Shown piece after piece: positions 1 through 64,000 of a DNA stretch of 64,000 nt; the first letter of the stretch is position 1, and every line of letters starts with the position of its first letter. Source of the stretch: Streptomyces sioyaensis. GTDB taxonomy: Bacteria > Actinomycetota > Actinomycetes > Streptomycetales > Streptomycetaceae. The stretch spans positions 62,001 through 126,000 of the forward strand of contig NZ_SDIF01000006.1 of the NCBI RefSeq assembly GCF_004122735.1, given 5' to 3'. Both the position numbers and the translations under genes were made by a program. Below the pieces are notes generated by a model that was given only the letters and a program-made list of their open reading frames with translations, did no database searches and had not been told where the DNA came from.

Positions 1-1606
1 GCCGGGCCTGAAGGACCTGCCGCTGGAAGAGCGGCTGCACCGCGCCATGGCTCACCGCCTCCTCGGTGAAGAGGTAGGCGGTGCCCATGAGCATGCCCAC
101 GGCCACGCCACGGGCGGTCAGCGGGGCGGCGAGCGCGGTGACCATCGCCGCGGACCGGGCGTCGTGGATCCCGCCGGCGAACAGCACCCGCAGCGTGTCG
201 CCCGCGGTGTCCTCGGCCGCGTCGAGGAACTCGGTGAGGACGGCGATCTGGGCTTCCCACAGCGCGAAACTGCTCCGCGGCCCGACATGACCGCCGCATT
301 CGGACCCCTCGAAGGCGAACTTGCGGACGCCGACGTCCAGGAACTGCCGCAGCACGCCGGGCGAGGGCACGTGGAGGAACGTGTCGATGCCGGCCTCTTC
401 GAGCGCGGTCGCCTGCGAGGGCCGGCCGCCCGCGATGATCGCGCAGGACGGCCGGAATTCCCGGATGATCTCCAGCTGTGCGGCCCTGGTGCGCTGCGGA
501 GCGAAGCCGAGCACCCCCACTCCCCAGGGCCGCCCGTCCAGTGCGGCACGCGTCTGCTCCAGCAGGGTGCGCGTCTGCTCCGGGCCGGCGAGCGCCAGCG
601 CCAAGAAGGGCAGCGCCCCGTCCTCGGCGACCGCCGCGGCGAACCCCGGCTGGTCACTGACCCGGGTCATCGGCCCCTGGGCGAGGGGGAGTTGGGTACC
701 CAGCGCCCGGCTCATCGCCGAACCGCCACGCAGCGCGTCGAGCGGCGCGTCCTCCCGCACCGCGTCGCACATGGCGGCGCTGACCGCACGGACCGCCCCA
801 CCGGCATCGCGCCACTGCTCGGCGAACCGGGAGGCGAGGAAGCCGTCCTGGCCGACGGGGAGCAGCTGCGTCCGCAGATCGCCGGCACCGAGCATGCCGG
901 CCACGTCCACCGGGTCGTCCGGAACCGCCGGTGCGTCCGGCCCCCGGCGCCACAGCACCCGGTGCCCGGCCACCACGACCGTCTCCGAACCGTCCAGGAT
1001 CCGCACGGCCGCGGCGACGTCCTCCGGGAGGCCGGACTCCGCCAGCAGGGCAAGCTGCGTATCGAGAACGACTCCCGCCGCGCCACCCACCACGGCGGCC
1101 GCGGCGGTGTGCGGCCCGATCCCGCCGCAGGCCCAGACCGGCAGCTCCAGCGCCGGGTCCGCCATCAGCTGCTGGAGGAGCACGAAGGTGCTCAACTCAC
1201 CGACCCGCCCGCCACTTTCACTGCCACGGGCGATCAGTCCGTGCGCACCGCCCCGAGCGGCCGCAAGCGCCTCCGCATGGCTCGTCACCTCGACGAGCAC
1301 CCGGTGCTCGGCGACGACGTCGTCCAGCCGCAGCGGCGCGTCCACGCCGAGCACCACCGTGTGTACGTCCCCGCCACTCACCAGGTCGGCCGCGGTGACG
1401 GCACACCCGGCGGCCACCCGCACCCCGAACGGCCTCGACACCCACTGCCGGACCGACTCCAGCGCCTCCCTGGCCCGCCTGTCCCCCTTGCCGAGATCGA
1501 GCACGCCGAGCCCCCCGGCCCGGCAGACGGCGGCGACGATTCTCGGATCGGGTTCCCCGAAAGGACTTATCCCCAAGACAGCATCAGCCAGACGCGCGGT
1601 GGTCAC
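1..1606 (-). CDS. Polyketide/PUFA-synthase-like protein, N-terminal nitronate monooxygenase-type domains (5' part only)
   Basis: Open from a GTG at 1606 (GGAG about 6 nt upstream) to the left edge, so about 535 N-terminal residues are visible and the C-terminus is missing. Two flavin-oxidoreductase-like (NMO/PfaD-type TIM barrel) segments are seen. The first half (about residues 1-290) is degenerate, with a GGIGPHTAAAAVVGGA motif near 165. The second begins near residue 300 with LPLAQGPMTRVSD, then GSECGGHVG near 436 (phosphate-binding for FMN) and LFAGGIH, and ends in GMLMGTAYLFTEEAV. From family memory, this tandem NMO head introduces very large type I PKS-like proteins in Streptomyces, with ketosynthase and other domains downstream. 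That downstream part is inference because it lies outside the window. A stand-alone nitronate monooxygenase is the alternative, but the length and duplicated barrel argue against it. Confidence 0.72.
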   Translation of the reverse strand, partial: MTTARLADAVLGISPFGEPDPRIVAAVCRAGGLGVLDLGKGDRRAREALESVRQWVSRPFGVRVAAGCAVTAADLVSGGDVHTVVLGVDAPLRLDDVVAEHRVLVEVTSHAEALAAARGGAHGLIARGSESGGRVGELSTFVLLQQLMADPALELPVWACGGIGPHTAAAAVVGGAAGVVLDTQLALLAESGLPEDVAAAVRILDGSETVVVAGHRVLWRRGPDAPAVPDDPVDVAGMLGAGDLRTQLLPVGQDGFLASRFAEQWRDAGGAVRAVSAAMCDAVREDAPLDALRGGSAMSRALGTQLPLAQGPMTRVSDQPGFAAAVAEDGALPFLALALAGPEQTRTLLEQTRAALDGRPWGVGVLGFAPQRTRAAQLEIIREFRPSCAIIAGGRPSQATALEEAGIDTFLHVPSPGVLRQFLDVGVRKFAFEGSECGGHVGPRSSFALWEAQIAVLTEFLDAAEDTAGDTLRVLFAGGIHDARSAAMVTALAAPLTARGVAVGMLMGTAYLFTEEAVSHGAVQPLFQRQVLQAR

Positions 1607-2057
1607 AGAAGCTCCGAAGAATGTGGGCACAGGAGATACACGCAGCTGCCGGGCCACAAATCCCGAGTGCCTGCGGTGCGGTGGTCAACAACAGCCTCAG
1701 CAGGCCGCCGCTCGCACGTCAACGAACACCGCGGAAGTACGTGGTCGGCCACGCCGTAGATTGCGGTAATCACTAGACTTTCGGCCGCGTGGCGACGCCG
1801 GGGAAGTCAGCGGGAAGACCGTGGGAAACGAGGACGGCCCTCCCCTCGGCCCGACCCCCGTCGGCCGACCCGCTCACCTTCGGCTCACGCCCCACTCACG
1901 CTCCGCTCAAGTCCCTTGTGGCGGCGGCAAGATGACCACGACCGGCGTCGCCGAGCGTGCCTGGCCGCCGGTGGTTGCCCGTCATCGGACGCGCCCCAGG
2001 GCCGTCACCGCCGTTTCCCGGCCGGCCGGGAAACGTGGAAGATCGGGCAAGGGCTCC
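1607..2057. other. Intergenic region between PKS-like gene and asnB
   Basis: No convincing gene. Reading leftward, a TTGACC at 1683-1688 lies 17 nt from a weak -10 candidate at 1660-1665 and could serve the PKS-like gene. The right part holds a 24-bp palindrome, listed separately. Confidence 0.4.
2012..2035 (-). terminator. Perfect 24-bp palindrome downstream of asnB
   Basis: Two 12-nt arms starting CGTTTCCCGGCC are exactly complementary with no spacer, 22 nt after the asnB stop. Position and strength suggest a hairpin terminator. There is no clear U-tract, and a dimeric protein operator is possible. Confidence 0.5.
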
Positions 2058-3884
2058 TCAGAGGGCGAGTTCGGGCCGGTGGTGGTCCAGCCACAGCGCC
2101 AGGTCGACGACGCGTTCCAGGCGGAGGCGGTGGCCCCACTCCAAGCGGTCCGGCGGGGTGTCGAGGCTGGGCTTGATGCGGGTCTCGTCGGCCAGCGCCC
2201 GGACCTGCTCGACGGCCAGGGCCTCGCGGGCCAGGTCCTGCAGGCCGCGGTTGTAGTCGGGGTGGTGGGTGGCCGGATAGTGGTTCTTGGGCCGGTGCAG
2301 CACGGAGTGCGGAGCGAGTCCGGCACCGGCGGCGCGCAGCAGGCTCTTCTCCCGGCCGTCGAAGCTCTTCAGCGCCCAGGGCGCGGCGAAGGCGTACGCG
2401 ACCAGGCGGTGGTCGCAGTAGGGGACGCGGACCTCCAGGCCCTGGGCCATGCTCAACCGGTCCTTGCGGTGCAGCAGCTGGCGCAGCCAGCGGGTCAGTG
2501 ACACGTGCTGCATCTCGCGTTGCCGGTGCTCGGCGGGGGTTTCGTCGTCCCGGTGCGGTACGGCGGCCAGCGCGCCGGTATAGGTGTCCCGGCGGAACTC
2601 CTCCATGCGCAGGCCGAGTTCCGGGTTGAGCGGCATCGCGGCCTCGTCACCGGTGACGAGCAGCCAGGGGAAGGTTGCTGCGTGCAGCGCCTTCGGGGAG
2701 TGGAACCAGGGATAACCGCCGAAGACCTCGTCCGCCGCCTCGCCCGAGAGGGCCACCGTGGAGTGCTTGCGGATCTCGCCGAAGAGCAGATACAGGGAGG
2801 TGTCCATGTCGCCGACACCGATCGGTGAGTCCCGCGCCACGACGACCGCCTTGCGGTGCTCGGGGTCGAGCAGGGCGCGCGGGTCGAGGACGACCGTGCT
2901 GTGGTCGGTGCCGATGAACGCGCCGGCCTCGGTGGCGTACGGGGTGTCGTGGCCGGTGCGCAGCACGTCGCCGGTGAACCGCTCGGCCTGGTCGCTGTAG
3001 TCGACGGCGTACGAGCGGATGCGGGCGTCTGGGCCTTCGCGCAGCCGGAGTTCGTCGGCGAGCAGCGCGGTCAGGACCGTGGAGTCGAGGCCACCGGACA
3101 GCAGGCTGCACAGCGGGACATCGGCCTCCAGCTGGCCGCGGGCGGCCGTCCCGACCAGCTCACGGACGTGGGCGACGGCCGTGTCCTGGTCGTCGTCGTG
3201 GAGCTCGGCCGCCAGCTGCCAGTAGCGGCGTTCGCGGATGCCGTCGCGGTCCAGGACGAGCAGGCCGCCGGGCTCCACCTCCCGCACACCGGACCACACC
3301 GTCGGCCCGGTGTTGAAGAGCAGGCTGTAGGCCTCCCGCAGCCCGTCGGCGTCCACCCGTGGCCGTATCTCCGGGTGGGCGAACAGCGCCTTCGGCTCGG
3401 AGGCGAAGGCCAGGCCGCCCTCGACGGCGGCCCAGAACAGCGGCTTGACACCGAGGCGATCGCGTACCAGCAGCAGCCGCTGGGCACGCTCGTCCCACAC
3501 CGCGAAAGCGAACATGCCCTCCAAGTGGTCGGCGAGGTCCTCCCCCCACTCGGCGTAGGCGCGCAGCACCACCTCGGTATCACTCCGCGTGCGGAAGGTG
3601 TGCCCTCGGCCGCGCAGTTCGGCGCGCAGCTGGTGATGGTTGTACACCTCGCCGCTGTAGCTGAGAACGACGGTCGGCCGGTCGGGCCGGTCGGTCATCG
3701 GCTGCCCGCCGCCGGCCGGATCGATGACGGCCAGGCGGCGGTGGCCGAGCGCGGCGTGCTCGCCGAGCCAGACGCCACCCGCGTCGGGGCCGCGCGGGGT
3801 GAGGGTGGCCGTCATGGCCTCGATGACCGCGGCCTGGGTGCGGGCGTCGTGAGGGAACGACGCCCAGCCGGTGATTCCGCACAT
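2058..3884 (-). CDS. asnB: Asparagine synthase (glutamine-hydrolysing) / AsnB-type amidotransferase
   Basis: A 608-aa two-domain enzyme. It starts MCGITG, so Cys2 becomes the N-terminal nucleophile of the class II (Ntn) glutaminase domain (about 1-200); GHRRLAVID near 47 and YNHHQL follow. The synthetase half has the PP-loop SGGLDST near residue 262 and a GEAADEVFGGYPW segment, which together bind ATP and the acyl-AMP intermediate. It is expected to transfer Gln-derived ammonia to aspartate or to another carboxylate in the cytoplasm. It starts 16 nt after the MFS exporter gene with AGGAG before the ATG, so the two are probably cotranscribed. Beside an exporter and a PKS-like gene, a pathway-specific amide-forming role (as for OxyD in oxytetracycline synthesis) is as likely as housekeeping asparagine supply. 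The substrate cannot be read from sequence. Confidence 0.88.
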   Translation of the reverse strand: MCGITGWASFPHDARTQAAVIEAMTATLTPRGPDAGGVWLGEHAALGHRRLAVIDPAGGGQPMTDRPDRPTVVLSYSGEVYNHHQLRAELRGRGHTFRTRSDTEVVLRAYAEWGEDLADHLEGMFAFAVWDERAQRLLLVRDRLGVKPLFWAAVEGGLAFASEPKALFAHPEIRPRVDADGLREAYSLLFNTGPTVWSGVREVEPGGLLVLDRDGIRERRYWQLAAELHDDDQDTAVAHVRELVGTAARGQLEADVPLCSLLSGGLDSTVLTALLADELRLREGPDARIRSYAVDYSDQAERFTGDVLRTGHDTPYATEAGAFIGTDHSTVVLDPRALLDPEHRKAVVVARDSPIGVGDMDTSLYLLFGEIRKHSTVALSGEAADEVFGGYPWFHSPKALHAATFPWLLVTGDEAAMPLNPELGLRMEEFRRDTYTGALAAVPHRDDETPAEHRQREMQHVSLTRWLRQLLHRKDRLSMAQGLEVRVPYCDHRLVAYAFAAPWALKSFDGREKSLLRAAGAGLAPHSVLHRPKNHYPATHHPDYNRGLQDLAREALAVEQVRALADETRIKPSLDTPPDRLEWGHRLRLERVVDLALWLDHHRPELAL

Positions 3885-3900
3885 GCGGGTGACTCCTGGA

Positions 3901-5352
3901 TCAGTCGTGGACGGCGGGCGCCGCGTCGGTGGTCTTCTCCGGCAGAGGTGCGGGCCCTCTCCCGGTCAGTGCGAGCAGGGGTACGGCGAGACAGGCGGCG
4001 GTGGCGGCCAGCACGAGCCCGGCCCGTACGCCCGCGCCGGATCCGCCCAGTCCCCAGGCGGCGGTGGCCAGGGCGGGGCCGAGGGTGAAGCCGAGACTGC
4101 GGGCGAACTGCACCGTGGACCCGACGGTCGCGGCCCGGTCCGGCGGGGCGGCGCTCATGACCAGAGCCTGGGTGGGACCGCCGTTCAGCCCCAGCCCGAA
4201 GCCCGCCAGCGCCAGCCGCCAGGCCACGTCCGGCGGTGACCAGCCGTCGCCCAGCGGGACCAGCAGGAGCAGACCGGCCGCGGTGAGGGCGGCGCCGGCG
4301 ACCGCGACCGTCCGGGCGCCGATGGGGGTCCCCCCTGCTCGTCGAGCGGAGCCGAGAGCTTGGGGGAGGTCGGCGAGGCGCCCGCCGAGCGGCCCGGCCA
4401 GGCCCATGCCGAGGGGGAAGGCGAGCACGGTCAGCCCGGTCGTGGTGGCGCTGACCCCGTCGTCCCGCTGGAGATGCAGGGCGACCACGTAGTGCATGGC
4501 GGCGAACCCGGTGGCGAGAGCCAGCACCGCACCGTGGGCCCGGAACAGCCCCGCGGACCGGAGGAGACCGACCGCCGGCCGACCGCCCGGACCGCGCAGC
4601 CACCACCAGAGCGTCGGGACGGCCGCGCCGGCGAGCACCAGCCACGACGGGCGGCCCACTGCCAGGGTCAGGGCGAGCAGCAGGACCGCCACCCCCGCGG
4701 CCACCAGCAGTGCGTCCCCCACCAACCGCAGGTCGGGCCGGCGCAACCCGCCGTCCCGCGGCATGGCCCGCCACACGATGACGAGGGCGAGCAGACAGAA
4801 GGGGATTTTCACCAGGAACACCGACCACCAGCCCCAGTGGTCCAGCAGCAGACCGCCGACGGCGGGTCCGGTCACCGCGCCCAGCGGCCCCAGCGTGGCC
4901 GGCACACTCATCGCCCGTCCGCGCAGCTCCGGTCGTACGGACCGGATCGCGAGCACCGGCATCAGCACGAACAGCACCGCCCCGCACGCCCCCTGCATCA
5001 GCCGGGCGGCGATCAGCCAGGCCATCCAGGGCGCCGCGGCCGCCAGGGCGCTGCACAGGCCGAAGCCGCAGGTCGCGGCCAGCACGGCGGACCGCAGCCC
5101 CCCTCCGTCGAGCCACCGGCCGACGGGCAACAGCAAGGCCACCACCGGCAGTTGATATCCCAGCACCGCCCACTGGGCAGTGGCGGTCGACACGTGCAGC
5201 CCGTCGGCAAGATCCGCCAGCGCCACATTGACGATGTTCATGTCGAGCATCGCCACGAACGCCAGCACACCCGCCGCCACGACCAGCGACCAGCGGTCCT
5301 CCCCGACGCGTATGTGACCGGACCGTCCCACACGGGAACCGTCGTCTGTCAC
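3901..5352 (-). CDS. MFS drug:H+ antiporter, DHA2 (EmrB/QacA) type
   Basis: A 483-aa polytopic membrane protein starting at GTG after a GGGGGCAAG purine run. The first membrane helix carries LDMNIVNVAL, the hallmark of DHA2 exporters, followed by many hydrophobic segments consistent with about 14 helices. The probable role is proton-driven efflux of a hydrophobic or amphiphilic compound. As first gene of a unit with asnB and near the PKS-like gene, it may export or give resistance to the local product. Around residues 328-343 the chain reads PQALGSARRAGGTP, encoded by an inserted palindromic repeat that is listed separately; it would fall in a loop. Substrate is unknown. Confidence 0.85.
   Translation of the reverse strand: MTDDGSRVGRSGHIRVGEDRWSLVVAAGVLAFVAMLDMNIVNVALADLADGLHVSTATAQWAVLGYQLPVVALLLPVGRWLDGGGLRSAVLAATCGFGLCSALAAAAPWMAWLIAARLMQGACGAVLFVLMPVLAIRSVRPELRGRAMSVPATLGPLGAVTGPAVGGLLLDHWGWWSVFLVKIPFCLLALVIVWRAMPRDGGLRRPDLRLVGDALLVAAGVAVLLLALTLAVGRPSWLVLAGAAVPTLWWWLRGPGGRPAVGLLRSAGLFRAHGAVLALATGFAAMHYVVALHLQRDDGVSATTTGLTVLAFPLGMGLAGPLGGRLADLPQALGSARRAGGTPIGARTVAVAGAALTAAGLLLLVPLGDGWSPPDVAWRLALAGFGLGLNGGPTQALVMSAAPPDRAATVGSTVQFARSLGFTLGPALATAAWGLGGSGAGVRAGLVLAATAACLAVPLLALTGRGPAPLPEKTTDAAPAVHD
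4323..4368. repeat. Dispersed palindromic repeat inserted in frame in the MFS gene
   Basis: Begins TGGGGGTCCCCCCTGCTCG and ends with GAGAGCTTGGGGGAG, with partly complementary halves. From memory, closely similar GC-rich palindromes are scattered in many Streptomyces genomes, usually between genes. Here it lies inside the exporter coding frame and adds about 15 residues without a stop. Confidence 0.55.
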
Positions 5353-5487
5353 CTTGCCCCCTCACCGTCACGAGCGGGCTGCCGGACGGCAACCTCCCCT
5401 CATGAGTCGAGAGGAATCCGGGGCGAGTTCCCGGCCGTACCCGGAAAAGACCTCACCCCCACCGCTCCCCCGGGCTACGCCCGCCGC

Positions 5488-5679
5488 TCAGCGGATCCCC
5501 AACTCCGCGAGTACCCGGCGCTGACTCGGCGTCGGCTCGGCCGGGAAGTAGAGGTAGCACCCACTGCCGCTGACGACCTTGCTCTGGGCGTTCTTGCGCT
5601 TGGTCCGCAGCCAGATGTTCTCGAACTGGGAGGCCGGCAGACAGCAGACGCCGGAGGCGATGACAAACATGCAGGTCAA
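5488..5679 (-). pseudogene. Displaced 3' end of C39-like peptidase gene (duplicate)
   Basis: A 63-codon open frame whose last ~47 codons (5488-5629) match the C-terminus of the intact peptidase at 9135-10550, including KRKNAQ, YLYFPAEPTPSQ and the terminal AELGIR-stop. By hand alignment 133 of 142 nt match 9135-9282, with one 6-nt gap. Homology ends abruptly at 5629 and the upstream 16 codons are unrelated. It lacks the catalytic part and cannot be a working peptidase. It is best read as the gene end displaced or supplied by an integrating element. Confidence 0.75.
5520..5560. repeat. Left 41-bp identical core (candidate attachment site)
   Basis: A 41-nt block beginning GCTGACTCGGCGTCGGCTCG is identical to 9167-9207 and is in the same orientation. 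The two copies bracket a 3.6-kb interval that contains an integrase stump directly beside the right copy, the layout expected of attL and attR. Confidence 0.55.
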
Positions 5680-5969
5680 CGGCTCGGGCTCGTTCGTCTA
5701 GAACGAGCCCGAGCCGGACCGTGCTGAGTTCGTGCTGACTTCCGCTGCCGCCCCTTCCGGTCCGTTCGGGGGCGTTGTGCTGGTTCGGTGCTGGCTTCTG
5801 GCGCCCACATCCCGCACATCGGCCGGCGCTACCTCGAAGCTGCGAGCAACGAGAAGGTCACCGCGGACCAGGTGTCAGCCGCGCACCCGGCGGTGAAGGC
5901 TGGAGCGCAGCGGATCGTCGAGGAGAGACGGCTAATACTGCAACGGTAGAAAGTGGCGGAGGTCGTGCG

Positions 5970-6344
5970 CTACCGCTGGGCGGAGCATGTCACCGGCTGG
6001 CCTGCTGCTCCCTTCTTTTGGTCCAGAACGCGGTCGTCGCCTTCCTGCAGGAGGCAGTGCGCCACGCCTTTGCCAGTAGGTACGACCTTGAGGCGTGGAG
6101 TGTGGCCGCCGTCCTCATGGGTGCTCCATGTGGCTCCGCTCACCTTGGCCGGCATGCTTACCGCGCCGTTGAGCCCATCGATGTAGTCGTGCCTGACGGA
6201 TTGCAGCTTGCCTCCTTCGGTCCAGGCTTTGTACGTCACGTCGGGACTCTTGGCACCGCAAGCCGTCAGGAGTCCGCAGGCAACAGCCAGCCCCGCCATC
6301 GTGGTGATGAGCTTCGTGGCTGCTGGTATGGGGAATGTGGGCAT
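5970..6344 (-). CDS. Small secreted lipoprotein, function unknown
   Basis: A 124-aa protein. The ATG at 6344 is preceded by GAGAGG at 8 nt. Upstream in-frame codons are arginine/proline-rich and look non-coding. The N-terminus has a hydrophobic stretch ending in the lipobox LTAC, so cleavage before Cys29 and lipid anchoring on the outer face of the membrane are expected. The mature part (SPDVTYKAWTEGGKLQSVRH) resembles the small MmpS/DUF-type actinobacterial lipoproteins only loosely, and no catalytic motif is seen. It lies 20 nt downstream of the flavoprotein gene on the same strand, inside the degenerate island. Confidence 0.7.
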   Translation of the reverse strand: MPTFPIPAATKLITTMAGLAVACGLLTACGAKSPDVTYKAWTEGGKLQSVRHDYIDGLNGAVSMPAKVSGATWSTHEDGGHTPRLKVVPTGKGVAHCLLQEGDDRVLDQKKGAAGQPVTCSAQR

Positions 6345-6364
6345 GACGTGGCCTCTCAGCGAGT

Positions 6365-7552
6365 TCACTTGGGTGTGGGGTCGGGGAAGGATCTGTCGCC
6401 GAAGAGGACTCGGCTTGCCGCGGCCCGGCCGAACGGTGTGCGTAGCAGGGTGAATCCCGCTGCTGCTGTGGCAGGCGTCCGTACGTGGGCCAATGCCCGG
6501 CGCAGCATGAGTCGTCCGCGGAAGTGGGGGCGGAGCGCGGCTCCGTCGTAGTGGGCCATCGTGTCCGGATTTCCGGTGCGCAGTGCGTCGTCGAGGACCT
6601 CGGCTGCGAGTTGCGACTGCCGTAGGCACGGGTCCAGGCCGCCGGCAGTGAGGGGGGAGACCGCGCCTGCTGCATCCCCCACGAGAAGCCCGTCGGCGCA
6701 GCTGATCCGGCGCAGCAGGCCGCCGACGGGTATGGGGCCTGCGCGCCGCTCCACCGTTTCGGGACGTTCGATGCCGGTCAGTCCGGGCGCTGAGGCGCTG
6801 AACTGCTCCATCGCACGGCGAAGACCGTCTGGGTAGCGGTCGGCGTAGCCTGCGACTCCGACGTGGGCGTGTTGCCCGTCGTTGATTACCCAGGCCAGGT
6901 AGCCGGGGGCGAGTGAGGGGTCGAGTACGCAGTGGAATGTCGGTGGCTGGTCGCTTCCGGGTAGTTCGAAGACCTCTTCGGCGCCGACGATCAGGTGGTG
7001 GTTGCGGTCGAGAGCGAGGTCGCGGGCGACTCTTGAGCGGGCCCCGTCGGCGCCGACGATGAAGCGGGCCCGGACCGTGGTCGGTCCGTCGCGACCGGCT
7101 AGGTGGAAGGTGTTGCCCTGCCGGCCGGCGTAGCGCGTGCCCAGTGCGATGCGTACGCCGGCGTCGACCGCGGTGGCGGCCGTCGCTTCGTAGAGTGGCG
7201 CCATGTCGCCCACCCGGTATTCGTCGCGGGGGCTGGTGAGGCTGACCGGGCGGCGCAGGTCAGGGGGGTAGAGGACCACGCGTCGGATCGGTGGTCCGAG
7301 GCAGTCAGGGGGCAGCGGGAAGTCGTCGAGTGTCTTCCGTACGAAGATTCCTGTGGTGCGGATCGCGCCGGCAAGGCTCGTTCGGCGTTCGACCAGGAGC
7401 ACTTCGTGGCCTTGTCGGGCGAGGAGTGTGGCGGTGTTGAGTCCGGCCAGGCCGGCCCCGACCACCAGTACGTCGGCACTGTCTGTGCCCCCGAGGCGGC
7501 AAGAGAGGCGTGCTGTCGTCATGTCTGCTCTGTTCGTTGTGGAGTCCGTCAT
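6365..7552 (-). CDS. FAD-dependent oxidoreductase, geranylgeranyl-reductase-like
   Basis: A 395-aa flavoprotein. A Rossmann FAD-binding motif (VVGAGLAGLNTA) lies near residue 30 and an acidic ribose-binding ERR about 20 residues on. FIVGADGARS follows in the middle. The late FAD motif GLLVGDAAGAVSPLTAGG lies near 290. This order fits the COG0644 group (geranylgeranyl reductases, PHBH-like monooxygenases), cytoplasmic or membrane-associated. The substrate may be a polyprenyl chain or an aromatic small molecule; nothing in the sequence decides this. It precedes the lipoprotein gene by 20 nt and may form an operon with it. Codons in this stretch use more A/T third bases than the neighbouring core genes, consistent with acquired DNA. 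Confidence 0.75.
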   Translation of the reverse strand: MTDSTTNRADMTTARLSCRLGGTDSADVLVVGAGLAGLNTATLLARQGHEVLLVERRTSLAGAIRTTGIFVRKTLDDFPLPPDCLGPPIRRVVLYPPDLRRPVSLTSPRDEYRVGDMAPLYEATAATAVDAGVRIALGTRYAGRQGNTFHLAGRDGPTTVRARFIVGADGARSRVARDLALDRNHHLIVGAEEVFELPGSDQPPTFHCVLDPSLAPGYLAWVINDGQHAHVGVAGYADRYPDGLRRAMEQFSASAPGLTGIERPETVERRAGPIPVGGLLRRISCADGLLVGDAAGAVSPLTAGGLDPCLRQSQLAAEVLDDALRTGNPDTMAHYDGAALRPHFRGRLMLRRALAHVRTPATAAAGFTLLRTPFGRAAASRVLFGDRSFPDPTPK

Positions 7553-7727
7553 CGGTGCGTGCGGCGCGAGGCAGGCGCCGACCGGCGGCGGGCACTACGG
7601 CCAAGTCCGTGCCGGGATGAGGTGTGCGGACGTCGTCGTCAGGTCGTCACTCGGGAGTTTGCTGAAGATCAGGCGGAGCGGGTCGCGCAGCAGGGATGGT
7701 CGATGGCGTCGCGCCTCGTGATCGTGG

Positions 7728-8003
7728 TCACCGCGGCGGGGAGCCGGCTGGGACGGATGCTCCGGATTCGTGCGCAGCCCTGTCCCTGTCACCGGGATCA
7801 TCGGGCGCCCAGCGCAGCAGGTCTCCGGGCTGGCACTCAAGCACCTCGCACAGCGCGGCGAGCGTGGTGAAGCGCACCGCCTTGGCCCGGCCGTTCTTGA
7901 GCACCGCCAGGTTGGCGGGTGTGATCCCCACGCGGTCCGCCAGTTCGCCCACGGACATCTTCCGCTTGGCCAGCATCACATCGATGTCGACGGCGATCGG
8001 CAT
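7728..8003 (-). CDS. XRE-type HTH regulator, partner of DUF2975 protein
   Basis: A 91-aa protein starting MPIAVDIDVMLAKRKMS. A helix-turn-helix covers about residues 12-60 (VGELADRVGITPANLAVLKN), followed by LAALCEVLECQPGDLLRW, the classic end of the YozG-like XRE domain. Its ATG overlaps the stop of the upstream membrane-protein gene (TGATG), so the two are translationally coupled. In the family this pair behaves as a membrane protein with a cognate repressor. The ligand and target genes are unknown; it probably regulates its own operon. Confidence 0.8.
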   Translation of the reverse strand: MPIAVDIDVMLAKRKMSVGELADRVGITPANLAVLKNGRAKAVRFTTLAALCEVLECQPGDLLRWAPDDPGDRDRAAHESGASVPAGSPPR

Positions 8004-8500
8004 CAGATCACCTCGGCCAACTCGGCCCCCAGCTGCGACGCCTCGACGTCGCGTGCGACGGCTTGTGCGAGCAGCATCCGCAGCACGAGCACGATGAGTG
8101 CGTTCCCGAAGATCGCCAGGCTGACCCCGCCCAGCAGGGCCACAACGCCCGGGGGAACGACATCGCCAGGCGCCAGGACCGCCCCGAGCGCGAGAACCAG
8201 GAGCGAGGCCGCCACGAACGCGCCCATCACGAGATGGACGTAGCGGAATGCGGCGTGGGAGAACACAGTTCCGCGTTGCGCCATCGTCACCAGCCGCCAC
8301 ACGCAGACCAGGACCACCTGAACCGTCACGACACCCAGGACCATGATCACGAGGACCGGAGTGCGGCGGTCCACAAGGATGCTCTCCTCCATAGCGCCCG
8401 TCAGCATTGCCACCATCACCGCCTGGGCGGAGACCGCCCCAGCGTGCAGAGCCACCATCACGGCGCGCAGCGCGAGCACTGTCAGCTTTCCCAATGCCAC
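8003..8500 (-). CDS. DUF2975 family membrane protein
   Basis: A 165-aa protein with four hydrophobic segments (about 5-30, 45-70, 90-110 and 118-145) and a polar C-terminus, matching the length and layout of DUF2975 proteins. The conserved FSHAAFRYVH segment lies between helices 2 and 3. It sits in the cytoplasmic membrane. The coupled XRE gene directly downstream is the usual companion. The biochemical function of the family is not established; a role in sensing or in controlling the regulator is inference. Confidence 0.75.
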   Translation of the reverse strand: MALGKLTVLALRAVMVALHAGAVSAQAVMVAMLTGAMEESILVDRRTPVLVIMVLGVVTVQVVLVCVWRLVTMAQRGTVFSHAAFRYVHLVMGAFVAASLLVLALGAVLAPGDVVPPGVVALLGGVSLAIFGNALIVLVLRMLLAQAVARDVEASQLGAELAEVI

Positions 8501-8794
8501 TCCCTTGATCGAATCACGATGGAAAACTATCGAATATCGATAGGCATGGCAAGTCGGGTCCGTCGGCGGGATGGGCCTGCGTGTCCTCCAAAATTCCTGA
8601 CGTAGTGGGGCGAGCCGCTTCCAGGGCCCGCGTGGAGCGGCTAGGGCTTGTCCGGCCGATCATGTGACTGCGCTGTGTCCGGGGCGGTGTTGTACGCATG
8701 GGGCGAGGTGGTCTGAGCGCCTGGTCCTCACACCTGGACAGTGGGCGGACTGCACGCAGTTCAAGCCCGTTCTGGAGAAGATACGCGCCGCTGA
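8501..8794. other. Degenerate DNA between DUF2975 gene and integrase stump
   Basis: An AT-richer promoter-like stretch lies just upstream of the DUF2975 gene. A plus-strand piece around 8697-8765 (SERLVLTPGQWADC in one frame, MGRGGL in another) faintly recalls the N-terminus of an IS5-type transposase. Frames are broken and no intact gene is present. Confidence 0.3.
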
Positions 8795-9226
8795 AACACC
8801 GGAAAGTGGCGCGACATACCTGCACCCGCCTGTCTTGAACCACTCGTCGAACGGCTCCCCATACGGAATCAGGCCGGAGGCATGATCTACCCCGGCCTTT
8901 TCCGTAAGTCCTGGGACCGGGCACTGAAACGCCTCGGACTTCCCGACTACAACCCGCACGACCTCCGACACAAATGGGCCACCGTGACCCTGAGCAACGG
9001 CGTGCCCATCCACGCGTCGCGCTGGATGGGCCACAGCTCTATCAAGATCACGGTGGACCGGTACGGCCACCTCACTCTCGACGGCAGTGAGCGCTGCCGT
9101 CAGGTCATCGAGGCCACCTTCGGGGTGCACATGCTCAGCGGATTCCCAGCTCCGCGAGTACCCGGTGCTGACTCGGCGTCGGCTCGGCCGGGAAGTAGAG
9201 GTAGCACACACCGCCACTGCCGCTGA
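8795..9226 (+). pseudogene. Tyrosine integrase, C-terminal remnant
   Basis: An open frame after a stop at 8792-8794. The first ATG is 8882. It contains FRKSWDRALKRLG, then HDLRHKWATVTL (box with catalytic H-x-x-R), GHSSIKITVDRYGHL (second H and the Tyr nucleophile), the catalytic C-terminal half of phage/AICE-type tyrosine recombinases. The N-terminal arm-binding domain and the first catalytic Arg are absent, so it is truncated and should be inactive. The last ~30 codons run straight through the right repeat copy, so the gene end overlaps the presumed attachment site. This is the main evidence that the 5.5-9.2 kb interval was a mobile element. Confidence 0.8.
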
Positions 9227-10550
9227 CGACCTTGCCCTGGGCGTTCTTGCGCTTCGTCCTCAGCCAAATGGTTTCGAACTGGCGGCGCTTGTAGATGTGC
9301 CGGACCGCCGCGTCGTCGGGTGAGGCCGGGTCGTTGGCGATGATGTCGCCGTCCTTGGTGAAGCCGATGACGGTCATCAGGTGGCCGGCGGTGCCGTAGC
9401 CCGCGCCGTCGAGTTCGGTCTTCAGGAAGGACTGGGACGTGATGACGGGGATGCCCGCGCGGATGAGGCGTTCGGCGTCCGTGAGAGAGGTGAGGCGGGT
9501 GACCACGCTCTGGAGGTCTCGGTAGGTGGCGGCGTAGGCGGCGTTGAACGGCCAGTTGCCGCAGCCGTCGTATTGGTGGTCGAAGGTGTAGCGGGCGGCG
9601 TGACAGACCTGGGGGTCGGCGTAGTCGGGGTTGACCCAGGACAGCTGTTGTTGGCTTGGCCGGCGGCCCCAGTATTCGATGATCATCTGGGACGAGGTGG
9701 GGCTGCACCAGGCCTCGCCCCCGTTGTCGTACTCCGGGTACTGGCCCTTGTGGATCTCCTGCGAATAGCGCGGGACCACCAGCTCGCGGCCGGTCCGGCC
9801 GGGCTCGGACGCCGGCACCTCGAATCGGTCGGGGAGGTCCGAACCCATCGCTCCCAGCCGCCAGACCGTGGGGGTGAGCCGGGCGCCGGGCTTGCGGTAC
9901 AGGGTGACGCGGAGTTCGTACGAGGCCAGCCGGAGGCCGCTCGCGGGGGTGTCGATGGCGAAGGTGTCGGTGGAGATGCTGCTCCTGCCGTCCTTCTGGC
10001 CGTCGACGGAGGTCCGCCGGATGTCGGCGTCGCTGTCGCCGGAGGTCCAGCGGCCCATGACGTACCAGGGGGTGCGTGCGCCGTCGGTGTAGCCGCCGCG
10101 CAGCTCGACGGCGATCCATGTGCCGGGCGGGGTGTGCGCGTTCCACGAGGCGACGGCCTCGGTGGCCGGGACCTTGAGGGTGTGCACCGGGGAGGTCCAG
10201 GTGGCGTACTCCCAGGCGGCGGTTTTCCCGGTGTGCGGATCCTTGTAGTCGACGGTGCCGGCCGGGTGCACGAGGCGGATGCCGGGGCGGGCGCCGTGCG
10301 CGATACCGGTGCCCCGGGCGTGGCCCCTGGCCCAGTCGGCTGCGGTGGTCCAGGCGTGATAGTCCACGAGGCTCTTCGATCGGTGCGCGAGGGCGTCCGG
10401 GGCGGTGGGCGCGGCGGCCGGGGCCGTGGTCCCCGCGGCGGACGTGCGGGACGCGTCGGCGGCCTGCGCCGAGGGGGTGGCGGCGCCCGCCGCGGCGGCG
10501 AGCGCGGCGGCCAGAACGGTGCGCCGGGGCGCGGAGCTGGTCATGATCAA
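9135..10550 (-). CDS. Secreted C39-like papain-fold peptidase
   Basis: A 471-aa protein. The N-terminus APRRTVLAAALAAAAGAA is a Tat- or Sec-type export signal ending near ASAQA-like residues 28-32. A variable beta-rich region covers about 45-265. The Peptidase_C39_2 domain is C-terminal: GEAWCSPTSSQM (Cys nucleophile), AGHLMTVIGF (His) and IIANDPAS (Asp) form the expected triad order. It is an extracellular cysteine peptidase or related amidase with unknown substrate. The 3' end is duplicated 3.6 kb away, and an integrase remnant abuts it. The stop codon and final residues are intact, as when an element restores the gene end on integration. Confidence 0.85.
   Translation of the reverse strand: MIMTSSAPRRTVLAAALAAAAGAATPSAQAADASRTSAAGTTAPAAAPTAPDALAHRSKSLVDYHAWTTAADWARGHARGTGIAHGARPGIRLVHPAGTVDYKDPHTGKTAAWEYATWTSPVHTLKVPATEAVASWNAHTPPGTWIAVELRGGYTDGARTPWYVMGRWTSGDSDADIRRTSVDGQKDGRSSISTDTFAIDTPASGLRLASYELRVTLYRKPGARLTPTVWRLGAMGSDLPDRFEVPASEPGRTGRELVVPRYSQEIHKGQYPEYDNGGEAWCSPTSSQMIIEYWGRRPSQQQLSWVNPDYADPQVCHAARYTFDHQYDGCGNWPFNAAYAATYRDLQSVVTRLTSLTDAERLIRAGIPVITSQSFLKTELDGAGYGTAGHLMTVIGFTKDGDIIANDPASPDDAAVRHIYKRRQFETIWLRTKRKNAQGKVVSGSGGVCYLYFPAEPTPSQHRVLAELGIR
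9167..9207. repeat. Right 41-bp identical core (candidate attachment site)
   Basis: Identical to 5520-5560. It lies within the last codons of the intact peptidase gene and within the overlapping end of the integrase remnant, the usual place for a recombination core. Confidence 0.55.
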
Positions 10551-10736
10551 GGTCCCCCAGTCGGATGCATACGAGTGGGTACGGGAGGGTCGGGCGGGGC
10601 ACGGGCGGATCGCAGTCGCTCAACTATTGCCGCTGCGAGCCCGCTTCGGAAGGCGGTGCGGCGCGCGTCGCGGCAGCAATATTGGTGTGGACCACTGGCG
10701 GCCAGGTGGCGCGGGCCCGACGCGTACGCTGGCGCG

Positions 10737-11321
10737 ATGGATCATGATCTGGCTTCGCTCGCCGCCCGGCTGCACGCCCTGCCGCCTTCCTGCGGGCCGG
10801 TGCGGCTGATCGCGGTGGACGGGCACGCGGGGTCGGGCAAGAGCACCTTCGCCGCGGAGCTGGCCGAGGCGCTGGGCGGGGCGCCGGTGGTGCACACCGA
10901 CGACCTCGCCACCCATGAGGAGCTGTTCGGGTGGAGCGACCGCTTCCGCACTCAGGTCCTGGACCCGCTCTCCCGGGGCGGGACGGCGCGTTACGGCGTC
11001 TACGACTGGGTGCGCGGGGAGTTCACCGGGCAGCGGGAGCTGGCACCCGCGCCGCTGGTGCTGGTCGAGGGCGTGGGCGCGGGCCGGCGGGCGCTGCGGC
11101 CGTATCTGGCGTGCCTGCTGTGGATGGAACTGGCGAGCGAACACTCCTGGGAAAGGGGTCAACTCCGCGACGGGCCGGGGCTCTCCACGTTCTGGAGTGG
11201 CTGGATTTCGGCGGAGCGCGCGCACTTCGCAGCGGATCCCTCCCGTCCGTATGCGGATTTCCTGGTGCATCAGGGGGCGATGGGGTACGAGGTACTCGTG
11301 GGACCGCCCGCGGCGCCATGA
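10737..11321 (+). CDS. P-loop NTPase, uridine-kinase-like
   Basis: A 194-aa cytoplasmic protein starting MDHDLASLAARLH. The Walker A motif GHAGSGKST lies near residue 30, followed by VVHTDDLA (acidic pair where uridine/cytidine kinases place their catalytic Asp), LVLVEGVGAGRR and a C-terminal segment with ERAHFAADPSRPYADFLV. The architecture matches actinobacterial proteins named uridine kinase or (d)CMP kinase-like, but the nucleoside pocket is not diagnostic and the true substrate is uncertain. It is monocistronic, divergent from the peptidase gene. No ribosome site is obvious before the ATG, so a leaderless start is possible. Confidence 0.78.
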   Translation: MDHDLASLAARLHALPPSCGPVRLIAVDGHAGSGKSTFAAELAEALGGAPVVHTDDLATHEELFGWSDRFRTQVLDPLSRGGTARYGVYDWVRGEFTGQRELAPAPLVLVEGVGAGRRALRPYLACLLWMELASEHSWERGQLRDGPGLSTFWSGWISAERAHFAADPSRPYADFLVHQGAMGYEVLVGPPAAP

Positions 11322-11796
11322 CCGCCCCCGCATTTAACGCTCCGTAACGGACAACGGCCGACTCGCCCGGCGATGCCGACAGGGTCCCGCCGAGTGCCTC
11401 AACTCGGCTTGACCTGGGGGGCGTACAGGACTTACGTTCTCAATGTGCGGTTCAACGGACCGCCCGCAGATGCGAAGCCCCCGGTTGTTCCCCCGTGATC
11501 GGGGGCTTCGTTCTGCCCGAACCCCCTCGCGCCGCCCGCCGAGCGCCGCTTCTCCCTCACCCTGGGTCACCGCATTCTTCGCGCCGCCGTAGCGTACCCA
11601 ACGGTCAGTTCTGGCCCCGTACCGCCCTCTACGGCCCGTACCGATCCCGCAGGTACCATGCGAGTCCGGGCCGCCGCAGGCCAGGGACCGAGGTGTGCGC
11701 GGTGACGGTCAACTCCCGTTCCCCGTACGCAGGTTCGACAGCGCCGCGGCCCGCACTCGCCCGGCGGCACGGGGGAACGTTTTATGGGGGGACGGG
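11322..11796. other. Intergenic region before the TPR-AAA+ gene
   Basis: Contains a promoter-like pair and two hairpins (see the separate candidate small-RNA entry). The remainder, including the 280 nt before the AAA+ gene, shows no gene. Confidence 0.5.
11445..11512 (+). ncRNA. Candidate small RNA with terminator hairpin
   Basis: TTGACC (11409-11414) and TACGTT (11433-11438), 18 nt apart, resemble a housekeeping sigma promoter, giving a start near 11445. A weak 5-bp hairpin (11447-11463) follows. Then a perfect 10-bp stem (arms 11473-11482 and 11501-11510, CGAAGCCCCC and complement) encloses an 18-nt loop with five C residues and is followed by TTCTG. The unit would be about 65-70 nt. No known family was recognised. 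A terminator for another transcript is the alternative. Confidence 0.35.
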
Positions 11797-13692
11797 ATGG
11801 ATGTCGGCACTCAGGGTTCGCCCGCCCCGGCCGAGCTCGCATGGCTGCGGGCGGTCGACGCCTACACCGTGGGCGCCTATCCGCAGGCGGAGGAGGAGTT
11901 CCGGGCCGCGGTACGGCTCGATCCCTCGATGGCCGACGCCTGGCTCGGGCTGCACGCGCTGCGCGCCGACACCTCCATCGCCCTGCTGCGGATGCACCGG
12001 CACCGCGACCGCTTCGGCGAGATGCGCGCCCGGCACCGGCGCACCCTCAACTCCTGGTACTGGCTGGGCTGGTGGGTGCAACCGGTGCTGGAGACCGGCC
12101 GTGACCTGCTGCTCGCGCACGCCTCCCACTGGCTCGACGGCCGGCACGTCGCGGAGCTCGACCAGGCCCTGGCCGGCTGCCCGCCCGTCGACACCGACCC
12201 CCAGGTGCGCTTTCTGCACGCCTGCCGCGCCTACCTCGTCAAGGACTGGGACCAGCTCGTACGCCACACCGAGCCGCTGCTCGCCGACCCGGTGCTGGGC
12301 ATCGAGGCGGGGCTGTTCGGCGGGATGGCGCGGGTGCGGCTGGAGATGTACGGGCAGGCCGAGCCGTTGCTGTCCGCCGCGCTGATGCGCTGCCGCAGCG
12401 AGCAGCCGCAGCGCAAGGAGCTGCGGTACTGGCTCGCCCGCGCACACGAGGGCACCGGCCGCAGCGCCGCGGCACTCCCCCTCTACCGTGCGGTGCACCG
12501 CATCGACCCGGCGTTCATGGACACCGCGGCGCGGCTCGCCGCCATCGCCGAGGGGGACGGACTGGACGAGGGCTTGGATCTCGCGACGGTCCCCGCGTCC
12601 GGCCTCGGCCAGGAGGCCGGCGGCGATCCGGACCCGATGGCGCCGCTCGACCCCGTCGACGGCCGTGAGCTGCTGGTGACCGGTGAGGCGGACGCGCCGG
12701 AGGGCGAGGTGGGCGGCACGCCGGCCGGGGGCGGGGCCGCGGCCCGGGCCAAGACGACCGCGCCGGTGCCGCGCGGCGCCGAACGGCTGCCGGCCGGGCC
12801 CGCCGACCCGGTACTGCTGGAGAAGGCGCTGGCGGAGCTGGAGCGGATGGTCGGCATGGAGCCGGTCAAACGGCAGGTGCGGGCGCTCTCGGCGCAGCTG
12901 CGGATGGCGCGGCTGCGGGCGAGCCAGGGGCTGCCGGTCCAGCCGCCGAAACGGCACTTCGTCTTCTCCGGCCCGTCCGGCACCGGCAAGACGACCGTGG
13001 CCCGGATACTCGGGCGGGTCTTCTACGCCCTGGGGCTGCTCGGCGGCGATCACCTCGTGGAGGCCCAACGCGCCGATCTGGTCGGCGAGTTCCTGGGCCA
13101 GACCGCCGTGAAGGCCAATGAGCTGATCGACTCGGCGCTGGGCGGGGTGCTGTTCGTCGACGAGGCGTACAGCCTGTCCAACTCCGGCTACAGCAAGGGC
13201 GACGCGTACGGCGACGAGGCGCTTCAGGTGCTGCTCAAGCGCGCCGAGGACAACCGCGACCGGCTCGTCGTCATCCTGGCGGGCTACCCCGAGGGCATGG
13301 ACCGGCTGCTGGCCGCCAACCCGGGGCTGTCCTCGCGCTTCACCAGCCGGGTCGACTTCCCCAGCTACCGGCCGCTGGAGCTGACCGCCATCGGCGAGGT
13401 GCTGGCCGCGGAGAACGGCGACCGCTGGGACGAGGAGGCCCGGGAGGAGCTGTGCAGCATCAGCGGCCACGTCGTCGACCAGGGCTGGATCGACGAGCTG
13501 GGCAACGGCCGCTTTCTGCGCACCCTGTACGAGAAGAGCTGCGCCTACCGCGATCTGCGGCTCTCCACCTGGCGCGGCACCCCCACCCGCGACGACCTGG
13601 CCACCCTGCGGCTGCCCGACCTGATGCAGGCGTACGGGGAGGTGCTCTCGGGCCGCGGCCCCGATTCGCCGGGGCAGCGGCCGGACTTCTGA
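11797..13692 (+). CDS. TPR-AAA+ ATPase, CbxX/CfqX (EccA-like)
   Basis: A 631-aa cytoplasmic protein. The ATG at 11797 has GGGGGGACGGG directly upstream. Residues 1-270 form a helical, TPR-like domain (repeated YxxGxYPQAEEEFRAAVRLDP-type units). A low-complexity linker rich in G, E and A follows to about 340. The AAA+ module begins with LAELERMVGMEPVKRQV; Walker A GPSGTGKT lies near 391, Walker B LFVDEAYSL near 450, and GLSSRFTSRVDF is a sensor/arginine-finger segment. The layout and length equal those of EccA, the chaperone-like ATPase of type VII secretion in mycobacteria. No esx or ecc genes are adjacent, so it may serve a distant secretion locus or another client. It appears monocistronic. 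Confidence 0.85.
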   Translation: MDVGTQGSPAPAELAWLRAVDAYTVGAYPQAEEEFRAAVRLDPSMADAWLGLHALRADTSIALLRMHRHRDRFGEMRARHRRTLNSWYWLGWWVQPVLETGRDLLLAHASHWLDGRHVAELDQALAGCPPVDTDPQVRFLHACRAYLVKDWDQLVRHTEPLLADPVLGIEAGLFGGMARVRLEMYGQAEPLLSAALMRCRSEQPQRKELRYWLARAHEGTGRSAAALPLYRAVHRIDPAFMDTAARLAAIAEGDGLDEGLDLATVPASGLGQEAGGDPDPMAPLDPVDGRELLVTGEADAPEGEVGGTPAGGGAAARAKTTAPVPRGAERLPAGPADPVLLEKALAELERMVGMEPVKRQVRALSAQLRMARLRASQGLPVQPPKRHFVFSGPSGTGKTTVARILGRVFYALGLLGGDHLVEAQRADLVGEFLGQTAVKANELIDSALGGVLFVDEAYSLSNSGYSKGDAYGDEALQVLLKRAEDNRDRLVVILAGYPEGMDRLLAANPGLSSRFTSRVDFPSYRPLELTAIGEVLAAENGDRWDEEAREELCSISGHVVDQGWIDELGNGRFLRTLYEKSCAYRDLRLSTWRGTPTRDDLATLRLPDLMQAYGEVLSGRGPDSPGQRPDF

Positions 13693-13823
13693 CCAGGGCG
13701 GGCGGAATGCTGACCCGGGGGGCGGACTTCTGACCGTCGCCGGGCCGCCGCAACGCCGTTCGCGCCGGCCGGCGTCCCCCGGCGCGGTGCCGAGGAACGC
13801 CGTGCCGAGGGACCCCGGAGAGC

Positions 13824-14954
13824 TCAGCCCGCCAGCGCCCGGTTCCCGGCCGGCAGCGACGCCTCCTCGCGGGGTTCGGTGACCCGCTCCCCCGCGCCCC
13901 GCCGTCCGGCACGGGCGGCCGGGGCCCGGCGGTGGGCCGGGTCGCGGACCTCGCCGACCAGCATTTCCAGGACGTCCTCCAGCGCGACCAGGCCGAGCAC
14001 CCGGCCGGTCGCGTCGGCGACCGCCGCCAGATGGGAGGCGGCCCGGCGCATCGCGGTCAGCGCGTCGTCCAGGGGCAGCTCGGCGCGGAGCGTGGTCATC
14101 GGGTGCCAGATCCGCTGGGGCACCGCGCGGTCCCGTTCCTCCAGGTCGAGGACGTCCTTGACGTGCAGATAGCCCATGTACGCGCCGCCGGCCGCACACA
14201 CCGGGAAGCGGGAGTAGCCGGTCCGTACGGTCAGCTCCTCCACCTGACGGGGGGTCACGGACGGTTCGACGGTGACCAGGGCCGCCCGGTCGAGGAGGAC
14301 GTCCGTGACGGGGCGGCTGCCGAGCTCCAGGACGTCGGAGAGCTGCTCCTGTTCCGCCGGGTCGAGCAGTCCCGCCTGGCCGGAGTCCTCCACGAGGTGG
14401 GTCAGCTGCTCGCTGGTGAAGACCGCCTCGACCTCGTCCTTCGGCTCCACCCGGAAGATCCGCAGTACGCCTCGGGCGCAGGCGCCGAGGAGCGTGGTGA
14501 CCGGGCGGCAGAGCCGGGCGAAGGCGACGAGCCCCGGGCTGAACCACAGGGCGGTCCGCTCGGGCGCCGCCATCGCCAGGTTCTTGGGGACCATCTCGCC
14601 GATGACCAGGTGGAGGAAGACCACCAGGGCCAGGGCGATGACATAGCCGAGCGGGTGGACCAGCGCCGCCGGAAGACGGACCGCCTCGAACAGCGGCTCC
14701 AGGAGATGGGCGACGGTCGGCTCGGCGACCGCGCCGAGCGTCAAGGAGCAGACGGTGATGCCGAACTGGGCGGCGGCCATCATCTGCGGAAGGTTCTCCA
14801 GGCCGTGCAGCACCTGCCGGGCACGGGTGGAGCCCTCGGTCGCCAGCGGCTCGATCTGGCTGCGGCGTACCGAGACCAGCGCGAATTCGGCGCCGACGAA
14901 GAAGCCGTTGGCGAGCACGAGCAGGATCGCGAAGAACAGCTGGGCCAGCGTCAT
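13824..14954 (-). CDS. CNNM/CBS-domain membrane protein (HlyC/CorC family), short form
   Basis: A 376-aa protein. The CNNM (DUF21) transmembrane domain covers about 1-190, beginning MTLAQLFFAILLVLANGFFVGAEF with the family signature GEMVPKNLA. A CBS pair (about 205-335) is recognisable from VTDVLLDRAALVTVEPS and GYLHVKDVLDLE. It ends in a basic, disordered tail and lacks the CorC_HlyC domain that its upstream neighbour has. Bacterial relatives act in Mg2+/Co2+ (or Na+) transport; the hemolysin name is historical. Its start overlaps the previous stop by 4 nt (ATGA), so it is coupled to the upstream paralogue and may form a heterodimer with it. Confidence 0.85.
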   Translation of the reverse strand: MTLAQLFFAILLVLANGFFVGAEFALVSVRRSQIEPLATEGSTRARQVLHGLENLPQMMAAAQFGITVCSLTLGAVAEPTVAHLLEPLFEAVRLPAALVHPLGYVIALALVVFLHLVIGEMVPKNLAMAAPERTALWFSPGLVAFARLCRPVTTLLGACARGVLRIFRVEPKDEVEAVFTSEQLTHLVEDSGQAGLLDPAEQEQLSDVLELGSRPVTDVLLDRAALVTVEPSVTPRQVEELTVRTGYSRFPVCAAGGAYMGYLHVKDVLDLEERDRAVPQRIWHPMTTLRAELPLDDALTAMRRAASHLAAVADATGRVLGLVALEDVLEMLVGEVRDPAHRRAPAARAGRRGAGERVTEPREEASLPAGNRALAG

Positions 14955-16324
14955 CGGGCCACCTCCGCGCCGATGGCGACGGGCTCGCGGGGCGCCTCGG
15001 AGGCGGCGGGCAGCGTGACGGTCGCGGTCCGTACGATCCTTATCCGCTCGGCGCGGTGGTGCGACACCAGCCGCACCCGCAGCCGCCAGCCGTCGAGTTC
15101 CGCGGTATCGCCCGGGGCCGGGATCCGGCCGAGTATGTGCGCCACCAGTCCTGCCACCGTTTCGTACGGTCCTTCCGGGGCGTCCAGGCCGATCCGCCGC
15201 AGGGTGTCCACCCGGCAGCCGCCGTCGGCGTCCCAGGCGGGGCGGCCCTCCTCCGGCGGGGCCTGGCCGAGTTCGGGCAGGTCCACCCGGTCGTGCTCGT
15301 CGCGGACCTCGCCGACGAGCTCCTCGATGATGTCCTCCAGGGTGACCACGCCGGCCGTGCCGCCGTACTCGTCGACGACCACCGCGATCGGCTGTTCGCT
15401 GCGCAACCGCTCCAGCAGCGGCTGCACCGGGAGCGTCTCGGGCACCAGCAGCGGCGGCACCGCGATCCGGCCGGCCGGTATGCGCAGCCGGTCGTGCGCC
15501 GGGACGGCCAGGGCGTCCTTGAGGTGCACCATGCCGACGACCTCGTCGAGGCGGGTGCGGTAGACGGGGAAGCGGGAGAGTCCGGTGGCGCGGGTGAGGT
15601 TCACCACGTCCTCGGCGGTCGCGGACGCCTGGAGGGCGCTCACCCGCACCCGGGGCGTCATGACGTTCTCCGCCGTCAGATCGCCCAGCGAGAGGGTGCG
15701 GACGAACAGGTCCGCGGTGTCCTGCTCGATCGCGCCCGCGCGGGCGGAGTGCCGGGCGAGGGAGACCAGTTCGCCGGGGGTGCGGGCGGAGGCCAGCTCG
15801 TCGGTCGGCTCCACGCCCAGGGCGCGGACCAGGCGGTTGGCGACCGTGTTCAGCAGGGTGATCACCGGGCGGAAGAAGCGGGAGAAGGCCCGCTGCGGAC
15901 CGGCGACGACCCGGGCGACGGGCAGCGGCTTGGACACCGCCCAGTTCTTCGGCACCAGCTCGCCGATGACCATCTGGACGGCGGACGCCAGCAGCATGCC
16001 GAGGACGACGGCGGTGCCGGGGACCGCGGCCTTCGGCAGGCCGGTGGCGAGCAGCGGCCCGGCCAGCAGCTGGGCCAGCGCGGGCTCGGCGAGCATACCG
16101 ACCACCAAAGAGGTGATCGTGATGCCCAGTTGGGTGCCGGACAGCTGGAAGGAGAGTTCCCGCAGGGCGGAGACGACGGTGCGGGCGCGGCGGTCGCCGT
16201 CGCTCGCGGCGCGTTCGGCATCGGCCTTCTCGACGGTGACGAGCCCGAACTCGGCGGCGACGAAGAATCCGTTGGCCAGGATCAGGACGAGGGCCGCGGC
16301 GAGCAGCAGCAGCGGGCCGGTCAT
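14951..16324 (-). CDS. CNNM/CBS/CorC membrane protein, full-length form
   Basis: A 457-aa protein with the complete family layout. Three to four membrane helices lie in the CNNM domain (about 1-190: ANGFFVAAEFGLV, IGELVPKNWA). A CBS pair follows (about 205-335, MVHLKDALAVP, VVVDEYGGTAGVVTLEDIIEELVGEV), then a C-terminal CorC_HlyC domain (about 355-440). It is a divalent-cation transporter or efflux regulator of the cytoplasmic membrane. It is first in a two-gene unit with the shorter paralogue, a common actinobacterial tandem. Start ATG follows GGAGG at a normal distance. Confidence 0.88.
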   Translation of the reverse strand: MTGPLLLLAAALVLILANGFFVAAEFGLVTVEKADAERAASDGDRRARTVVSALRELSFQLSGTQLGITITSLVVGMLAEPALAQLLAGPLLATGLPKAAVPGTAVVLGMLLASAVQMVIGELVPKNWAVSKPLPVARVVAGPQRAFSRFFRPVITLLNTVANRLVRALGVEPTDELASARTPGELVSLARHSARAGAIEQDTADLFVRTLSLGDLTAENVMTPRVRVSALQASATAEDVVNLTRATGLSRFPVYRTRLDEVVGMVHLKDALAVPAHDRLRIPAGRIAVPPLLVPETLPVQPLLERLRSEQPIAVVVDEYGGTAGVVTLEDIIEELVGEVRDEHDRVDLPELGQAPPEEGRPAWDADGGCRVDTLRRIGLDAPEGPYETVAGLVAHILGRIPAPGDTAELDGWRLRVRLVSHHRAERIRIVRTATVTLPAASEAPREPVAIGAEVAR

Positions 16325-16498
16325 GCCGCCTCCTCCGTGGTGTGCGGGGGTTGGGGAGGGGCGGCGCAGGTACTACAGGACGATCCGTCCATTGCCGGAG
16401 GGAGTCACTCCTCGGGTCGCGGTGAGCCCACGGAGGGGCAGGGCGCATGCTGCGCCCCGGAGAACAGAGTAAACAGCGGGACCCCGATTAGGGCAGGC

Positions 16499-16951
16499 TC
16501 ACCCGGCCGTGTGGCCGAGCGCACCGTGCTTCTCGGTGAGGTCGCGCAGCGCACGGGCGTCGCGGATGGCCCGCTCCCTGGCGATGCCCGGCTGGATGCC
16601 CATGGCGGGCAGGCTGGTGCCGTCGGCCAGATCGAGATGGACCCAGGGGTCGCCAGCCCGGAGATTGACCCGCAGGATCTCGGCCCAGGCCAGCTCACGC
16701 TTGGTGGTGAGGTTGACGACCGTGACGCCCTCCTGCCGCGCCACCACCTTGGGGCGGCTGAGCAGCAGGAGGACGGCCAGCACCAGCAGTCCGGTGAGCA
16801 CGAAGCTCAGCCGCTCGCCGCCGGTCAGCTTCGGCAGCGCCAGCGCGATCGCCGTGAGGGCGACCAGCTGGGCGATGCCGACGGTGTACAGGACGGCCCG
16901 GGTGCGGGTCGGCCGGAAGGTCACCGGGAGGCCGGTCAGGGGCGCGGACAC
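16499..16951 (-). CDS. Membrane-anchored PH-domain protein
   Basis: A 150-aa protein. Two hydrophobic helices (about 20-40 and 48-64) form a hairpin anchor. A small bacterial PH-like domain follows (about 65-145, RPKVVARQEGVTVVNLTTKRELAW, with the family's WAEI-x-RV turn). Such proteins are common next to hisG in streptomycetes. No enzymatic residue is evident; a role at the membrane through protein contacts is inference from the fold. It is on the same strand as hisG, 56 nt downstream of it. Confidence 0.75.
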   Translation of the reverse strand: MSAPLTGLPVTFRPTRTRAVLYTVGIAQLVALTAIALALPKLTGGERLSFVLTGLLVLAVLLLLSRPKVVARQEGVTVVNLTTKRELAWAEILRVNLRAGDPWVHLDLADGTSLPAMGIQPGIARERAIRDARALRDLTEKHGALGHTAG

Positions 16952-17007
16952 GTCGTGGGTCTTCCGTCGTGGGTGAGGCGGGCGTACGGGTGATCAGTGA
17001 CGGCGGG

Positions 17008-17856
17008 TCACAGCCGGCAGGCGTGGATGCCGGTGGTCAGGATCGCGCGGGCGCCGAGTTCGTAGAGCTCGTCCATGATGCGCTGGGCGTCCTTGGACGG
17101 AACCATCGAGCGGACCGCGACCCAGCCCTCGTGGTGCAGCGGGGAGACGGTCGGCGACTCCAGGCCGGGGGTGAGGCCGACGGCCTTCTCGACGTGCTCG
17201 ACGCGGATGTCGTAATCCATCATCACGTACCGGCGGGCCACCAGGACGCCCTGCATGCGGCGCAGGAACTGGCGCACCTTCGGGTCGTCGTCCGGGGCGC
17301 CGGTGCCGCGGATGACCACGGCTTCGGACTCCAGGATCGGCTCGCCGATGATCTCCAGGCCGGCGTTGCGCAGGGTGGTGCCGGTCTCCACGACATCCGC
17401 GATGATCTCGGCGACGCCGAGCTGGATGGCGGTCTCCACGGCACCGTCGAGGTGGACGACGGAGGCGTCCACGCCGTTGTCGGCGAGGTGCTGGCGGACC
17501 AGGCCGGCGAACGAGGTGGCGATGGTCATGCCGCCGAACTCGCTGACGTCCTTGGCGGTACCCGGGCGGGTGGCGTAGCGGAAGGTCGAGCCGGCGAAGC
17601 CGAGCTGGAGGATCTCCTCGGCCGGCGAGCCGGAGTCCAGCAGCAGGTCACGGCCGGTGATGCCGATGTCCAGCTTGCCGGAGCCGACGTAGACGGCGAT
17701 GTCACGCGGCCGCAGGAAGAAGAACTCGACCTCGTTCTCGGCATCGACCAGGACCAGTTCCCTGCGGTCCTTGCGCTGGCGGTAGCCGGCCTCATGGAGC
17801 ATCGCCGACGCAGGCTCGGACAGTGAACCCTTGTTGGGGACAGCGATGCGCAGCAT
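17008..17856 (-). CDS. hisG: ATP phosphoribosyltransferase, long form
   Basis: A 282-aa enzyme of the first step of histidine synthesis (ATP + PRPP to N1-phosphoribosyl-ATP). MLRIAVPNKGSL is the typical start. DIGITGRDLLLD and IIADVVETGTTLRNAGL (PRPP loop) lie in the catalytic part. The C-terminal ~75 residues (from about 205) form the ACT-like domain that gives feedback inhibition by histidine, so this is the long, HisZ-independent form. It lies last in a chain rib genes-hisE-hisG on one strand, 51 nt after hisE. This joint rib-his arrangement is conserved in actinomycetes. Confidence 0.96.
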   Translation of the reverse strand: MLRIAVPNKGSLSEPASAMLHEAGYRQRKDRRELVLVDAENEVEFFFLRPRDIAVYVGSGKLDIGITGRDLLLDSGSPAEEILQLGFAGSTFRYATRPGTAKDVSEFGGMTIATSFAGLVRQHLADNGVDASVVHLDGAVETAIQLGVAEIIADVVETGTTLRNAGLEIIGEPILESEAVVIRGTGAPDDDPKVRQFLRRMQGVLVARRYVMMDYDIRVEHVEKAVGLTPGLESPTVSPLHHEGWVAVRSMVPSKDAQRIMDELYELGARAILTTGIHACRL

Positions 17857-17907
17857 GAGAGCGAGTTCCTTTACAGCTAAGGGTGTTGGGAGAAGCGGGG
17901 AGCTGGA

Positions 17908-18180
17908 TCAGAGGTGGGCGTAGACGTCGTCGAGGGAGATGCCCCTGGCGACCATCATGACCTGGAGGTGGTAGAGGAGCTGGGAGATCTCCTCGGCGGC
18001 GGCCTCGTCGGATTCGTACTCGGCGGCCATCCACACCTCGGCGGCCTCCTCGACGACCTTCTTGCCGATCGTATGGACGCCGGCCTGCACCAGCTCGGCG
18101 GTACGGGAGGTGGCGGGGTCGCCCGTGGCGGCCTTCTGCTGGAGCTCGGCGAAGAGCTCCTCGAACGTCTTCTTGGACAT
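17908..18180 (-). CDS. hisE: Phosphoribosyl-ATP diphosphatase
   Basis: A 90-aa all-alpha pyrophosphohydrolase for the second step of histidine synthesis. ATG at 18180 ([13 protein letters not shown]). The conserved [18 protein letters not shown] segment with its EExxE-type metal ligands and [13 protein letters not shown] match the MazG-like HisE fold. Length is standard. It sits between ribH (34 nt upstream) and hisG. It is separate from hisI, as is usual in actinobacteria. Confidence 0.95.
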
Positions 18181-18214
18181 GATGGCCACTACCCTACGCG
18201 GTCGCCCCGCCCCA

Positions 18215-18700
18215 TCAGTGCCAGGGCTCGGATACCGAGCGGAGGGTGACGGCGGTGGCGACGGCGGCGGTGACCGCCTCGTGGCCCTTGTCCTCGTTCG
18301 AGCCCTCAAGGCCCGCACGGTCCACGGCCTGCTCCTCGTTGTCACAGGTCAGCACGCCGAAGCCGACGGGAACGCCGGTATCGACGCTGACCTGGGTCAG
18401 GCCCTGGGTGACGCCCTGGCACACGTAGTCGAAGTGCGGAGTGCCGCCGCGGATGACCACGCCGAGGGCGACCACCGCGTCATAGCCGCGGCCAGCGAGG
18501 ACCTTGGCGGCCACCGGCAGCTCGAAGGTCCCGGGGACCCGCAGCACCGTCGGCTCGCTGATGCCCAGATCGTTCAGCGCCCGCAGCGCGCCGTCGACGA
18601 GCCCGTCCATCACCTTCTCGTGCCATTGCGCCGCGATGACGGCCACCCGCAGGTCGCCACAGTTCTTCACGGTCAGTTCGGGTGCGCCCTTGCCGCTCAC
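18215..18700 (-). CDS. ribH: 6,7-dimethyl-8-ribityllumazine synthase
   Basis: A 161-aa enzyme condensing the ribitylaminopyrimidine with dihydroxybutanone phosphate, the penultimate step to riboflavin. GTG start (MSGKGAPEL) with GAGGAGA upstream. Motifs: [42 protein letters not shown] (catalytic His) and [17 protein letters not shown] are all canonical. The enzyme normally forms a 60-mer shell or a pentamer. It is 54 nt downstream of ribBA in the FMN-riboswitch operon. Confidence 0.97.
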
Positions 18701-18754
18701 GGTTCTCCTCGTACGGGTGATGGGGGTGGGTGGTGCTGTCGTCGTGCCGGGTGG

Positions 18755-20077
18755 CTAGTGGTTGTCGCAGGTGGTCGCCGCGGTGTCGGGCGCTCCGGGG
18801 GAGCCGGTGCTCGCGCCGGGGTCCAGCCAGGGCAGGTCGTGCCCCATCCGGTCCCGCTTGGTGCGCAGATACCGCAGATTGTGCTCACCGGCCCGGACGG
18901 GCATCGGCTCGCGGCCGGTGACCTGCAGGCCGTGCCGCACCAGGGCGGCGGTCTTGTCGGGGTTGTTGGTCAGCAGGCGCAGCGAGCGCACCCCGAGGTC
19001 CTGGAGCATCTGCGCGCCCGCCGCGTAGTCGCGGGCGTCGGCGGGCAGCCCCAGTTCGAGGTTGGCGTCGAGGGTGTCGCGGCCGCGCTCCTGGAGCTCG
19101 TAGGCGCGCAGCTTGGACAGCAGCCCGATGCCGCGCCCCTCGTGGCCGCGGAGGTAGATCACCACGCCGCGGCCGGCCTCGCTGACCCGCTGGAGCGAGG
19201 CCTCCAGCTGGGGGCCGCAGTCGCAGCGCAGCGAGTGGAAAACGTCGCCGGTCAGGCACTCGGAGTGGACCCTGACCAAGACGTCCTCGCCCTCGCCGAG
19301 ATCGCCCGCGACCAGCGCGATGTGCTCGACGCCGTCGACGGTGGAACGGTAGCCGTGGGCGGTGAACTCGCCGTGGGCGGTGGGCAGCCGGGTGGTGGCC
19401 TCGCGGCGGACGGTGGGCTCGGACGACTGCCGGTAGGCGATCAGGTCCTCGATGGAGATGATCGACAGACCGTGCTTGCGGGCGAACGGCACCAGCTCGG
19501 GCAGCCGCAGCATCGTGCCGTCCTCGCCCGCGATCTCCACGATGGCGGCGGCCGGGCGCAGACCGGCCAGGCGGGCGAGGTCGACGCCGGCCTCGGTGTG
19601 GCCGTTGCGGACCAGCACCCCGCCGGGCCGGGCGCGCAGCGGGAAGATGTGACCGGGCCGGACGAAGTCGCCGGCCACGGACTCGCCGGAGGCCAGCAGC
19701 CGCAGGGTGGTGGCGCGGTCGGCGGCGGAGATGCCGGTGGTCACGCCGTGCGCGGCGGTGGCGTCGACGGAGACGGTGAAGGCCGTCCGCATCGACTCGG
19801 TGTTGTGCTCGACCATCTGCGGGAGCTCCAGCCGGTCCAGCTCCGGGCCCTCCATGGGGGCGCAGATCAGTCCGCGGCACTCGCTCATCATGAAGGCGAC
19901 GATCTCGGGGGTGGCCTTCTCCGCGGCGACGACGAGGTCGCCCTCGTTCTCGCGGTTCTCGTCGTCCACGACGACCACGGGGCGGCCGGCGGCGATGTCG
20001 GCGATGGCCCGCTCGACGGGGTCGAGCGCCAGTGCCTCGGCGTCCTCGGTGTCGTACCAGCTCTTGAGGGCGGTCAT
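18755..20077 (-). CDS. ribBA: Bifunctional DHBP synthase / GTP cyclohydrolase II
   Basis: A 440-aa two-domain protein. The DHBP synthase half (about 15-215) contains [15 protein letters not shown] (acidic metal site) and [13 protein letters not shown]. The cyclohydrolase half (about 225-410) has the zinc ligands in [17 protein letters not shown] and the [18 protein letters not shown] catalytic stretch. It supplies both precursors of riboflavin, from ribulose 5-phosphate and GTP. The ATG at 20077 overlaps the pnuC-like stop by 4 nt. A short disordered tail of about 25 residues ends the chain. Confidence 0.96.
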
Positions 20078-20730
20078 GCCGCTGCTCCTTCCAGGACGGT
20101 GCGATCGGCGGCGGCGCGCGAGCGCAGCCACCAGTCGCGCATGCCCCACACGACGAGGGCGAGATAGACGACGTAGACGAGGCCGGAGAAGGCGAGGCCG
20201 CTGCTGAAGGCGAGCGGGACGCCGACGACATCGACCAGCAGCCAGGCGAACCAGAACTCGACCAGGCCGCGGGCCTGGGCGACCATCGCGGCGAGCGTGC
20301 CGACGAAGATGTAGGCGTCCGGCCAGGGGTTCCAGGACAGCTGCGGGTACAGGGTGAACAGGCCGCCGACGGCCGCGGTGCCCAGGGCGGTGCCGGCGAC
20401 CAGCAGCACGCGCTCGCGGCGGCCGGCGAAGCGTACGGCGATGGAGCCGTCCTGGGCCTGCTGCCGGCCGCGCTGCCACTGCCGCCAGCCCCACAACGCC
20501 ACCCCGATGACCAGGAGTTGCTTGCCCACGCCGCCGCTGAGGTGGGCAGAGGCATAGGCGGCGACGAGGACGACGCCGGAGAGGAACTGGGCGGGCCAGG
20601 TCCAGATCGAGCGCCGCCAGCCGAGCGCCAGGGCGGCCAGACCGATGGTGTTGCCGATCATGTCCGACCAGATGACGTGCTGGCCGAAGGCGGTGAAGAC
20701 CTCGCCGTTCAGCGCGTCGAGGACGCTCAC
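20074..20730 (-). CDS. PnuC-family vitamin transporter, probably riboflavin-related (PnuX-like)
   Basis: A 218-aa integral membrane protein with about seven hydrophobic segments and the PnuC signatures [26 protein letters not shown] near the start and W-x-x-W-rich loops ([23 protein letters not shown]). PnuC proteins move nicotinamide riboside by facilitated diffusion. Here the gene is embedded in the rib operon, overlapping ribE upstream and ribBA downstream by 4 nt each, under an FMN riboswitch. By analogy with PnuX of corynebacteria, riboflavin uptake is the likelier role. Substrate is inference from context. Confidence 0.85.
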
Positions 20731-21371
20731 CGGTCCATCTCCTTGATCTCGTCGAGGTCCCTGAGGTCCGTGCCGGTCACGGCGCCGCGGCCCAGCAGGC
20801 GCTCGACGTACTTCGCCAGGACGTCGACCTCCAGGTTGACGGGGTCGCCGGGCTTCTTGAGCCCCAAGGTGGTCAGGGCGAGGGTGGTGGGGATGAGGCT
20901 GATGGTGAAGAAGTCGTCGGCGGCGTCGACGACGGTCAGGCTCACGCCGTCGACCGTGATGGAGCCCTTCTCGACGACATAACGGGACAGTGCGGCCGGC
21001 AGCGCGATCTTGACGATCTCCCAGTGCTCGCCGGGGATGCGCTCGACGAGGGTGCCGGTGCCGTCGACATGGCCCTGGACGAGGTGACCGCCGAGCCGTC
21101 CGCCGAGCGCCATCGGCCGCTCCAGGTTGACCCGCGAGCCGGCGGCCAGCGCACCCAGGCTGGAGCGGTGCAGCGTCTCGGCCATCACATCGGCGGTGAA
21201 TTCACCGTCGGCGGTGTCCACGACGGTCAGACAGACGCCGTTGACGGCGATCGAGTCGCCGTGCTTGGCGTCCTCGGTGACGAGGGGGCCGCGCAGTCGG
21301 AAACGGGAGCTGTCACCGAGGTTCTCGATGGCGACGACCTCACCCAGCTCTTCGACAATTCCGGTGAACAC
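20727..21371 (-). CDS. ribE: Riboflavin synthase alpha chain
   Basis: A 214-aa enzyme dismutating two lumazines to riboflavin. Two lumazine-binding barrels are visible: [10 protein letters not shown] with NGVCLTV (about 1-95) and [10 protein letters not shown] with [10 protein letters not shown] (about 98-195). GTG start. The stop overlaps the next gene by 4 nt and ribD ends 1 nt upstream, so this is tight coupling within the operon. Length is normal with a short charged tail. Confidence 0.96.
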
Positions 21372-21372
21372 G

Positions 21373-22503
21373 TCAGTTGTTCTCCTCGTTCAGGGCGTGG
21401 CGGACGGGCGTGGCGGTGACACGCAGATCGGGTCCGAGCCGTTCGGTTCCGGTCACGTCGAGCCGCAACGCCTGGGCGATGGTGGTGATTCCGGCGTCAC
21501 CGAGGACGGCCGGTCCGGCGCCGAGCAGCACCGGTGCGAGATAGCCGACGACCTTGTCGACGACCTGGGCGGCGAGGAAGGCCCCGGCGAGCGTGGGCCC
21601 GCCTTCGAGCAGTACGGAGCGCACCTCGCGCTCGTACAGGGCCTGGAGCAGTGCGGGGAGGTGCAGTCCGCGGCCGTCGGCGGCGCGCGGCAGCCGCACG
21701 AGCGGGGCGAGGCCTTCGAGGTGTCCGGCGTCGGCGTCCTCGGCGACCGCGATGAGGGTGGGGGCGGTGCCGTCCAGGACGCGGGCGCCGGCCTTGACGG
21801 CGGTGGCGCCGGAGTCGACGACGACCCGCAGCGGCTGGCTGATCTCGTCGTCGGCGAGCCCGCCGATCCGCGCGCCGAGCTGCGGGTCGTCGGCGCGGGC
21901 GGTGCCGGAGCCGACGATCACGGCGTCCGCGGCGGCCCGCAGCCGGTGCACATCGGCTCGCGACTCGGGCGAGGTGATCCAGCGGCTGGTGCCGTCCGCG
22001 GCGGCGACCCGGCCGTCGAGGGTGGCGGCGTACTTCCACAGCACGAAGGGGCGGCGGCGCAGGACCGAGGTCAGCCAGGCCTCGTTGCCGGCGGCGGCCT
22101 CGTCGGCGAGCAGTCCGCCCTCGACGTCGACGCCGGCCTCGGCCAGGGTGAAGGCGCCGCCGGTGGCCCTCGGGTCGGGGTCGGCGACGGCGTAGACGAC
22201 GCGGGTGATCCCGGCGTCGATCAGCGCCCGGGCGCAGGGGCCGGTACGGCCGGTGTGGTTGCAGGGTTCGAGGGTGACCAGGGCGGTGCCGCCCCGGGCC
22301 CGCTCCCCCGCGGCGCGCAGTGCGTGGATCTCGGCGTGCGGCCCGCCGGCCCGGCGGTGCCAGCCCTCGCCCGCCGTACGGCCCTCGGAGTCCAGGACGA
22401 CGCAGCCGACCACGGGGTTGGGGCTGGTGTGCCCGAGGCCGCGCGCGGCGAGCTCGATGGCCCGGCGCATCGCCGCGGTCTCAACGGGGGCTGGGGTGGC
22501 CAC
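21373..22503 (-). CDS. ribD: Riboflavin-specific deaminase/reductase
   Basis: A 376-aa bifunctional enzyme. The N-terminal cytidine-deaminase-like zinc domain has HAEIHAL and LEPCNHTGRTGPC near residues 50-90. The reductase domain (about 150-370) contains TLDGRVAAADGTSRWI and LEGGPTLAGAFL. It converts the GTP-derived pyrimidine to the ribitylamino compound. I prefer the GTG at 22503, which has AGGAGG 5 nt upstream; an ATG six codons earlier overlaps that ribosome site. It is first gene of the operon behind the FMN riboswitch. Confidence 0.95.
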   Translation of the reverse strand: MATPAPVETAAMRRAIELAARGLGHTSPNPVVGCVVLDSEGRTAGEGWHRRAGGPHAEIHALRAAGERARGGTALVTLEPCNHTGRTGPCARALIDAGITRVVYAVADPDPRATGGAFTLAEAGVDVEGGLLADEAAAGNEAWLTSVLRRRPFVLWKYAATLDGRVAAADGTSRWITSPESRADVHRLRAAADAVIVGSGTARADDPQLGARIGGLADDEISQPLRVVVDSGATAVKAGARVLDGTAPTLIAVAEDADAGHLEGLAPLVRLPRAADGRGLHLPALLQALYEREVRSVLLEGGPTLAGAFLAAQVVDKVVGYLAPVLLGAGPAVLGDAGITTIAQALRLDVTGTERLGPDLRVTATPVRHALNEENN

Positions 22504-22990
22504 CGGGTCCTCCTGCCTCATCGGGCACGGACTCCGGGGCTGTCAGGACGACAGAAAGCGGAAACGCGGCAACGGGGACACCGGGCCGGAAAAGGTGGGC
22601 CCGCCCGGAAACGACCGGACGCGCCGCCGACGGCGGTGTACCGAAGCTCGCCCGCCGCGCACTGCCTCCCATCCGGACTTTCACCGTCGGTGCAGGAATT
22701 TCACCTGCTCAACCGGCCGCTGGCTGCGGACGGGTCGCGGACTGTAACCGCCGGTTCGGAATTACACCGACCCCGGAGTGCGCTGCTGCTCTTATGTCAG
22801 TACGGCCTCAGTCTGCCACGGCCGATCGTCGCCCATGCGGGCGAAGCCCTGTGGGCTGCCTCACAACGCTCGGCGCGCCGCCTGTCACAGAACGCACCCG
22901 TGTTCCGTCATAACGGAACGACACACGTCCCCTCCCCACCCTTCTCACCTTCTCTCTCCTTCACCCCTCTCCTTCAAGGACTGATTCGCA
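22504..22990. other. Divergent regulatory region, ribD / NAD(P)-binding gene
   Basis: About 150 nt lie between the riboswitch and ribD, GC-rich with short complementary runs that could form the expression platform. The 200 nt right of the riboswitch hold the presumed divergent promoters. No gene is seen. Confidence 0.5.
22658..22782 (-). promoter_or_regulatory. FMN riboswitch (RFN element)
   Basis: On the minus strand the conserved helices appear in order: GGGGTCGGTGTAATTCCGAA, CCGGCGGTTA, a variable arm, AGCAGGTGAAATTCCTGCAC, CGACGGTGAAAGTCCGGATG and the closing GGAGGCAGTG. This matches the RFN consensus closely. FMN binding is expected to reduce expression of the ribD-ribE-pnuC-like-ribBA-ribH operon (and perhaps hisE-hisG). 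Confidence 0.95.
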
Positions 22991-23794
22991 ATGGCGACAA
23001 TTCTGGTGACCGGCGGCACCGGCACACTCGGGCGGGCCCTGGTCGGCCGGCTGCTCGACGACGGTCATGACGTCCGGTCACTGAGCAGACGGCCGCACAC
23101 CGGCACGGGGCGGCCGCGGCCGCGGTCGTACGCGGTCGATCTGCGCGACGGAACGGGGCTGGCCGAGGCGGTGGCGGGTGCGGACGCGATCGTGCACTGC
23201 GCCTCGTCACCCGCCGGCGGGGACACGGAGGCGGCCGGGCGGCTCGTCCAGGCGGCGAAGGCGGCGGGGGTCGGGCATCTGGTGTACATCTCGATCGTCG
23301 GGGTGGACCGGATCCCGTTCGGCTACTACCGCACCAAGCTGGCCGTGGAGCGGCTGATCGAGGACTCCGGCATCGGCTGGACGGTGCTGCGGACGACGCA
23401 GTTCCACAATCTGGTGCTCGGGGTGATCAAGGCGGGCGCCCGGTCGCCGGTGCTGCCGGTGCCGACGGGCGTACGGGTACAGCCGGTCGAGGTGCACGAA
23501 GTGGCTGCCCGGCTGGCCGATTTGGCGGTCGGCGAACCGGCGGGCCGGGTCAGCGACCTGGGCGGTCCGGAGGTGCTGGACGCCCGGGATCTGGTGCGGA
23601 CGACGCTGCGGGCGGGCGGGCGGCGCCGGCTGCTGGTGCCGCTGTGGCTGCCGGGCGCGGGGGGTGCGGCACTGCGGCGTGGCGAGAACCTCACACCGCA
23701 ACACGCCGACGGGCGGCGGACCTACGCCGCGTTTCTCGCCGCGCGCACGGGCGGCGCGGCGGATCGGTCCGCGGGGGCGAACAGTTCGTCCTGA
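22991..23794 (+). CDS. Atypical SDR / NmrA-like NAD(P)-binding protein
   Basis: A 267-aa cytoplasmic protein starting MATILVTGGTGTLGRALV with the glycine-rich cofactor loop. AAGVGHLVYISIVGVDRIPFGYYRTKLAVE holds the Tyr-x3-Lys pair of the extended SDR class. VLRTTQFHN and a C-terminal PxxVxVQPVEVHEVA follow, as in NmrA-like oxidoreductases of unknown substrate. AAGGA precedes the ATG. It is transcribed away from the rib operon and may be controlled separately. Whether it is an active dehydrogenase or a redox sensor is not decided by sequence. Confidence 0.82.
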   Translation: MATILVTGGTGTLGRALVGRLLDDGHDVRSLSRRPHTGTGRPRPRSYAVDLRDGTGLAEAVAGADAIVHCASSPAGGDTEAAGRLVQAAKAAGVGHLVYISIVGVDRIPFGYYRTKLAVERLIEDSGIGWTVLRTTQFHNLVLGVIKAGARSPVLPVPTGVRVQPVEVHEVAARLADLAVGEPAGRVSDLGGPEVLDARDLVRTTLRAGGRRRLLVPLWLPGAGGAALRRGENLTPQHADGRRTYAAFLAARTGGAADRSAGANSSS

Positions 23795-23876
23795 GCGGCC
23801 TCCCGCGCGGCGAGGACTGCGCCGTATCGACAGCGGAGCCGGCCGGTGGCGGACGGCCGGCGGGCGCGCTGCTGCC

Positions 23877-24371
23877 TCAGGCCGCGTCCGCCTCCACGTC
23901 CGTCTCCGTCTCCGCGGTGGCCGGCCGGAGCAGGTCCGCGGCGACCGCCCGGGCATGGTCGGACCACGGGGTGGGGCGCAGTGTCCGGGCGTCGACCCGG
24001 ACGAGGACCCGGTGGCCCTGGGCGTAGGTCTCGGCGCCGTCGGCCGAGCAGAGCCGGAAGCCGTAGGTGAGGCCGGTGCGGCCGAGGCGTTCCACCCACA
24101 GATGCGCCGCGTACCGGCCGGGCCGGGTGATCGGGCGCTCGTAGGAGACGCGCATCTCCTTGATGACGTTGCACATGTCCCCCGCGGCGGCCCAGTCACC
24201 GTCGAAGCGGAAGCCCCGGCCGTGCCAGTACTCCGCCCAGGCGCGCTCCGCCAGCAGCGGGTAGCGGGAGTTGTGGAGCATGCCGAGCGCGTCGAGGTCG
24301 TCGAAGTGGACGGTGACGGGGACCAGTTCGCCGTACGGGACGGTGGGGACCTGGAGGGGTTCGACGCTCAC
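23877..24371 (-). CDS. Hotdog-fold acyl-CoA thioesterase (4HBT)
   Basis: A 164-aa protein. GTG at 24371 with AGGAG 8 nt upstream is preferred over upstream starts whose codons are proline/histidine-rich and non-coding. FDDLDALGMLHNSRYPLLAERA is the signature of 4-hydroxybenzoyl-CoA-type thioesterases, with the catalytic Asp. A typical beta-sheet core follows (RYAAHLWVERLGRTGLTYGF). It should hydrolyse an acyl-CoA or acyl-ACP thioester in the cytoplasm; the chain is unknown. It is convergent with the SDR gene. Confidence 0.85.
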   Translation of the reverse strand: MSVEPLQVPTVPYGELVPVTVHFDDLDALGMLHNSRYPLLAERAWAEYWHGRGFRFDGDWAAAGDMCNVIKEMRVSYERPITRPGRYAAHLWVERLGRTGLTYGFRLCSADGAETYAQGHRVLVRVDARTLRPTPWSDHARAVAADLLRPATAETETDVEADAA

Positions 24372-24680
24372 GGGTGATGCTCCTGGGGTGGTGGTGTGCC
24401 GGCCGGCGCGGTGGAAGCGGAGGTGCAGCGCAAACGGACGGTGCGGTGGAAGCGGTGGGTGCTGTGGGGCAGGTAGGTGCTGTGGGGCAGGTGGCACTCG
24501 TGTGAGCCACCTGCCCCAGCCATCGTAAGCGGATGCTTAGGACGCTTCGTCCGGCGGGGCGACGATCGGCGCGCGGCATGACGGCGCCGCGGGCACCGGG
24601 CCCGTCCACCGGTCACGGCCTGTCCACGGTCACGGCCCGTCGACCGGTCGCACCCGGACACCTGCGGACACCTGCGTGCC
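24372..24680. other. Intergenic region, uraA to thioesterase
   Basis: No gene. It contains an 18-bp tandem duplication (24458-24475 and 24476-24493) and a strong inverted repeat (next entry). The uraA-proximal part has short repeats around CGGTCACGGCC and GGACACCTGCG. Confidence 0.5.
24484..24517. terminator. 12-bp inverted repeat between uraA and thioesterase gene
   Basis: Arms GGGGCAGGTGGC (24484-24495) and GCCACCTGCCCC (24506-24517) pair perfectly around a 10-nt loop. The left arm is part of the 18-bp tandem repeat. A terminator for the uraA transcript is the simplest reading. No U-tract is visible. Confidence 0.45.
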
Positions 24681-26066
24681 TCAGCCCTCCCCGTCCGTCC
24701 GCTCCGTGTCCTCCCCGGTCCCGGCGTCGAGGAGTGGCGGGTGTGGCCGGCCCGCCACCCTGGAGAGCCACCGCAGGGAGTGGTAGCCGGTGAGTACGGT
24801 GAGCGTGCCCAGCGCGATGCCGCTCAGCTCGAAGTTCTCGGTGAGCTTCAGCGAGACGCCGCCAATGGCGATGATGATCCCGGCCGCTGCCGGAATGAGG
24901 TTCAGGGGGACCGAGAAATCCACCTTGTTCCGGACCCAGATCTGGGCTCCCAGCAGGCCGATCATGCCGTACAGGATGACGGTGATACCGCCCAGCACCC
25001 CGCCGGGGATCGCCGCCACCACCGCGCCGAACTTCGGGCACAAGCCGAAGAGCAGGGCGAAGCCGGCCGCCGCCCAATAGGCCGCGGTGGAGTAGACCCT
25101 GGTGGCCGCCATGACGCCGATGTTCTCGGCGTAGGTCGTGGTGGCGGGGCCACCCACCGCAGTCGACAGGACAGTTGCCGTGCCATCGGCGACGAGGGCC
25201 ATGCCCATCTTGTCGTCCAGCGGATCGCCGGTCATTGCGGAGACCGCCTTGATGTGTCCGGCATTCTCCGCGATCAGCGCGACCAGGACCGGCAGCGCGA
25301 CGAGGACCGCGGAGGCGGAGAAATTCGGTGCGTGAAATGTGGGAAGGCCGATCCAGTCAGCCTTTTCGACGCCGGAAAAGTCGATGCGCCAGTGGTCGGT
25401 GAGCTTGCCCGCACCATTGACCGAATGAATTTTCCCCGCGGTACGGTCCAGAATCCAGGACAGCGCATAGCCGAAGACCAGGCCCAAGAAGATGGCGATC
25501 CGCGACCAGAAGCCCCGGAGCACGACGAGCGCGAGTCCGGTGAACAACATCGTCGCCAGAGCCGTCCACTGATCCTGGGGCCAGTACGTGGACGCCGTAA
25601 CGGGGGCGAGGTTGAAGCCGATCAGCATCACGACCGCGCCGGTCACCGTCGGCGGGAGCACGGCGTGGATCACACCGGCCCCGACGACATGGATGGCAAG
25701 GCCGCAGCCGGCAAGGCAGGCACCCACCACGAGCATCGCCCCCGTCAGCGTGCCGGCGTCACCGCCCTGCCCCGCGATCACGGCGGAGACGCCCACGAAG
25801 GAGAGTGAGGAGCCCAAGTAGCTGGGGATGCGTCCGCGGGTCATCACCAAGAACAGTGCGGTGGCGACACCCGACGCCATCAGGGCAAGACTGGGATCCA
25901 GCCCCATGAGCACGGGGGCGACGAAACACGCCCCGATCATCGACACCACGTGCTGGGCGCCGAGCGCGATCGTCCGCCCCCACGTCAGGCGCTCCTGTGG
26001 CTTGACCACCTCGCCGGGCTGCAGATGCCGCCCGTCCCCATGAAGTTTCCACCCGAAGCCGGCCAT
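24681..26066 (-). CDS. uraA: Uracil permease (NCS2/SLC23 family)
   Basis: A 461-aa membrane protein with about 12-14 hydrophobic segments. Family motifs: LGAQHVVSMIGACFVAPVLMG near the start, VALIAENAGHIKAVSAMTG (the NCS2 signature with the conserved Glu that contacts the base) and GGPATTTYAENIGVMAATRVYS. It is a proton-coupled uracil (possibly xanthine) importer. ATG at 26066 with GGAGAG upstream. It is apparently monocistronic. The regulatory region carries a 30-bp direct repeat; no PyrR-binding loop was seen in the leader. Confidence 0.9.
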   Translation of the reverse strand: MAGFGWKLHGDGRHLQPGEVVKPQERLTWGRTIALGAQHVVSMIGACFVAPVLMGLDPSLALMASGVATALFLVMTRGRIPSYLGSSLSFVGVSAVIAGQGGDAGTLTGAMLVVGACLAGCGLAIHVVGAGVIHAVLPPTVTGAVVMLIGFNLAPVTASTYWPQDQWTALATMLFTGLALVVLRGFWSRIAIFLGLVFGYALSWILDRTAGKIHSVNGAGKLTDHWRIDFSGVEKADWIGLPTFHAPNFSASAVLVALPVLVALIAENAGHIKAVSAMTGDPLDDKMGMALVADGTATVLSTAVGGPATTTYAENIGVMAATRVYSTAAYWAAAGFALLFGLCPKFGAVVAAIPGGVLGGITVILYGMIGLLGAQIWVRNKVDFSVPLNLIPAAAGIIIAIGGVSLKLTENFELSGIALGTLTVLTGYHSLRWLSRVAGRPHPPLLDAGTGEDTERTDGEG

Positions 26067-26190
26067 GTTCACTCTCCACTCTGCGACGCCCTGCAGGTCA
26101 CAGAGCCGAGGTGATTCATAGTCGAACGACTGCGTGGGGACAAACCGAAGCCGAGGCGCAGTAGGCGAGTGGCCTGGGGGATGCGGGGTT

Positions 26191-26252
26191 CGGCAGCCGT
26201 GCCGTTCAGTGGCCGCGCCGTACGGCAGCCGCGCCGTTCGATGGCCGCGCCG
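26191..26252. repeat. 30-bp direct repeat in the uraA upstream region
   Basis: Two copies of CGGCAGCCGYGCCGTTC-RR-TGGCCGCGCCG at 26191-26220 and 26223-26252, period 32, differing at 3 positions. A degenerate partial copy follows near 26280. It lies between divergent uraA and the DUF5995 gene, 125-185 nt from the uraA start. Confidence 0.7.
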
Positions 26253-26358
26253 CGTCGGGCGCACCGTTCCACAAGAGGGCGCGCCGTTCGTTACCCCGTA
26301 TCGGTCAACGGCCTCTGCCATCCCGCGAGATCCGTCACCGCGGTGTCACGCTGAGTGG

Positions 26359-27129
26359 ATGACGACGACTCGGCACTCTGCCCCGCACCCTGATGTCCAC
26401 CGGCGGCCGGGCCCGGCCGAAGGGCCCGCCGCAAGGCCTCCCACCGCCGCGGAGACCGCGGCCGCCGCGGAGCTGGCGGAGGTGCTGGCCCGGATGCGGG
26501 CGCTGGCCGCGGCGCTGCCCGCCGAGGACGGTGTGGCCGTCTTCAACGGGGTCTATCTGGCCGTCACCGAGGCGGTGGCGGGGCGTATCGGGGACGGTAC
26601 GTTCCAGGATCCGGCGGCCGCGGGCGAGCTGGACCGCTGCTTTGCGCGACGGTACTTCGCCGCGGTGGACGCCGCGACCGCCGGACTGCGGCCGCCGGCC
26701 TGCTGGCGTCCCCTCTTCCAGCTGCGCCGGCACCCGGGCGTGCATCCGCTGCAGTTCGCGCTGGCCGGGATCAACGCCCACATCGGCCACGACCTGGCAT
26801 TGGCGGTGCTGGACACCTGCCGGGCGCTGGAGTGCGAACCGGCCGCGCTGGAGACCGACTTCGAGCGGGTCGGCGGGGTGCTGACGAGCCTGGAGGAGCG
26901 GATCCGGGAGCGGCTGATGCCCGGCCCCGACGTGCTGGACGTCGCCGATCCGCTGACGCATCTGGTCGGATCGTGGAGCCTGGACAAGGCCAGGGACGGC
27001 GCCTGGGTGGCGGCCCGCGCCCTGTGGAGCGTCCGCCGGCTGCCGGATGTCACCGAGGAACTCATCGAACGCCTCGACGCCGGGGTGGGCCTGGTCGGAC
27101 GGATGCTGCTGACCCCGCTGCCCGGCTGA
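26359..27129 (+). CDS. DUF5995 family protein
   Basis: A 256-aa protein. A disordered N-terminus of about 35 residues is followed by a helical domain with VAVFNGVYLAVTEAV, CFARRYFAAVDAA, RRHPGVHPLQFALAGINAHIGHDLALAV and WVAARALW. The HP-x-x-PLQF-x-x-AGINAHIxHD stretch is the hallmark of DUF5995, and its conserved His/Asp residues suggest a metal site. No function is established for the family, and the sequence does not tell more. It is monocistronic and convergent with the monooxygenase gene. Confidence 0.8.
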   Translation: MTTTRHSAPHPDVHRRPGPAEGPAARPPTAAETAAAAELAEVLARMRALAAALPAEDGVAVFNGVYLAVTEAVAGRIGDGTFQDPAAAGELDRCFARRYFAAVDAATAGLRPPACWRPLFQLRRHPGVHPLQFALAGINAHIGHDLALAVLDTCRALECEPAALETDFERVGGVLTSLEERIRERLMPGPDVLDVADPLTHLVGSWSLDKARDGAWVAARALWSVRRLPDVTEELIERLDAGVGLVGRMLLTPLPG

Positions 27130-27186
27130 TCCCGCGCCCGCCGCCGGGGCCGCCCCTCCCGTAACCCCGTCCCGACGCCCCGGTAC

Positions 27187-27218
27187 GGGCCGTTCCTGCC
27201 GACAGACAGGAACGGCCC
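27187..27218. terminator. Bidirectional terminator between DUF5995 and monooxygenase genes
   Basis: Perfect 12-bp stem GGGCCGTTCCTG (27187-27198) with CAGGAACGGCCC (27207-27218), 8-nt loop, between convergent stops. Confidence 0.75.
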
Positions 27219-27230
27219 GGTCAACTCCCC

Positions 27231-28931
27231 CTAGTCCTCCGGCAGTTCCACCGGCGCGATCTCGTCGTACACATCGCCCGGGCCCGGGTTCGTCGCGTCC
27301 GTCGTGCCGCCGAAGTGGTGCATGACGCCCCACACCGCGTTGAGTGCGGTCTGCACCGCGCCCTCGGCCCAGCCCGCGGTCCAGGAGATGTCGTCGCCCG
27401 CGAGGAACAGGCCCCGCTTGTCCTCGGGGAGGCGGTCCTGCATGAAGTGCGTGAACAGGCGCCGCTGGTAGCGGTAGTGGCCGGGCAGGTTCGCCTTGAA
27501 GGCGCCCATGAAGTACGGCTCGTTCTCCCAGGACACGGTGACCGGGTTGCCGATGATGTGCTTGCGGATGTCGACCTTCGGATAGATCTCCGAGAGCGAC
27601 TTCAGCATGACCTCCATCCGCTCGTTCGCCTCCAGCGGCAGCCACTTGAGGCTGTCGTCGCACCAGGTGTAGGAGAGGCAGATGACGGCGGGTTCGTCCG
27701 GGCCGTTGTCGAGCAGATACGTCCCGCGGGTCATCCGGTCCGTCAGCGTCATCGACATCACGTCCCGGCCGGTGTCCTCGTCCTTGTCGAGCCAGAACGG
27801 CCGGTCGACGGGCACGAAGAGCTTGCTGGACTCCATGTAGTGGGTGCGCTCCATCGCCGTCCAGTGGTCGATGGGGAACAGCGAGTCGTCGCAGGCGATC
27901 TTGCTCAGCAGCATCCAGGACTGCGCGGTGAAGACGGCGGCCTCGTAGGTGCGGATGTCGCCGTCCGCGTCGGTGACGGTGACGCGGTTGCCGGCGGTGC
28001 GGTTCAGGCGGGTCACCGCCGGCCGGGGCGCGCCGTCGTGCAGCGACGACAGCGAGGTGCCCGGCGCCCAGTGCACGATCTTCTGCGGCTCGCGCTCCCA
28101 CAGGCGCAGCGGCAGCTGCTGGCTGCCGCCGACGATGCCGCGGTGGTGGTCGTCGGCCTCGGTGTAGACGACCCGCAGGATCTCCAGGATGGAGTTGGGG
28201 AAGTCGGTGTCCCAGCCACCGGTGCCGAAGCCGACCTGGCCGAAGATCTCCCGGTGGCGGAAGGACTTGAAGGCCGTCGAGTCGCAGAGGTAGCCGTAGA
28301 AGGTCTGGTTGTCGAGCTTCTCGACGAGCCGGGACCAGATCTCGCGGATGCGCGGGACGTCGCGCTCGCGGATCGCCTGGTTCATGTCGGAGAAGTCGGC
28401 GCCCTCTTCCAGGCAGGCGTTCCAGGCGTCCATGACCTGGTGGTAGACCTCGGGGAGGTCCTCGACCGTACGCGCGTAGTGGGACTCGCCCTTGAGGTCG
28501 ACGACGGTCGAGGGGGTGTCCGGCGCCAGCGGGTTGGGGAACGGCTTGGTCGTCAGGCCCACCAGGTCGATGTAGTGCTGCAGCGCCGTCGAGGACGGCG
28601 GGAAGCGCATCGCGCCCATCTCGGCGGTCAGGCCCGCCGCTTCGGACGGGGTGCCCTCGAAGCCTACGGTGCGCAGCCGCCCGCCTATTTGGTCGGCCTC
28701 GTAGACGACGGGCCGAAGGCCCATCTTCATCAGCTCATAGGCGGTGATGATGCCCGAGAGGCCGCCGCCGATGACCGCGACCTCCTTCCCGTGCTCGGTC
28801 GCGGGGACCTGGCCCAGGCCCGCCGGGTGGGCGAGGAAATCGTCATAGGCGTACGGGAAGTCCGGGCCGAACATGGTGATCGGGGGCTGGGCATCCGCGT
28901 GGTGGGCGGCGGTGGGCACCGTGGACGTCAT
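27231..28931 (-). CDS. Flavin monoamine oxidase family, DavB/IaaM-like L-amino-acid 2-monooxygenase
   Basis: A 566-aa flavoenzyme. N-terminal FGPDFPYAYDDFLAHPAGLG is characteristic of the lysine/tryptophan 2-monooxygenase group. The FAD motif AVIGGGLSGIITAYELMKMG lies near 50, EMGAMRFPPSS near 105, and the C-terminal FAD segment GLFLAGDDISWTAGWAEGAVQTALNAVWG near 515. These stretches resemble Pseudomonas DavB, as remembered. The enzyme would convert L-lysine or L-arginine with O2 to the shortened amide, CO2 and water. The downstream amidase step is provided by the gene 121 nt upstream on the same strand. Which basic amino acid is used cannot be decided here. Simple amine oxidase activity is the alternative. 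Confidence 0.8.
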   Translation of the reverse strand: MTSTVPTAAHHADAQPPITMFGPDFPYAYDDFLAHPAGLGQVPATEHGKEVAVIGGGLSGIITAYELMKMGLRPVVYEADQIGGRLRTVGFEGTPSEAAGLTAEMGAMRFPPSSTALQHYIDLVGLTTKPFPNPLAPDTPSTVVDLKGESHYARTVEDLPEVYHQVMDAWNACLEEGADFSDMNQAIRERDVPRIREIWSRLVEKLDNQTFYGYLCDSTAFKSFRHREIFGQVGFGTGGWDTDFPNSILEILRVVYTEADDHHRGIVGGSQQLPLRLWEREPQKIVHWAPGTSLSSLHDGAPRPAVTRLNRTAGNRVTVTDADGDIRTYEAAVFTAQSWMLLSKIACDDSLFPIDHWTAMERTHYMESSKLFVPVDRPFWLDKDEDTGRDVMSMTLTDRMTRGTYLLDNGPDEPAVICLSYTWCDDSLKWLPLEANERMEVMLKSLSEIYPKVDIRKHIIGNPVTVSWENEPYFMGAFKANLPGHYRYQRRLFTHFMQDRLPEDKRGLFLAGDDISWTAGWAEGAVQTALNAVWGVMHHFGGTTDATNPGPGDVYDEIAPVELPED

Positions 28932-29052
28932 CGGGGACGGACTCCTTGCAAGACAGGGCACAGCAGGCAGGGCAGTACAGGCCGGCGGGACCGGCCCGCG
29001 GCGGGGCAGGGGGAAGCAGAAGAACGAGGGGAGGGCGGGCGGATCGGTTGGG

Positions 29053-29916
29053 TCAGGTCAGCGGGCCGTACAGCTCCGGCCGCCGGTCGTGCAGGTACGG
29101 GTTGTCCACCCGGGATTCCTTCAGGAAGGCGGGGTCGACCTCGGCCCGCACCAGCTGTTCGGTGCGTCCGGCGCGGGTGCGTACGACACCGTCGGGGCCG
29201 GCCAGGCAGCTGAGGCCGACGAACTCGAACTCGCCCTCCGCGCCGACCCGGTTGACGTACGCGACGTACATCTGGTTCTCGAAGGCGCGGACCGGGATGA
29301 CGGACTCGGCGACGAACTGGAAGGGGTGCATCTGCGCGGTGGGCACCAGCAGCAGATCGGTGCCGGCCAGCGCGTGGGCCCGGACGTTCTCCGGGAACTC
29401 CACGTCGTAGCAGATCATGACGCCGATCCGGAGGCCGCCCAGGTCGGCCTGGACGACGGCCTGCTCGCCCGGGGTGAACCACTCCCGTTCGAAGCAGCCG
29501 AAGAGATGGGTCTTGCGGTAGTTCGCGAGGCGCTCGCCGCTCCGCTTCGCTCCGCCTCTGCTCCAGCCAAGTCCTTCGGATGCAGAGCCGGGGCCGATGA
29601 GCTGCGCGGAGTTGTAGACCGCGGTGCTGTCGGGCTCGTCCCGGCCGGCGCGCTCGGGGTAGCCGTAGAGCACCGCGATGCCGTGTGCGGCGGCGATCTC
29701 CGCGATGGCCCGGGCGCTGTCGCCGTCGGCGGTCTCGGCGAGGCGGTGGACCCCGTCGCCGATGGCGTAGCCGGTCAGGAAGAGTTCCGGGCAGGCGAGC
29801 AGTCCGGCGCCGGTCGCGGCCGCCGCACGGGCCGCGTCGTCGAGGATCCGCAGGTTGTGCGCGACATCGCCGGGCCGTCCCGAACTCTGGAGCAGGGCGG
29901 TGTGCAGCGACGTCAT
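29053..29916 (-). CDS. Carbon-nitrogen hydrolase (nitrilase superfamily), DavA-like omega-amidase
   Basis: A 287-aa cytoplasmic amidase. The catalytic triad is in place: Glu in ACPELFLTGY, Lys in NYRKTHLFG, Cys in GVMICYDVEFPE. ATG at 29916. It is expected to hydrolyse the amide made by the following monooxygenase (5-aminovaleramide from lysine or 4-guanidinobutyramide from arginine). About 17 residues (GSASEGLGWSRGGAKRS) sit between IGP and GERLANYRKTH where relatives run on directly; they are encoded by an inserted hairpin-forming sequence. They lie in a surface loop just before the catalytic Lys, so activity may survive. Confidence 0.82.
   Translation of the reverse strand: MTSLHTALLQSSGRPGDVAHNLRILDDAARAAAATGAGLLACPELFLTGYAIGDGVHRLAETADGDSARAIAEIAAAHGIAVLYGYPERAGRDEPDSTAVYNSAQLIGPGSASEGLGWSRGGAKRSGERLANYRKTHLFGCFEREWFTPGEQAVVQADLGGLRIGVMICYDVEFPENVRAHALAGTDLLLVPTAQMHPFQFVAESVIPVRAFENQMYVAYVNRVGAEGEFEFVGLSCLAGPDGVVRTRAGRTEQLVRAEVDPAFLKESRVDNPYLHDRRPELYGPLT
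29539..29589. repeat. 51-bp in-frame insertion in the amidase gene
   Basis: Contains GCTCCGCTTCGCTCCGC and a hairpin (CTCTGC at 29556-29561 with GCAGAG at 29582-29587). Its length is exactly 17 codons and no stop is introduced. It looks like a dispersed palindromic element, but this was not compared with other copies. Confidence 0.4.
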
Positions 29917-30319
29917 GGGATCCCTCGGCGAGGTGGTGCGGGTGGACGCATTGACGGTACGGGCCGCCGGTGAGGCGGGACAAGGCGCCACCGTTGCGCG
30001 CTGCTGGACGATTCATTGCGCGTTCACGGGAATGTGCGGTGATTCGTTGCGCAGCGGCGGGGCCGGGGCAGCCGAGGCCGCCTCAGCGGTCCGGAGTAGG
30101 GGAAACCGCCGGTCAGGGCACGGAGAGGGATGCCGGGGCGGCGGTCGGGGCGCGTCGTGACTCAGGACGCGTGGCGACTCAGGGCGCCTAGTGGCCGTCA
30201 GGACGCCGTGGTGGCCGACATCGGCTGGACCGGAGGAGTGGGGCGCGGCGGTCAGGGCGCGTGGTGGGCCGGCATCCGGTGGGCCGGAGTGTGTGGCGTG
30301 GCTCCCAGGGACGGCCGGA
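29917..30319. other. Amidase promoter region with operator boxes
   Basis: No gene. Operator-like boxes lie at 29994-30052 (next entry). The right half (30100-30300) is filled with short GGCGGTCAGGGCGCGTGGTG-like imperfect repeats and shows no coding pattern. Confidence 0.5.
29990..30053. promoter_or_regulatory. Three TTGCGC boxes upstream of the amidase-monooxygenase unit
   Basis: TTGCGC occurs at 29994-29999, 30016-30021 and 30047-30052, spaced 22 and 31 nt. The last two are in the longer context GATTCRTTGCGC. The same three-box pattern stands upstream of the permease-Lrp unit with nearly the same spacing. Probable operator for the neighbouring Lrp/AsnC-type regulator. Confidence 0.55.
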
Positions 30320-30775
30320 TCAGCGCGGCGCCCCCGACCCGTACCGCCGCAGCAGCGGCGAGAGCACCAGCACGGACTTGGTCCGCTCCACGAACGGTTC
30401 GCCGGCGATCCGCTCCAGCACCCGCTCGAAATGCCGCATGTCGGCGGCGAAGACCTGGACGATGGCGTCCGCCTCACCGGTCACGGTGGAGGCGGACGCC
30501 ACTTCCGGGTAGCGCGACAGGCCGCGGTGGATCGCCTCGGGCGAGGTGTTCCGGCGGCAGTAGAGCTCGATGACCCCTTCGGTCTCCCAGCCGAGCGCGG
30601 CCGGGTCCACCCGTACGGTGAAGCCGGTGATCGCGCCGTCCGCCCGCAGCCGGTCCACCCGGCGCTTGACGGCCGGCGCGGAGAGTCCGACCTCCTGGCC
30701 GATGTCGGCGTAGCTGCGGCGGGCGTCCTCGGCGAGGGCGTGGACGATGCGTTCGTCGAGATCGTTCAGTCGCAC
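30320..30775 (-). CDS. Lrp/AsnC family transcriptional regulator
   Basis: A 151-aa regulator. The GTG at 30775 is chosen because the family domain begins directly with LNDLDERIVHALAEDARRS; the upstream in-frame codons overlap the permease gene. The winged HTH (about 1-60) contains YADIGQEVGLSAPAVKRRVDRL. The RAM ligand-binding domain (about 65-145) contains VTGEADAIVQVFA. Proteins of this type bind amino acids and act as octamers on repeated sites. It follows the amino-acid permease by 10 nt and is probably cotranscribed. Lysine or arginine as effector is inference from the neighbouring genes. Confidence 0.88.
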   Translation of the reverse strand: MRLNDLDERIVHALAEDARRSYADIGQEVGLSAPAVKRRVDRLRADGAITGFTVRVDPAALGWETEGVIELYCRRNTSPEAIHRGLSRYPEVASASTVTGEADAIVQVFAADMRHFERVLERIAGEPFVERTKSVLVLSPLLRRYGSGAPR

Positions 30776-30785
30776 TGCGGGTGGA

Positions 30786-32258
30786 TCACTTCTCTGCGGT
30801 GGCCAATCGGGAGCGGCGCAAGCCGTATCCGAAGTAGACCACAAGGCCCACGACCATCCAGACACCGAAGACGACCCAGGTCACGACGTCGAGGCTGGCC
30901 ATCATGCCGAGGCACAGCAGAAAGCCGATGATCGGGAAGAGCGGCGAGAGCGGGGTGCGGAAGCTGCGCGGCATGTCGGGCCGGGTGCGGCGCAGCACGA
31001 TCACCGCGACATTGACCAGCGCGAAGGCGAACAGGGTGCCGATGCTGGTGGCGTCGGCCAGCTGGCCCAGCGGCACCGCCGCGGCGAGCACCCCGCAGAA
31101 CAGCGACACGATCACGGTGTTGGCGCGCGGCGCCCCGCTCTTGGGGTGCACCTTGGAGAACACCTTCGGCACCAGCCCGTCCCGGGACATCGCGAAGAGG
31201 ATGCGGGTCTGGCCGTAGAGCACGGTCAGCACGACGCTGGCGATGGCGACCACCGCGCCGAGGGCGAGCAGCACCGCCCAGAAGCTCTGTCCGGTGACCG
31301 ACTTCATGATCCCGGCCAGTGCGGCCTCCGAGCCCTGGAACTTCTGCCAGGGCATGGCGCCCACGGCGATGGCCGCGACCAGGCAGTACAGCGTGGTGAC
31401 GATCACCAGCGAGAGCATGATCGCGCGCGGCATGTCGCGCTGCGGGTTCTTGGCCTCCTCGCCCGCGGTGGAGGCGGCATCGAAGCCTATGTACGAGAAG
31501 AACAGGGTCGCGCCGGCGGCGCTGACGCCCGTCATGCCCATCGGCATGAAGTTCGCGTAGTTGCCCGAGCGCACGCCCTGCAGCGCGACGCCGCAGAACA
31601 GCAGCAGCGCGACGATCTTGACGACGACCATGATCGTGTTGGCCCGGGCGCTCTCCTTGGCCCCGCCCAGCAGGAACACCATCGCCAGCAGCACGACCAC
31701 GAGCGCCGGCAGGTTGAAGATGCCACCGTCGCCGGGCGGCTGGGACAGCGCGTCCGGGATGGTGAAGCCGAAGACGCCGTCGAGGAGCTCGTTCAGATAC
31801 TGGCCCCAGCCCACCGCGACGGCCGCGACCGAGACGCCGTACTCCAGGATCAGACACCAGCCGCAGACCCAGGCGATCAGCTCGCCGAGGGTGGCGTAGG
31901 CGTAGGAGTAGGAGGATCCGGAGACCGGAATGGACCCGGCCAGCTCCGCGTAGGACAGCGCGGAGAACAGGGCGGTGATCCCGGCGAGGACGAAGGAGAG
32001 GATGACCGCGGGCCCGGCGTCCGGCACGGCGTTGCCGAGGACGACGAAGATGCCGGTGCCGAGCGTGGCACCGATGCTGATCATGGTCAGCTGCCACATG
32101 CCCATGGAGCGGCGGAGCTCTCCCCCCTGCCCCTTGCCGCCCTCGGCGACCAACCGCTCGACGGGCTTGCGCCGCATCAGCCGGGTGCCGAGTCCTCCGG
32201 GGGAGGGCGGTCCGGGGTCGCCGGCCCCTGCGGGCGGGGCTGCGCCGTGCTCCAACAC
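30786..32258 (-). CDS. APC-family amino acid permease (cationic amino acid transporter type)
   Basis: A 490-aa membrane protein starting at GTG with AAAGGAG 8 nt upstream. About 12-13 hydrophobic helices follow a basic 45-residue cytoplasmic N-terminus. MISIGATLGTGIFVVLG (helix 1, the substrate-binding glycine loop), FFSYIGFDAASTAGEEAKNP and RILFAMSRDGLVP are hallmarks of the CAT/YfnA branch. It is a likely importer of a basic amino acid, matching the catabolic enzymes downstream. It heads the unit permease-Lrp. Operator-like boxes lie 180-240 nt upstream. Confidence 0.88.
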   Translation of the reverse strand: MLEHGAAPPAGAGDPGPPSPGGLGTRLMRRKPVERLVAEGGKGQGGELRRSMGMWQLTMISIGATLGTGIFVVLGNAVPDAGPAVILSFVLAGITALFSALSYAELAGSIPVSGSSYSYAYATLGELIAWVCGWCLILEYGVSVAAVAVGWGQYLNELLDGVFGFTIPDALSQPPGDGGIFNLPALVVVLLAMVFLLGGAKESARANTIMVVVKIVALLLFCGVALQGVRSGNYANFMPMGMTGVSAAGATLFFSYIGFDAASTAGEEAKNPQRDMPRAIMLSLVIVTTLYCLVAAIAVGAMPWQKFQGSEAALAGIMKSVTGQSFWAVLLALGAVVAIASVVLTVLYGQTRILFAMSRDGLVPKVFSKVHPKSGAPRANTVIVSLFCGVLAAAVPLGQLADATSIGTLFAFALVNVAVIVLRRTRPDMPRSFRTPLSPLFPIIGFLLCLGMMASLDVVTWVVFGVWMVVGLVVYFGYGLRRSRLATAEK

Positions 32259-32435
32259 TGAAGTGGCTCCTTTATCGCTGCCGATCGATGACGTACGGAT
32301 GAGACGGCGACCGGCAGCGGTCGGGAGAAGGGCATGCCGAAGCACACCGCAGCAGGAGACCGCCGAGCAGGCGGTCCCCGCCACTCCACGTACAGCGCAT
32401 GACCTTACGGGCCCCGCTGACCTGCCGTAATGCAG

Positions 32436-32497
32436 GTTCCTTGCGTAACCGCGGATGATCATTGCGCACCGGCGCGGTGGACGATGGTTCGTTGCGC
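32436..32497. promoter_or_regulatory. Three TTGCGY boxes upstream of the permease-Lrp unit
   Basis: TTGCGT at 32441-32446, TTGCGC at 32462-32467 and at 32492... (TTGCGC 32492-32497), spaced 21 and 30 nt. Contexts GATCATTGCGC and GGTTCGTTGCGC match the boxes before the amidase gene. Orientation relative to the downstream gene is also the same. Probable Lrp-type operator giving co-regulation and autoregulation. Confidence 0.55.
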
Positions 32498-32566
32498 GCC
32501 AGGGTGAGATCGTAACGGCCGCCTCCGGACGGGCCGCGAACCGGGTCCGATGGTTCCGGATACGCC

Positions 32567-32599
32567 ACCGGCCCCGCACCGGGTCGGTGCGGGGCCGGT
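32567..32599 (-). terminator. guaB1 terminator hairpin
   Basis: Perfect 14-bp stem, ACCGGCCCCGCACC (32567-32580) and its complement (32586-32599), 5-nt loop, 37 nt past the stop. Confidence 0.75.
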
Positions 32600-32635
32600 C
32601 AACGGCGTGCGGGGCTCTTTGCGGCCCCTCGGCGG

Positions 32636-34288
<1,653 letters not shown>

Positions 34289-34732
34289 CTAGGCGCCCTG
34301 CCGGGCCCGGCACCTGACCATGATCACGGCCAGGCCGGTGTCCGTGTCCCGCCAGTACCCCACCGCGTCCGCCAGGATGCCCTCGACGACGCTCCAGTCC
34401 TCCGGGGCCGCGGCGGCATAGCCCTGCCAGGCCGTCACGACCAGCAGCCGGCCGCGGCCGGCGGGGCACCAGGACAGATCGGTCAGGCAGTCGGCCAGCG
34501 CGTCCCAGTTGCGCCCGAACCAGTCCGGCAGCCGCAGCGCGCTGGCGCACCGGTCCATGAACGCGGCCTTGTCCGCGACCCCGTCCAGGTCCAGTGACGT
34601 CCCCGTCCAGCCGGCGTCCCGCGCGGCCGCCAGCGCCTCCGCGACCGAGCGCTCCGCGGGCCAGGGCAGCACTCCGGGAGGCGTACTGCCGTCGAGCACC
34701 GCCGCGAGCGGCCGGGGCACAGAACCCGTCAT
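34289..34732 (-). CDS. Barstar-family RNase inhibitor
   Basis: A 147-aa cytoplasmic protein. The barstar fold region (about 30-140) has TSLDLDGVADKAAFMDRCASAL, then LPDWFGRNWDALADCLTDL, whose aromatic/acidic helix is the RNase-binding surface in barstar. Its ATG overlaps the stop of the RNase gene by 4 nt, so toxin and inhibitor are made together. It should neutralise any unexported RNase. Length is longer than barstar itself (about 90 aa) because of an N-terminal extension and a C-terminal tail, common in actinobacteria. Confidence 0.88.
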   Translation of the reverse strand: MTGSVPRPLAAVLDGSTPPGVLPWPAERSVAEALAAARDAGWTGTSLDLDGVADKAAFMDRCASALRLPDWFGRNWDALADCLTDLSWCPAGRGRLLVVTAWQGYAAAAPEDWSVVEGILADAVGYWRDTDTGLAVIMVRCRARQGA

Positions 34733-35196
34733 CGGAGCACCGCCTTGAAGGTCCGGTAATGGTCGTCGGTGTAGTACGTCTCATGGCTCTCGCCGGTGAC
34801 GATCCGGCGGGCTCCGCGGTCCGGCGAGCCGGGCGTGGGGACGGTGTACTCGTGGTAGTGACCGCGCGGCTGGCGGGGCAGCAACCGCTCGCGGTTGCCG
34901 AAGACGGTCCCGTCCTGCCGGTACGGGAAGGGCCCGCCGGCGTCGATGATCCGGAGGGTGTCCCGCGCCTGGGAGGGCAGCTGGGCGACGGTGACGACCG
35001 GCATGCCCTGGGCCCATGCCGGTGCCTTGGTGGCGCCCGGCGAACCGGCTGCGGCCGTGGCGGTGGCACCCGGCGATCCCTGCGAACTCCCGTTGCCGGC
35101 ACCGCTCGTGGCACACCCGGTCAGGACGAGGAGCAGCCCGGCGAGCAGCGCGCCGAGCAGCGCGGCGGCGCGGGGCACGGCGGAGCGGATCACCAT
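34729..35196 (-). CDS. Exported barnase-like ribonuclease (N1/T1 family), lipoprotein-type signal
   Basis: A 155-aa protein. The ATG at 35196 gives a basic, hydrophobic signal (residues 1-29) ending in the lipobox LTGC, followed by a Gly/Ser/Thr/Ala linker to about 60. The RNase domain (about 62-155) shows VVTVAQLPSQARDTLRIIDAGGPFPYRQDGTVFGNRE-type family order in pieces, then GHYHEYTVPTPG and RIVTGESHETYYTDDHYRTF, which supply the Glu/Arg/His catalytic set of guanyl-specific RNases. It is anchored on or released from the cell surface. It is paired with barstar; a role in competition or nutrient RNA use is inference. Confidence 0.87.
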   Translation of the reverse strand: MVIRSAVPRAAALLGALLAGLLLVLTGCATSGAGNGSSQGSPGATATAAAGSPGATKAPAWAQGMPVVTVAQLPSQARDTLRIIDAGGPFPYRQDGTVFGNRERLLPRQPRGHYHEYTVPTPGSPDRGARRIVTGESHETYYTDDHYRTFKAVLR

Positions 35197-35324
35197 GGCG
35201 CCGATGCTGTCACAGGCCCGCGCGGGCCGCTCGCCGGTGACCGCACCGGGGTGGGGCCGGGGTGGGGCCGGGCCGTCCGGCATCGGCTACCGCGCACGCC
35301 CGCGGCGGCACGCTCCGGCGCGGA

Positions 35325-36368
35325 TCACGCCCCGTCAGGATCCGCGCGGTCCAGTGCGGGGCGCGGCCCGGGGCCGGTCTCCAGCAGCAGGTGGTCGGCG
35401 GCGGCGGTGTCCGTGACCAGGCTCGTCACCAGTCCGGAGCGCAGCACCGCGCCGATCGCGTCGGCCTTGCGCCGGCCGCCGGCGATGGCGACGACCTCCG
35501 GGATACGGCGCAGCCGGTCCGCCTCGACCGTGATGCACCGCTCGCCGAGGTCCCGGCCGATCCGCCGCCCCTCGGCGTCGAAGAGGTGCGCCGACATCTC
35601 GGCGGCCGCACCCAGCGAGGCGTAGTGCTCCCGCTCCTGCTCCGAGAGCATGTCGTAGACGGTCGAGACGCCAGGCTCCCAGGAGCCGATGGAGACGCAG
35701 GCGACGGTGACCTTGTCGAAGTACTCGAAGGCGCGGGCGATCCCGGTCTGCCGGCGCAGCGCCTCGGCGGTCGCCGAATCGGGCAGCAGCATCGGTGCGT
35801 AGATCGGGTGCGCCTCGCCACCGGAGACATCGGCCGCGCGGCGCACCGCCTCGACCGAGCCGCGGTCGGCGGTACCCGCATCGTAGACACCGGTCAACTG
35901 CACGACGGTGCAGGGCGGGAGGCGGTGCAGGGCCGCCGCCATGTGAATCGTCGACCGGCCCCAGGCCAGCCCGAGCACATCGCCCTCGTTGACCAGCTCA
36001 CCGAGCAGATCTGCGGCCACTTCGCCGAGGTTCTCCGGGTCGGCGGCGTCATCGGGCGGGGTCTGACCCCCGAAGGCGGGGGGAGCGTCCGCGGGCGACT
36101 CGACGACCACGGCGTGCCGCAGGCCGTAGCGGGCCCGCAGGGCGTCGGAGCGCTCGGCGTCCAATTCGGAGGGCACCCGGATCTCGATCCGTACGAGATC
36201 GCGTTCCAGTGCCGTCTCCAGCACCCGCGCGACCTTGAACCGGCTGACGCCGAATTCCTCCGCGATCTGGATCTTCGACTTTCCCTCAAGATAGAAACGG
36301 CGGGCCATGGCCGCAGCCTGCACCAGCTCGGCAGGGCCCATTCCGGACTGTGGGCGGCTGGCTACCAC
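35325..36368 (-). CDS. SorC/DeoR-type sugar-binding transcriptional regulator
   Basis: A 347-aa regulator. I choose the GTG at 36368 because AAAGGGGAG stands 6 nt upstream. An ATG 13 codons earlier has no properly spaced site. The N-terminal HTH (about 10-55) contains ARRFYLEGKSKIQIAEEFGVSRFKVARVLE. The large sugar-phosphate-binding domain (about 65-340) contains GDVLGLAWGRSTIHMAA and IAGGRRKADAIGAVLRSGLV. This family senses phosphorylated sugars. It lies downstream of rpe on the same strand (192-nt gap), suggesting pentose-phosphate or sugar-use control, but the operator and ligand are unknown. Confidence 0.88.
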   Translation of the reverse strand: MVASRPQSGMGPAELVQAAAMARRFYLEGKSKIQIAEEFGVSRFKVARVLETALERDLVRIEIRVPSELDAERSDALRARYGLRHAVVVESPADAPPAFGGQTPPDDAADPENLGEVAADLLGELVNEGDVLGLAWGRSTIHMAAALHRLPPCTVVQLTGVYDAGTADRGSVEAVRRAADVSGGEAHPIYAPMLLPDSATAEALRRQTGIARAFEYFDKVTVACVSIGSWEPGVSTVYDMLSEQEREHYASLGAAAEMSAHLFDAEGRRIGRDLGERCITVEADRLRRIPEVVAIAGGRRKADAIGAVLRSGLVTSLVTDTAAADHLLLETGPGPRPALDRADPDGA

Positions 36369-36560
36369 GAAATTCTCCCCTTTTGCGCATCTGATCGAGT
36401 CTTTGCTCATCCTTTCAGAAACCCGGGGGCAACGGGGACCATGACCGCCCCGACCCACGTGAACGCTCGGTTGCGCCACGGACAAGAGGCGGCACGGCCG
36501 CACCACGGAAAGCCCCCGTGGCGTGCGGCGGCCGGGCCGCCCGCCCCCGTTTCCGGGAAT

Positions 36561-37244
36561 TCAGTGCGCGCAGCCCCAGCCCGCCGCCGCGGTCGCCGTT
36601 TCCGCCTTCTCCCGCAGATCCCGGACCGCCTTCGCCGGGTCGTCCGCGCTGTACACCGCCGAGCCCGCCACGAAGACGTCGGCGCCCGCCTCCGCGCAGC
36701 GCTCGATGGTGGCCGCCGAGACCCCGCCATCGACCTGCAGCCACATTTCCAGGCCGTGCCGGGAGATCAGCTCACGGGTCCGACGGATCTTGGGCAGCAT
36801 GATGTCCAGGAACGCCTGACCGCCGAAGCCGGGCTCCACGGTCATGATCAGCAGCATGTCGAGCTCGGGCAGCAGGTCCTCGTACGGCTCGATGGGCGTG
36901 GCCGGCTTCAGCGCCATCGAGGCCCGCGCCCCCTTGGCCCGGATCTCCCGCGCCAGCCGCACGGGCGCGGCCGCCGCCTCCACGTGAAAGGTGACCGAAC
37001 CGGCCCCCGCCTCGATGTACTGCGGCGCCCAGCGGTCCGGGTCCTCGATCATCAGATGCAGATCGAGGGGGGTGTCCGTCGCCTTGCTCAGCGACTCGAC
37101 GACGGGCACGCCGAGGGTGAGATTCGGGACGAAGTGGTTGTCCATCACGTCGACATGCAGCCAGTCGGCGCCCTCTACCGCCGTCGCCTCCTCGGCGAGC
37201 CGGGCGAAGTCCGCGGACAGGATGCTGGGGTTGATCAAGGCCAT
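36561..37244 (-). CDS. rpe: Ribulose-phosphate 3-epimerase
   Basis: A 227-aa TIM-barrel enzyme interconverting D-ribulose 5-phosphate and D-xylulose 5-phosphate in the pentose phosphate pathway. [32 protein letters not shown] (catalytic Asp and metal-binding His/Asp), [23 protein letters not shown] and [11 protein letters not shown] (second catalytic Asp) are complete and in order. Length is usual. Divergent from the ATPase-LuxR gene. Confidence 0.97.
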
Positions 37245-37350
37245 GCCCCCAGTATGGCCTGCGGCCCGCGGACCGGTGGAGGCGGGACGGATGCGGGGCG
37301 AGCGCCGGGGGCCCGAGGGCCGGCGGCCACCGGTAGGTAGGTACGTGCCA

Positions 37351-37400
37351 GGGCCGCTCCGCCTGCCCGGGCCAGGCCAACCGGGGCCGCTCCGCCTGCC
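37351..37400. repeat. 17-bp direct repeat in the rpe upstream region
   Basis: GGGCCGCTCCGCCTGCC occurs at 37351-37367 and 37384-37400, period 33, in the divergent promoter region. It may be an operator or chance low complexity. Confidence 0.4.
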
Positions 37401-37508
37401 GGGGCCGGGTCAGCGGGCTCGCGCGGCCGCCCGCGCGGTCGTCGGGTGCCGGTGGTTGCCGGACGAGGCGCCGGAGCGGCTGGTGCGGCCGGCGCGCTCT
37501 TCGGCAGG

Positions 37509-40147
37509 ATGCCTGGTGTGGCGACGTCGCGGAGATGTGAAGCATGTGGTGCCCCGCTCCCGCCCCCCGCGCGGGCCGCACGGGACGGCAAGGCGCCGGG
37601 CGGCCGGCCCGCGCGGTACTGCTCCCGTGCCTGTCGGCAACGCGCGTTCCGGCAGCGCGCGGAGCAGCGCGCCCCGCGGCCGGCGGAGCTGTCGGGGCGT
37701 GGACTGCCGCCCCCGCTCGATGCGTTCGTGGGGCGTGAGCGAGAGCTGTCGCGGTTACGTACGCTGCTGAGATCCTCCCGACTGCTCACGCTGACGGGCC
37801 CCGGCGGAGTGGGCAAGACGCGGCTTGCGCTGGAGCTCGCGGGCAGCGTGCGGGGCAGCCGGACGGGCCGCGCCCAGTGGGTGGAGCTCGACTCCCTGCA
37901 CGACGGCGAGCTGCTGCCGCAGGCTCTGGCCGCCGCCCTAGGGGTGCGCGAGCGCGGCGGCCGCGCGGGGATCGAGGCACTGGTCCATGCACTGGGCTCC
38001 CGCACCACGCTGATCGTGCTGGACAATTGTGAACATCTGGCCGACGCCTGCGCGCAGTTGACCGCGACGCTGATCGCCCGCTGCCCCCGCTTGCGGATCC
38101 TCGCCACCAGCCGGGAGACGCTGCGGGTCCCCGGCGAGGTCGTCTTCCGTGTCGGCGAACTGTCGCTGTCGCCCGCGGGCGAGGAGCACGGCACCGCCGC
38201 GCTGCTGCGGTCGGAAGCGGTCAGGTTGTTCCTGGCGCGCGCCCGGACCAGCGACGCGGCGTTCGCGCTCGGGCCCGGCGACGCCCGTACGGTGGCCGAG
38301 ATCTGCCGACGGCTGGACGGGCTGCCGCTGGCCATCGAACTCGCGGCGGGCAGGGCGGGCTCGCTCTCCCTGCCCGGCATCCTGCGGGGGCTGGACGACC
38401 AGCTGTCCCTGCTGACCGACGGCAGCAGGACCGGGCCGGGCCGGCACCGCGAGCTGGCGGCCGCGATCGACTGGAGTCATCGATTACTGGATCCGCTGGA
38501 GGCAGTGGTGTTCCGGCGGTTGTCGGTGCTCGGCGGCGGCTTCGACACGGAGGGAGCCGCCGCGGTCTGCGCCGACGGCGTGGCCGGCGGAGTCGAGGAC
38601 GACGAGGGCAGGGATCGGGACGGCGGCCGGAACGCATACCGGGACGTCCACGGGGCGGGCATCGGCCGACGGGACGGCATCGCGCCCCGGGGCCCGCACC
38701 CCACGGTGCGTCCGGAGCAGGTGGTGCGCGTGGTCTGCGCGCTGGAAGCCAAGTCGCTGATCGTGCGGGTCCGCGGGGATGAGCAGCGGGGCGCCGCGCG
38801 GTTCCGGCAGCTGAGCGCCATCCGGGCCTATGGGATGGACCGGCTCGCGGAAGCCGGGGAGCTGTACGACACCTGGAACCGGGCGCTCGACTGGCTGGCC
38901 GGGAAGAGCGCGGAGGCCGCCGGACCCGGGGTGTTCGCCGACCTCACCGAGGAGCCGCTCGGCCAGGAGCGGGAGAACCTCGCGGCGGCCGTCAGCTACT
39001 CCGCCGCCCGTTTTGACGGCAGGCACATCCCGCTGGCGCTCGCGCTGTCCCGGTTGCTGTACCGGCAGGAGCAGTTGACGGCCGCGCGCACACTGCTGTC
39101 GGGCGTGCTGGAGCGGGTGCAGGACCGCGCAGACCGCGGCGCGGCACTGGCGCTGGCCGCCCGGGCGGCCTGTCTGCAGGACGATCATGCCGCGGCCTCG
39201 CCTTCGCCCAGGAGGCCGTCGCCGTCGGACGCGCGGGGCAGCACCCCGCCAGGCTGGCCAATGCCCTGGACGCGCTGGCGGCCGCGCGGCTGTGCCGGGG
39301 CGAGTTCTCCGACGCCGTCGCGGTGTTCGCCGAGTGCCTCGACGTGGTCCGTACGCTCGGCCGTCCGCTGGACCTCGCGCTCTCCCGGCACCATCTGGCC
39401 TGGGCGCTGCTCCAAACCGGCACGACGACACGGGCCGAGCGGCTGATGCGGGAGTGTCTGCCCGAGTTGGCGGCACGGGCTCCGCTGGGCCAGTTGACGG
39501 CCGCCCTGCACACCGACGGTGCGATCCGGTTGGCGCGGGGCGACCTCGATGCCGCCGAGCGGAGGTTCGCCGAAGTGCTGCGCAAGACGCCGCCCGGCGA
39601 GAGCTTCCATGCGCTCTATCCGCTGGAAGGACTGGTCATGGTGGCGGCCGGGCGGGGGGATCTTCAGCGGTCGCTCCAGCTGTACGCGGCGGCCGCCGCC
39701 ATCCGGCAGCGGATCGACACCGAGCCGGAAGCGCACTGGTGGGGACAGGTGGAGGCGACCGTGGCACGGGTCGAGGAGCGGGTGCCCCCCGCTGGTGCCG
39801 CGGCGGCGATGGCGGCCGGGCGCCGATTGCGCGGGGCGCGGCTGGTCGCGTATGCACTGCGCGACGGCGAGGGCGGTCCCGTCGGACGCGACAGCGCGTA
39901 CGAAGAGAGTCCCGAGGGAGTCGGCGCCGCTGGGCACCCGCCCTTGACCGGGCGGGAGTCGGCGGTCGCGAAGCTGGTCGCCGAGGGCCTGACCAACCGG
40001 CAGATCGCCGCCCATCTGGGCCTCTCGAAGAGCACCGTGGCCGGCCATCTCGACCGGGTCCGGGACAAGTGGGGGGTCAGGTCCCGCGCCCAGATCGCCG
40101 TCCGGGTCGCGGACCAGGCCGCGGGCCGCCCCGAGACCGGCCGCTGA
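37509..40147 (+). pseudogene. ATPase-LuxR transcriptional regulator, interrupted by a frameshift
   Basis: Two frames read as one protein of about 878 residues. Part 1 (to about 39197) begins MPGVATSRRCEACG with a small Cys-rich zinc-ribbon-like segment (C-x2-C...C-x3-C). It then has an NB-ARC-like ATPase with Walker A GPGGVGKT near residue 97, LIVLDNCEH near 170 and GLPLAIELAAG. TPR-like repeats continue in part 2 (from about 39200, LAFAQEAVAVGRAGQHPARL). The protein ends in a LuxR HTH (LTGRESAVAKLVAEGLTNRQIA, about 39945-40110). Adding one base near 39198 (GCGGCC-TCGCC) would restore a continuous frame. Either the gene is inactivated or the base is a sequencing error; the downstream frame shows no decay. 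Start may instead be GTG 37518. Confidence 0.8.
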
Positions 40148-40387
40148 GCGGACCGGCGGCCTTGGCACGCCCGTCTCCAGTCGCCCGGACCTCCGGCCTC
40201 CGGCCTCTGGTTCCGGCCTCGGGCCTCCGTCCTCCCGCCGGGTTTCGTCACGCGTACAACTCGCCGGTCAACCGACCGATGCGCGGGCCGGGCCGGCACC
40301 GGAGGCTGGGCGGGAGAGCGAACGCCGTCAGGGACGGCCCGTCCCGTGGGGTGCCTCATGACCGAGTTCTTCCGGCAAGGAGATGCG

Positions 40388-41146
40388 ATGCGCTACGCCG
40401 ACGATTCGAGCCCGGAGGCCGCGACCGGCCCGCAACCGCCGTCACGGGCAGACGGCGAGCAGGGAAGTTCGAGGAGGGCCTTCCTCAAGACCACGTCCGC
40501 AGGGGTGACTTCGGTGGCCCTCGGGGCGAGCGTGGCTGCCTCGGCGGGCCCGGCCGCCGAGGCGGCGGAGCGGGGCCGTCCGGCGACGACACCCCGTGCG
40601 GCGCGCCCGCTCGCCGTCACCCCGGCCTGTTCGGGCCAGGAAACCCCGGCGTCCATCGAGGGCCCGTTGTTCAAGCCCCACTCCCCCGCCCGGGGCGATC
40701 TGATCACGCCGGCCATCCGCGGCGTACGCCTCGACCTCGCCGGGGTCGTCTACGACACCGCCTGCAAGCCGCTGCCCGAAACGCTCATCGAGTTCTGGCA
40801 GTGCGATCAGAACGGCGACTACGACACCCAGGGTTTCTCCCTCCGCGGTCACCAGTACACGGACAGCAGGGGCGGCTACCGCCTGAAGACCATCATCCCC
40901 CGGGACTACTGGGGACGTTGGGGCCAACGGGCGCCGCACATCCACACCCAGGTGCAGGTGTCCGGCGGCCCGCTGCTGGTCACCCAGCTGTACTTCCCCG
41001 ACGACACCCAGGCCTACGGCCGGGACTTCGCCGCCCTCAACGCCGCCGACCGGCTCCTCAATCGCGCCTGCACCATCGGCCTCACCGGCCCCGAAGGCGG
41101 CCGCTACACCGGCACCTTCGACTTCGTGCTCACCACGACGGCCTAG
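40388..41146 (+). CDS. Tat-exported intradiol ring-cleavage dioxygenase-like protein
   Basis: A 252-aa protein. ATG at 40388 has AAGGAG 5 nt upstream; an earlier in-frame start has no site. The signal SSRRAFLKTTSAGVTSVALG (about 27-46) is a twin-arginine motif, so export of a folded metalloprotein is expected. The intradiol beta-sandwich follows: SIEGPLFKPHSP, VVYDTACKPLPETLIEFWQCDQNGDYD (first Tyr ligand area), GGYRLKTIIPRDYWG and APHIHTQV (two His iron ligands). Relatives cleave catechols or protocatechuate with Fe3+. An extracellular member may act on lignin- or quinone-type aromatics. Monocistronic. Confidence 0.82.
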   Translation: MRYADDSSPEAATGPQPPSRADGEQGSSRRAFLKTTSAGVTSVALGASVAASAGPAAEAAERGRPATTPRAARPLAVTPACSGQETPASIEGPLFKPHSPARGDLITPAIRGVRLDLAGVVYDTACKPLPETLIEFWQCDQNGDYDTQGFSLRGHQYTDSRGGYRLKTIIPRDYWGRWGQRAPHIHTQVQVSGGPLLVTQLYFPDDTQAYGRDFAALNAADRLLNRACTIGLTGPEGGRYTGTFDFVLTTTA

Positions 41147-41168
41147 AGAGCAGACGGCGCCCCTCAGC

Positions 41169-41203
41169 CCCGCTCCCGCTCCCGCTCCCGCTCCCGCTCC
41201 CGC
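41169..41203. repeat. Hexanucleotide tandem repeat (CCCGCT)
   Basis: Five perfect copies plus CCCGC, between the dioxygenase stop and the next gene, 42 nt before its start. Confidence 0.9.
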
Positions 41204-41244
41204 AGGTTTGATTCCCCGTTCAGAATTCAGACAAGGAATTCCGT

Positions 41245-42426
41245 ATGCCCTCCCGTACCTCCCTGCCCCGACGACGTCTTGGCCGGGTGCCGCTGTTGCC
41301 GGCCGCGCTGGCCGCCACCCTGGTCACCGGGGCGCTGGTCGCGGCCGGCCTCAACGGTGAGCCGGTCGCATCCGCAGCAGCCACCGTTCCCGCCTCGTCC
41401 GGCACCGCCCCCGCACCCTCCGCGTCACGCGCCGGCCAATGGCGCACGACACCGGTGCCGGTGGCGAAGGGCGATCTGACCGCGATAGCGGCGCTGGGCG
41501 ACAAGCAGGCCTGGGCCGTGGGCTATCGGCTGAAGAGCGCCACCGCGCTCGAACCCGTCGCACTGCGCTGGGACGGTACCTCCTGGACCCAGGAGTCCAC
41601 CCTGCCGGCGAACAGCTTCCCGCAGGCCCTCGCCGTCCGGTCGGCCAACGACATCTGGGCGGTGGGCAGCGCGTCGGCGCACTGGGACGGAACCTCCTGG
41701 ACCACCCACCAACTGGCCGCGGACCCGGGCGGCCGGGTCGTCCCCGACGCGGTGACGACGACATCCGACGGGAAGGCGTGGACGGTGGGCCGGGCGATGA
41801 ACCGGTCGGTCAAGGACGGCGTCCCGGCCATCCAGTCGTGGGACGGCAAGAGCTGGCACCGGCAGACCTTGCCCGATGTCGGCAAAGGCGAACTGAGCAG
41901 CGTCACGGCCATCGCCCCGGACGACATCTGGGCGGTCGGCACCGCGTACGCCGCCGACGCCTCGTCACCGCAGACGGCGCTGCTGCTGCACTGGGACGGC
42001 ACCGCCTGGAAGCGCAGCACCGCGCCCGGCCCGCAGGAATCCCACGACTGGCTCGGCGGGGTCACCGCGTTCGCCGCCGACGACGTCTGGGCAGTGGGCG
42101 GCAGTACGTCCGGCGGCGCGGAACGGCCCTACGCCGTGCACTGGAACGGCACCGCCTGGACGGCCGCGAAGACGCCGGACGTGGCGGACGGCCGGCTGCG
42201 TGCCGTCGGCCGGACGCGGAACGGCGAACTCTGGGCCGTCGGCGGCAAGGGCGCCGCGTCCGTCGCGCTGCGGTGGAACGGACCGAAGAAGCAGTGGGAC
42301 CCGGCTTCGGCCCCGGGCCTCGTCGTCCGCGGCTTCACCACGGTGCCCCACAGCGCCGACCTCTGGGCCGCCGGTCTCGCCGAACACGGCGACCTCGTAC
42401 CGGCGATCACCCGGCTGAAGGGCTGA
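41245..42426 (+). CDS. Secreted beta-propeller-like repeat protein, function unknown
   Basis: A 393-aa protein. An RRR-containing signal peptide (about 1-45, hydrophobic LLPAALAATLVTGALVAAG) is followed by repeats of about 45-50 residues. Each joins DIWAVG or a variant to W(D/N)GTSW or GTAW (for example near residues 90, 135, 190, 240, 290 and 335). This DxWAVG...WDGxxW pattern is seen in Streptomyces extracellular proteins with predicted seven-bladed propeller folds. No catalytic residues are apparent; carbohydrate or protein binding at the cell surface is a guess. Closely follows the dioxygenase gene on the same strand, both exported. Confidence 0.75.
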   Translation: MPSRTSLPRRRLGRVPLLPAALAATLVTGALVAAGLNGEPVASAAATVPASSGTAPAPSASRAGQWRTTPVPVAKGDLTAIAALGDKQAWAVGYRLKSATALEPVALRWDGTSWTQESTLPANSFPQALAVRSANDIWAVGSASAHWDGTSWTTHQLAADPGGRVVPDAVTTTSDGKAWTVGRAMNRSVKDGVPAIQSWDGKSWHRQTLPDVGKGELSSVTAIAPDDIWAVGTAYAADASSPQTALLLHWDGTAWKRSTAPGPQESHDWLGGVTAFAADDVWAVGGSTSGGAERPYAVHWNGTAWTAAKTPDVADGRLRAVGRTRNGELWAVGGKGAASVALRWNGPKKQWDPASAPGLVVRGFTTVPHSADLWAAGLAEHGDLVPAITRLKG

Positions 42427-42437
42427 TCAGGAGGCGC

Positions 42438-43871
42438 TCACCCCGTGCGCCGCAGCAGTGCCAGGTACATCGCGTCCGTGCCGTGCAGATGCGGCCAGAG
42501 CTGGACGTCCGGGCCGTCGCCGAGGGCCGGGACGTCCGGCATCAGGGGACGGGCGTCCACCCACTCCGCCGCCACCGGTGTTCCGCCCCGCCCCTTGAGG
42601 ACGTCGTCCACCACGGCCCGGGTCTCGGCCGGATGCGGGGAGCAGGTCGCATAGCCGACGACGCCGCCGACCCGTACCGCCGCCAGCGCCTGCCGCAGCA
42701 GCTCACGCTGGAGCGGGGCGAAGCCGTCCAGGTCCTCGGGGCGGCGGCGCCAGCGCGCCTCCGGCCGCCGGCGCAGCGCGCCCAGACCGGTGCACGGCAC
42801 GTCCACCAGCACCCGGTCGAAGGCTCCGGCCCGCCAGGCGGGGCGGGTGCCGTCGGCGGCGATGACCGCGTACGGGCCCGGGTTGCCGTCGAGGGCGCGG
42901 GCCACCAGCCGGGCGCGGTGCGGCTGCTTCTCCGAGGCCAGCAGGGCGGCGCCGCGCTGCGCCGCGAGCGCCGCCAGCAGCGCCGCCTTGCCGCCGGGGC
43001 CCGCACAGCCGTCGAGCCAGGCGCGGTCGGTGCCCTCGACGGGGGCGTTGGCCAGGGCGAGGGCGACGAGCTGGCTGCCCTCGTCCTGCACCCCGGCACG
43101 TCCCTCGCGGACCGGGTCCAGCGCGCCCGGTTCGCCGCCCTCCGCGAGCCGCACCGCGTACGGGGACCAGCGTCCGGGCAGCGCACTGTCCTCGCCGGCC
43201 GCCGCCAGCAGTTCCTCGGTGGTGGACCGGCCGGGGCGGGCCACCAGCGTCACCTCGGGGCGTTCGTTGTCCGCCTCCAGCAGGTCCTCGATGCCGGCCC
43301 GGCCGCCGCCGAGCGCGTCCCACAGCGCCGAGACGACCCAGCGGGGGTGCGCATGCACGATGCCGAGGTGCTCCTCGGGGTCCTCGTCGTACGGCGGGGC
43401 GACCCGCTCCAGCCAGCCGTCGAGGTCATGGGCCGCGACCTTGCGCAGCACCGCGTTGACGAACTTCGCCCGCCCGTCGCCCAGCACCACCCGGGCCAGC
43501 TCGACGCTCGCGCTCACCGCGGCGTGCGTCGGGATACGGGTGCCGAGCAGTTGGTGCGCCCCGAGGGTGAGCACGTCCAGGACCGGCGGATCCACCTCCC
43601 GCAGCGGGCGGTCCACACACTGCGCGAGGATCGCGTCATAGGTGCCCTGCCGCCGCAGCGAGCCGTACACCAGCTCCGTCGCCAGCGCCGCGTCCCGGGC
43701 GTCGAAGTCCTCGCGCTCGCGCGCCTTGCGCAGCAGCGGCGGCAGCACCAGATTCGCGTAGGCGTCCCGCTCGTCGACGGCCCGCAAGGCCTCGAACGCG
43801 AGGATGCGGACCGGGTCCTTCTGCGGGCGGCGGTAGGGCTTGCTGGGGCGGCGACGGGGCTGCTGGCTCAC
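42438..43871 (-). CDS. rsmB: 16S rRNA (cytosine-967 C5)-methyltransferase
   Basis: A 477-aa enzyme. An N-terminal NusB-like RNA-binding domain (about 25-165) is followed by the SAM-dependent Fmu/NOL1 domain. WLDGCAGPGGKAALLAAL is SAM motif I. DVPCTGLGALRRRPEARWRR holds the catalytic Cys of motif IV (near 360) and VGYATCSPHPAETRAVV the second Cys of motif VI. A disordered basic leader precedes position 25, as in other streptomycetes. It is downstream of fmt on the same strand, as in many bacteria, but with a 319-nt gap. Convergent with the propeller gene, 11 nt apart. Confidence 0.93.
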   Translation of the reverse strand: MSQQPRRRPSKPYRRPQKDPVRILAFEALRAVDERDAYANLVLPPLLRKAREREDFDARDAALATELVYGSLRRQGTYDAILAQCVDRPLREVDPPVLDVLTLGAHQLLGTRIPTHAAVSASVELARVVLGDGRAKFVNAVLRKVAAHDLDGWLERVAPPYDEDPEEHLGIVHAHPRWVVSALWDALGGGRAGIEDLLEADNERPEVTLVARPGRSTTEELLAAAGEDSALPGRWSPYAVRLAEGGEPGALDPVREGRAGVQDEGSQLVALALANAPVEGTDRAWLDGCAGPGGKAALLAALAAQRGAALLASEKQPHRARLVARALDGNPGPYAVIAADGTRPAWRAGAFDRVLVDVPCTGLGALRRRPEARWRRRPEDLDGFAPLQRELLRQALAAVRVGGVVGYATCSPHPAETRAVVDDVLKGRGGTPVAAEWVDARPLMPDVPALGDGPDVQLWPHLHGTDAMYLALLRRTG

Positions 43872-44190
43872 AGAAAAGGTGCTCCGGATACGAGATGAGG
43901 GGTCCGTCCCAGCCTACGCGGGCGAACCGGCCACCTGCGCGGGAGGCCGGGGCGCGCGGGGGCCGGGGCGCACGGGGAGGCCGGGCCCGTGCCGGGGCGG
44001 AGGACGAGCGCGGGCCGGGTACCCGCGGGCGCCGGCGGAGAGGAGCGGCGGCTCGGCGGTGCGGCGGTGTGGCGGCTCGGCGGCGTGGGCGGGACTCCCG
44101 GAATACCGCCCGCGCCCGCCGCGTTGTGGCCCCGCAGGGGGCGCTTGCATCCCCTACGGGATGTGTTCGCCCACCCCTAGAGCCTGTCCC
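43872..44190. other. Spacer between rsmB and fmt
   Basis: About 320 nt of G-rich low-complexity DNA (runs such as GGGGCGCGCGGGGGCCGGGG) with short internal repeats. No gene. A palindrome-like CCCCTACGGGATG lies near 44150. A separate rsmB promoter may lie here. Confidence 0.5.
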
Positions 44191-45135
44191 CTAAGCCCCG
44201 TCCCCCAGCCGCTCCCCCGCCTCGATGCGCACCCCGCGCGCCCAGTCGGCCGCCTTCATCGGCTTCTTGCCCTGCGGCTGCACCCAGCCCAGTTCGAGGG
44301 GGTGGCTGCCCGTCCCGGCGTACACCGCCTTCTTGGTGACGGCGAGCGCGCCGGGCGCCAGCGCCAACTCGTCGTGCCCCGCCGCGGAGGCGGCCGACAT
44401 CAGCTTGAGCCGCTCGCCGCGGAAGACCGTCCAGGCACCGGGCGCGGGCGCGCAGCCGCGGATGACCCGGTCGACCCGCAGCGCGGGCGCCGTCCAGTCC
44501 ACCTTGGCGTCCTCGACCTCGATCTTCGGGGCGAGCGTGACGCCCTCGGCCGGCTGCGGCACCGCCTGCAGCGTGCCGTCCTCGATGCCGTCCATCGTCG
44601 CCACCAGCAGCCCGGAACCGGCGAACGCCAGCCGGGTGAGCAGATCGCCGCTGGTGTCCATCGGCCGGACCTGCTCGGTCAGCACCCCGTAGACCGGACC
44701 GGAGTCCAGGCCCTCCTCGATCTGGAAGGTCGAGGCGCCGGTCACCTCGTCGCCCGCGAGCACGGCGTGCTGCACGGGCGCCGCCCCCCGCCATGCGGGC
44801 AGCAGCGAGAAGTGCAGATTGACCCACCCCTTGGCGGGAATGTCGAGCGCGGCCTTCGGCAGCAGCGCGCCGTAGGCGACCACCGGGCAGCAGTCCGGCG
44901 CGATCTCCCGCAGCCTGGCCAGGAAGTCCTCCTCGCGTGGCCGGACGGGCTTGAGCACCTCGATGCCGGCCTCCTCCGCCCGCTCCGCGACGGGGCTGGC
45001 GACCAGCTTCCGGCCGCGTCCGGCGGGCGCGTCGGGCCGGGTCACTACGGCCACGACCTCGTGCCGGTCCGAGGCGATCAGGGCATCGAGGGCGGGTACG
45101 GCGACCTCGGGGGTGCCGGCGAAGACAAGCCTCAT
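44191..45135 (-). CDS. fmt: Methionyl-tRNA formyltransferase
   Basis: A 314-aa enzyme that formylates initiator Met-tRNA with 10-formyl-[23 protein letters not shown] is the standard start. The catalytic/folate region includes [22 protein letters not shown] with the SLLP motif and [16 protein letters not shown]. The C-terminal tRNA-binding OB-fold covers about 210-310. ATG at 45135. The upstream region is shared with the divergent HTH gene. Confidence 0.97.
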
Positions 45136-45217
45136 GGGTGGCGAACTACCTCTCACACGCAGCGGAACGACGCACCAGTCTATGGGTCCGGCTCCCGGGC
45201 CACGGGCGACGGTTCCA

Positions 45218-45266
45218 GGGGGCGTACACGAATTCCCGCGCCTTGTACGGAAGCTCGTACGCCCCC
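45218..45266. promoter_or_regulatory. 10-bp inverted repeat in the fmt / HTH divergent region
   Basis: GGGGGCGTAC (45218-45227) and GTACGCCCCC (45257-45266) are exact inverse copies 29 nt apart, with an intervening TTGTACGGAA. Possible operator or cruciform between the two divergent promoters. Confidence 0.4.
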
Positions 45267-45271
45267 ATACC

Positions 45272-45313
45272 GTGACCAGAGCCGCTGCTGTCGCGTTGGT
45301 CAAAAAGCATTGA
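45272..45313 (+). CDS. Candidate leader peptide
   Basis: GTG-started 13-codon frame reading [13 protein letters not shown] then TGA. Its end overlaps an inverted repeat (GGTCAA 45298-45303, TTGACC 45310-45315), and a terminator hairpin begins 10 nt later. There is no obvious ribosome site; a leaderless start is possible. The pattern resembles an attenuator leader, but coding is unproven. Confidence 0.3.
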
Positions 45314-45943
<630 letters not shown>

Positions 45944-46144
45944 ACCACTCCCCCCTCGGGCGCCTCGCGCCCACGCGCCGCCCGCCAGCGCCCCGGAACC
46001 GCCCCCGACACCGGTCCCGGGGCGGCGCCATGTCCGGGGCCGATCGGGCCGTGCCGTGCCGTGCCGAACACGGCATGGCTGCCGTACGACGGGGCGCGAT
46101 TGCGGATGGCGGGATGGCGGGGTCACGAGCGCCGAGGCCGTCCC

Positions 46145-46186
46145 CCGCACCGAGCGGTCTCACCAGCCGCACCGAGCGGTCTCACC
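46145..46186. repeat. 20-bp tandem repeat overlapping the priA stop
   Basis: Two exact copies of CCGCACCGAGCGGTCTCACC at 46145-46164 and 46167-46186, period 22; the second overlaps the last codons of priA. Confidence 0.85.
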
Positions 46187-48344
46187 CGAGATCGGGGGGA
46201 TCGATCCGGACCCGTACGGCCTCCCCCTCCCGCTTGACCATCCGGGCCGCGCGGGCGGCCTTGAGCGCCGCGGCGAGCGCCGCGCCCTGGCCCGGGCGGA
46301 CGCGTACCAGCGCCCGCTCCCACTGTTCGCCGGCCGGCGGGTCGCCCGGCCGGCGCGGGCGAGCGGGGTCCGGTATGGGCAGGGGTACGGGGCCCAACAC
46401 CTCGGCGCCGGCGGGGAGTTCGGCGGACCGCAGCAGTTCGGTGACGTCCTCGGACCGGCCGGTCACGGAGGCCATCCGCGACACCGGGGGGAAGCCCAGC
46501 TCGGCCCGCTCGGCCAGCTCGCGGACCGCATGGCCGACCGGATCCCAGCGCACCAGCGCCTGCACCGGCCGCAGCGTCGGTTCCGCGATCACCGCGACCG
46601 TGCCCCCTGCCGCCTGACCGCGGACCAGCCCGGCGGCGCCCAGCCAGCGGCGCAGCGCCTCCTCCCCGGCCCGCAGATCCGGCCGCCCGAGCAGCGCCCA
46701 GCCGTCCAGCAGCAGCGCGGCCGCATACCCGCCGCCCGCTGCCACCGGCTCCGCGCCCGGTGTGCTCACCACGAGCGCGGGGGCGTCCGGCACCGTCGCC
46801 AGCACATGGTCCCGCCCCGAGGTGCGCACCGGGACCGCCGGGAAGACCCGGCCCAGCTCCTCCGCCGTGCGCCGCGCCCCCACGACCCGGGCCCGCAGCC
46901 GCGCGCCACCGCACTCGCCGCAATGCCAGTCGGACTCCGGCCGTCCGCACCACGCGCAGACCAGGTCGCCCGCGTGCTGCGATTCCAGCGGGCCCGCGCA
47001 GGCCCGGCAGCGCGCGGGGGTACGGCACCGTTCGCACGACAGCCGGGGCGCATATCCGCGGCGCGGCACCTGGACGAGGACCGGCCCGCGCTGCAGCCCC
47101 TCCCGCACCAGCTGCCAGGCCATCGTCGGCAGCCGGGCGGCCCGCGCGGCGGCGTCCCGCGCCTCGTCACCGTCGCTGACCGTACGCACCAGCGGCGCCG
47201 CGGCCCGCACCTGCTCGCGCTCGGCGGCCAGCGGGCGCGCCCAGCCGGTCTCGACCAGCTGCGCCGCCTCGACGGTGCAGCTCAGCCCGCCCAGCAGGAA
47301 GCCGGCGCGCTCGTTGACCGAGCGCTGGGTGAGGACCTCGCGGGCATGCGGCTGGGGCGCATGGGGATCGCTGTGGCTGGCGTCCCCGTCGTCCCAGAGG
47401 GCGACCAGCCCCAGATCGGCGACCGGGGCGAACATCGCCGCGCGCGTCCCGACCACGGCCCGCACCGCGCCCCGGCTCACCGCCAGCCAGCGGCGGTAGC
47501 GCTCCTCCGGGCCGGCATCGGCGGTGAGCAGCACATGCCGGTCCGTCCCGATCAGCTCGCCGAGCGCCGCGTCCACCCGCGCCGCGGCCCGCCCGTCCGG
47601 CACCACCACCAGCGCGCCACGCCCGCCCGCCAGCGCCGCGGCGGCCGCCCGCGCCAGCTCCTGCGGCCAGGTCGCCCCGGGCAGCGCGGTCCACACGGCC
47701 CGCGGGGCGTCCCCGCGCGTCAGCGCCGTCAAAAACCCGGGGCCCGCGCCGTAACGCTCCCAACTTCCCGGCTCCGGTGGTGCGTTGGGCGGCTGTGGGG
47801 CGGGCGACGGCTTGGCCTCGGCCCGCGCCCGCCGCGGGGGGACCGCCAGCTGCACCACATCGGCCAGCGACCCGGCATAGCGGTCCGCGACCGCCCGGCA
47901 CAGCCCCAGCAGCTCCGGCGTCAGCACCCGCTCCGACGACAGCACCTGGGCGATCGGCGCCAGCACCCCGCGGTAGTCGCTCTCCGCGACCCGTTCCACG
48001 ATGAATCCGCTGACCAGCTTGCCGCCCTCGCGCCGGCCGCCCTTCTCCCCCGCGCCGAACCGCACCCGCACCCGCACCCCGGGCTGCGCCTCCTGGTCCA
48101 TCGCCGCGGGCACCGCATAGTCGAAATACCGGTCGAGGTGCACCAGGCCCTTGTCGACCAGCACCCGCGCCACCGGCAGCTGTGCCGCGAGCTCGGCGCC
48201 CCGCCAGGTCCGCGGCTTCGCGCGCCCGGCCTTGTTCTCCCGCACGGCCTCGCGGATGAGGGCCAACTGCTCGCCCGCATCCGACGCCCCCGCCTCCGGT
48301 CGCCCGTTCTCCCTGCTCACAGCACCAGTCTTAGCAGACGGCAC
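46182..48344 (-). CDS. priA: Primosomal protein N' (PriA), actinobacterial type
   Basis: A 720-aa replication-restart protein. The N-terminal DNA-binding domain (about 55-150, ARVLVDKGLVHLDRYFDYAVP) and the cysteine-rich zinc region (about 425-475, nine Cys in CERCR, CRAC, CAWC, CGEC-type pairs) are clear. The usual Walker A is missing; the corresponding segment reads LVVVPDGRAAARVD and the DEAH box is WDDGD. Actinobacterial PriA proteins are known to lack helicase motifs, so a loading/structural role at restarted forks is expected. The ATG lies in a Ser/Thr-rich leader; a GTG at codon 9 is a possible alternative start. Confidence 0.9.
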   Translation of the reverse strand: MPSAKTGAVSRENGRPEAGASDAGEQLALIREAVRENKAGRAKPRTWRGAELAAQLPVARVLVDKGLVHLDRYFDYAVPAAMDQEAQPGVRVRVRFGAGEKGGRREGGKLVSGFIVERVAESDYRGVLAPIAQVLSSERVLTPELLGLCRAVADRYAGSLADVVQLAVPPRRARAEAKPSPAPQPPNAPPEPGSWERYGAGPGFLTALTRGDAPRAVWTALPGATWPQELARAAAAALAGGRGALVVVPDGRAAARVDAALGELIGTDRHVLLTADAGPEERYRRWLAVSRGAVRAVVGTRAAMFAPVADLGLVALWDDGDASHSDPHAPQPHAREVLTQRSVNERAGFLLGGLSCTVEAAQLVETGWARPLAAEREQVRAAAPLVRTVSDGDEARDAAARAARLPTMAWQLVREGLQRGPVLVQVPRRGYAPRLSCERCRTPARCRACAGPLESQHAGDLVCAWCGRPESDWHCGECGGARLRARVVGARRTAEELGRVFPAVPVRTSGRDHVLATVPDAPALVVSTPGAEPVAAGGGYAAALLLDGWALLGRPDLRAGEEALRRWLGAAGLVRGQAAGGTVAVIAEPTLRPVQALVRWDPVGHAVRELAERAELGFPPVSRMASVTGRSEDVTELLRSAELPAGAEVLGPVPLPIPDPARPRRPGDPPAGEQWERALVRVRPGQGAALAAALKAARAARMVKREGEAVRVRIDPPDLG

Positions 48345-48373
48345 GGACAGCGACGGGTGGCTGTGGACAACCG

Positions 48374-48406
48374 ACGGCCCCGGACCGCCTGGCGGTCCGG
48401 GGCCGT
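48374..48406 (-). terminator. metK terminator
   Basis: Perfect 16-bp stem (48374-48389 with 48391-48406, arm ACGGCCCCGGACCGCC) around a single-base loop, 26 nt beyond the metK stop and just ahead of priA. Confidence 0.8.
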
Positions 48407-48431
48407 GGTCACCTCATACGAGGCAGTGGGC

Positions 48432-49640
48432 TTACAGCCCGGCGGCCTGCTTCAGCGCCTCCACACGGTCCGTGCGCTCCCAGGTGAAGTCCTCCAGCTC
48501 ACGGCCGAAGTGGCCGTAGGCGGCGGTCTGGGCGTAGACCGGGCGGAGCAGATCGAGGTCGCGGATGATGGCGGCCGGGCGGAGGTCGAAGACCTCGCCG
48601 ATGGCCTGCTCGATCTTGTCGGTGTCGACGGTGGCGGTGCCGAAGGTCTCGACGAAGAGACCGACCGGCTCGGCCTTGCCGATGGCGTAGGCGACCTGAA
48701 CCTCGCAGCGGGCCGCGAGGCCGGCGGCGACGACGTTCTTGGCGACCCAGCGCATCGCGTAGGCGGCCGAGCGGTCGACCTTGGACGGGTCCTTGCCGGA
48801 GAAGGCACCGCCGCCGTGGCGGGCCATGCCGCCGTAGGTGTCGATGATGATCTTGCGGCCGGTGAGGCCGGCGTCGCCCATCGGGCCGCCGATCTCGAAG
48901 CGGCCGGTCGGGTTGACCAGGAGACGGTAGCCGTCGGTGTCCAGCTTGATGCCGTCCTCGACGAGCTGGTTGAGGACGTGCTCGACGACGAACTCGCGGA
49001 TGTCGGGCGCCAGCAGCGAGTCGAGGTCGATGTCGCTGGCGTGCTGCGAGGAGACCACGACGGTGTCGAGGCGGACGGCCTTGTGGCCGTCGTACTCGAT
49101 GGTGACCTGGGTCTTGCCGTCGGGGCGGAGGTAGGGGATGGTGCCGTTCTTGCGGACCTCGGAGAGGCGCTTGGAGAGCCGGTGCGCGAGGTTGATCGGG
49201 AGCGGCATCAGCTCCGGGGTCTCGTCGCAGGCGTAGCCGAACATCAGGCCCTGGTCGCCCGCGCCCTGCTTGTCCAGCTCGTCGTCGTCGCCCTCGACGC
49301 GGTTCTCGTACGCGGTGTCGACACCCTGGGCGATGTCCGGGGACTGCGCACCGATGGACACCGAGACGCCGCAGGAGGCGCCGTCGAAGCCCTTCTTGGA
49401 CGAGTCGTAACCGATGTCCAGGATCTTGTTGCGGACGAGGTTGGGGATGTCGGCGTACGCCTTCGTGGTCACCTCGCCGGCCACGTGCACCAGGCCGGTG
49501 GTGATCAACGTCTCCACGGCGACCCGGGAGGTCGGGTCCTCCTTGAGGAGAGCGTCGAGGATGGTGTCGCTGATCTGGTCAGCGATCTTGTCGGGGTGGC
49601 CCTCGGTGACGGACTCCGAGGTGAAGAGGCGGCGGGACAC
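48432..49640 (-). CDS. metK: S-adenosylmethionine synthase
   Basis: A 402-aa enzyme making SAM from methionine and ATP. Signatures: [16 protein letters not shown] (His for phosphate), [15 protein letters not shown] (metal/K+ site loop), and [19 protein letters not shown] (P-loop). Three-domain pseudo-symmetric fold, tetramer, cytoplasmic. Its length fits the family. A hairpin in the leader is noted separately. SAM is also a known trigger of antibiotic production when metK is over-expressed in Streptomyces (established knowledge). Confidence 0.98.
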
Positions 49641-49686
49641 ATCGCTCCCTGGGGTTGCAGCGGCTGCTGGCTGATCATTGGCGGAA

Positions 49687-49709
49687 GGGCCGAGAGCTGC
49701 GCTCGGCCC
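49687..49709 (-). promoter_or_regulatory. Hairpin in the metK leader
   Basis: GGGCCGAG (49687-49694) and CTCGGCCC (49702-49709) pair around a 7-nt loop about 50 nt before metK. It does not match a SAM riboswitch consensus. Function unknown. Confidence 0.3.
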
Positions 49710-49893
49710 GATCCACTCGCCAGTTTATCGGTCGTATGCGGCGTTCGGACACGCAGTCTCGATTTATGGACCCCTCGTGACCTGGGACACCGCGACTCAC
49801 GGTAGGACGATCACCTTGAGAATGGGGCGGGTCAAGGGGACACGCCCGATTTTGTACGGCCGAAGGAGTGATTCCGGAGGCCGGATACGCGTC

Positions 49894-51129
49894 TCAGCGT
49901 TCGGTATCGGCCAGGCGCGGAGCCACCAGGTCCCAGACCGTATCGGCCAGGTCTTCCTTGGGTCCGTACGGCACCGGGGTCTCGGCGCCGTCGGCCGCCA
50001 GGATCACCGCTTCGTTCCCGGCCGAGCCGAAGGCCTTGTGCTCCCCGACCTCATTGACGACCAGCAGGTCACAGCCCTTGCGGGCGAGTTTGGCGCGGCC
50101 GTTGGCGAGCACGTCGTCGGTCTCGGCGGCGAAGCCGACCACGACCTGGCCCGGGCGGGCCCGCTCCGCGGAGAGCTCGGCCAGGATGTCTGGATTTCTC
50201 ACTAGAGTTACCGGCTCCGGCTCCTGGCCGTCGATCTTCTTGATTTTGCCGGTGGTGTAGACGGCGGGCCGGAAGTCGGCCACGGCGGCGGCCATGACCA
50301 CCGCATCGGCCTCCGCGGCGGCCTTCAGTACGGCCTCGCGCAGCTGACGGGCCGTGCCGATACGGATCACGTCGACGCCGGCCGGATCGGGCAGCTCGGT
50401 GTTGCCGGCGACGAGGGTGACCCGGGCGCCGCGGGCCACCGCGGTCCGGGCGAGCGCATAGCCCTGCATGCCCGAGGAGCGGTTGCCCAGATAGCGGACC
50501 GGGTCCAGCGGCTCGCGGGTGCCGCCCGCGCTGACCACCACATGGCGGCCGGCGAGATCCCGCTCGGCCGCCCGCGGGCCGCGAGCCAGCATCCGGCGGC
50601 AGAGTTCGAAGATCTCGGCCGGGTCGGGGAGGCGGCCCTTGCCGGTGTCGACACCGGTCAGCCGGCCGACCGCGGGCTCGATGACGAGCGCGCCGCGGCG
50701 GCGCAGGGTGGCGACGTTCTCCTGGGTGGCGGGGTTCTCCCACATCTCGGTGTGCATCGCCGGGGCGAAGACCACCGGACATCGCGCGGTGAGCAGCGTG
50801 TTCGTCAGCAGATCGTCGGCGAGGCCGTGGGCGGCCTTGGCCAGCATGTCGGCGGTGGCCGGGGCGACCACTACGAGATCGGCGGTCTGGCCGATGCGGA
50901 CGTGCGGGACCTCGTGGACGGACTCCCAGACCTCGGTGCCGGCCGGGTTGCCGGACAGCGCCGACCAGGTGGCCTCGCCGACGAAGTGCAGCGCCGAGGC
51001 GGTCGGCACGACCCGTACGTCGTGCCCGGACTCGGTCAGCCGCCGCAGCAGCTCGCACGCCTTGTACGCGGCGATCCCGCCGCTGACCCCCAGGACGACC
51101 CTGGGCCGCTCCCGCTCCCGCTTGTCCAT
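49894..51129 (-). CDS. coaBC: Bifunctional phosphopantothenoylcysteine decarboxylase / synthetase
   Basis: A 411-aa two-step coenzyme A enzyme. The CoaC flavoprotein half (about 1-190) contains VLGVSGGIAAYKACELLR, VHEVPHVRI (active His) and the FMN/substrate loop PAMHTEMWENPATQENV. The CoaB half (about 200-405) contains VVVSAGGTREPLDPVRYLGNRSSG and AAVADFRP followed by a Lys pair. ATG at 51129. It follows rpoZ on the same strand with a hairpin between. This gmk-rpoZ-coaBC-metK-priA order is widely conserved. Confidence 0.96.
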   Translation of the reverse strand: MDKRERERPRVVLGVSGGIAAYKACELLRRLTESGHDVRVVPTASALHFVGEATWSALSGNPAGTEVWESVHEVPHVRIGQTADLVVVAPATADMLAKAAHGLADDLLTNTLLTARCPVVFAPAMHTEMWENPATQENVATLRRRGALVIEPAVGRLTGVDTGKGRLPDPAEIFELCRRMLARGPRAAERDLAGRHVVVSAGGTREPLDPVRYLGNRSSGMQGYALARTAVARGARVTLVAGNTELPDPAGVDVIRIGTARQLREAVLKAAAEADAVVMAAAVADFRPAVYTTGKIKKIDGQEPEPVTLVRNPDILAELSAERARPGQVVVGFAAETDDVLANGRAKLARKGCDLLVVNEVGEHKAFGSAGNEAVILAADGAETPVPYGPKEDLADTVWDLVAPRLADTER

Positions 51130-51187
51130 CGCTTCGCCGCTCCCCGGGCTCGGTCCGTGTGCCTGTATGCCCCTATGACACACCAAG

Positions 51188-51212
51188 GGCCCGGCGGACG
51201 CGCCGCCGGGCC
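51188..51212 (-). terminator. Hairpin downstream of rpoZ
   Basis: GGCCCGGCGG (51188-51197) with its complement (51203-51212), 5-nt loop, 26 nt past the rpoZ stop. Terminator or processing site before coaBC. Confidence 0.65.
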
Positions 51213-51237
51213 TCGATGAACGGTACTGCTGTGCTGC

Positions 51238-51510
51238 CTACTGCGCGGGGCCCTCGATGGCCTCGGAGGTCAGCAGACCCGCGTTGATCTCGCGCAGCGC
51301 GATCGACAGGGGCTTCTCGTGGACGTGCGTGTCCACGAGGGGGCCGACGTACTCCAGCAGGCCCTCGCCGAGCTGCGAGTAGTACGCGTTGATCTGGCGC
51401 GCGCGCTTGGCGGCGTAGATCACGAGGCTGTACTTCGAATCGGTGGCCTCGAGAAGCTCATCAATGGGCGGGTTGATGATGCCCTCGGGTGCAGTGATGG
51501 AAGAGGACAC
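51238..51510 (-). CDS. rpoZ: RNA polymerase omega subunit
   Basis: A 90-aa subunit that clamps the beta' chain and aids RNA polymerase assembly. GTG at 51510 with GGAAGG 6 nt upstream gives [20 protein letters not shown], matching the known Streptomyces length; upstream in-frame codons are rejected. [20 protein letters not shown] is the omega signature. In S. coelicolor, loss of rpoZ impairs aerial growth and antibiotic production (established knowledge). Confidence 0.96.
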
Positions 51511-51610
51511 TCTCTGCCTTCCGAAAGGGGATGAAGCCTGGGTCATGCGCCTGGTCGTACGCAATGGCGCAAAATCGTGGACGATCCGGGGCCGGTGAAG
51601 CTCGGCGGGG

Positions 51611-52231
51611 TCAGCCGCTGGTGTTCCGCTCCTCGGATCGATGCAGCATCAAGGCTAGCAGCTCGCGGCTGACGTCCTCGACGGAGGTATTGACAAGCGT
51701 CACATCGAACTCTTTCTCCGCTGCCAGCTCGACCCTGGCGGCGGCCAGCCGACGTTCGATGACCTCCGGCGCCTCCGTGCCCCGGCCGGTGAGCCGGCGG
51801 ACCAGCTCGTCCCAGCTCGGCGGGGCGAGGAAGACCAGATGGGCCTCCGCCATGGACTCGCGTACCTGGCGGGCGCCCTGCAGATCGATCTCCAGCAGGA
51901 CCGGCTCGCCGGCCTCCAGCCGGTCCAGCACCGCCTTGCGGGGGGTGCCGTAGCGGTTGCCGGCGAATTCGGCCCATTCGAGCAGCTCACCGTTGGCGAT
52001 CAGCTTGTCGAATTCCACGTCGTCGACGAAGAAGTACTGCACGCCGTGCTGTTCCCCGGGGCGCGGCTTGCGGGTCGTGGCCGAGACCGAGAGCCAGACC
52101 TCGGGGTGGACCTTGCGCATATGCGCGACGACCGTGCTCTTACCGACCCCGGAGGGGCCGGAGAGCACGGTCAGCCGCGGTTGTCTGGCCGGGGGCTCGG
52201 GGGTCGTCCCCCGGGAGACTGCAGAACTCAT
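51611..52231 (-). CDS. gmk: Guanylate kinase
   Basis: A 206-aa nucleotide kinase (GMP + ATP to GDP + ADP). The P-loop [11 protein letters not shown] lies near 26. The GMP-binding segment [24 protein letters not shown] and [16 protein letters not shown] follow, with a lid Arg region. An 18-residue disordered leader precedes the core, so a later start is possible. Same-strand neighbour of the integration host factor gene upstream (38-nt gap) and rpoZ downstream. Confidence 0.97.
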
Positions 52232-52269
52232 GCCGCGATTATTCCAGCTTCCCGGTAGTGCCGGAAAAT

Positions 52270-52593
52270 TCAGGAAGCAGTACTGCCGAACTCGCGCTCC
52301 AGCGACGCGATCTGGTTGGAGCCGAGCCCCCGGACTCGGCGGCTCTCGGAGATGCCGAGCCGTTCCATGATCTGCTTGGCGCGGACCTTGCCGACGCCCG
52401 GCAGGGACTCCAAGAGGGCGGAGACCTTCATCTTGCCGATGACGTCATTCTCCTGGCCCTGCTTGATGACCTCATGGAGGGAAGCACCGGAGTGCTTGAG
52501 CCGATTCTTGACCTCGGCGCGCTCCCGGCGAGCCGCGGCGGCCTTCTCGAGCGCGGCTGCGCGCTGTTCAGGGGTAAGGGGCGGAAGAGCCAC
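52270..52593 (-). CDS. mihF: Actinobacterial integration host factor (sIHF/mIHF)
   Basis: A 107-aa nucleoid-associated protein. [29 protein letters not shown] is the helical N-terminus. [24 protein letters not shown] is the helix-two-turn-helix that contacts DNA. Unrelated to E. coli IHF, it condenses DNA and affects supercoiling, sporulation and secondary metabolism in Streptomyces (established knowledge). Normal length, upstream of gmk. Confidence 0.97.
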
Positions 52594-52748
52594 GCCTACG
52601 TCACCTCGGATGTCGAACTGTCGGATACGGACCGGTGTGGAACCTAGTCGCCCCGCACCTGCGGAGCAACGAGCAACGCGCTTACGTGCACTGCTCTCGT
52701 CGGAGACTAGCGGGCGAGGGCTCCGGAGTCAGCGAGAACAGACGAAAA

Positions 52749-52776
52749 GTCCTGGTCAGACTCTGCTGACCAGGAC
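52749..52776 (-). terminator. Rho-independent terminator of the pyrimidine operon
   Basis: GTCCTGGTCAG (52749-52759) pairs with CTGACCAGGAC (52766-52776) around 6 nt. On the minus strand it is followed directly by TTTTCGTCTGTTCTC, a true U-rich tract, 33 nt after the pyrF stop. Confidence 0.9.
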
Positions 52777-52808
52777 AATTCGGGACCAAAGTCCCCGTCG
52801 GACGGCGT

Positions 52809-53780
52809 TCAGGCGAGCGCGGTGCGCACTTCGCCGGTGAATCGGTCCACCGCCGCGCGCAGTGCCGCGGCGTCCGGACCGTGCCGCAGCACCCCCCGGC
52901 TGACGCTCGGCAGGACGTTGTACACCGCGTCCCCGAAGACGGTCGGGAGGTCAGCGGGGGTGGCGCCCTGAGCGCCGATGCCGGGGGCGAGCAGCGGGCC
53001 GTTGATCGCCAGGTCGAACGAGGAGAGATCGCCGAGCGTGGCGCCGACGACCGCGCCGAAGGAACCCAGCGGCTCGGCGCCGGCGTTCTCGGCGGCGAGG
53101 TGGCCGAGCATGGTCGCCGCGACGGTGCTGCCGTCGGCGCGGACCGCGCGCTGGACCTCCTGGCCCTCCGGATTGGAGGTGAGGGCGAGGGTGAACAGCC
53201 CGCAGCCGTTCTCCCGGGCCAGGTCGACGGCCGGGCGCAGCGAGCCGTAGCCCAGGAACGGGCTGACCGTGACGGCGTCCGAGAACAGCGGGGAGGCCGG
53301 GTCGAGGTAGGTCGCGGCGTACGCGGCCATGGTGGAGCCGATGTCGCCGCGCTTGGCGTCCATCAGGACCAGGGCGCCGCGCTCGCGGGCCTCGACGACG
53401 GCGGTCTCCAGGACGGCCAGGCCGCGCGAGCCGAAGCGCTCGAAGAACGCGGATTGTGGCTTGAAGACGGCCGCCGACTCGCCGAGGGCCTCCACGACGG
53501 TGCGGGTGAACCGCGCCAGGCCGGCGACGTCGTCGTTCAGGCCCCAGTCGGCCAGCAGCGCGGCGTGCGGGTCGATGCCGACACAGAGCGGACCGCGCTC
53601 GTCCATGGCGCGGCGCAGGCGGGCCCCGAAGGGGTCCGCAGACGAATCCTGCGGCCCGGAGGGCTCCGGTGAGGGGTGGTGGTCGGGTGACGGGCGGGCC
53701 CCGAAGGGGTCCGCAGACGAGTCTTGCGGCCCGGAGGGCCTCCGTGAGGGGTGGTGGTCGGGTGACGGGCGGGCGGTCAT
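52809..53780 (-). CDS. pyrF: Orotidine-5'-phosphate decarboxylase
   Basis: A 323-aa enzyme (OMP to UMP). The catalytic core starts at about residue 53 with FGARLRRAMDERGPLCVGIDPH. LVLMDAKRGDIGSTM holds the Asp-Lys-Asp catalytic set; the chain continues as a long-form actinobacterial PyrF. The first 52 residues are two tandem copies of a 25-residue unit rich in Pro, His and Ser (RPSPDHHPS...PSGPQDSSADPFGA), encoded by a 75-bp duplication. Orthologues normally begin close to the core. The ATG overlaps the pyrD stop by 4 nt (ATGA). Last gene of the operon before a strong terminator. Confidence 0.95.
   Translation of the reverse strand: MTARPSPDHHPSRRPSGPQDSSADPFGARPSPDHHPSPEPSGPQDSSADPFGARLRRAMDERGPLCVGIDPHAALLADWGLNDDVAGLARFTRTVVEALGESAAVFKPQSAFFERFGSRGLAVLETAVVEARERGALVLMDAKRGDIGSTMAAYAATYLDPASPLFSDAVTVSPFLGYGSLRPAVDLARENGCGLFTLALTSNPEGQEVQRAVRADGSTVAATMLGHLAAENAGAEPLGSFGAVVGATLGDLSSFDLAINGPLLAPGIGAQGATPADLPTVFGDAVYNVLPSVSRGVLRHGPDAAALRAAVDRFTGEVRTALA
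53620..53769. repeat. 75-bp tandem duplication in the 5' part of pyrF
   Basis: Two copies (53620-53694 and 53695-53769), exactly 25 codons each, differing at only a few positions (for example AATCCT versus AGTCTT). Extends the PyrF N-terminus. Confidence 0.9.
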
Positions 53781-54886
53781 GCGGTCACCTTCTTGTGCTC
53801 GGCGCCGACGGCCTCGGCGAGGGTGGCGTAGGGGCTGTTGCGCAGGCGGGCGGCCAGTCCCTTGTGGATCGCGCGGCACCAGAACGGGCCCTGGTAGATG
53901 AAGGCGCTGTAGCCCTGGACCAGGGTGGCGCCGGCGAGGATGCGCTGCCAGGCGTCCTCGGCGTCCTCGATGCCGCCGACGCCGATCAGGGTGATCGTGT
54001 CGCCGACCCGGGCGTAGAGGCGGCGCAGCACCTCCAGGGAGCGCTCCTTGACGGGCGCGCCGGACAGCCCGCCGGTCTCGGCGATCAGCGCCGGGTCGGA
54101 GGTCAGGCCCAGGCCCTCGCGGGCGATGGTGGTGTTGGTGGCGATGATCCCGTCCAGACCCAGTTCGACGGCGAGGTCGGCCACCGCGTCCACGTCCGCG
54201 TCGGCGAGGTCCGGTGCGATCTTGACCAGCAGCGGGACCCGGCGGTCGGTGACCGTGCGGTCGGCGGCCTCGCGGACCGCGGTCAGCAGCGGGCGCAGCT
54301 GGTCGACGGCCTGGAGGTTGCGCAGCCCCGGCGTGTTCGGGGAGGAGACGTTGACGACCAGGTAGTCGGCGTGGCGGGCGAGCCGCTCGGTGGAGGTGAC
54401 GTAGTCGGCGGTGGCCTCGTCCTCCGGTACGACCTTGGTCTTGCCGATGTTGACGCCGACGGTGGCCGGGAAGACCGGGTTGCGGGCCGCCAGGCGGGCC
54501 GCCACGGACGCCGAGCCGTCGTTGTTGAAGCCCATCCGGTTGATCAGCGCACGGTCCGGTACGAGGCGGAACAGGCGCTTCTTGGGGTTGCCCGGCTGCG
54601 GCTGGGCGGTGACCGTGCCGATCTCGACATGGTCGAAGCCGAGCATGGTCATGCCGTCGATGGCGACGGCGTTCTTGTCGAAGCCGGCGGCCAGCCCGAA
54701 GGGGCCGTGCATCCGGCGGCCGAGGGCCTCGGTGCGCAGTTCCTTGTAGCGGGGGGCGAGGGCGGCCGCGAGGAAGGTGCGCAGCACGGGGAGGCGCACG
54801 GCCAGCTGGATCCAGCGGAAGGCCAGGTGGTGGGCCTTCTCGGCATCCATGCGCCGGAAGAACAGGGCGAAGAACAGGCGGTACAT
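53777..54886 (-). CDS. pyrD: Dihydroorotate dehydrogenase (quinone), class 2
   Basis: A 369-aa FMN enzyme oxidising dihydroorotate with a membrane quinone. The N-terminal [23 protein letters not shown] is the amphipathic membrane-docking helix pair of class 2. [16 protein letters not shown] (FMN-binding Lys), [16 protein letters not shown] (catalytic Ser) and [17 protein letters not shown] follow. It is separated from carB by 100 nt containing a strong hairpin and overlaps pyrF by 4 nt. Confidence 0.97.
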
Positions 54887-54950
54887 CGTCGGGCGGGACC
54901 TTCCGCGGTGAGGAGTCGGGGGCTCGTGGAGCGGGTGCGGGGCTCACGAA

Positions 54951-54979
54951 GAGGGGGACACCGCCTCGGTGTCCCCCTC
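54951..54979 (-). terminator. Strong hairpin between carB and pyrD
   Basis: GAGGGGGACACCG (54951-54963) pairs with CGGTGTCCCCCTC (54967-54979), 3-nt loop, just after the carB stop. No U-tract. It could attenuate or process the operon transcript ahead of pyrDF. Confidence 0.6.
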
Positions 54980-54986
54980 CCGGTCC

Positions 54987-58290
<3,304 letters not shown>

Positions 58291-58298
<8 letters not shown>

Positions 58299-59460
58299 GC
58301 TGGCCCTCCATCAGAACTGTGTTCATCAAAGACGTGAAGCGGTCGAAGAGGTACGCGGCGTCGTGCGGACCCGCGGCGGCTTCGGGGTGGTACTGGACGC
58401 TGAAGGCCGGCTGGTCGAGCAGCTGCAGGCCCTCCACCACGTTGTCGTTGAGGCAGACGTGGGAGACCTCGGCGCGGCCGAAGGGGGTGTCGGAAACCTT
58501 GTCGAGCGGGGCGTCGACGGCGAATCCGTGGTTGTGCGCGGTGACCTCGACCTTGCCGGTCGTGCGGTCCTGCACCGGCTGGTTGATGCCGCGGTGCCCG
58601 TACTTGAGCTTGTAGGTACCGAAGCCCAGCGCACGGCCCAGGATCTGGTTGCCGAAGCAGATGCCGAACAGCGGCGTCTTGCGCTCCAGGACGCCCCGCA
58701 TGACGGAGACCGGGTGGTCGGCGGTGGCCGGGTCGCCGGGTCCGTTGGAGAAGAACACCCCGTCCGGGTTGACGGCGTAGACGTCCTCGACGGTGGCGGT
58801 GGCGGGGAGCACGTGCACCTCGATGCCGCGCTCGGCCATGCGGTGCGGGGTCATGCCCTTGATGCCCAGGTCGATCGCGGCGACGGTGAACTTCTTCGTC
58901 CCGATCGCCGGGACGACGTAGGACTCCTTGGTGGCGACCTGGGTGGACAGGTCGGCACCCTGCATCTCGGGGGCCTGGCGCACCTTGGCGAGCATGACGC
59001 CCGCGTCGGGCAGCGCCTCGCCGGAGAAGATCCCGACCCGCATCGCGCCGCGCTCACGCAGGTGGCGGGTGAGCGCGCGGGTGTCGATACCGCTGATGCC
59101 GACGACACCCTGGGCGACCAGCTCGTCGTCCAGGGAGCGCACCGAGCGCCAGTTGGAGGGGATGCGGGCGGGGTCGCGGACGACGTAGCCGGCGACCCAG
59201 ATCCGCTGCGACTCGGGGTCCTCGTCGTTCACACCGGTGTTGCCGATGTGCGGGGCGGTCATGACGACGACCTGGCGGTGGTACGAGGGGTCGGTCAGCG
59301 TCTCCTGGTAGCCGGTCATGCCGGTGGAGAACACCGCTTCGCCGAAGGTCTCCCCCACGGCCCCGTAGGCGCGGCCGTGGAAGCTGCGGCCGTCCTCCAG
59401 GACGAGTACGGCGGGGAGCCCCCTTGTGCCGTGGGCGGAACCCCTGGTGGAGGTCGTCAT
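58291..59460 (-). CDS. carA: Carbamoyl-phosphate synthase small (glutaminase) chain
   Basis: A 389-aa subunit supplying ammonia to CarB. The N-terminal CPSase_sm domain ([33 protein letters not shown]) covers about 15-160. The class I glutamine amidotransferase domain has [16 protein letters not shown] with the nucleophilic Cys near 270 and [14 protein letters not shown] with the His/Glu. The ATG at 59460 overlaps the preceding stop by 4 nt. Confidence 0.98.
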
Positions 59461-60044
59461 CGTGCGCCTTCCGTTTCGGTGTGCTCGGTGGTGTGCGGGG
59501 TGGTACTCAGCGTGGTGAGGGCCTCGACCCAGGCGGCGTGCTCGGCGGACCGGTCGGAGCGGAAGCCCGAGTCGAGTTCCTTGCCGCCGTGTTCCCAGGT
59601 GACGATGAGCAGCCCGCCCTCGGTGAGGACCTTGCCGGCGATGCCCTTGTCCAGGCGGGCGCCGCGCAGGGCGGCGGCCGGCACGAAGAAGTCCGTGGCG
59701 CCGGGCCGTACGACGTCCAGACCCTGCTCGGTGAGGGTCAGCTCGACGCGGCTGCGGGTGCCCAGGCCGTGCGCGACGATCCGGTCGAGCCACTGCCCGG
59801 CGGTGGTGGAGCCGTGGTAGCGGCCGCTGAGCCGGAGCCGCGGCTCGCCCAGGTCCTCGGGGGTGGCCGGCAGCTCGGGCAGATCGCCCTGGAGCGTGCC
59901 GCGCCACTTCCAGCCCTGGCGCATCAGCCAGTAGACGAAGGCGACGAAGACCAGCAGTCCGACGACCCAGCCGATCCGTGCCGCCCAGTCGGTGACCGGT
60001 GCGGACTGCTGTGCCGCGGCCAGGTGGAACAGTGAAGGAGTCAC
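59457..60044 (-). CDS. Membrane PH-like protein of the pyrimidine operon
   Basis: A 195-aa protein. A single membrane helix (about 23-42, [21 protein letters not shown]) precedes a cytoplasmic beta-rich PH-like domain (about 60-180, [35 protein letters not shown] strands). Its overlaps of 4 nt with pyrC and with carA show it is an integral operon member, and its place is conserved in actinobacteria. No enzyme motif is visible; anchoring or organising pyrimidine enzymes at the membrane is speculation. Confidence 0.8.
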
Positions 60045-61336
60045 GCCAGCTTCCCGTCGACGACCGTTGCCCGGCCCCGCAGGAAGGTGTGGGTGACGCG
60101 TCCCGGCAGCTCACGACCCTCGTAGGGAGTGTTGCGGCTGCGGGAGGCGAAGCCCGCGGGGTCCACCTCTCCACGGTAAGCGGAATCGAGGAGGGTGAGG
60201 TTGGCGGGCTCACCGGCCGAGATGGGACGGCCGTGGCCGGCGGCCCCGCCGATCTGCGCGGGCTTGACCGACATCCGGTCCGCGACGCCCGCCCAGTCCA
60301 GCAGGCCGGTCTCCACCATCGTCCGCTGGACGACCGACAGCGCGGTCTCCAGGCCCACCATGCCCATGGCGGCCGCGGCCCACTCGCAGTCCTTGTCCTC
60401 GTGCGGGTGCGGGGCGTGGTCGGTGGCGACGATGTCGATGGTGCCGTCGGCGAGGGCCTCGCGCAGCGCCATGACGTCGCGCTCGGTACGCAGCGGCGGG
60501 TTGACCTTGTAGACGGGGTTGTAGGTGCGCACCATCTCGTCGGTGAGGAGCAGGTGGTGCGGGGTGACCTCGGCCGTCACGTCGATCCCGCGGGACTTGG
60601 CCCAGCGCACGATCTCGACGGAGCCCGCGGTCGACAGATGGCAGATGTGCACCCGGGATCCCACGTGCTCGGCGAGCAGCACGTCCCGGGCGATGATCGA
60701 CTCCTCGGCGACGGCCGGCCAGCCGCCGAGCCCGAGCTCCGCCGAGACGATGCCCTCGTTCATCTGGGCGCCCTCGGTGAGCCGCGGCTCCTGGGCGTGC
60801 TGGGCGACGACGCCGCCGAAGGCCTTCACGTACTCCAGGGCGCGCCGCATGATCACGGCGTCGTGGACGCACTTGCCGTCGTCGGAGAAGACGGTGACCC
60901 CGGCGGCGGACTCGTGCATGGCGCCCAGCTCGGCGAGCTTCTTGCCCTCCAGCCCGACCGTCACGGCGCCGATCGGCTGCACATCGCAGTAGCCGTGCTC
61001 CCGGCCGAGCCGGTAGACCTGCTCGACGACGCCGGCGGTGTCGGCCACCGGGAAGGTGTTGGCCATGGCGAACACGGCGGTGTAGCCGCCGCTCGCCGCG
61101 GCCTGGGTGCCGGTCAGGACGGTCTCGGAGTCCTCCCGCCCGGGCTCGCGCAGATGGGTGTGCAGATCGACGAGGCCGGGCAGCAGCACCTGCCCGCCGG
61201 CCTCGATGACCTGGGCGCCCTCGGCGCTGGAGACGGTGAGATCGGTGCCGACGGCGGTGATGGTCTCGTCCACGATCACGACGTCCTGCGGCTCCCCGCC
61301 CAGCACCCTCGCACCGCGGATCAGAATCTTGCTCAT
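60041..61336 (-). CDS. pyrC: Dihydroorotase
   Basis: A 431-aa zinc amidohydrolase of class I closing carbamoyl aspartate to dihydroorotate. [16 protein letters not shown] gives the HxH metal ligands and Arg near 60. [19 protein letters not shown] and [13 protein letters not shown] complete the metal/catalytic set. It is 4 nt downstream of pyrB and overlaps the PH-like gene by 4 nt. Confidence 0.97.
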
Positions 61337-61340
61337 GGTC

Positions 61341-62318
61341 TTACTTCTCCTCGGTACGGGGGTGGGTCACGGCGGGCTCGTTGCCGCCCAGCAGCAGGTA
61401 CAGGACGGCCATGCGGACGGAGACCCCGTTGGTCACCTGCTCGACGACCGTGCAGCGCTCGGAGTCGGCGACCTCGGCTGTGATCTCCATGCCCCGGACC
61501 ATCGGGCCGGGGTGCATCACCAGGGCGTGCTCCGGCATCCGGGCCATCCGGTGGCCGTCCAGGCCGTAGCGGCGCGAGTACTCGCGCTCGGTCGGGAAGA
61601 AGGCGGCGTTCATGCGCTCGCGCTGCACCCGCAGCATCATCACGGCGTCGGACTTCGGCAGCACGCTGTCGAGGTCGTACGACACCTCGCAGGGCCAGGT
61701 CTCGACGCCGACCGGCACCAGGGTGGGCGGCGCGACCAGCGTGACCTCGGCGCCGAGGGTGTGCAGCAGGTCGACGTTCGAGCGGGCGACCCGGCTGTGC
61801 AGCACATCGCCGACCAGGGTGATGCGCTTCCCGCCGAGGTCCTGGCCCAGCCCGGCGTCGGGACCGATGAGCCGGCGCCGCATGGTGAAGGCGTCGAGCA
61901 GGGCCTGGGTGGGGTGCTGGTGGGTGCCGTCGCCGGCGTTGATGACCGGGGCGTCGATCCAGCCGGAGGTGGCGAGCCGGTAGGGGGCACCGGAGGCGCT
62001 GTGCCGGATGACGACGGCGTCCACGCCCATCGCCTCCAGCGTCTGGGCGGTGTCCTTGAGGGACTCGCCCTTGGACACGCTGGACCCCTTGGCGGCGAAG
62101 TTGATCACGTCCGCGGAGAGCCGCTTCTCGGCGGCCTCGAACGAGATCCGGGTCCGGGTCGAGTCCTCGAAGAAGAGATTGCAGACCGTGCGTCCGCGCA
62201 GCGTGGGGAGTTTCTTGATCGGCCGGTCGGCGACCCGGGCCATCTCCTCGGCGGTGTCGAGGATCAGGACGGCGTCGTCGCGGGTGAGGTCGGCGGCCGA
62301 GATGAGGTGACGCTTCAT
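61341..62318 (-). CDS. pyrB: Aspartate carbamoyltransferase, catalytic chain
   Basis: A 325-aa enzyme condensing carbamoyl phosphate and aspartate. ATG at 62318 ([15 protein letters not shown]). Carbamoyl-phosphate loop [13 protein letters not shown] near 52, Lys loop region [14 protein letters not shown], aspartate loop RVQRERM and C-terminal [12 protein letters not shown] are intact. No pyrI was seen. In this operon type the trimer may associate with dihydroorotase. Follows pyrR by 93 nt. Confidence 0.98.
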
Positions 62319-62411
62319 CCGGTGTTCTCCGTGAGTGAAGGAGGTGTACGGGGATGTCCGTCGAGCGGGCATGCCTGCGGGCCCGGGGTCACCGGGTCCC
62401 TGCGTGAGGCG

Positions 62412-63048
<637 letters not shown>

Positions 63049-63132
63049 CGTCGGAATTACGCAGTCAGGTTAGCAGGACCCCCGTCAGCGCCCGTCCGCA
63101 CCCCTGACGGGTGAGGGTCTACCCCGTTCCGC

Positions 63133-63171
63133 TTGACGAAGTCAGATTACGCTGCGTAACCTCACAGTGAG
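63133..63171 (+). promoter_or_regulatory. bldD: bldD promoter with BldD-type operator
   Basis: TTGACG (63133-63138) and TAACCT (63157-63162), 18 nt apart. The perfect palindrome TTACGCTGCGTAA (63147-63159) overlaps the -10 region, followed by CTCACAGTGAG (63161-63171). Both fit BldD-box half-sites, so negative autoregulation as in S. coelicolor is expected. Confidence 0.75.
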
Positions 63172-63221
63172 TTACCAGCCCGCGGCTGAGCCGCATTTCG
63201 ACACAGCGTCCGGGGAGCCAT

Positions 63222-63722
63222 ATGTCCAGCGAATACGCCAAACAGCTCGGGGCCAAGCTCCGCGCCATCCGCACCCAGCAGGGCCTCTCTCTCCACGGCG
63301 TCGAGGAGAAGTCCCAGGGCCGCTGGAAGGCCGTGGTCGTGGGTTCGTACGAGCGCGGCGACCGTGCCGTGACCGTGCAGCGCCTCGCCGAACTGGCGGA
63401 CTTCTACGGCGTTCCGGTCCAGGAGCTGCTGCCGGGTACGACACCGGGCGGCGCGGCCGAGCCGCCGCCGAAGCTGGTGCTCGACCTTGAGCGCCTGGCC
63501 CATGTCCCGCAGGAGAAGGCCGGCCCGCTGCAGCGCTACGCCGCCACCATCCAGAGCCAGCGCGGTGACTACAACGGCAAGGTCCTCTCGATCCGCCAGG
63601 ACGACCTGCGCACCCTTGCGGTCATCTACGACCAGTCGCCCTCGGTGCTGACCGAGCAGCTGATCAGCTGGGGCGTGCTCGACGCCGATGCCCGCCGCGC
63701 CGTGCAGCACGACGAGCTCTGA
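63222..63722 (+). CDS. bldD: Developmental master repressor BldD
   Basis: A 166-aa regulator. The N-terminal XRE-type HTH (about 1-75) contains LRAIRTQQGLSLHGVEEKS and SYERGDRAVTVQRLAELADF. The C-terminal domain carries the c-di-GMP signature RGD-X8-RQDD with Arg114, Asp116, Arg125 and Asp128 in register. Tetrameric c-di-GMP drives dimerisation and repression of sporulation genes during vegetative growth (established knowledge). Divergent from pyrR and convergent with nusB. Confidence 0.98.
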   Translation: MSSEYAKQLGAKLRAIRTQQGLSLHGVEEKSQGRWKAVVVGSYERGDRAVTVQRLAELADFYGVPVQELLPGTTPGGAAEPPPKLVLDLERLAHVPQEKAGPLQRYAATIQSQRGDYNGKVLSIRQDDLRTLAVIYDQSPSVLTEQLISWGVLDADARRAVQHDEL

Positions 63723-63861
63723 CCCCCTCCCACCTGCAGAAACGTGCCGCCGCTCCGGGCTTCCGGGGCGGCGGTTCGGCGTTCCGGCCGGCGGACGGCG
63801 GTGGACCGCCGCCGCGCGGTGCCACCCAGGAGCGCCCCTGACGGCGTTCTGCGGGCATGCG

Positions 63862-63897
63862 ACGGGCCCGGAGCAGATCCCTGCGCTCCGGGCCCGT
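63862..63897. terminator. Bidirectional terminator between bldD and nusB
   Basis: Perfect 13-bp stem ACGGGCCCGGAGC (63862-63874) with its complement (63885-63897), 10-nt loop, between convergent genes. Confidence 0.8.
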
Positions 63898-63917
63898 TCA
63901 CACGCTCTGCCGAGCGC

Positions 63918-64000
63918 CTACTGCTCCTCGCGGCGCAGGCTCGGCTTCAGCTCCTTGAGCCGGCCGAGGAGGCCGTTGACGAATGCCGGGGAGTCGTCCG
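63918..64000 (-). CDS. nusB: Transcription antitermination protein NusB (C-terminus only)
   Basis: Only the last 27 codons are in the window: DDSPAFVNGLLGRLKELKPS then LRREEQ and TAG. DSPAFVNGLLGRL is the conserved last helix of NusB. The gene continues past the right edge. NusB with NusE binds boxA RNA to support rRNA antitermination. Confidence 0.85.
   Translation of the reverse strand, partial: DDSPAFVNGLLGRLKELKPSLRREEQ

Follow-up and report, generated by a model that had tools for sequence, protein, structure and literature searches.

The window, that is, the whole stretch of 64,000 nucleotides that was analysed, holds four genes for the uptake and breakdown of amino acids and their regulation, all of them on the minus strand:

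30786..32258, minus strand, APC-family amino-acid permease (TIGR00909 above its cut-off; PF13520), first gene of the permease-Lrp operon
30320..30775, minus strand, Lrp/AsnC-family regulator (PF13404, PF01037), 10 nt downstream of the permease gene
29053..29916, minus strand, carbon-nitrogen hydrolase (PF00795), probable amidase of the pathway
27231..28931, minus strand, flavin amine oxidase family protein (PF01593), probable basic-amino-acid 2-monooxygenase

The regulator was assigned to the Lrp/AsnC family by both of its domains (PF13404, 59.1 bits against a cut-off of 27; PF01037, 54.4 bits against a cut-off of 25). The closest solved relative of the monooxygenase was the AIU 813 L-amino acid oxidase/monooxygenase of Pseudomonas sp. 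(3WE0, E = 4.4e-241). Asp238 of that enzyme, described as substrate-selecting (PMC5832979), is conserved here by alignment, with a probable numbering offset of 20, and Cys254, the key residue for activity conversion in the same report, corresponds to Ala. This homology and the acidic residue at position 238 point to a basic-amino-acid 2-monooxygenase, and the initial annotation of an amino-acid catabolic locus is thus supported, by homology, as one of basic-amino-acid breakdown. The aspartate would fit both lysine and arginine as the substrate; S. lividans is described as having no arginine monooxygenase (PMC5082578). Second copies of the monooxygenase gene in four genomes (L102-L105), 63% identical, were not preceded by the array described below, and they may for that reason encode a separate enzyme.

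Upstream of each of the two operons lie three short boxes:

32482..32496, minus strand, permease operator box 1
32452..32466, minus strand, permease operator box 2, 30 nt downstream of box 1
32431..32445, minus strand, permease operator box 3, 21 nt downstream of box 2, abutting the predicted -35
30037..30051, minus strand, amidase operator box 1, a 15-bp unit starting with CGCAA, in a conserved register
30006..30020, minus strand, amidase operator box 2, 31 nt downstream of box 1
29984..29998, minus strand, amidase operator box 3, 22 nt downstream of box 2, abutting the predicted -35

The TTGCGC/T boxes reported earlier at 29994, 30016 and 30047 (spacings 22 and 31) and at 32441, 32462 and 32492 (spacings 21 and 30) were all found at those positions, as was the longer context shared by the distal boxes. 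Read along the four genes, which are all on the minus strand, the boxes have the sequence RCGCAA, and CGCAA is present in 6/6 of them. Boxes 1 and 2 are 30-31 nt apart (about three helical turns), and boxes 2 and 3, 21-22 nt (about two turns). These spacings, together with a -35-like hexamer 15 nt after the CGCAA of box 3, would place the boxes on one face of the helix, with box 3 centred near -43. Such an array, with three regularly spaced sites on one helix face at intervals of two or three turns and close to a linked gene's promoter, is of the Ss-LrpB and Ah-BarR kind. In an alignment of 53 rows, the core box and the promoter held 1.2-2.0 bits per column, and the sequence between the boxes about 0.1-1.0.

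Judging by the operator of a paralogous Streptomyces Lrp, the unit may be 15 bp long rather than a 6-mer, each box forming its strong left half. A right half-site with four of five matches was present in 16/18 paralogue boxes 1, 16/18 paralogue boxes 2 and 16/62 permease boxes 2. In the amidase boxes the right half-sites were weak (mean 1.1-2.0 of 5 matches; four of five in 0/98), so that the 15-bp dimer site leans mainly on the paralogue. Loci L062 (31/21) and L080 (31/20) were left out of the amidase half-site and promoter-offset set, and L088, L089 and L101 out of the permease matrix, half-site and promoter-offset counts. Operators of the named genomes that scored below 20 or had no gene assignment were likewise dropped before counting.

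Within the genus, the array was found before the amidase or monooxygenase gene at 58/59 loci (54 before the amidase and 4 before the monooxygenase, which was scored where the adjoining amidase gene was not found) and in 21/22 permease upstream regions; L033, L034, L044 and L047, with too little sequence upstream of the permease, were left out. The named genomes, three of which were shared with the other genome set, carried it at 47/47 amidase, 42/45 permease and 15/17 dimethylargininase promoters. Conservation upstream of orthologous genes, on which the earlier proposal depended, was therefore observed, and judged by it the array is kept as a cassette at both operons. Outside Streptomyces and close genera, a grid of 1024 spacings peaked at 30-31/21-22 in 28/37 loci, several of the loci outside the genus being close relatives of each other. 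Arrays accompanied most of the Lrp homologues of 51-66% identity examined; in other actinobacterial families they stood beside most related Lrp proteins, usually at 31/21, before a dimethylargininase-like gene. The array was missing at 10 monooxygenase-amidase loci of another family of the order (L091-L100, L100 with a short upstream region), at L101, at the second copies L102-L105 and at the same-genus locus L058. Lrp homologues L113, L127, L131, L135, L151, L183 and L195 had no array at these spacings, those of L114, L115 and L160 had weak ones, and no clear array was seen in permease regions L089, L134, L179 and L182.

Since the matrix was trained on Streptomyces sites, its scores there are circular, and the independent tests are the pattern for boxes 1 and 2 in the own genome, the triplet search in 100 genomes, the half-turn shifts and the loci outside the genus. 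The hexamer by itself showed no enrichment (38 in the window vs 54 expected). When three RCGCAA boxes at these spacings were searched for by regular expression, the window gave these two places and no others, and 12 Mb of sequence simulated with a first-order Markov model gave none. A stricter three-box pattern matched the own 7.85 Mb genome twice, each time at this locus, and the pattern for boxes 1 and 2 alone returned just the same 2 places; the many equal triplets elsewhere that would have counted against the proposal did not appear, the exact triplets being confined to this locus. The reversed three-box control gave 0 matches in the own genome and 0 in 100 genomes. In those 100 genomes, the own one included, the exact triplet occurred 62 times in 54 genomes, 59 of the 62 near an Lrp or monooxygenase gene by coordinates; two of the remaining three, in genome G075, precede a dimethylargininase-like gene (L123; L232), and the last, in G012, precedes a relocated amidase gene. 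Patterns shifted by half a turn matched 0/61 genomes each, the true spacing 35 of the same 61. Loose CGCAR triplets numbered 6 in the own genome, 2 at this locus and 1 at the paralogue; the other three (L225, L226, L230) are CGCAG triplets, and the reversed control gave one match as well.

Global Lrp regulons of the E. coli type comprise many targets genome-wide. Such a regulon was rejected here, as the exact triplets in the genome are just these 2, the count being one of three-box triplets.

Several observations connect the array to the Lrp protein. Among 61 same-genus genomes, the Lrp orthologue occurred together with the monooxygenase in 58, the two were both absent from 2, and 1 (G028, an assembly of about 1300 contigs) had the monooxygenase alone. 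The Streptomyces Lrp paralogue has its own array, found by searching for CGCAG, in which the 31/21 spacing is kept and the boxes read CGCAG (L208, whose best scan match lay elsewhere, was left out of this set). The recognition helix LSA[P/S]AVKRR went with CGCAA in 309/348 boxes, and LSATAVKRR with CGCAG in 32/42, a helix change that counts as a single clade-level event. This count covered the named loci, the 18 paralogue loci, L106-L112 and L116-L118, leaving out L033-L090; nine boxes fall outside the helix totals, three with the helix TVA and six with no helix found. Because related Lrp proteins elsewhere mostly carry the array and the paralogue keeps 31/21 with CGCAG, the Lrp likely binds the array. 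Conservation and controls support the proposal that both units share an operator, with a phasing of roughly two and three turns and a link to the Lrp gene between them.

The boxes stand at a constant distance from predicted promoter elements:

32425..32430, minus strand, predicted -35 of the permease promoter, TTACGG (from sequence)
32402..32407, minus strand, predicted -10 of the permease promoter, TAAGGT (from sequence; 17-bp spacer, offset 38)
29978..29983, minus strand, predicted -35 of the amidase promoter, TTGTCC (from sequence)
29954..29959, minus strand, predicted -10 of the amidase promoter, TACCGT (from sequence; 18-bp spacer)

TTG or TTA started 15 nt after the box 3 CGCAA in 94/95 distinct amidase promoters, 54/60 permease promoters and 18/18 paralogue promoters, and in just 12/24 dimethylargininase promoters (L106, L114, L115 and L118 were left out of these 24). 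TANNNT was found at offset 38 or 39 in 95/95 distinct amidase and 57/60 permease promoters, and the same 38-39 nt separated the boxes from the predicted -10 in all dimethylargininase (24/24) and paralogue (18/18) promoters. In class II activator promoters, the activator site is centred near -41 to -43 and abuts the -35; the offset of the predicted -35 gives this position at the amidase, permease and paralogue promoters, with the start itself predicted. In an Rfam search of 29000-33000, the six matches listed all fell short of their families' gathering scores, and the permease leader had none.

We consider it quite probable that each operon carries one fixed-spacing array set against the predicted -35, likely bound by three dimers of the intervening Lrp, which is predicted to be a local activator of both; the prediction of activation comes from geometry alone. 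The three dimers would form one complex that wraps or bends some 70 bp of DNA and is altered by a basic amino acid (lysine, arginine or ornithine), and the dimer at box 3 would aid RNA polymerase as a class II activator. With the Lrp gene inside the permease operon, the loop would include autoregulation. The same array precedes a dimethylargininase-like gene in other actinobacterial families, and this distribution suggests an older regulon for basic amino acids, into which the monooxygenase pathway was drawn on the Streptomyces side. A wider scheme is possible, if somewhat short of probable: an actinobacterial Lrp subfamily with one promoter cassette, box-31-box-21/22-box-15-(-35), and a single activating three-dimer complex whose last dimer touches RNA polymerase, with one-base differences in spacing (30/21 for uptake, 31/22 for breakdown, mostly 31/21 for dimethylargininase) setting response thresholds and box sequence covarying with the recognition helix at fixed geometry.

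The same complex could also act mainly as a repressor, three dimers wrapping the DNA and keeping the promoter blocked as long as they are not loosened by a basic amino acid. An operator abutting the predicted -35, as box 3 does, could repress as well as activate, -35 and -10 elements can be read in the promoters, and Ss-LrpB is repressive when all three of its sites are occupied with looping (PMC6497280). We regard repression as unlikely, however, since no box covers the predicted -10 or the start site, the boxes keep their constant distance upstream of the predicted -10 in all or nearly all promoters of the four sets, and in archaeal Lrp activators a dimer site lies immediately before the core promoter (PMC2995911).

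That some other regulator binds the boxes and the Lrp gene is merely a neighbour would account for genomes that have the monooxygenase locus well away from the Lrp gene (e.g., G023 and G012) and for G028, where the array is present and no Lrp orthologue was found in the fragmented assembly. Against this stand the joint presence and absence of Lrp and monooxygenase across the 61 genomes, the arrays beside Lrp homologues of other families, the variant array of the paralogous Lrp and the covariation of box and helix, which make it very improbable. There is a negligible chance that GC-rich hexamers were aligned by luck and kept by genome kinship, even with a hexamer that is not enriched in the window: the sequence between the boxes has diverged and the boxes have not, two promoters without homology to each other, the paralogue and other families all show the same geometry, and the reversed and half-turn-shifted patterns gave zero. 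Chance and recent common ancestry are refuted by these observations.

For Streptomyces and its relatives, the uptake and breakdown of basic amino acids now have an operator, a regulator and a set of targets that can be tested. Natural archaeal Lrp sites are described as quite degenerate and hard to predict (PMC2995911); here, the constant geometry makes it possible to locate sites using nothing but sequence. The existing 30/21, 31/22 and 31/21 arrays could serve as a natural series for studying the effect of dimer spacing on an Lrp complex. Should arginine be the substrate, the reaction would be the one by which some Streptomyces also make the starter for polyketides derived from arginine (PMC5082578, PMC10322714).

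In the available portions of the open-licence literature searched, neither this operator nor this Lrp regulator in Streptomyces was found to be reported. SCAB_Lrp2, also an actinomycete Lrp/AsnC regulator, from Streptomyces, with known targets and effectors, recognises an 18-bp sequence without CGCAA, and no three-box array was seen in the available text (PMC11609053). The initial statement that no operator of this form had been described was nevertheless too strong, as three regularly spaced 15-bp sites for Lrp dimers, at two- and three-turn spacing, are on record for Ss-LrpB and Ah-BarR (PMC2995911, PMC4046817, PMC10201364). The control region of the Ss-LrpB gene itself, in Sulfolobus solfataricus, has three dimer sites with the 15-bp consensus TTGCAAAATTTGCAA, whose TTGC/GCAA core resembles the TTGCG/CGCAA found here; Ss-LrpB autoregulates and activates a neighbouring operon and two putative permease genes (PMC2995911, PMC4046817, PMC6497280). 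Cooperative binding and wrapping were shown for Ss-LrpB (same sources), whereas binding is predicted from sequence here. Its promoter system is archaeal; in our case a predicted bacterial -35/-10 is abutted by the third site, the spacing is near-exact across families, and two separate basic-amino-acid operons would be served. Ah-BarR of Acidianus hospitalis has three regularly spaced 15-bp semipalindromic sites, with spacers of 17 and 27-29 bp, the longer corresponding to three helical turns, in the divergent barR-aminotransferase region, and responds to beta-alanine; its spacing varies between species, in contrast to the nearly fixed spacing seen here (PMC10201364). Three-site Lrp operators are thus already known from archaea, and the array described here is a variant of these.

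The sequence was checked for the six boxes, and all lie where they had been placed by the initial annotation, which claimed one three-box operator before both operons. Since the permease, Lrp, amidase, and monooxygenase genes are all on the minus strand (4/4), the boxes read RCGCAA along transcription, with boxes 1 to 3 coming first, followed by the promoter and then the gene; spacings are written below as box 1–2/box 2–3.

27231..28931, minus strand, monooxygenase gene
29053..29916, minus strand, amidase gene
30047, 30016, and 29994, boxes 1, 2, and 3 of the amidase operon
30320..30775, minus strand, Lrp gene
30786..32258, minus strand, permease gene
32258-32395, minus strand, permease mRNA leader, with a conserved block at 32358-32393
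32492, 32462, and 32441, boxes 1, 2, and 3 of the permease operon

In the window, the TTGCGY hexamer was observed 38 times against 54 expected, i.e., below expectation, and triplets at the array spacings occurred at two sites only, both the array positions, with no match in 12 Mb of simulated sequence. The exact three-box pattern, CGCAAYGA-N20-22-RCGCAAYG-N13-15-CGCAA, matched the 7.85 Mb genome of the strain twice, both at the present locus, and boxes 1 and 2 alone retrieved the same 2 matches.

Monooxygenase orthologues (84–100% identity) were found in 59/61 same-genus genomes, own genome included, and their upstream regions were taken as far as the contigs extended. A three-box matrix, trained on the same-genus sites it scored, detected the array at 58 of the 59 loci, 54 of them before the amidase (52 at 31/22) and 4 immediately before the monooxygenase, with no amidase gene within the fetched stretch; the sole miss was L058, from genome G012, where an array-bearing amidase gene sits elsewhere. 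The same scan found the array in 21/22 same-genus permease upstream regions, 20 at 30/21. Alignment of the amidase side (53 rows) revealed high conservation of box 1, box 2 (+31), box 3 (+53), TTGTCC (+69), and TACCGT (+93), separated by variable spacers, and that of the permease side (23 rows, among which L088, L089, and L101 fit poorly) placed the boxes at −30, 0, and +21, with TTACGG and TAGGNT at the amidase-side distance from box 3. As an independent test, the exact pattern gave 62 matches in 54/100 genomes and its reversed version none in the 100, and shifting both spacings by −5 or +5 left no match in 61 genomes (37 same-genus), 35 of which are matched at the true spacing.

Beyond the genus, the array was present at 30-31/21-22 with a score of at least 30 in 10 of 13 Lrp-homologue regions from other groups (L106-L118, 51–66% identity), against a maximum of 10.0 over 400 kb of simulated DNA; L114 and L115 showed weak arrays and L113 none. 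For named genomes, 11 aligned Lrp proteins served as the query; the best 80 among the matches listed were grouped by record title, three of these genomes overlapping with the other genome set. The 57 loci of Streptomyces and close genera carried the array in 47/47 amidase and 42/45 permease promoters, and the 23 others, including Cellulomonas, Nonomuraea, Streptosporangium, Sphaerisporangium, Actinopolymorpha, Pseudonocardia, and Sporichthya, in 15/17 dimethylargininase-like promoters (the L114 copy of this linked gene scores 406 bits against NCBIfam NF045659, dimethylargininase, cut-off 300). With both spacings free from 14 to 45, 28/37 loci outside Streptomyces and close genera peaked at 30-31/21-22, several of these being close relatives and thus not independent events. 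One family of the same order lacks the array at its monooxygenase-amidase loci (0/10, L091-L100) though it keeps the Lrp and dimethylargininase cassette (L107-L112), which suggests that the monooxygenase pathway was recruited on the Streptomyces side. In L107-L111 (G072, G067, G070, G062, G065), translation of the dimethylargininase gene would begin 105 nt past the start of box 1 and about 8–9 nt past the predicted −10, a proximity suggesting a leaderless message.

Lrp orthologues (at least 80% identity) were present in 58/61 same-genus genomes. Of the other three, G037 and G050 lack both the Lrp and the monooxygenase orthologue, and G028, an assembly of about 1300 contigs, has monooxygenase and array without an Lrp orthologue. 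Some genomes place the monooxygenase locus at a distance from the Lrp gene, an arrangement that would require the factor to act in trans. A paralogous Lrp (E <= 1e-50), its helix, where read, mostly LSATAVKRR, was found in the own genome and 18/75 relatives, with CGCAG-type boxes at 31/21 directly after its gene in 18/19 loci (box 2 consensus ACGCAGCATTCCTGCGC); there, too, a TTG stands 15 nt past box 3. Across the named loci, 18 paralogue loci, and ten more (L106-L112, L116-L118), CGCAA occupied 309/348 boxes with helix P or S (CGCAG in 2) and CGCAG 32/42 with helix T, a covariation that supports, without proving, contact of the helix with the box, as it amounts to one clade-level change and the paralogue sites were searched for as CGCAG. 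Boxes 1 and 2 of the paralogue are near-perfect 15-bp inverted repeats (16/18 each), which suggests that the boxes of the present operon consist of a strong left and a degenerate right half. For a further own-genome paralogue, with helix LSAPAAKRRLDR, in L119 (G000 contig 207, 131000-143000; about 6405), the array before a divergent gene is weak, scoring 18.0 at 30/21 with the deviating boxes TGCAA, AGCAA, and GACAA.

TTG/TTA stood 15 nt past the CGCAA of box 3 in 94/95 distinct amidase, 54/60 permease, 12/24 dimethylargininase, and 18/18 paralogue promoters, and TANNNT at 38–39 in 95/95, 57/60, 24/24, and 18/18, respectively. From these constant offsets, box 3 abuts the predicted −35 and would be centred near −43; boxes 2 and 1 lie on the same helix face, about two and five turns farther from the promoter. 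A class II activator occupies this position, against the −35. Given this placement and the similar one of archaeal Lrp activators, activation would be clearly the likelier mode, with repression the minority reading. In the archaeal activators, one dimer site is described as lying immediately ahead of the core promoter, with further sites behind (PMC2995911).

The closest relative of the monooxygenase is the Pseudomonas sp. AIU 813 enzyme, which acts on lysine, ornithine, and arginine; in the alignment the monooxygenase retains the substrate-selecting Asp238 described for that enzyme, and Cys254 is replaced by Ala (PMC5832979). Together with the carbon-nitrogen hydrolase, it is predicted to take a basic amino acid first to the amide and from there to the acid. 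As to the substrate, the dimethylargininase targets would point towards arginine metabolism, and what the AIU 813 enzyme prefers would point towards lysine. Second monooxygenase copies (63% identity) in L102-L105 (G031, G055, G058, G035), with no Lrp, amidase, permease, or array within the fetched upstream stretches, are candidates for a separate arginine monooxygenase.

Among 59 distinct Streptomyces permease leaders, the block GTACGTGGAGTGGCGGNGACCGCC-TGCTC-GGCGGTC is kept as a predicted strong hairpin whose loop is largely fixed, its changes mostly one-sided and few compensatory. GTGGC might pair with bases just past the ribosome-binding site. Rfam gave no match in the leader. The permease operon may thus have a further layer of control, at the RNA level. 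In some Streptomyces (L062, L065, L198), an aldehyde dehydrogenase gene replaces the permease upstream of Lrp, with no array before it in these fetched loci. Arrays also appeared in new places in L144 (position 5664) and L145 (positions 5819 and 6511): Streptomyces sp. SCUT-3 has one ahead of the Lrp gene itself, at a distance of 334 nt, and in Yinghuangia seranimata a divergent permease gene is preceded by the array.

In the literature searched, we found no bacterial case with near-exact spacing across families, locked to the −35, at two operons of one locus. The three-site form is already known in archaea, where Ss-LrpB is described as binding as dimers at three sites of its own control region, with a 15-bp palindromic consensus, and as activating neighbouring genes (PMC4046817, PMC2995911, PMC6497280), and Ah-BarR as having three 15-bp sites of mixed spacing (PMC10201364).
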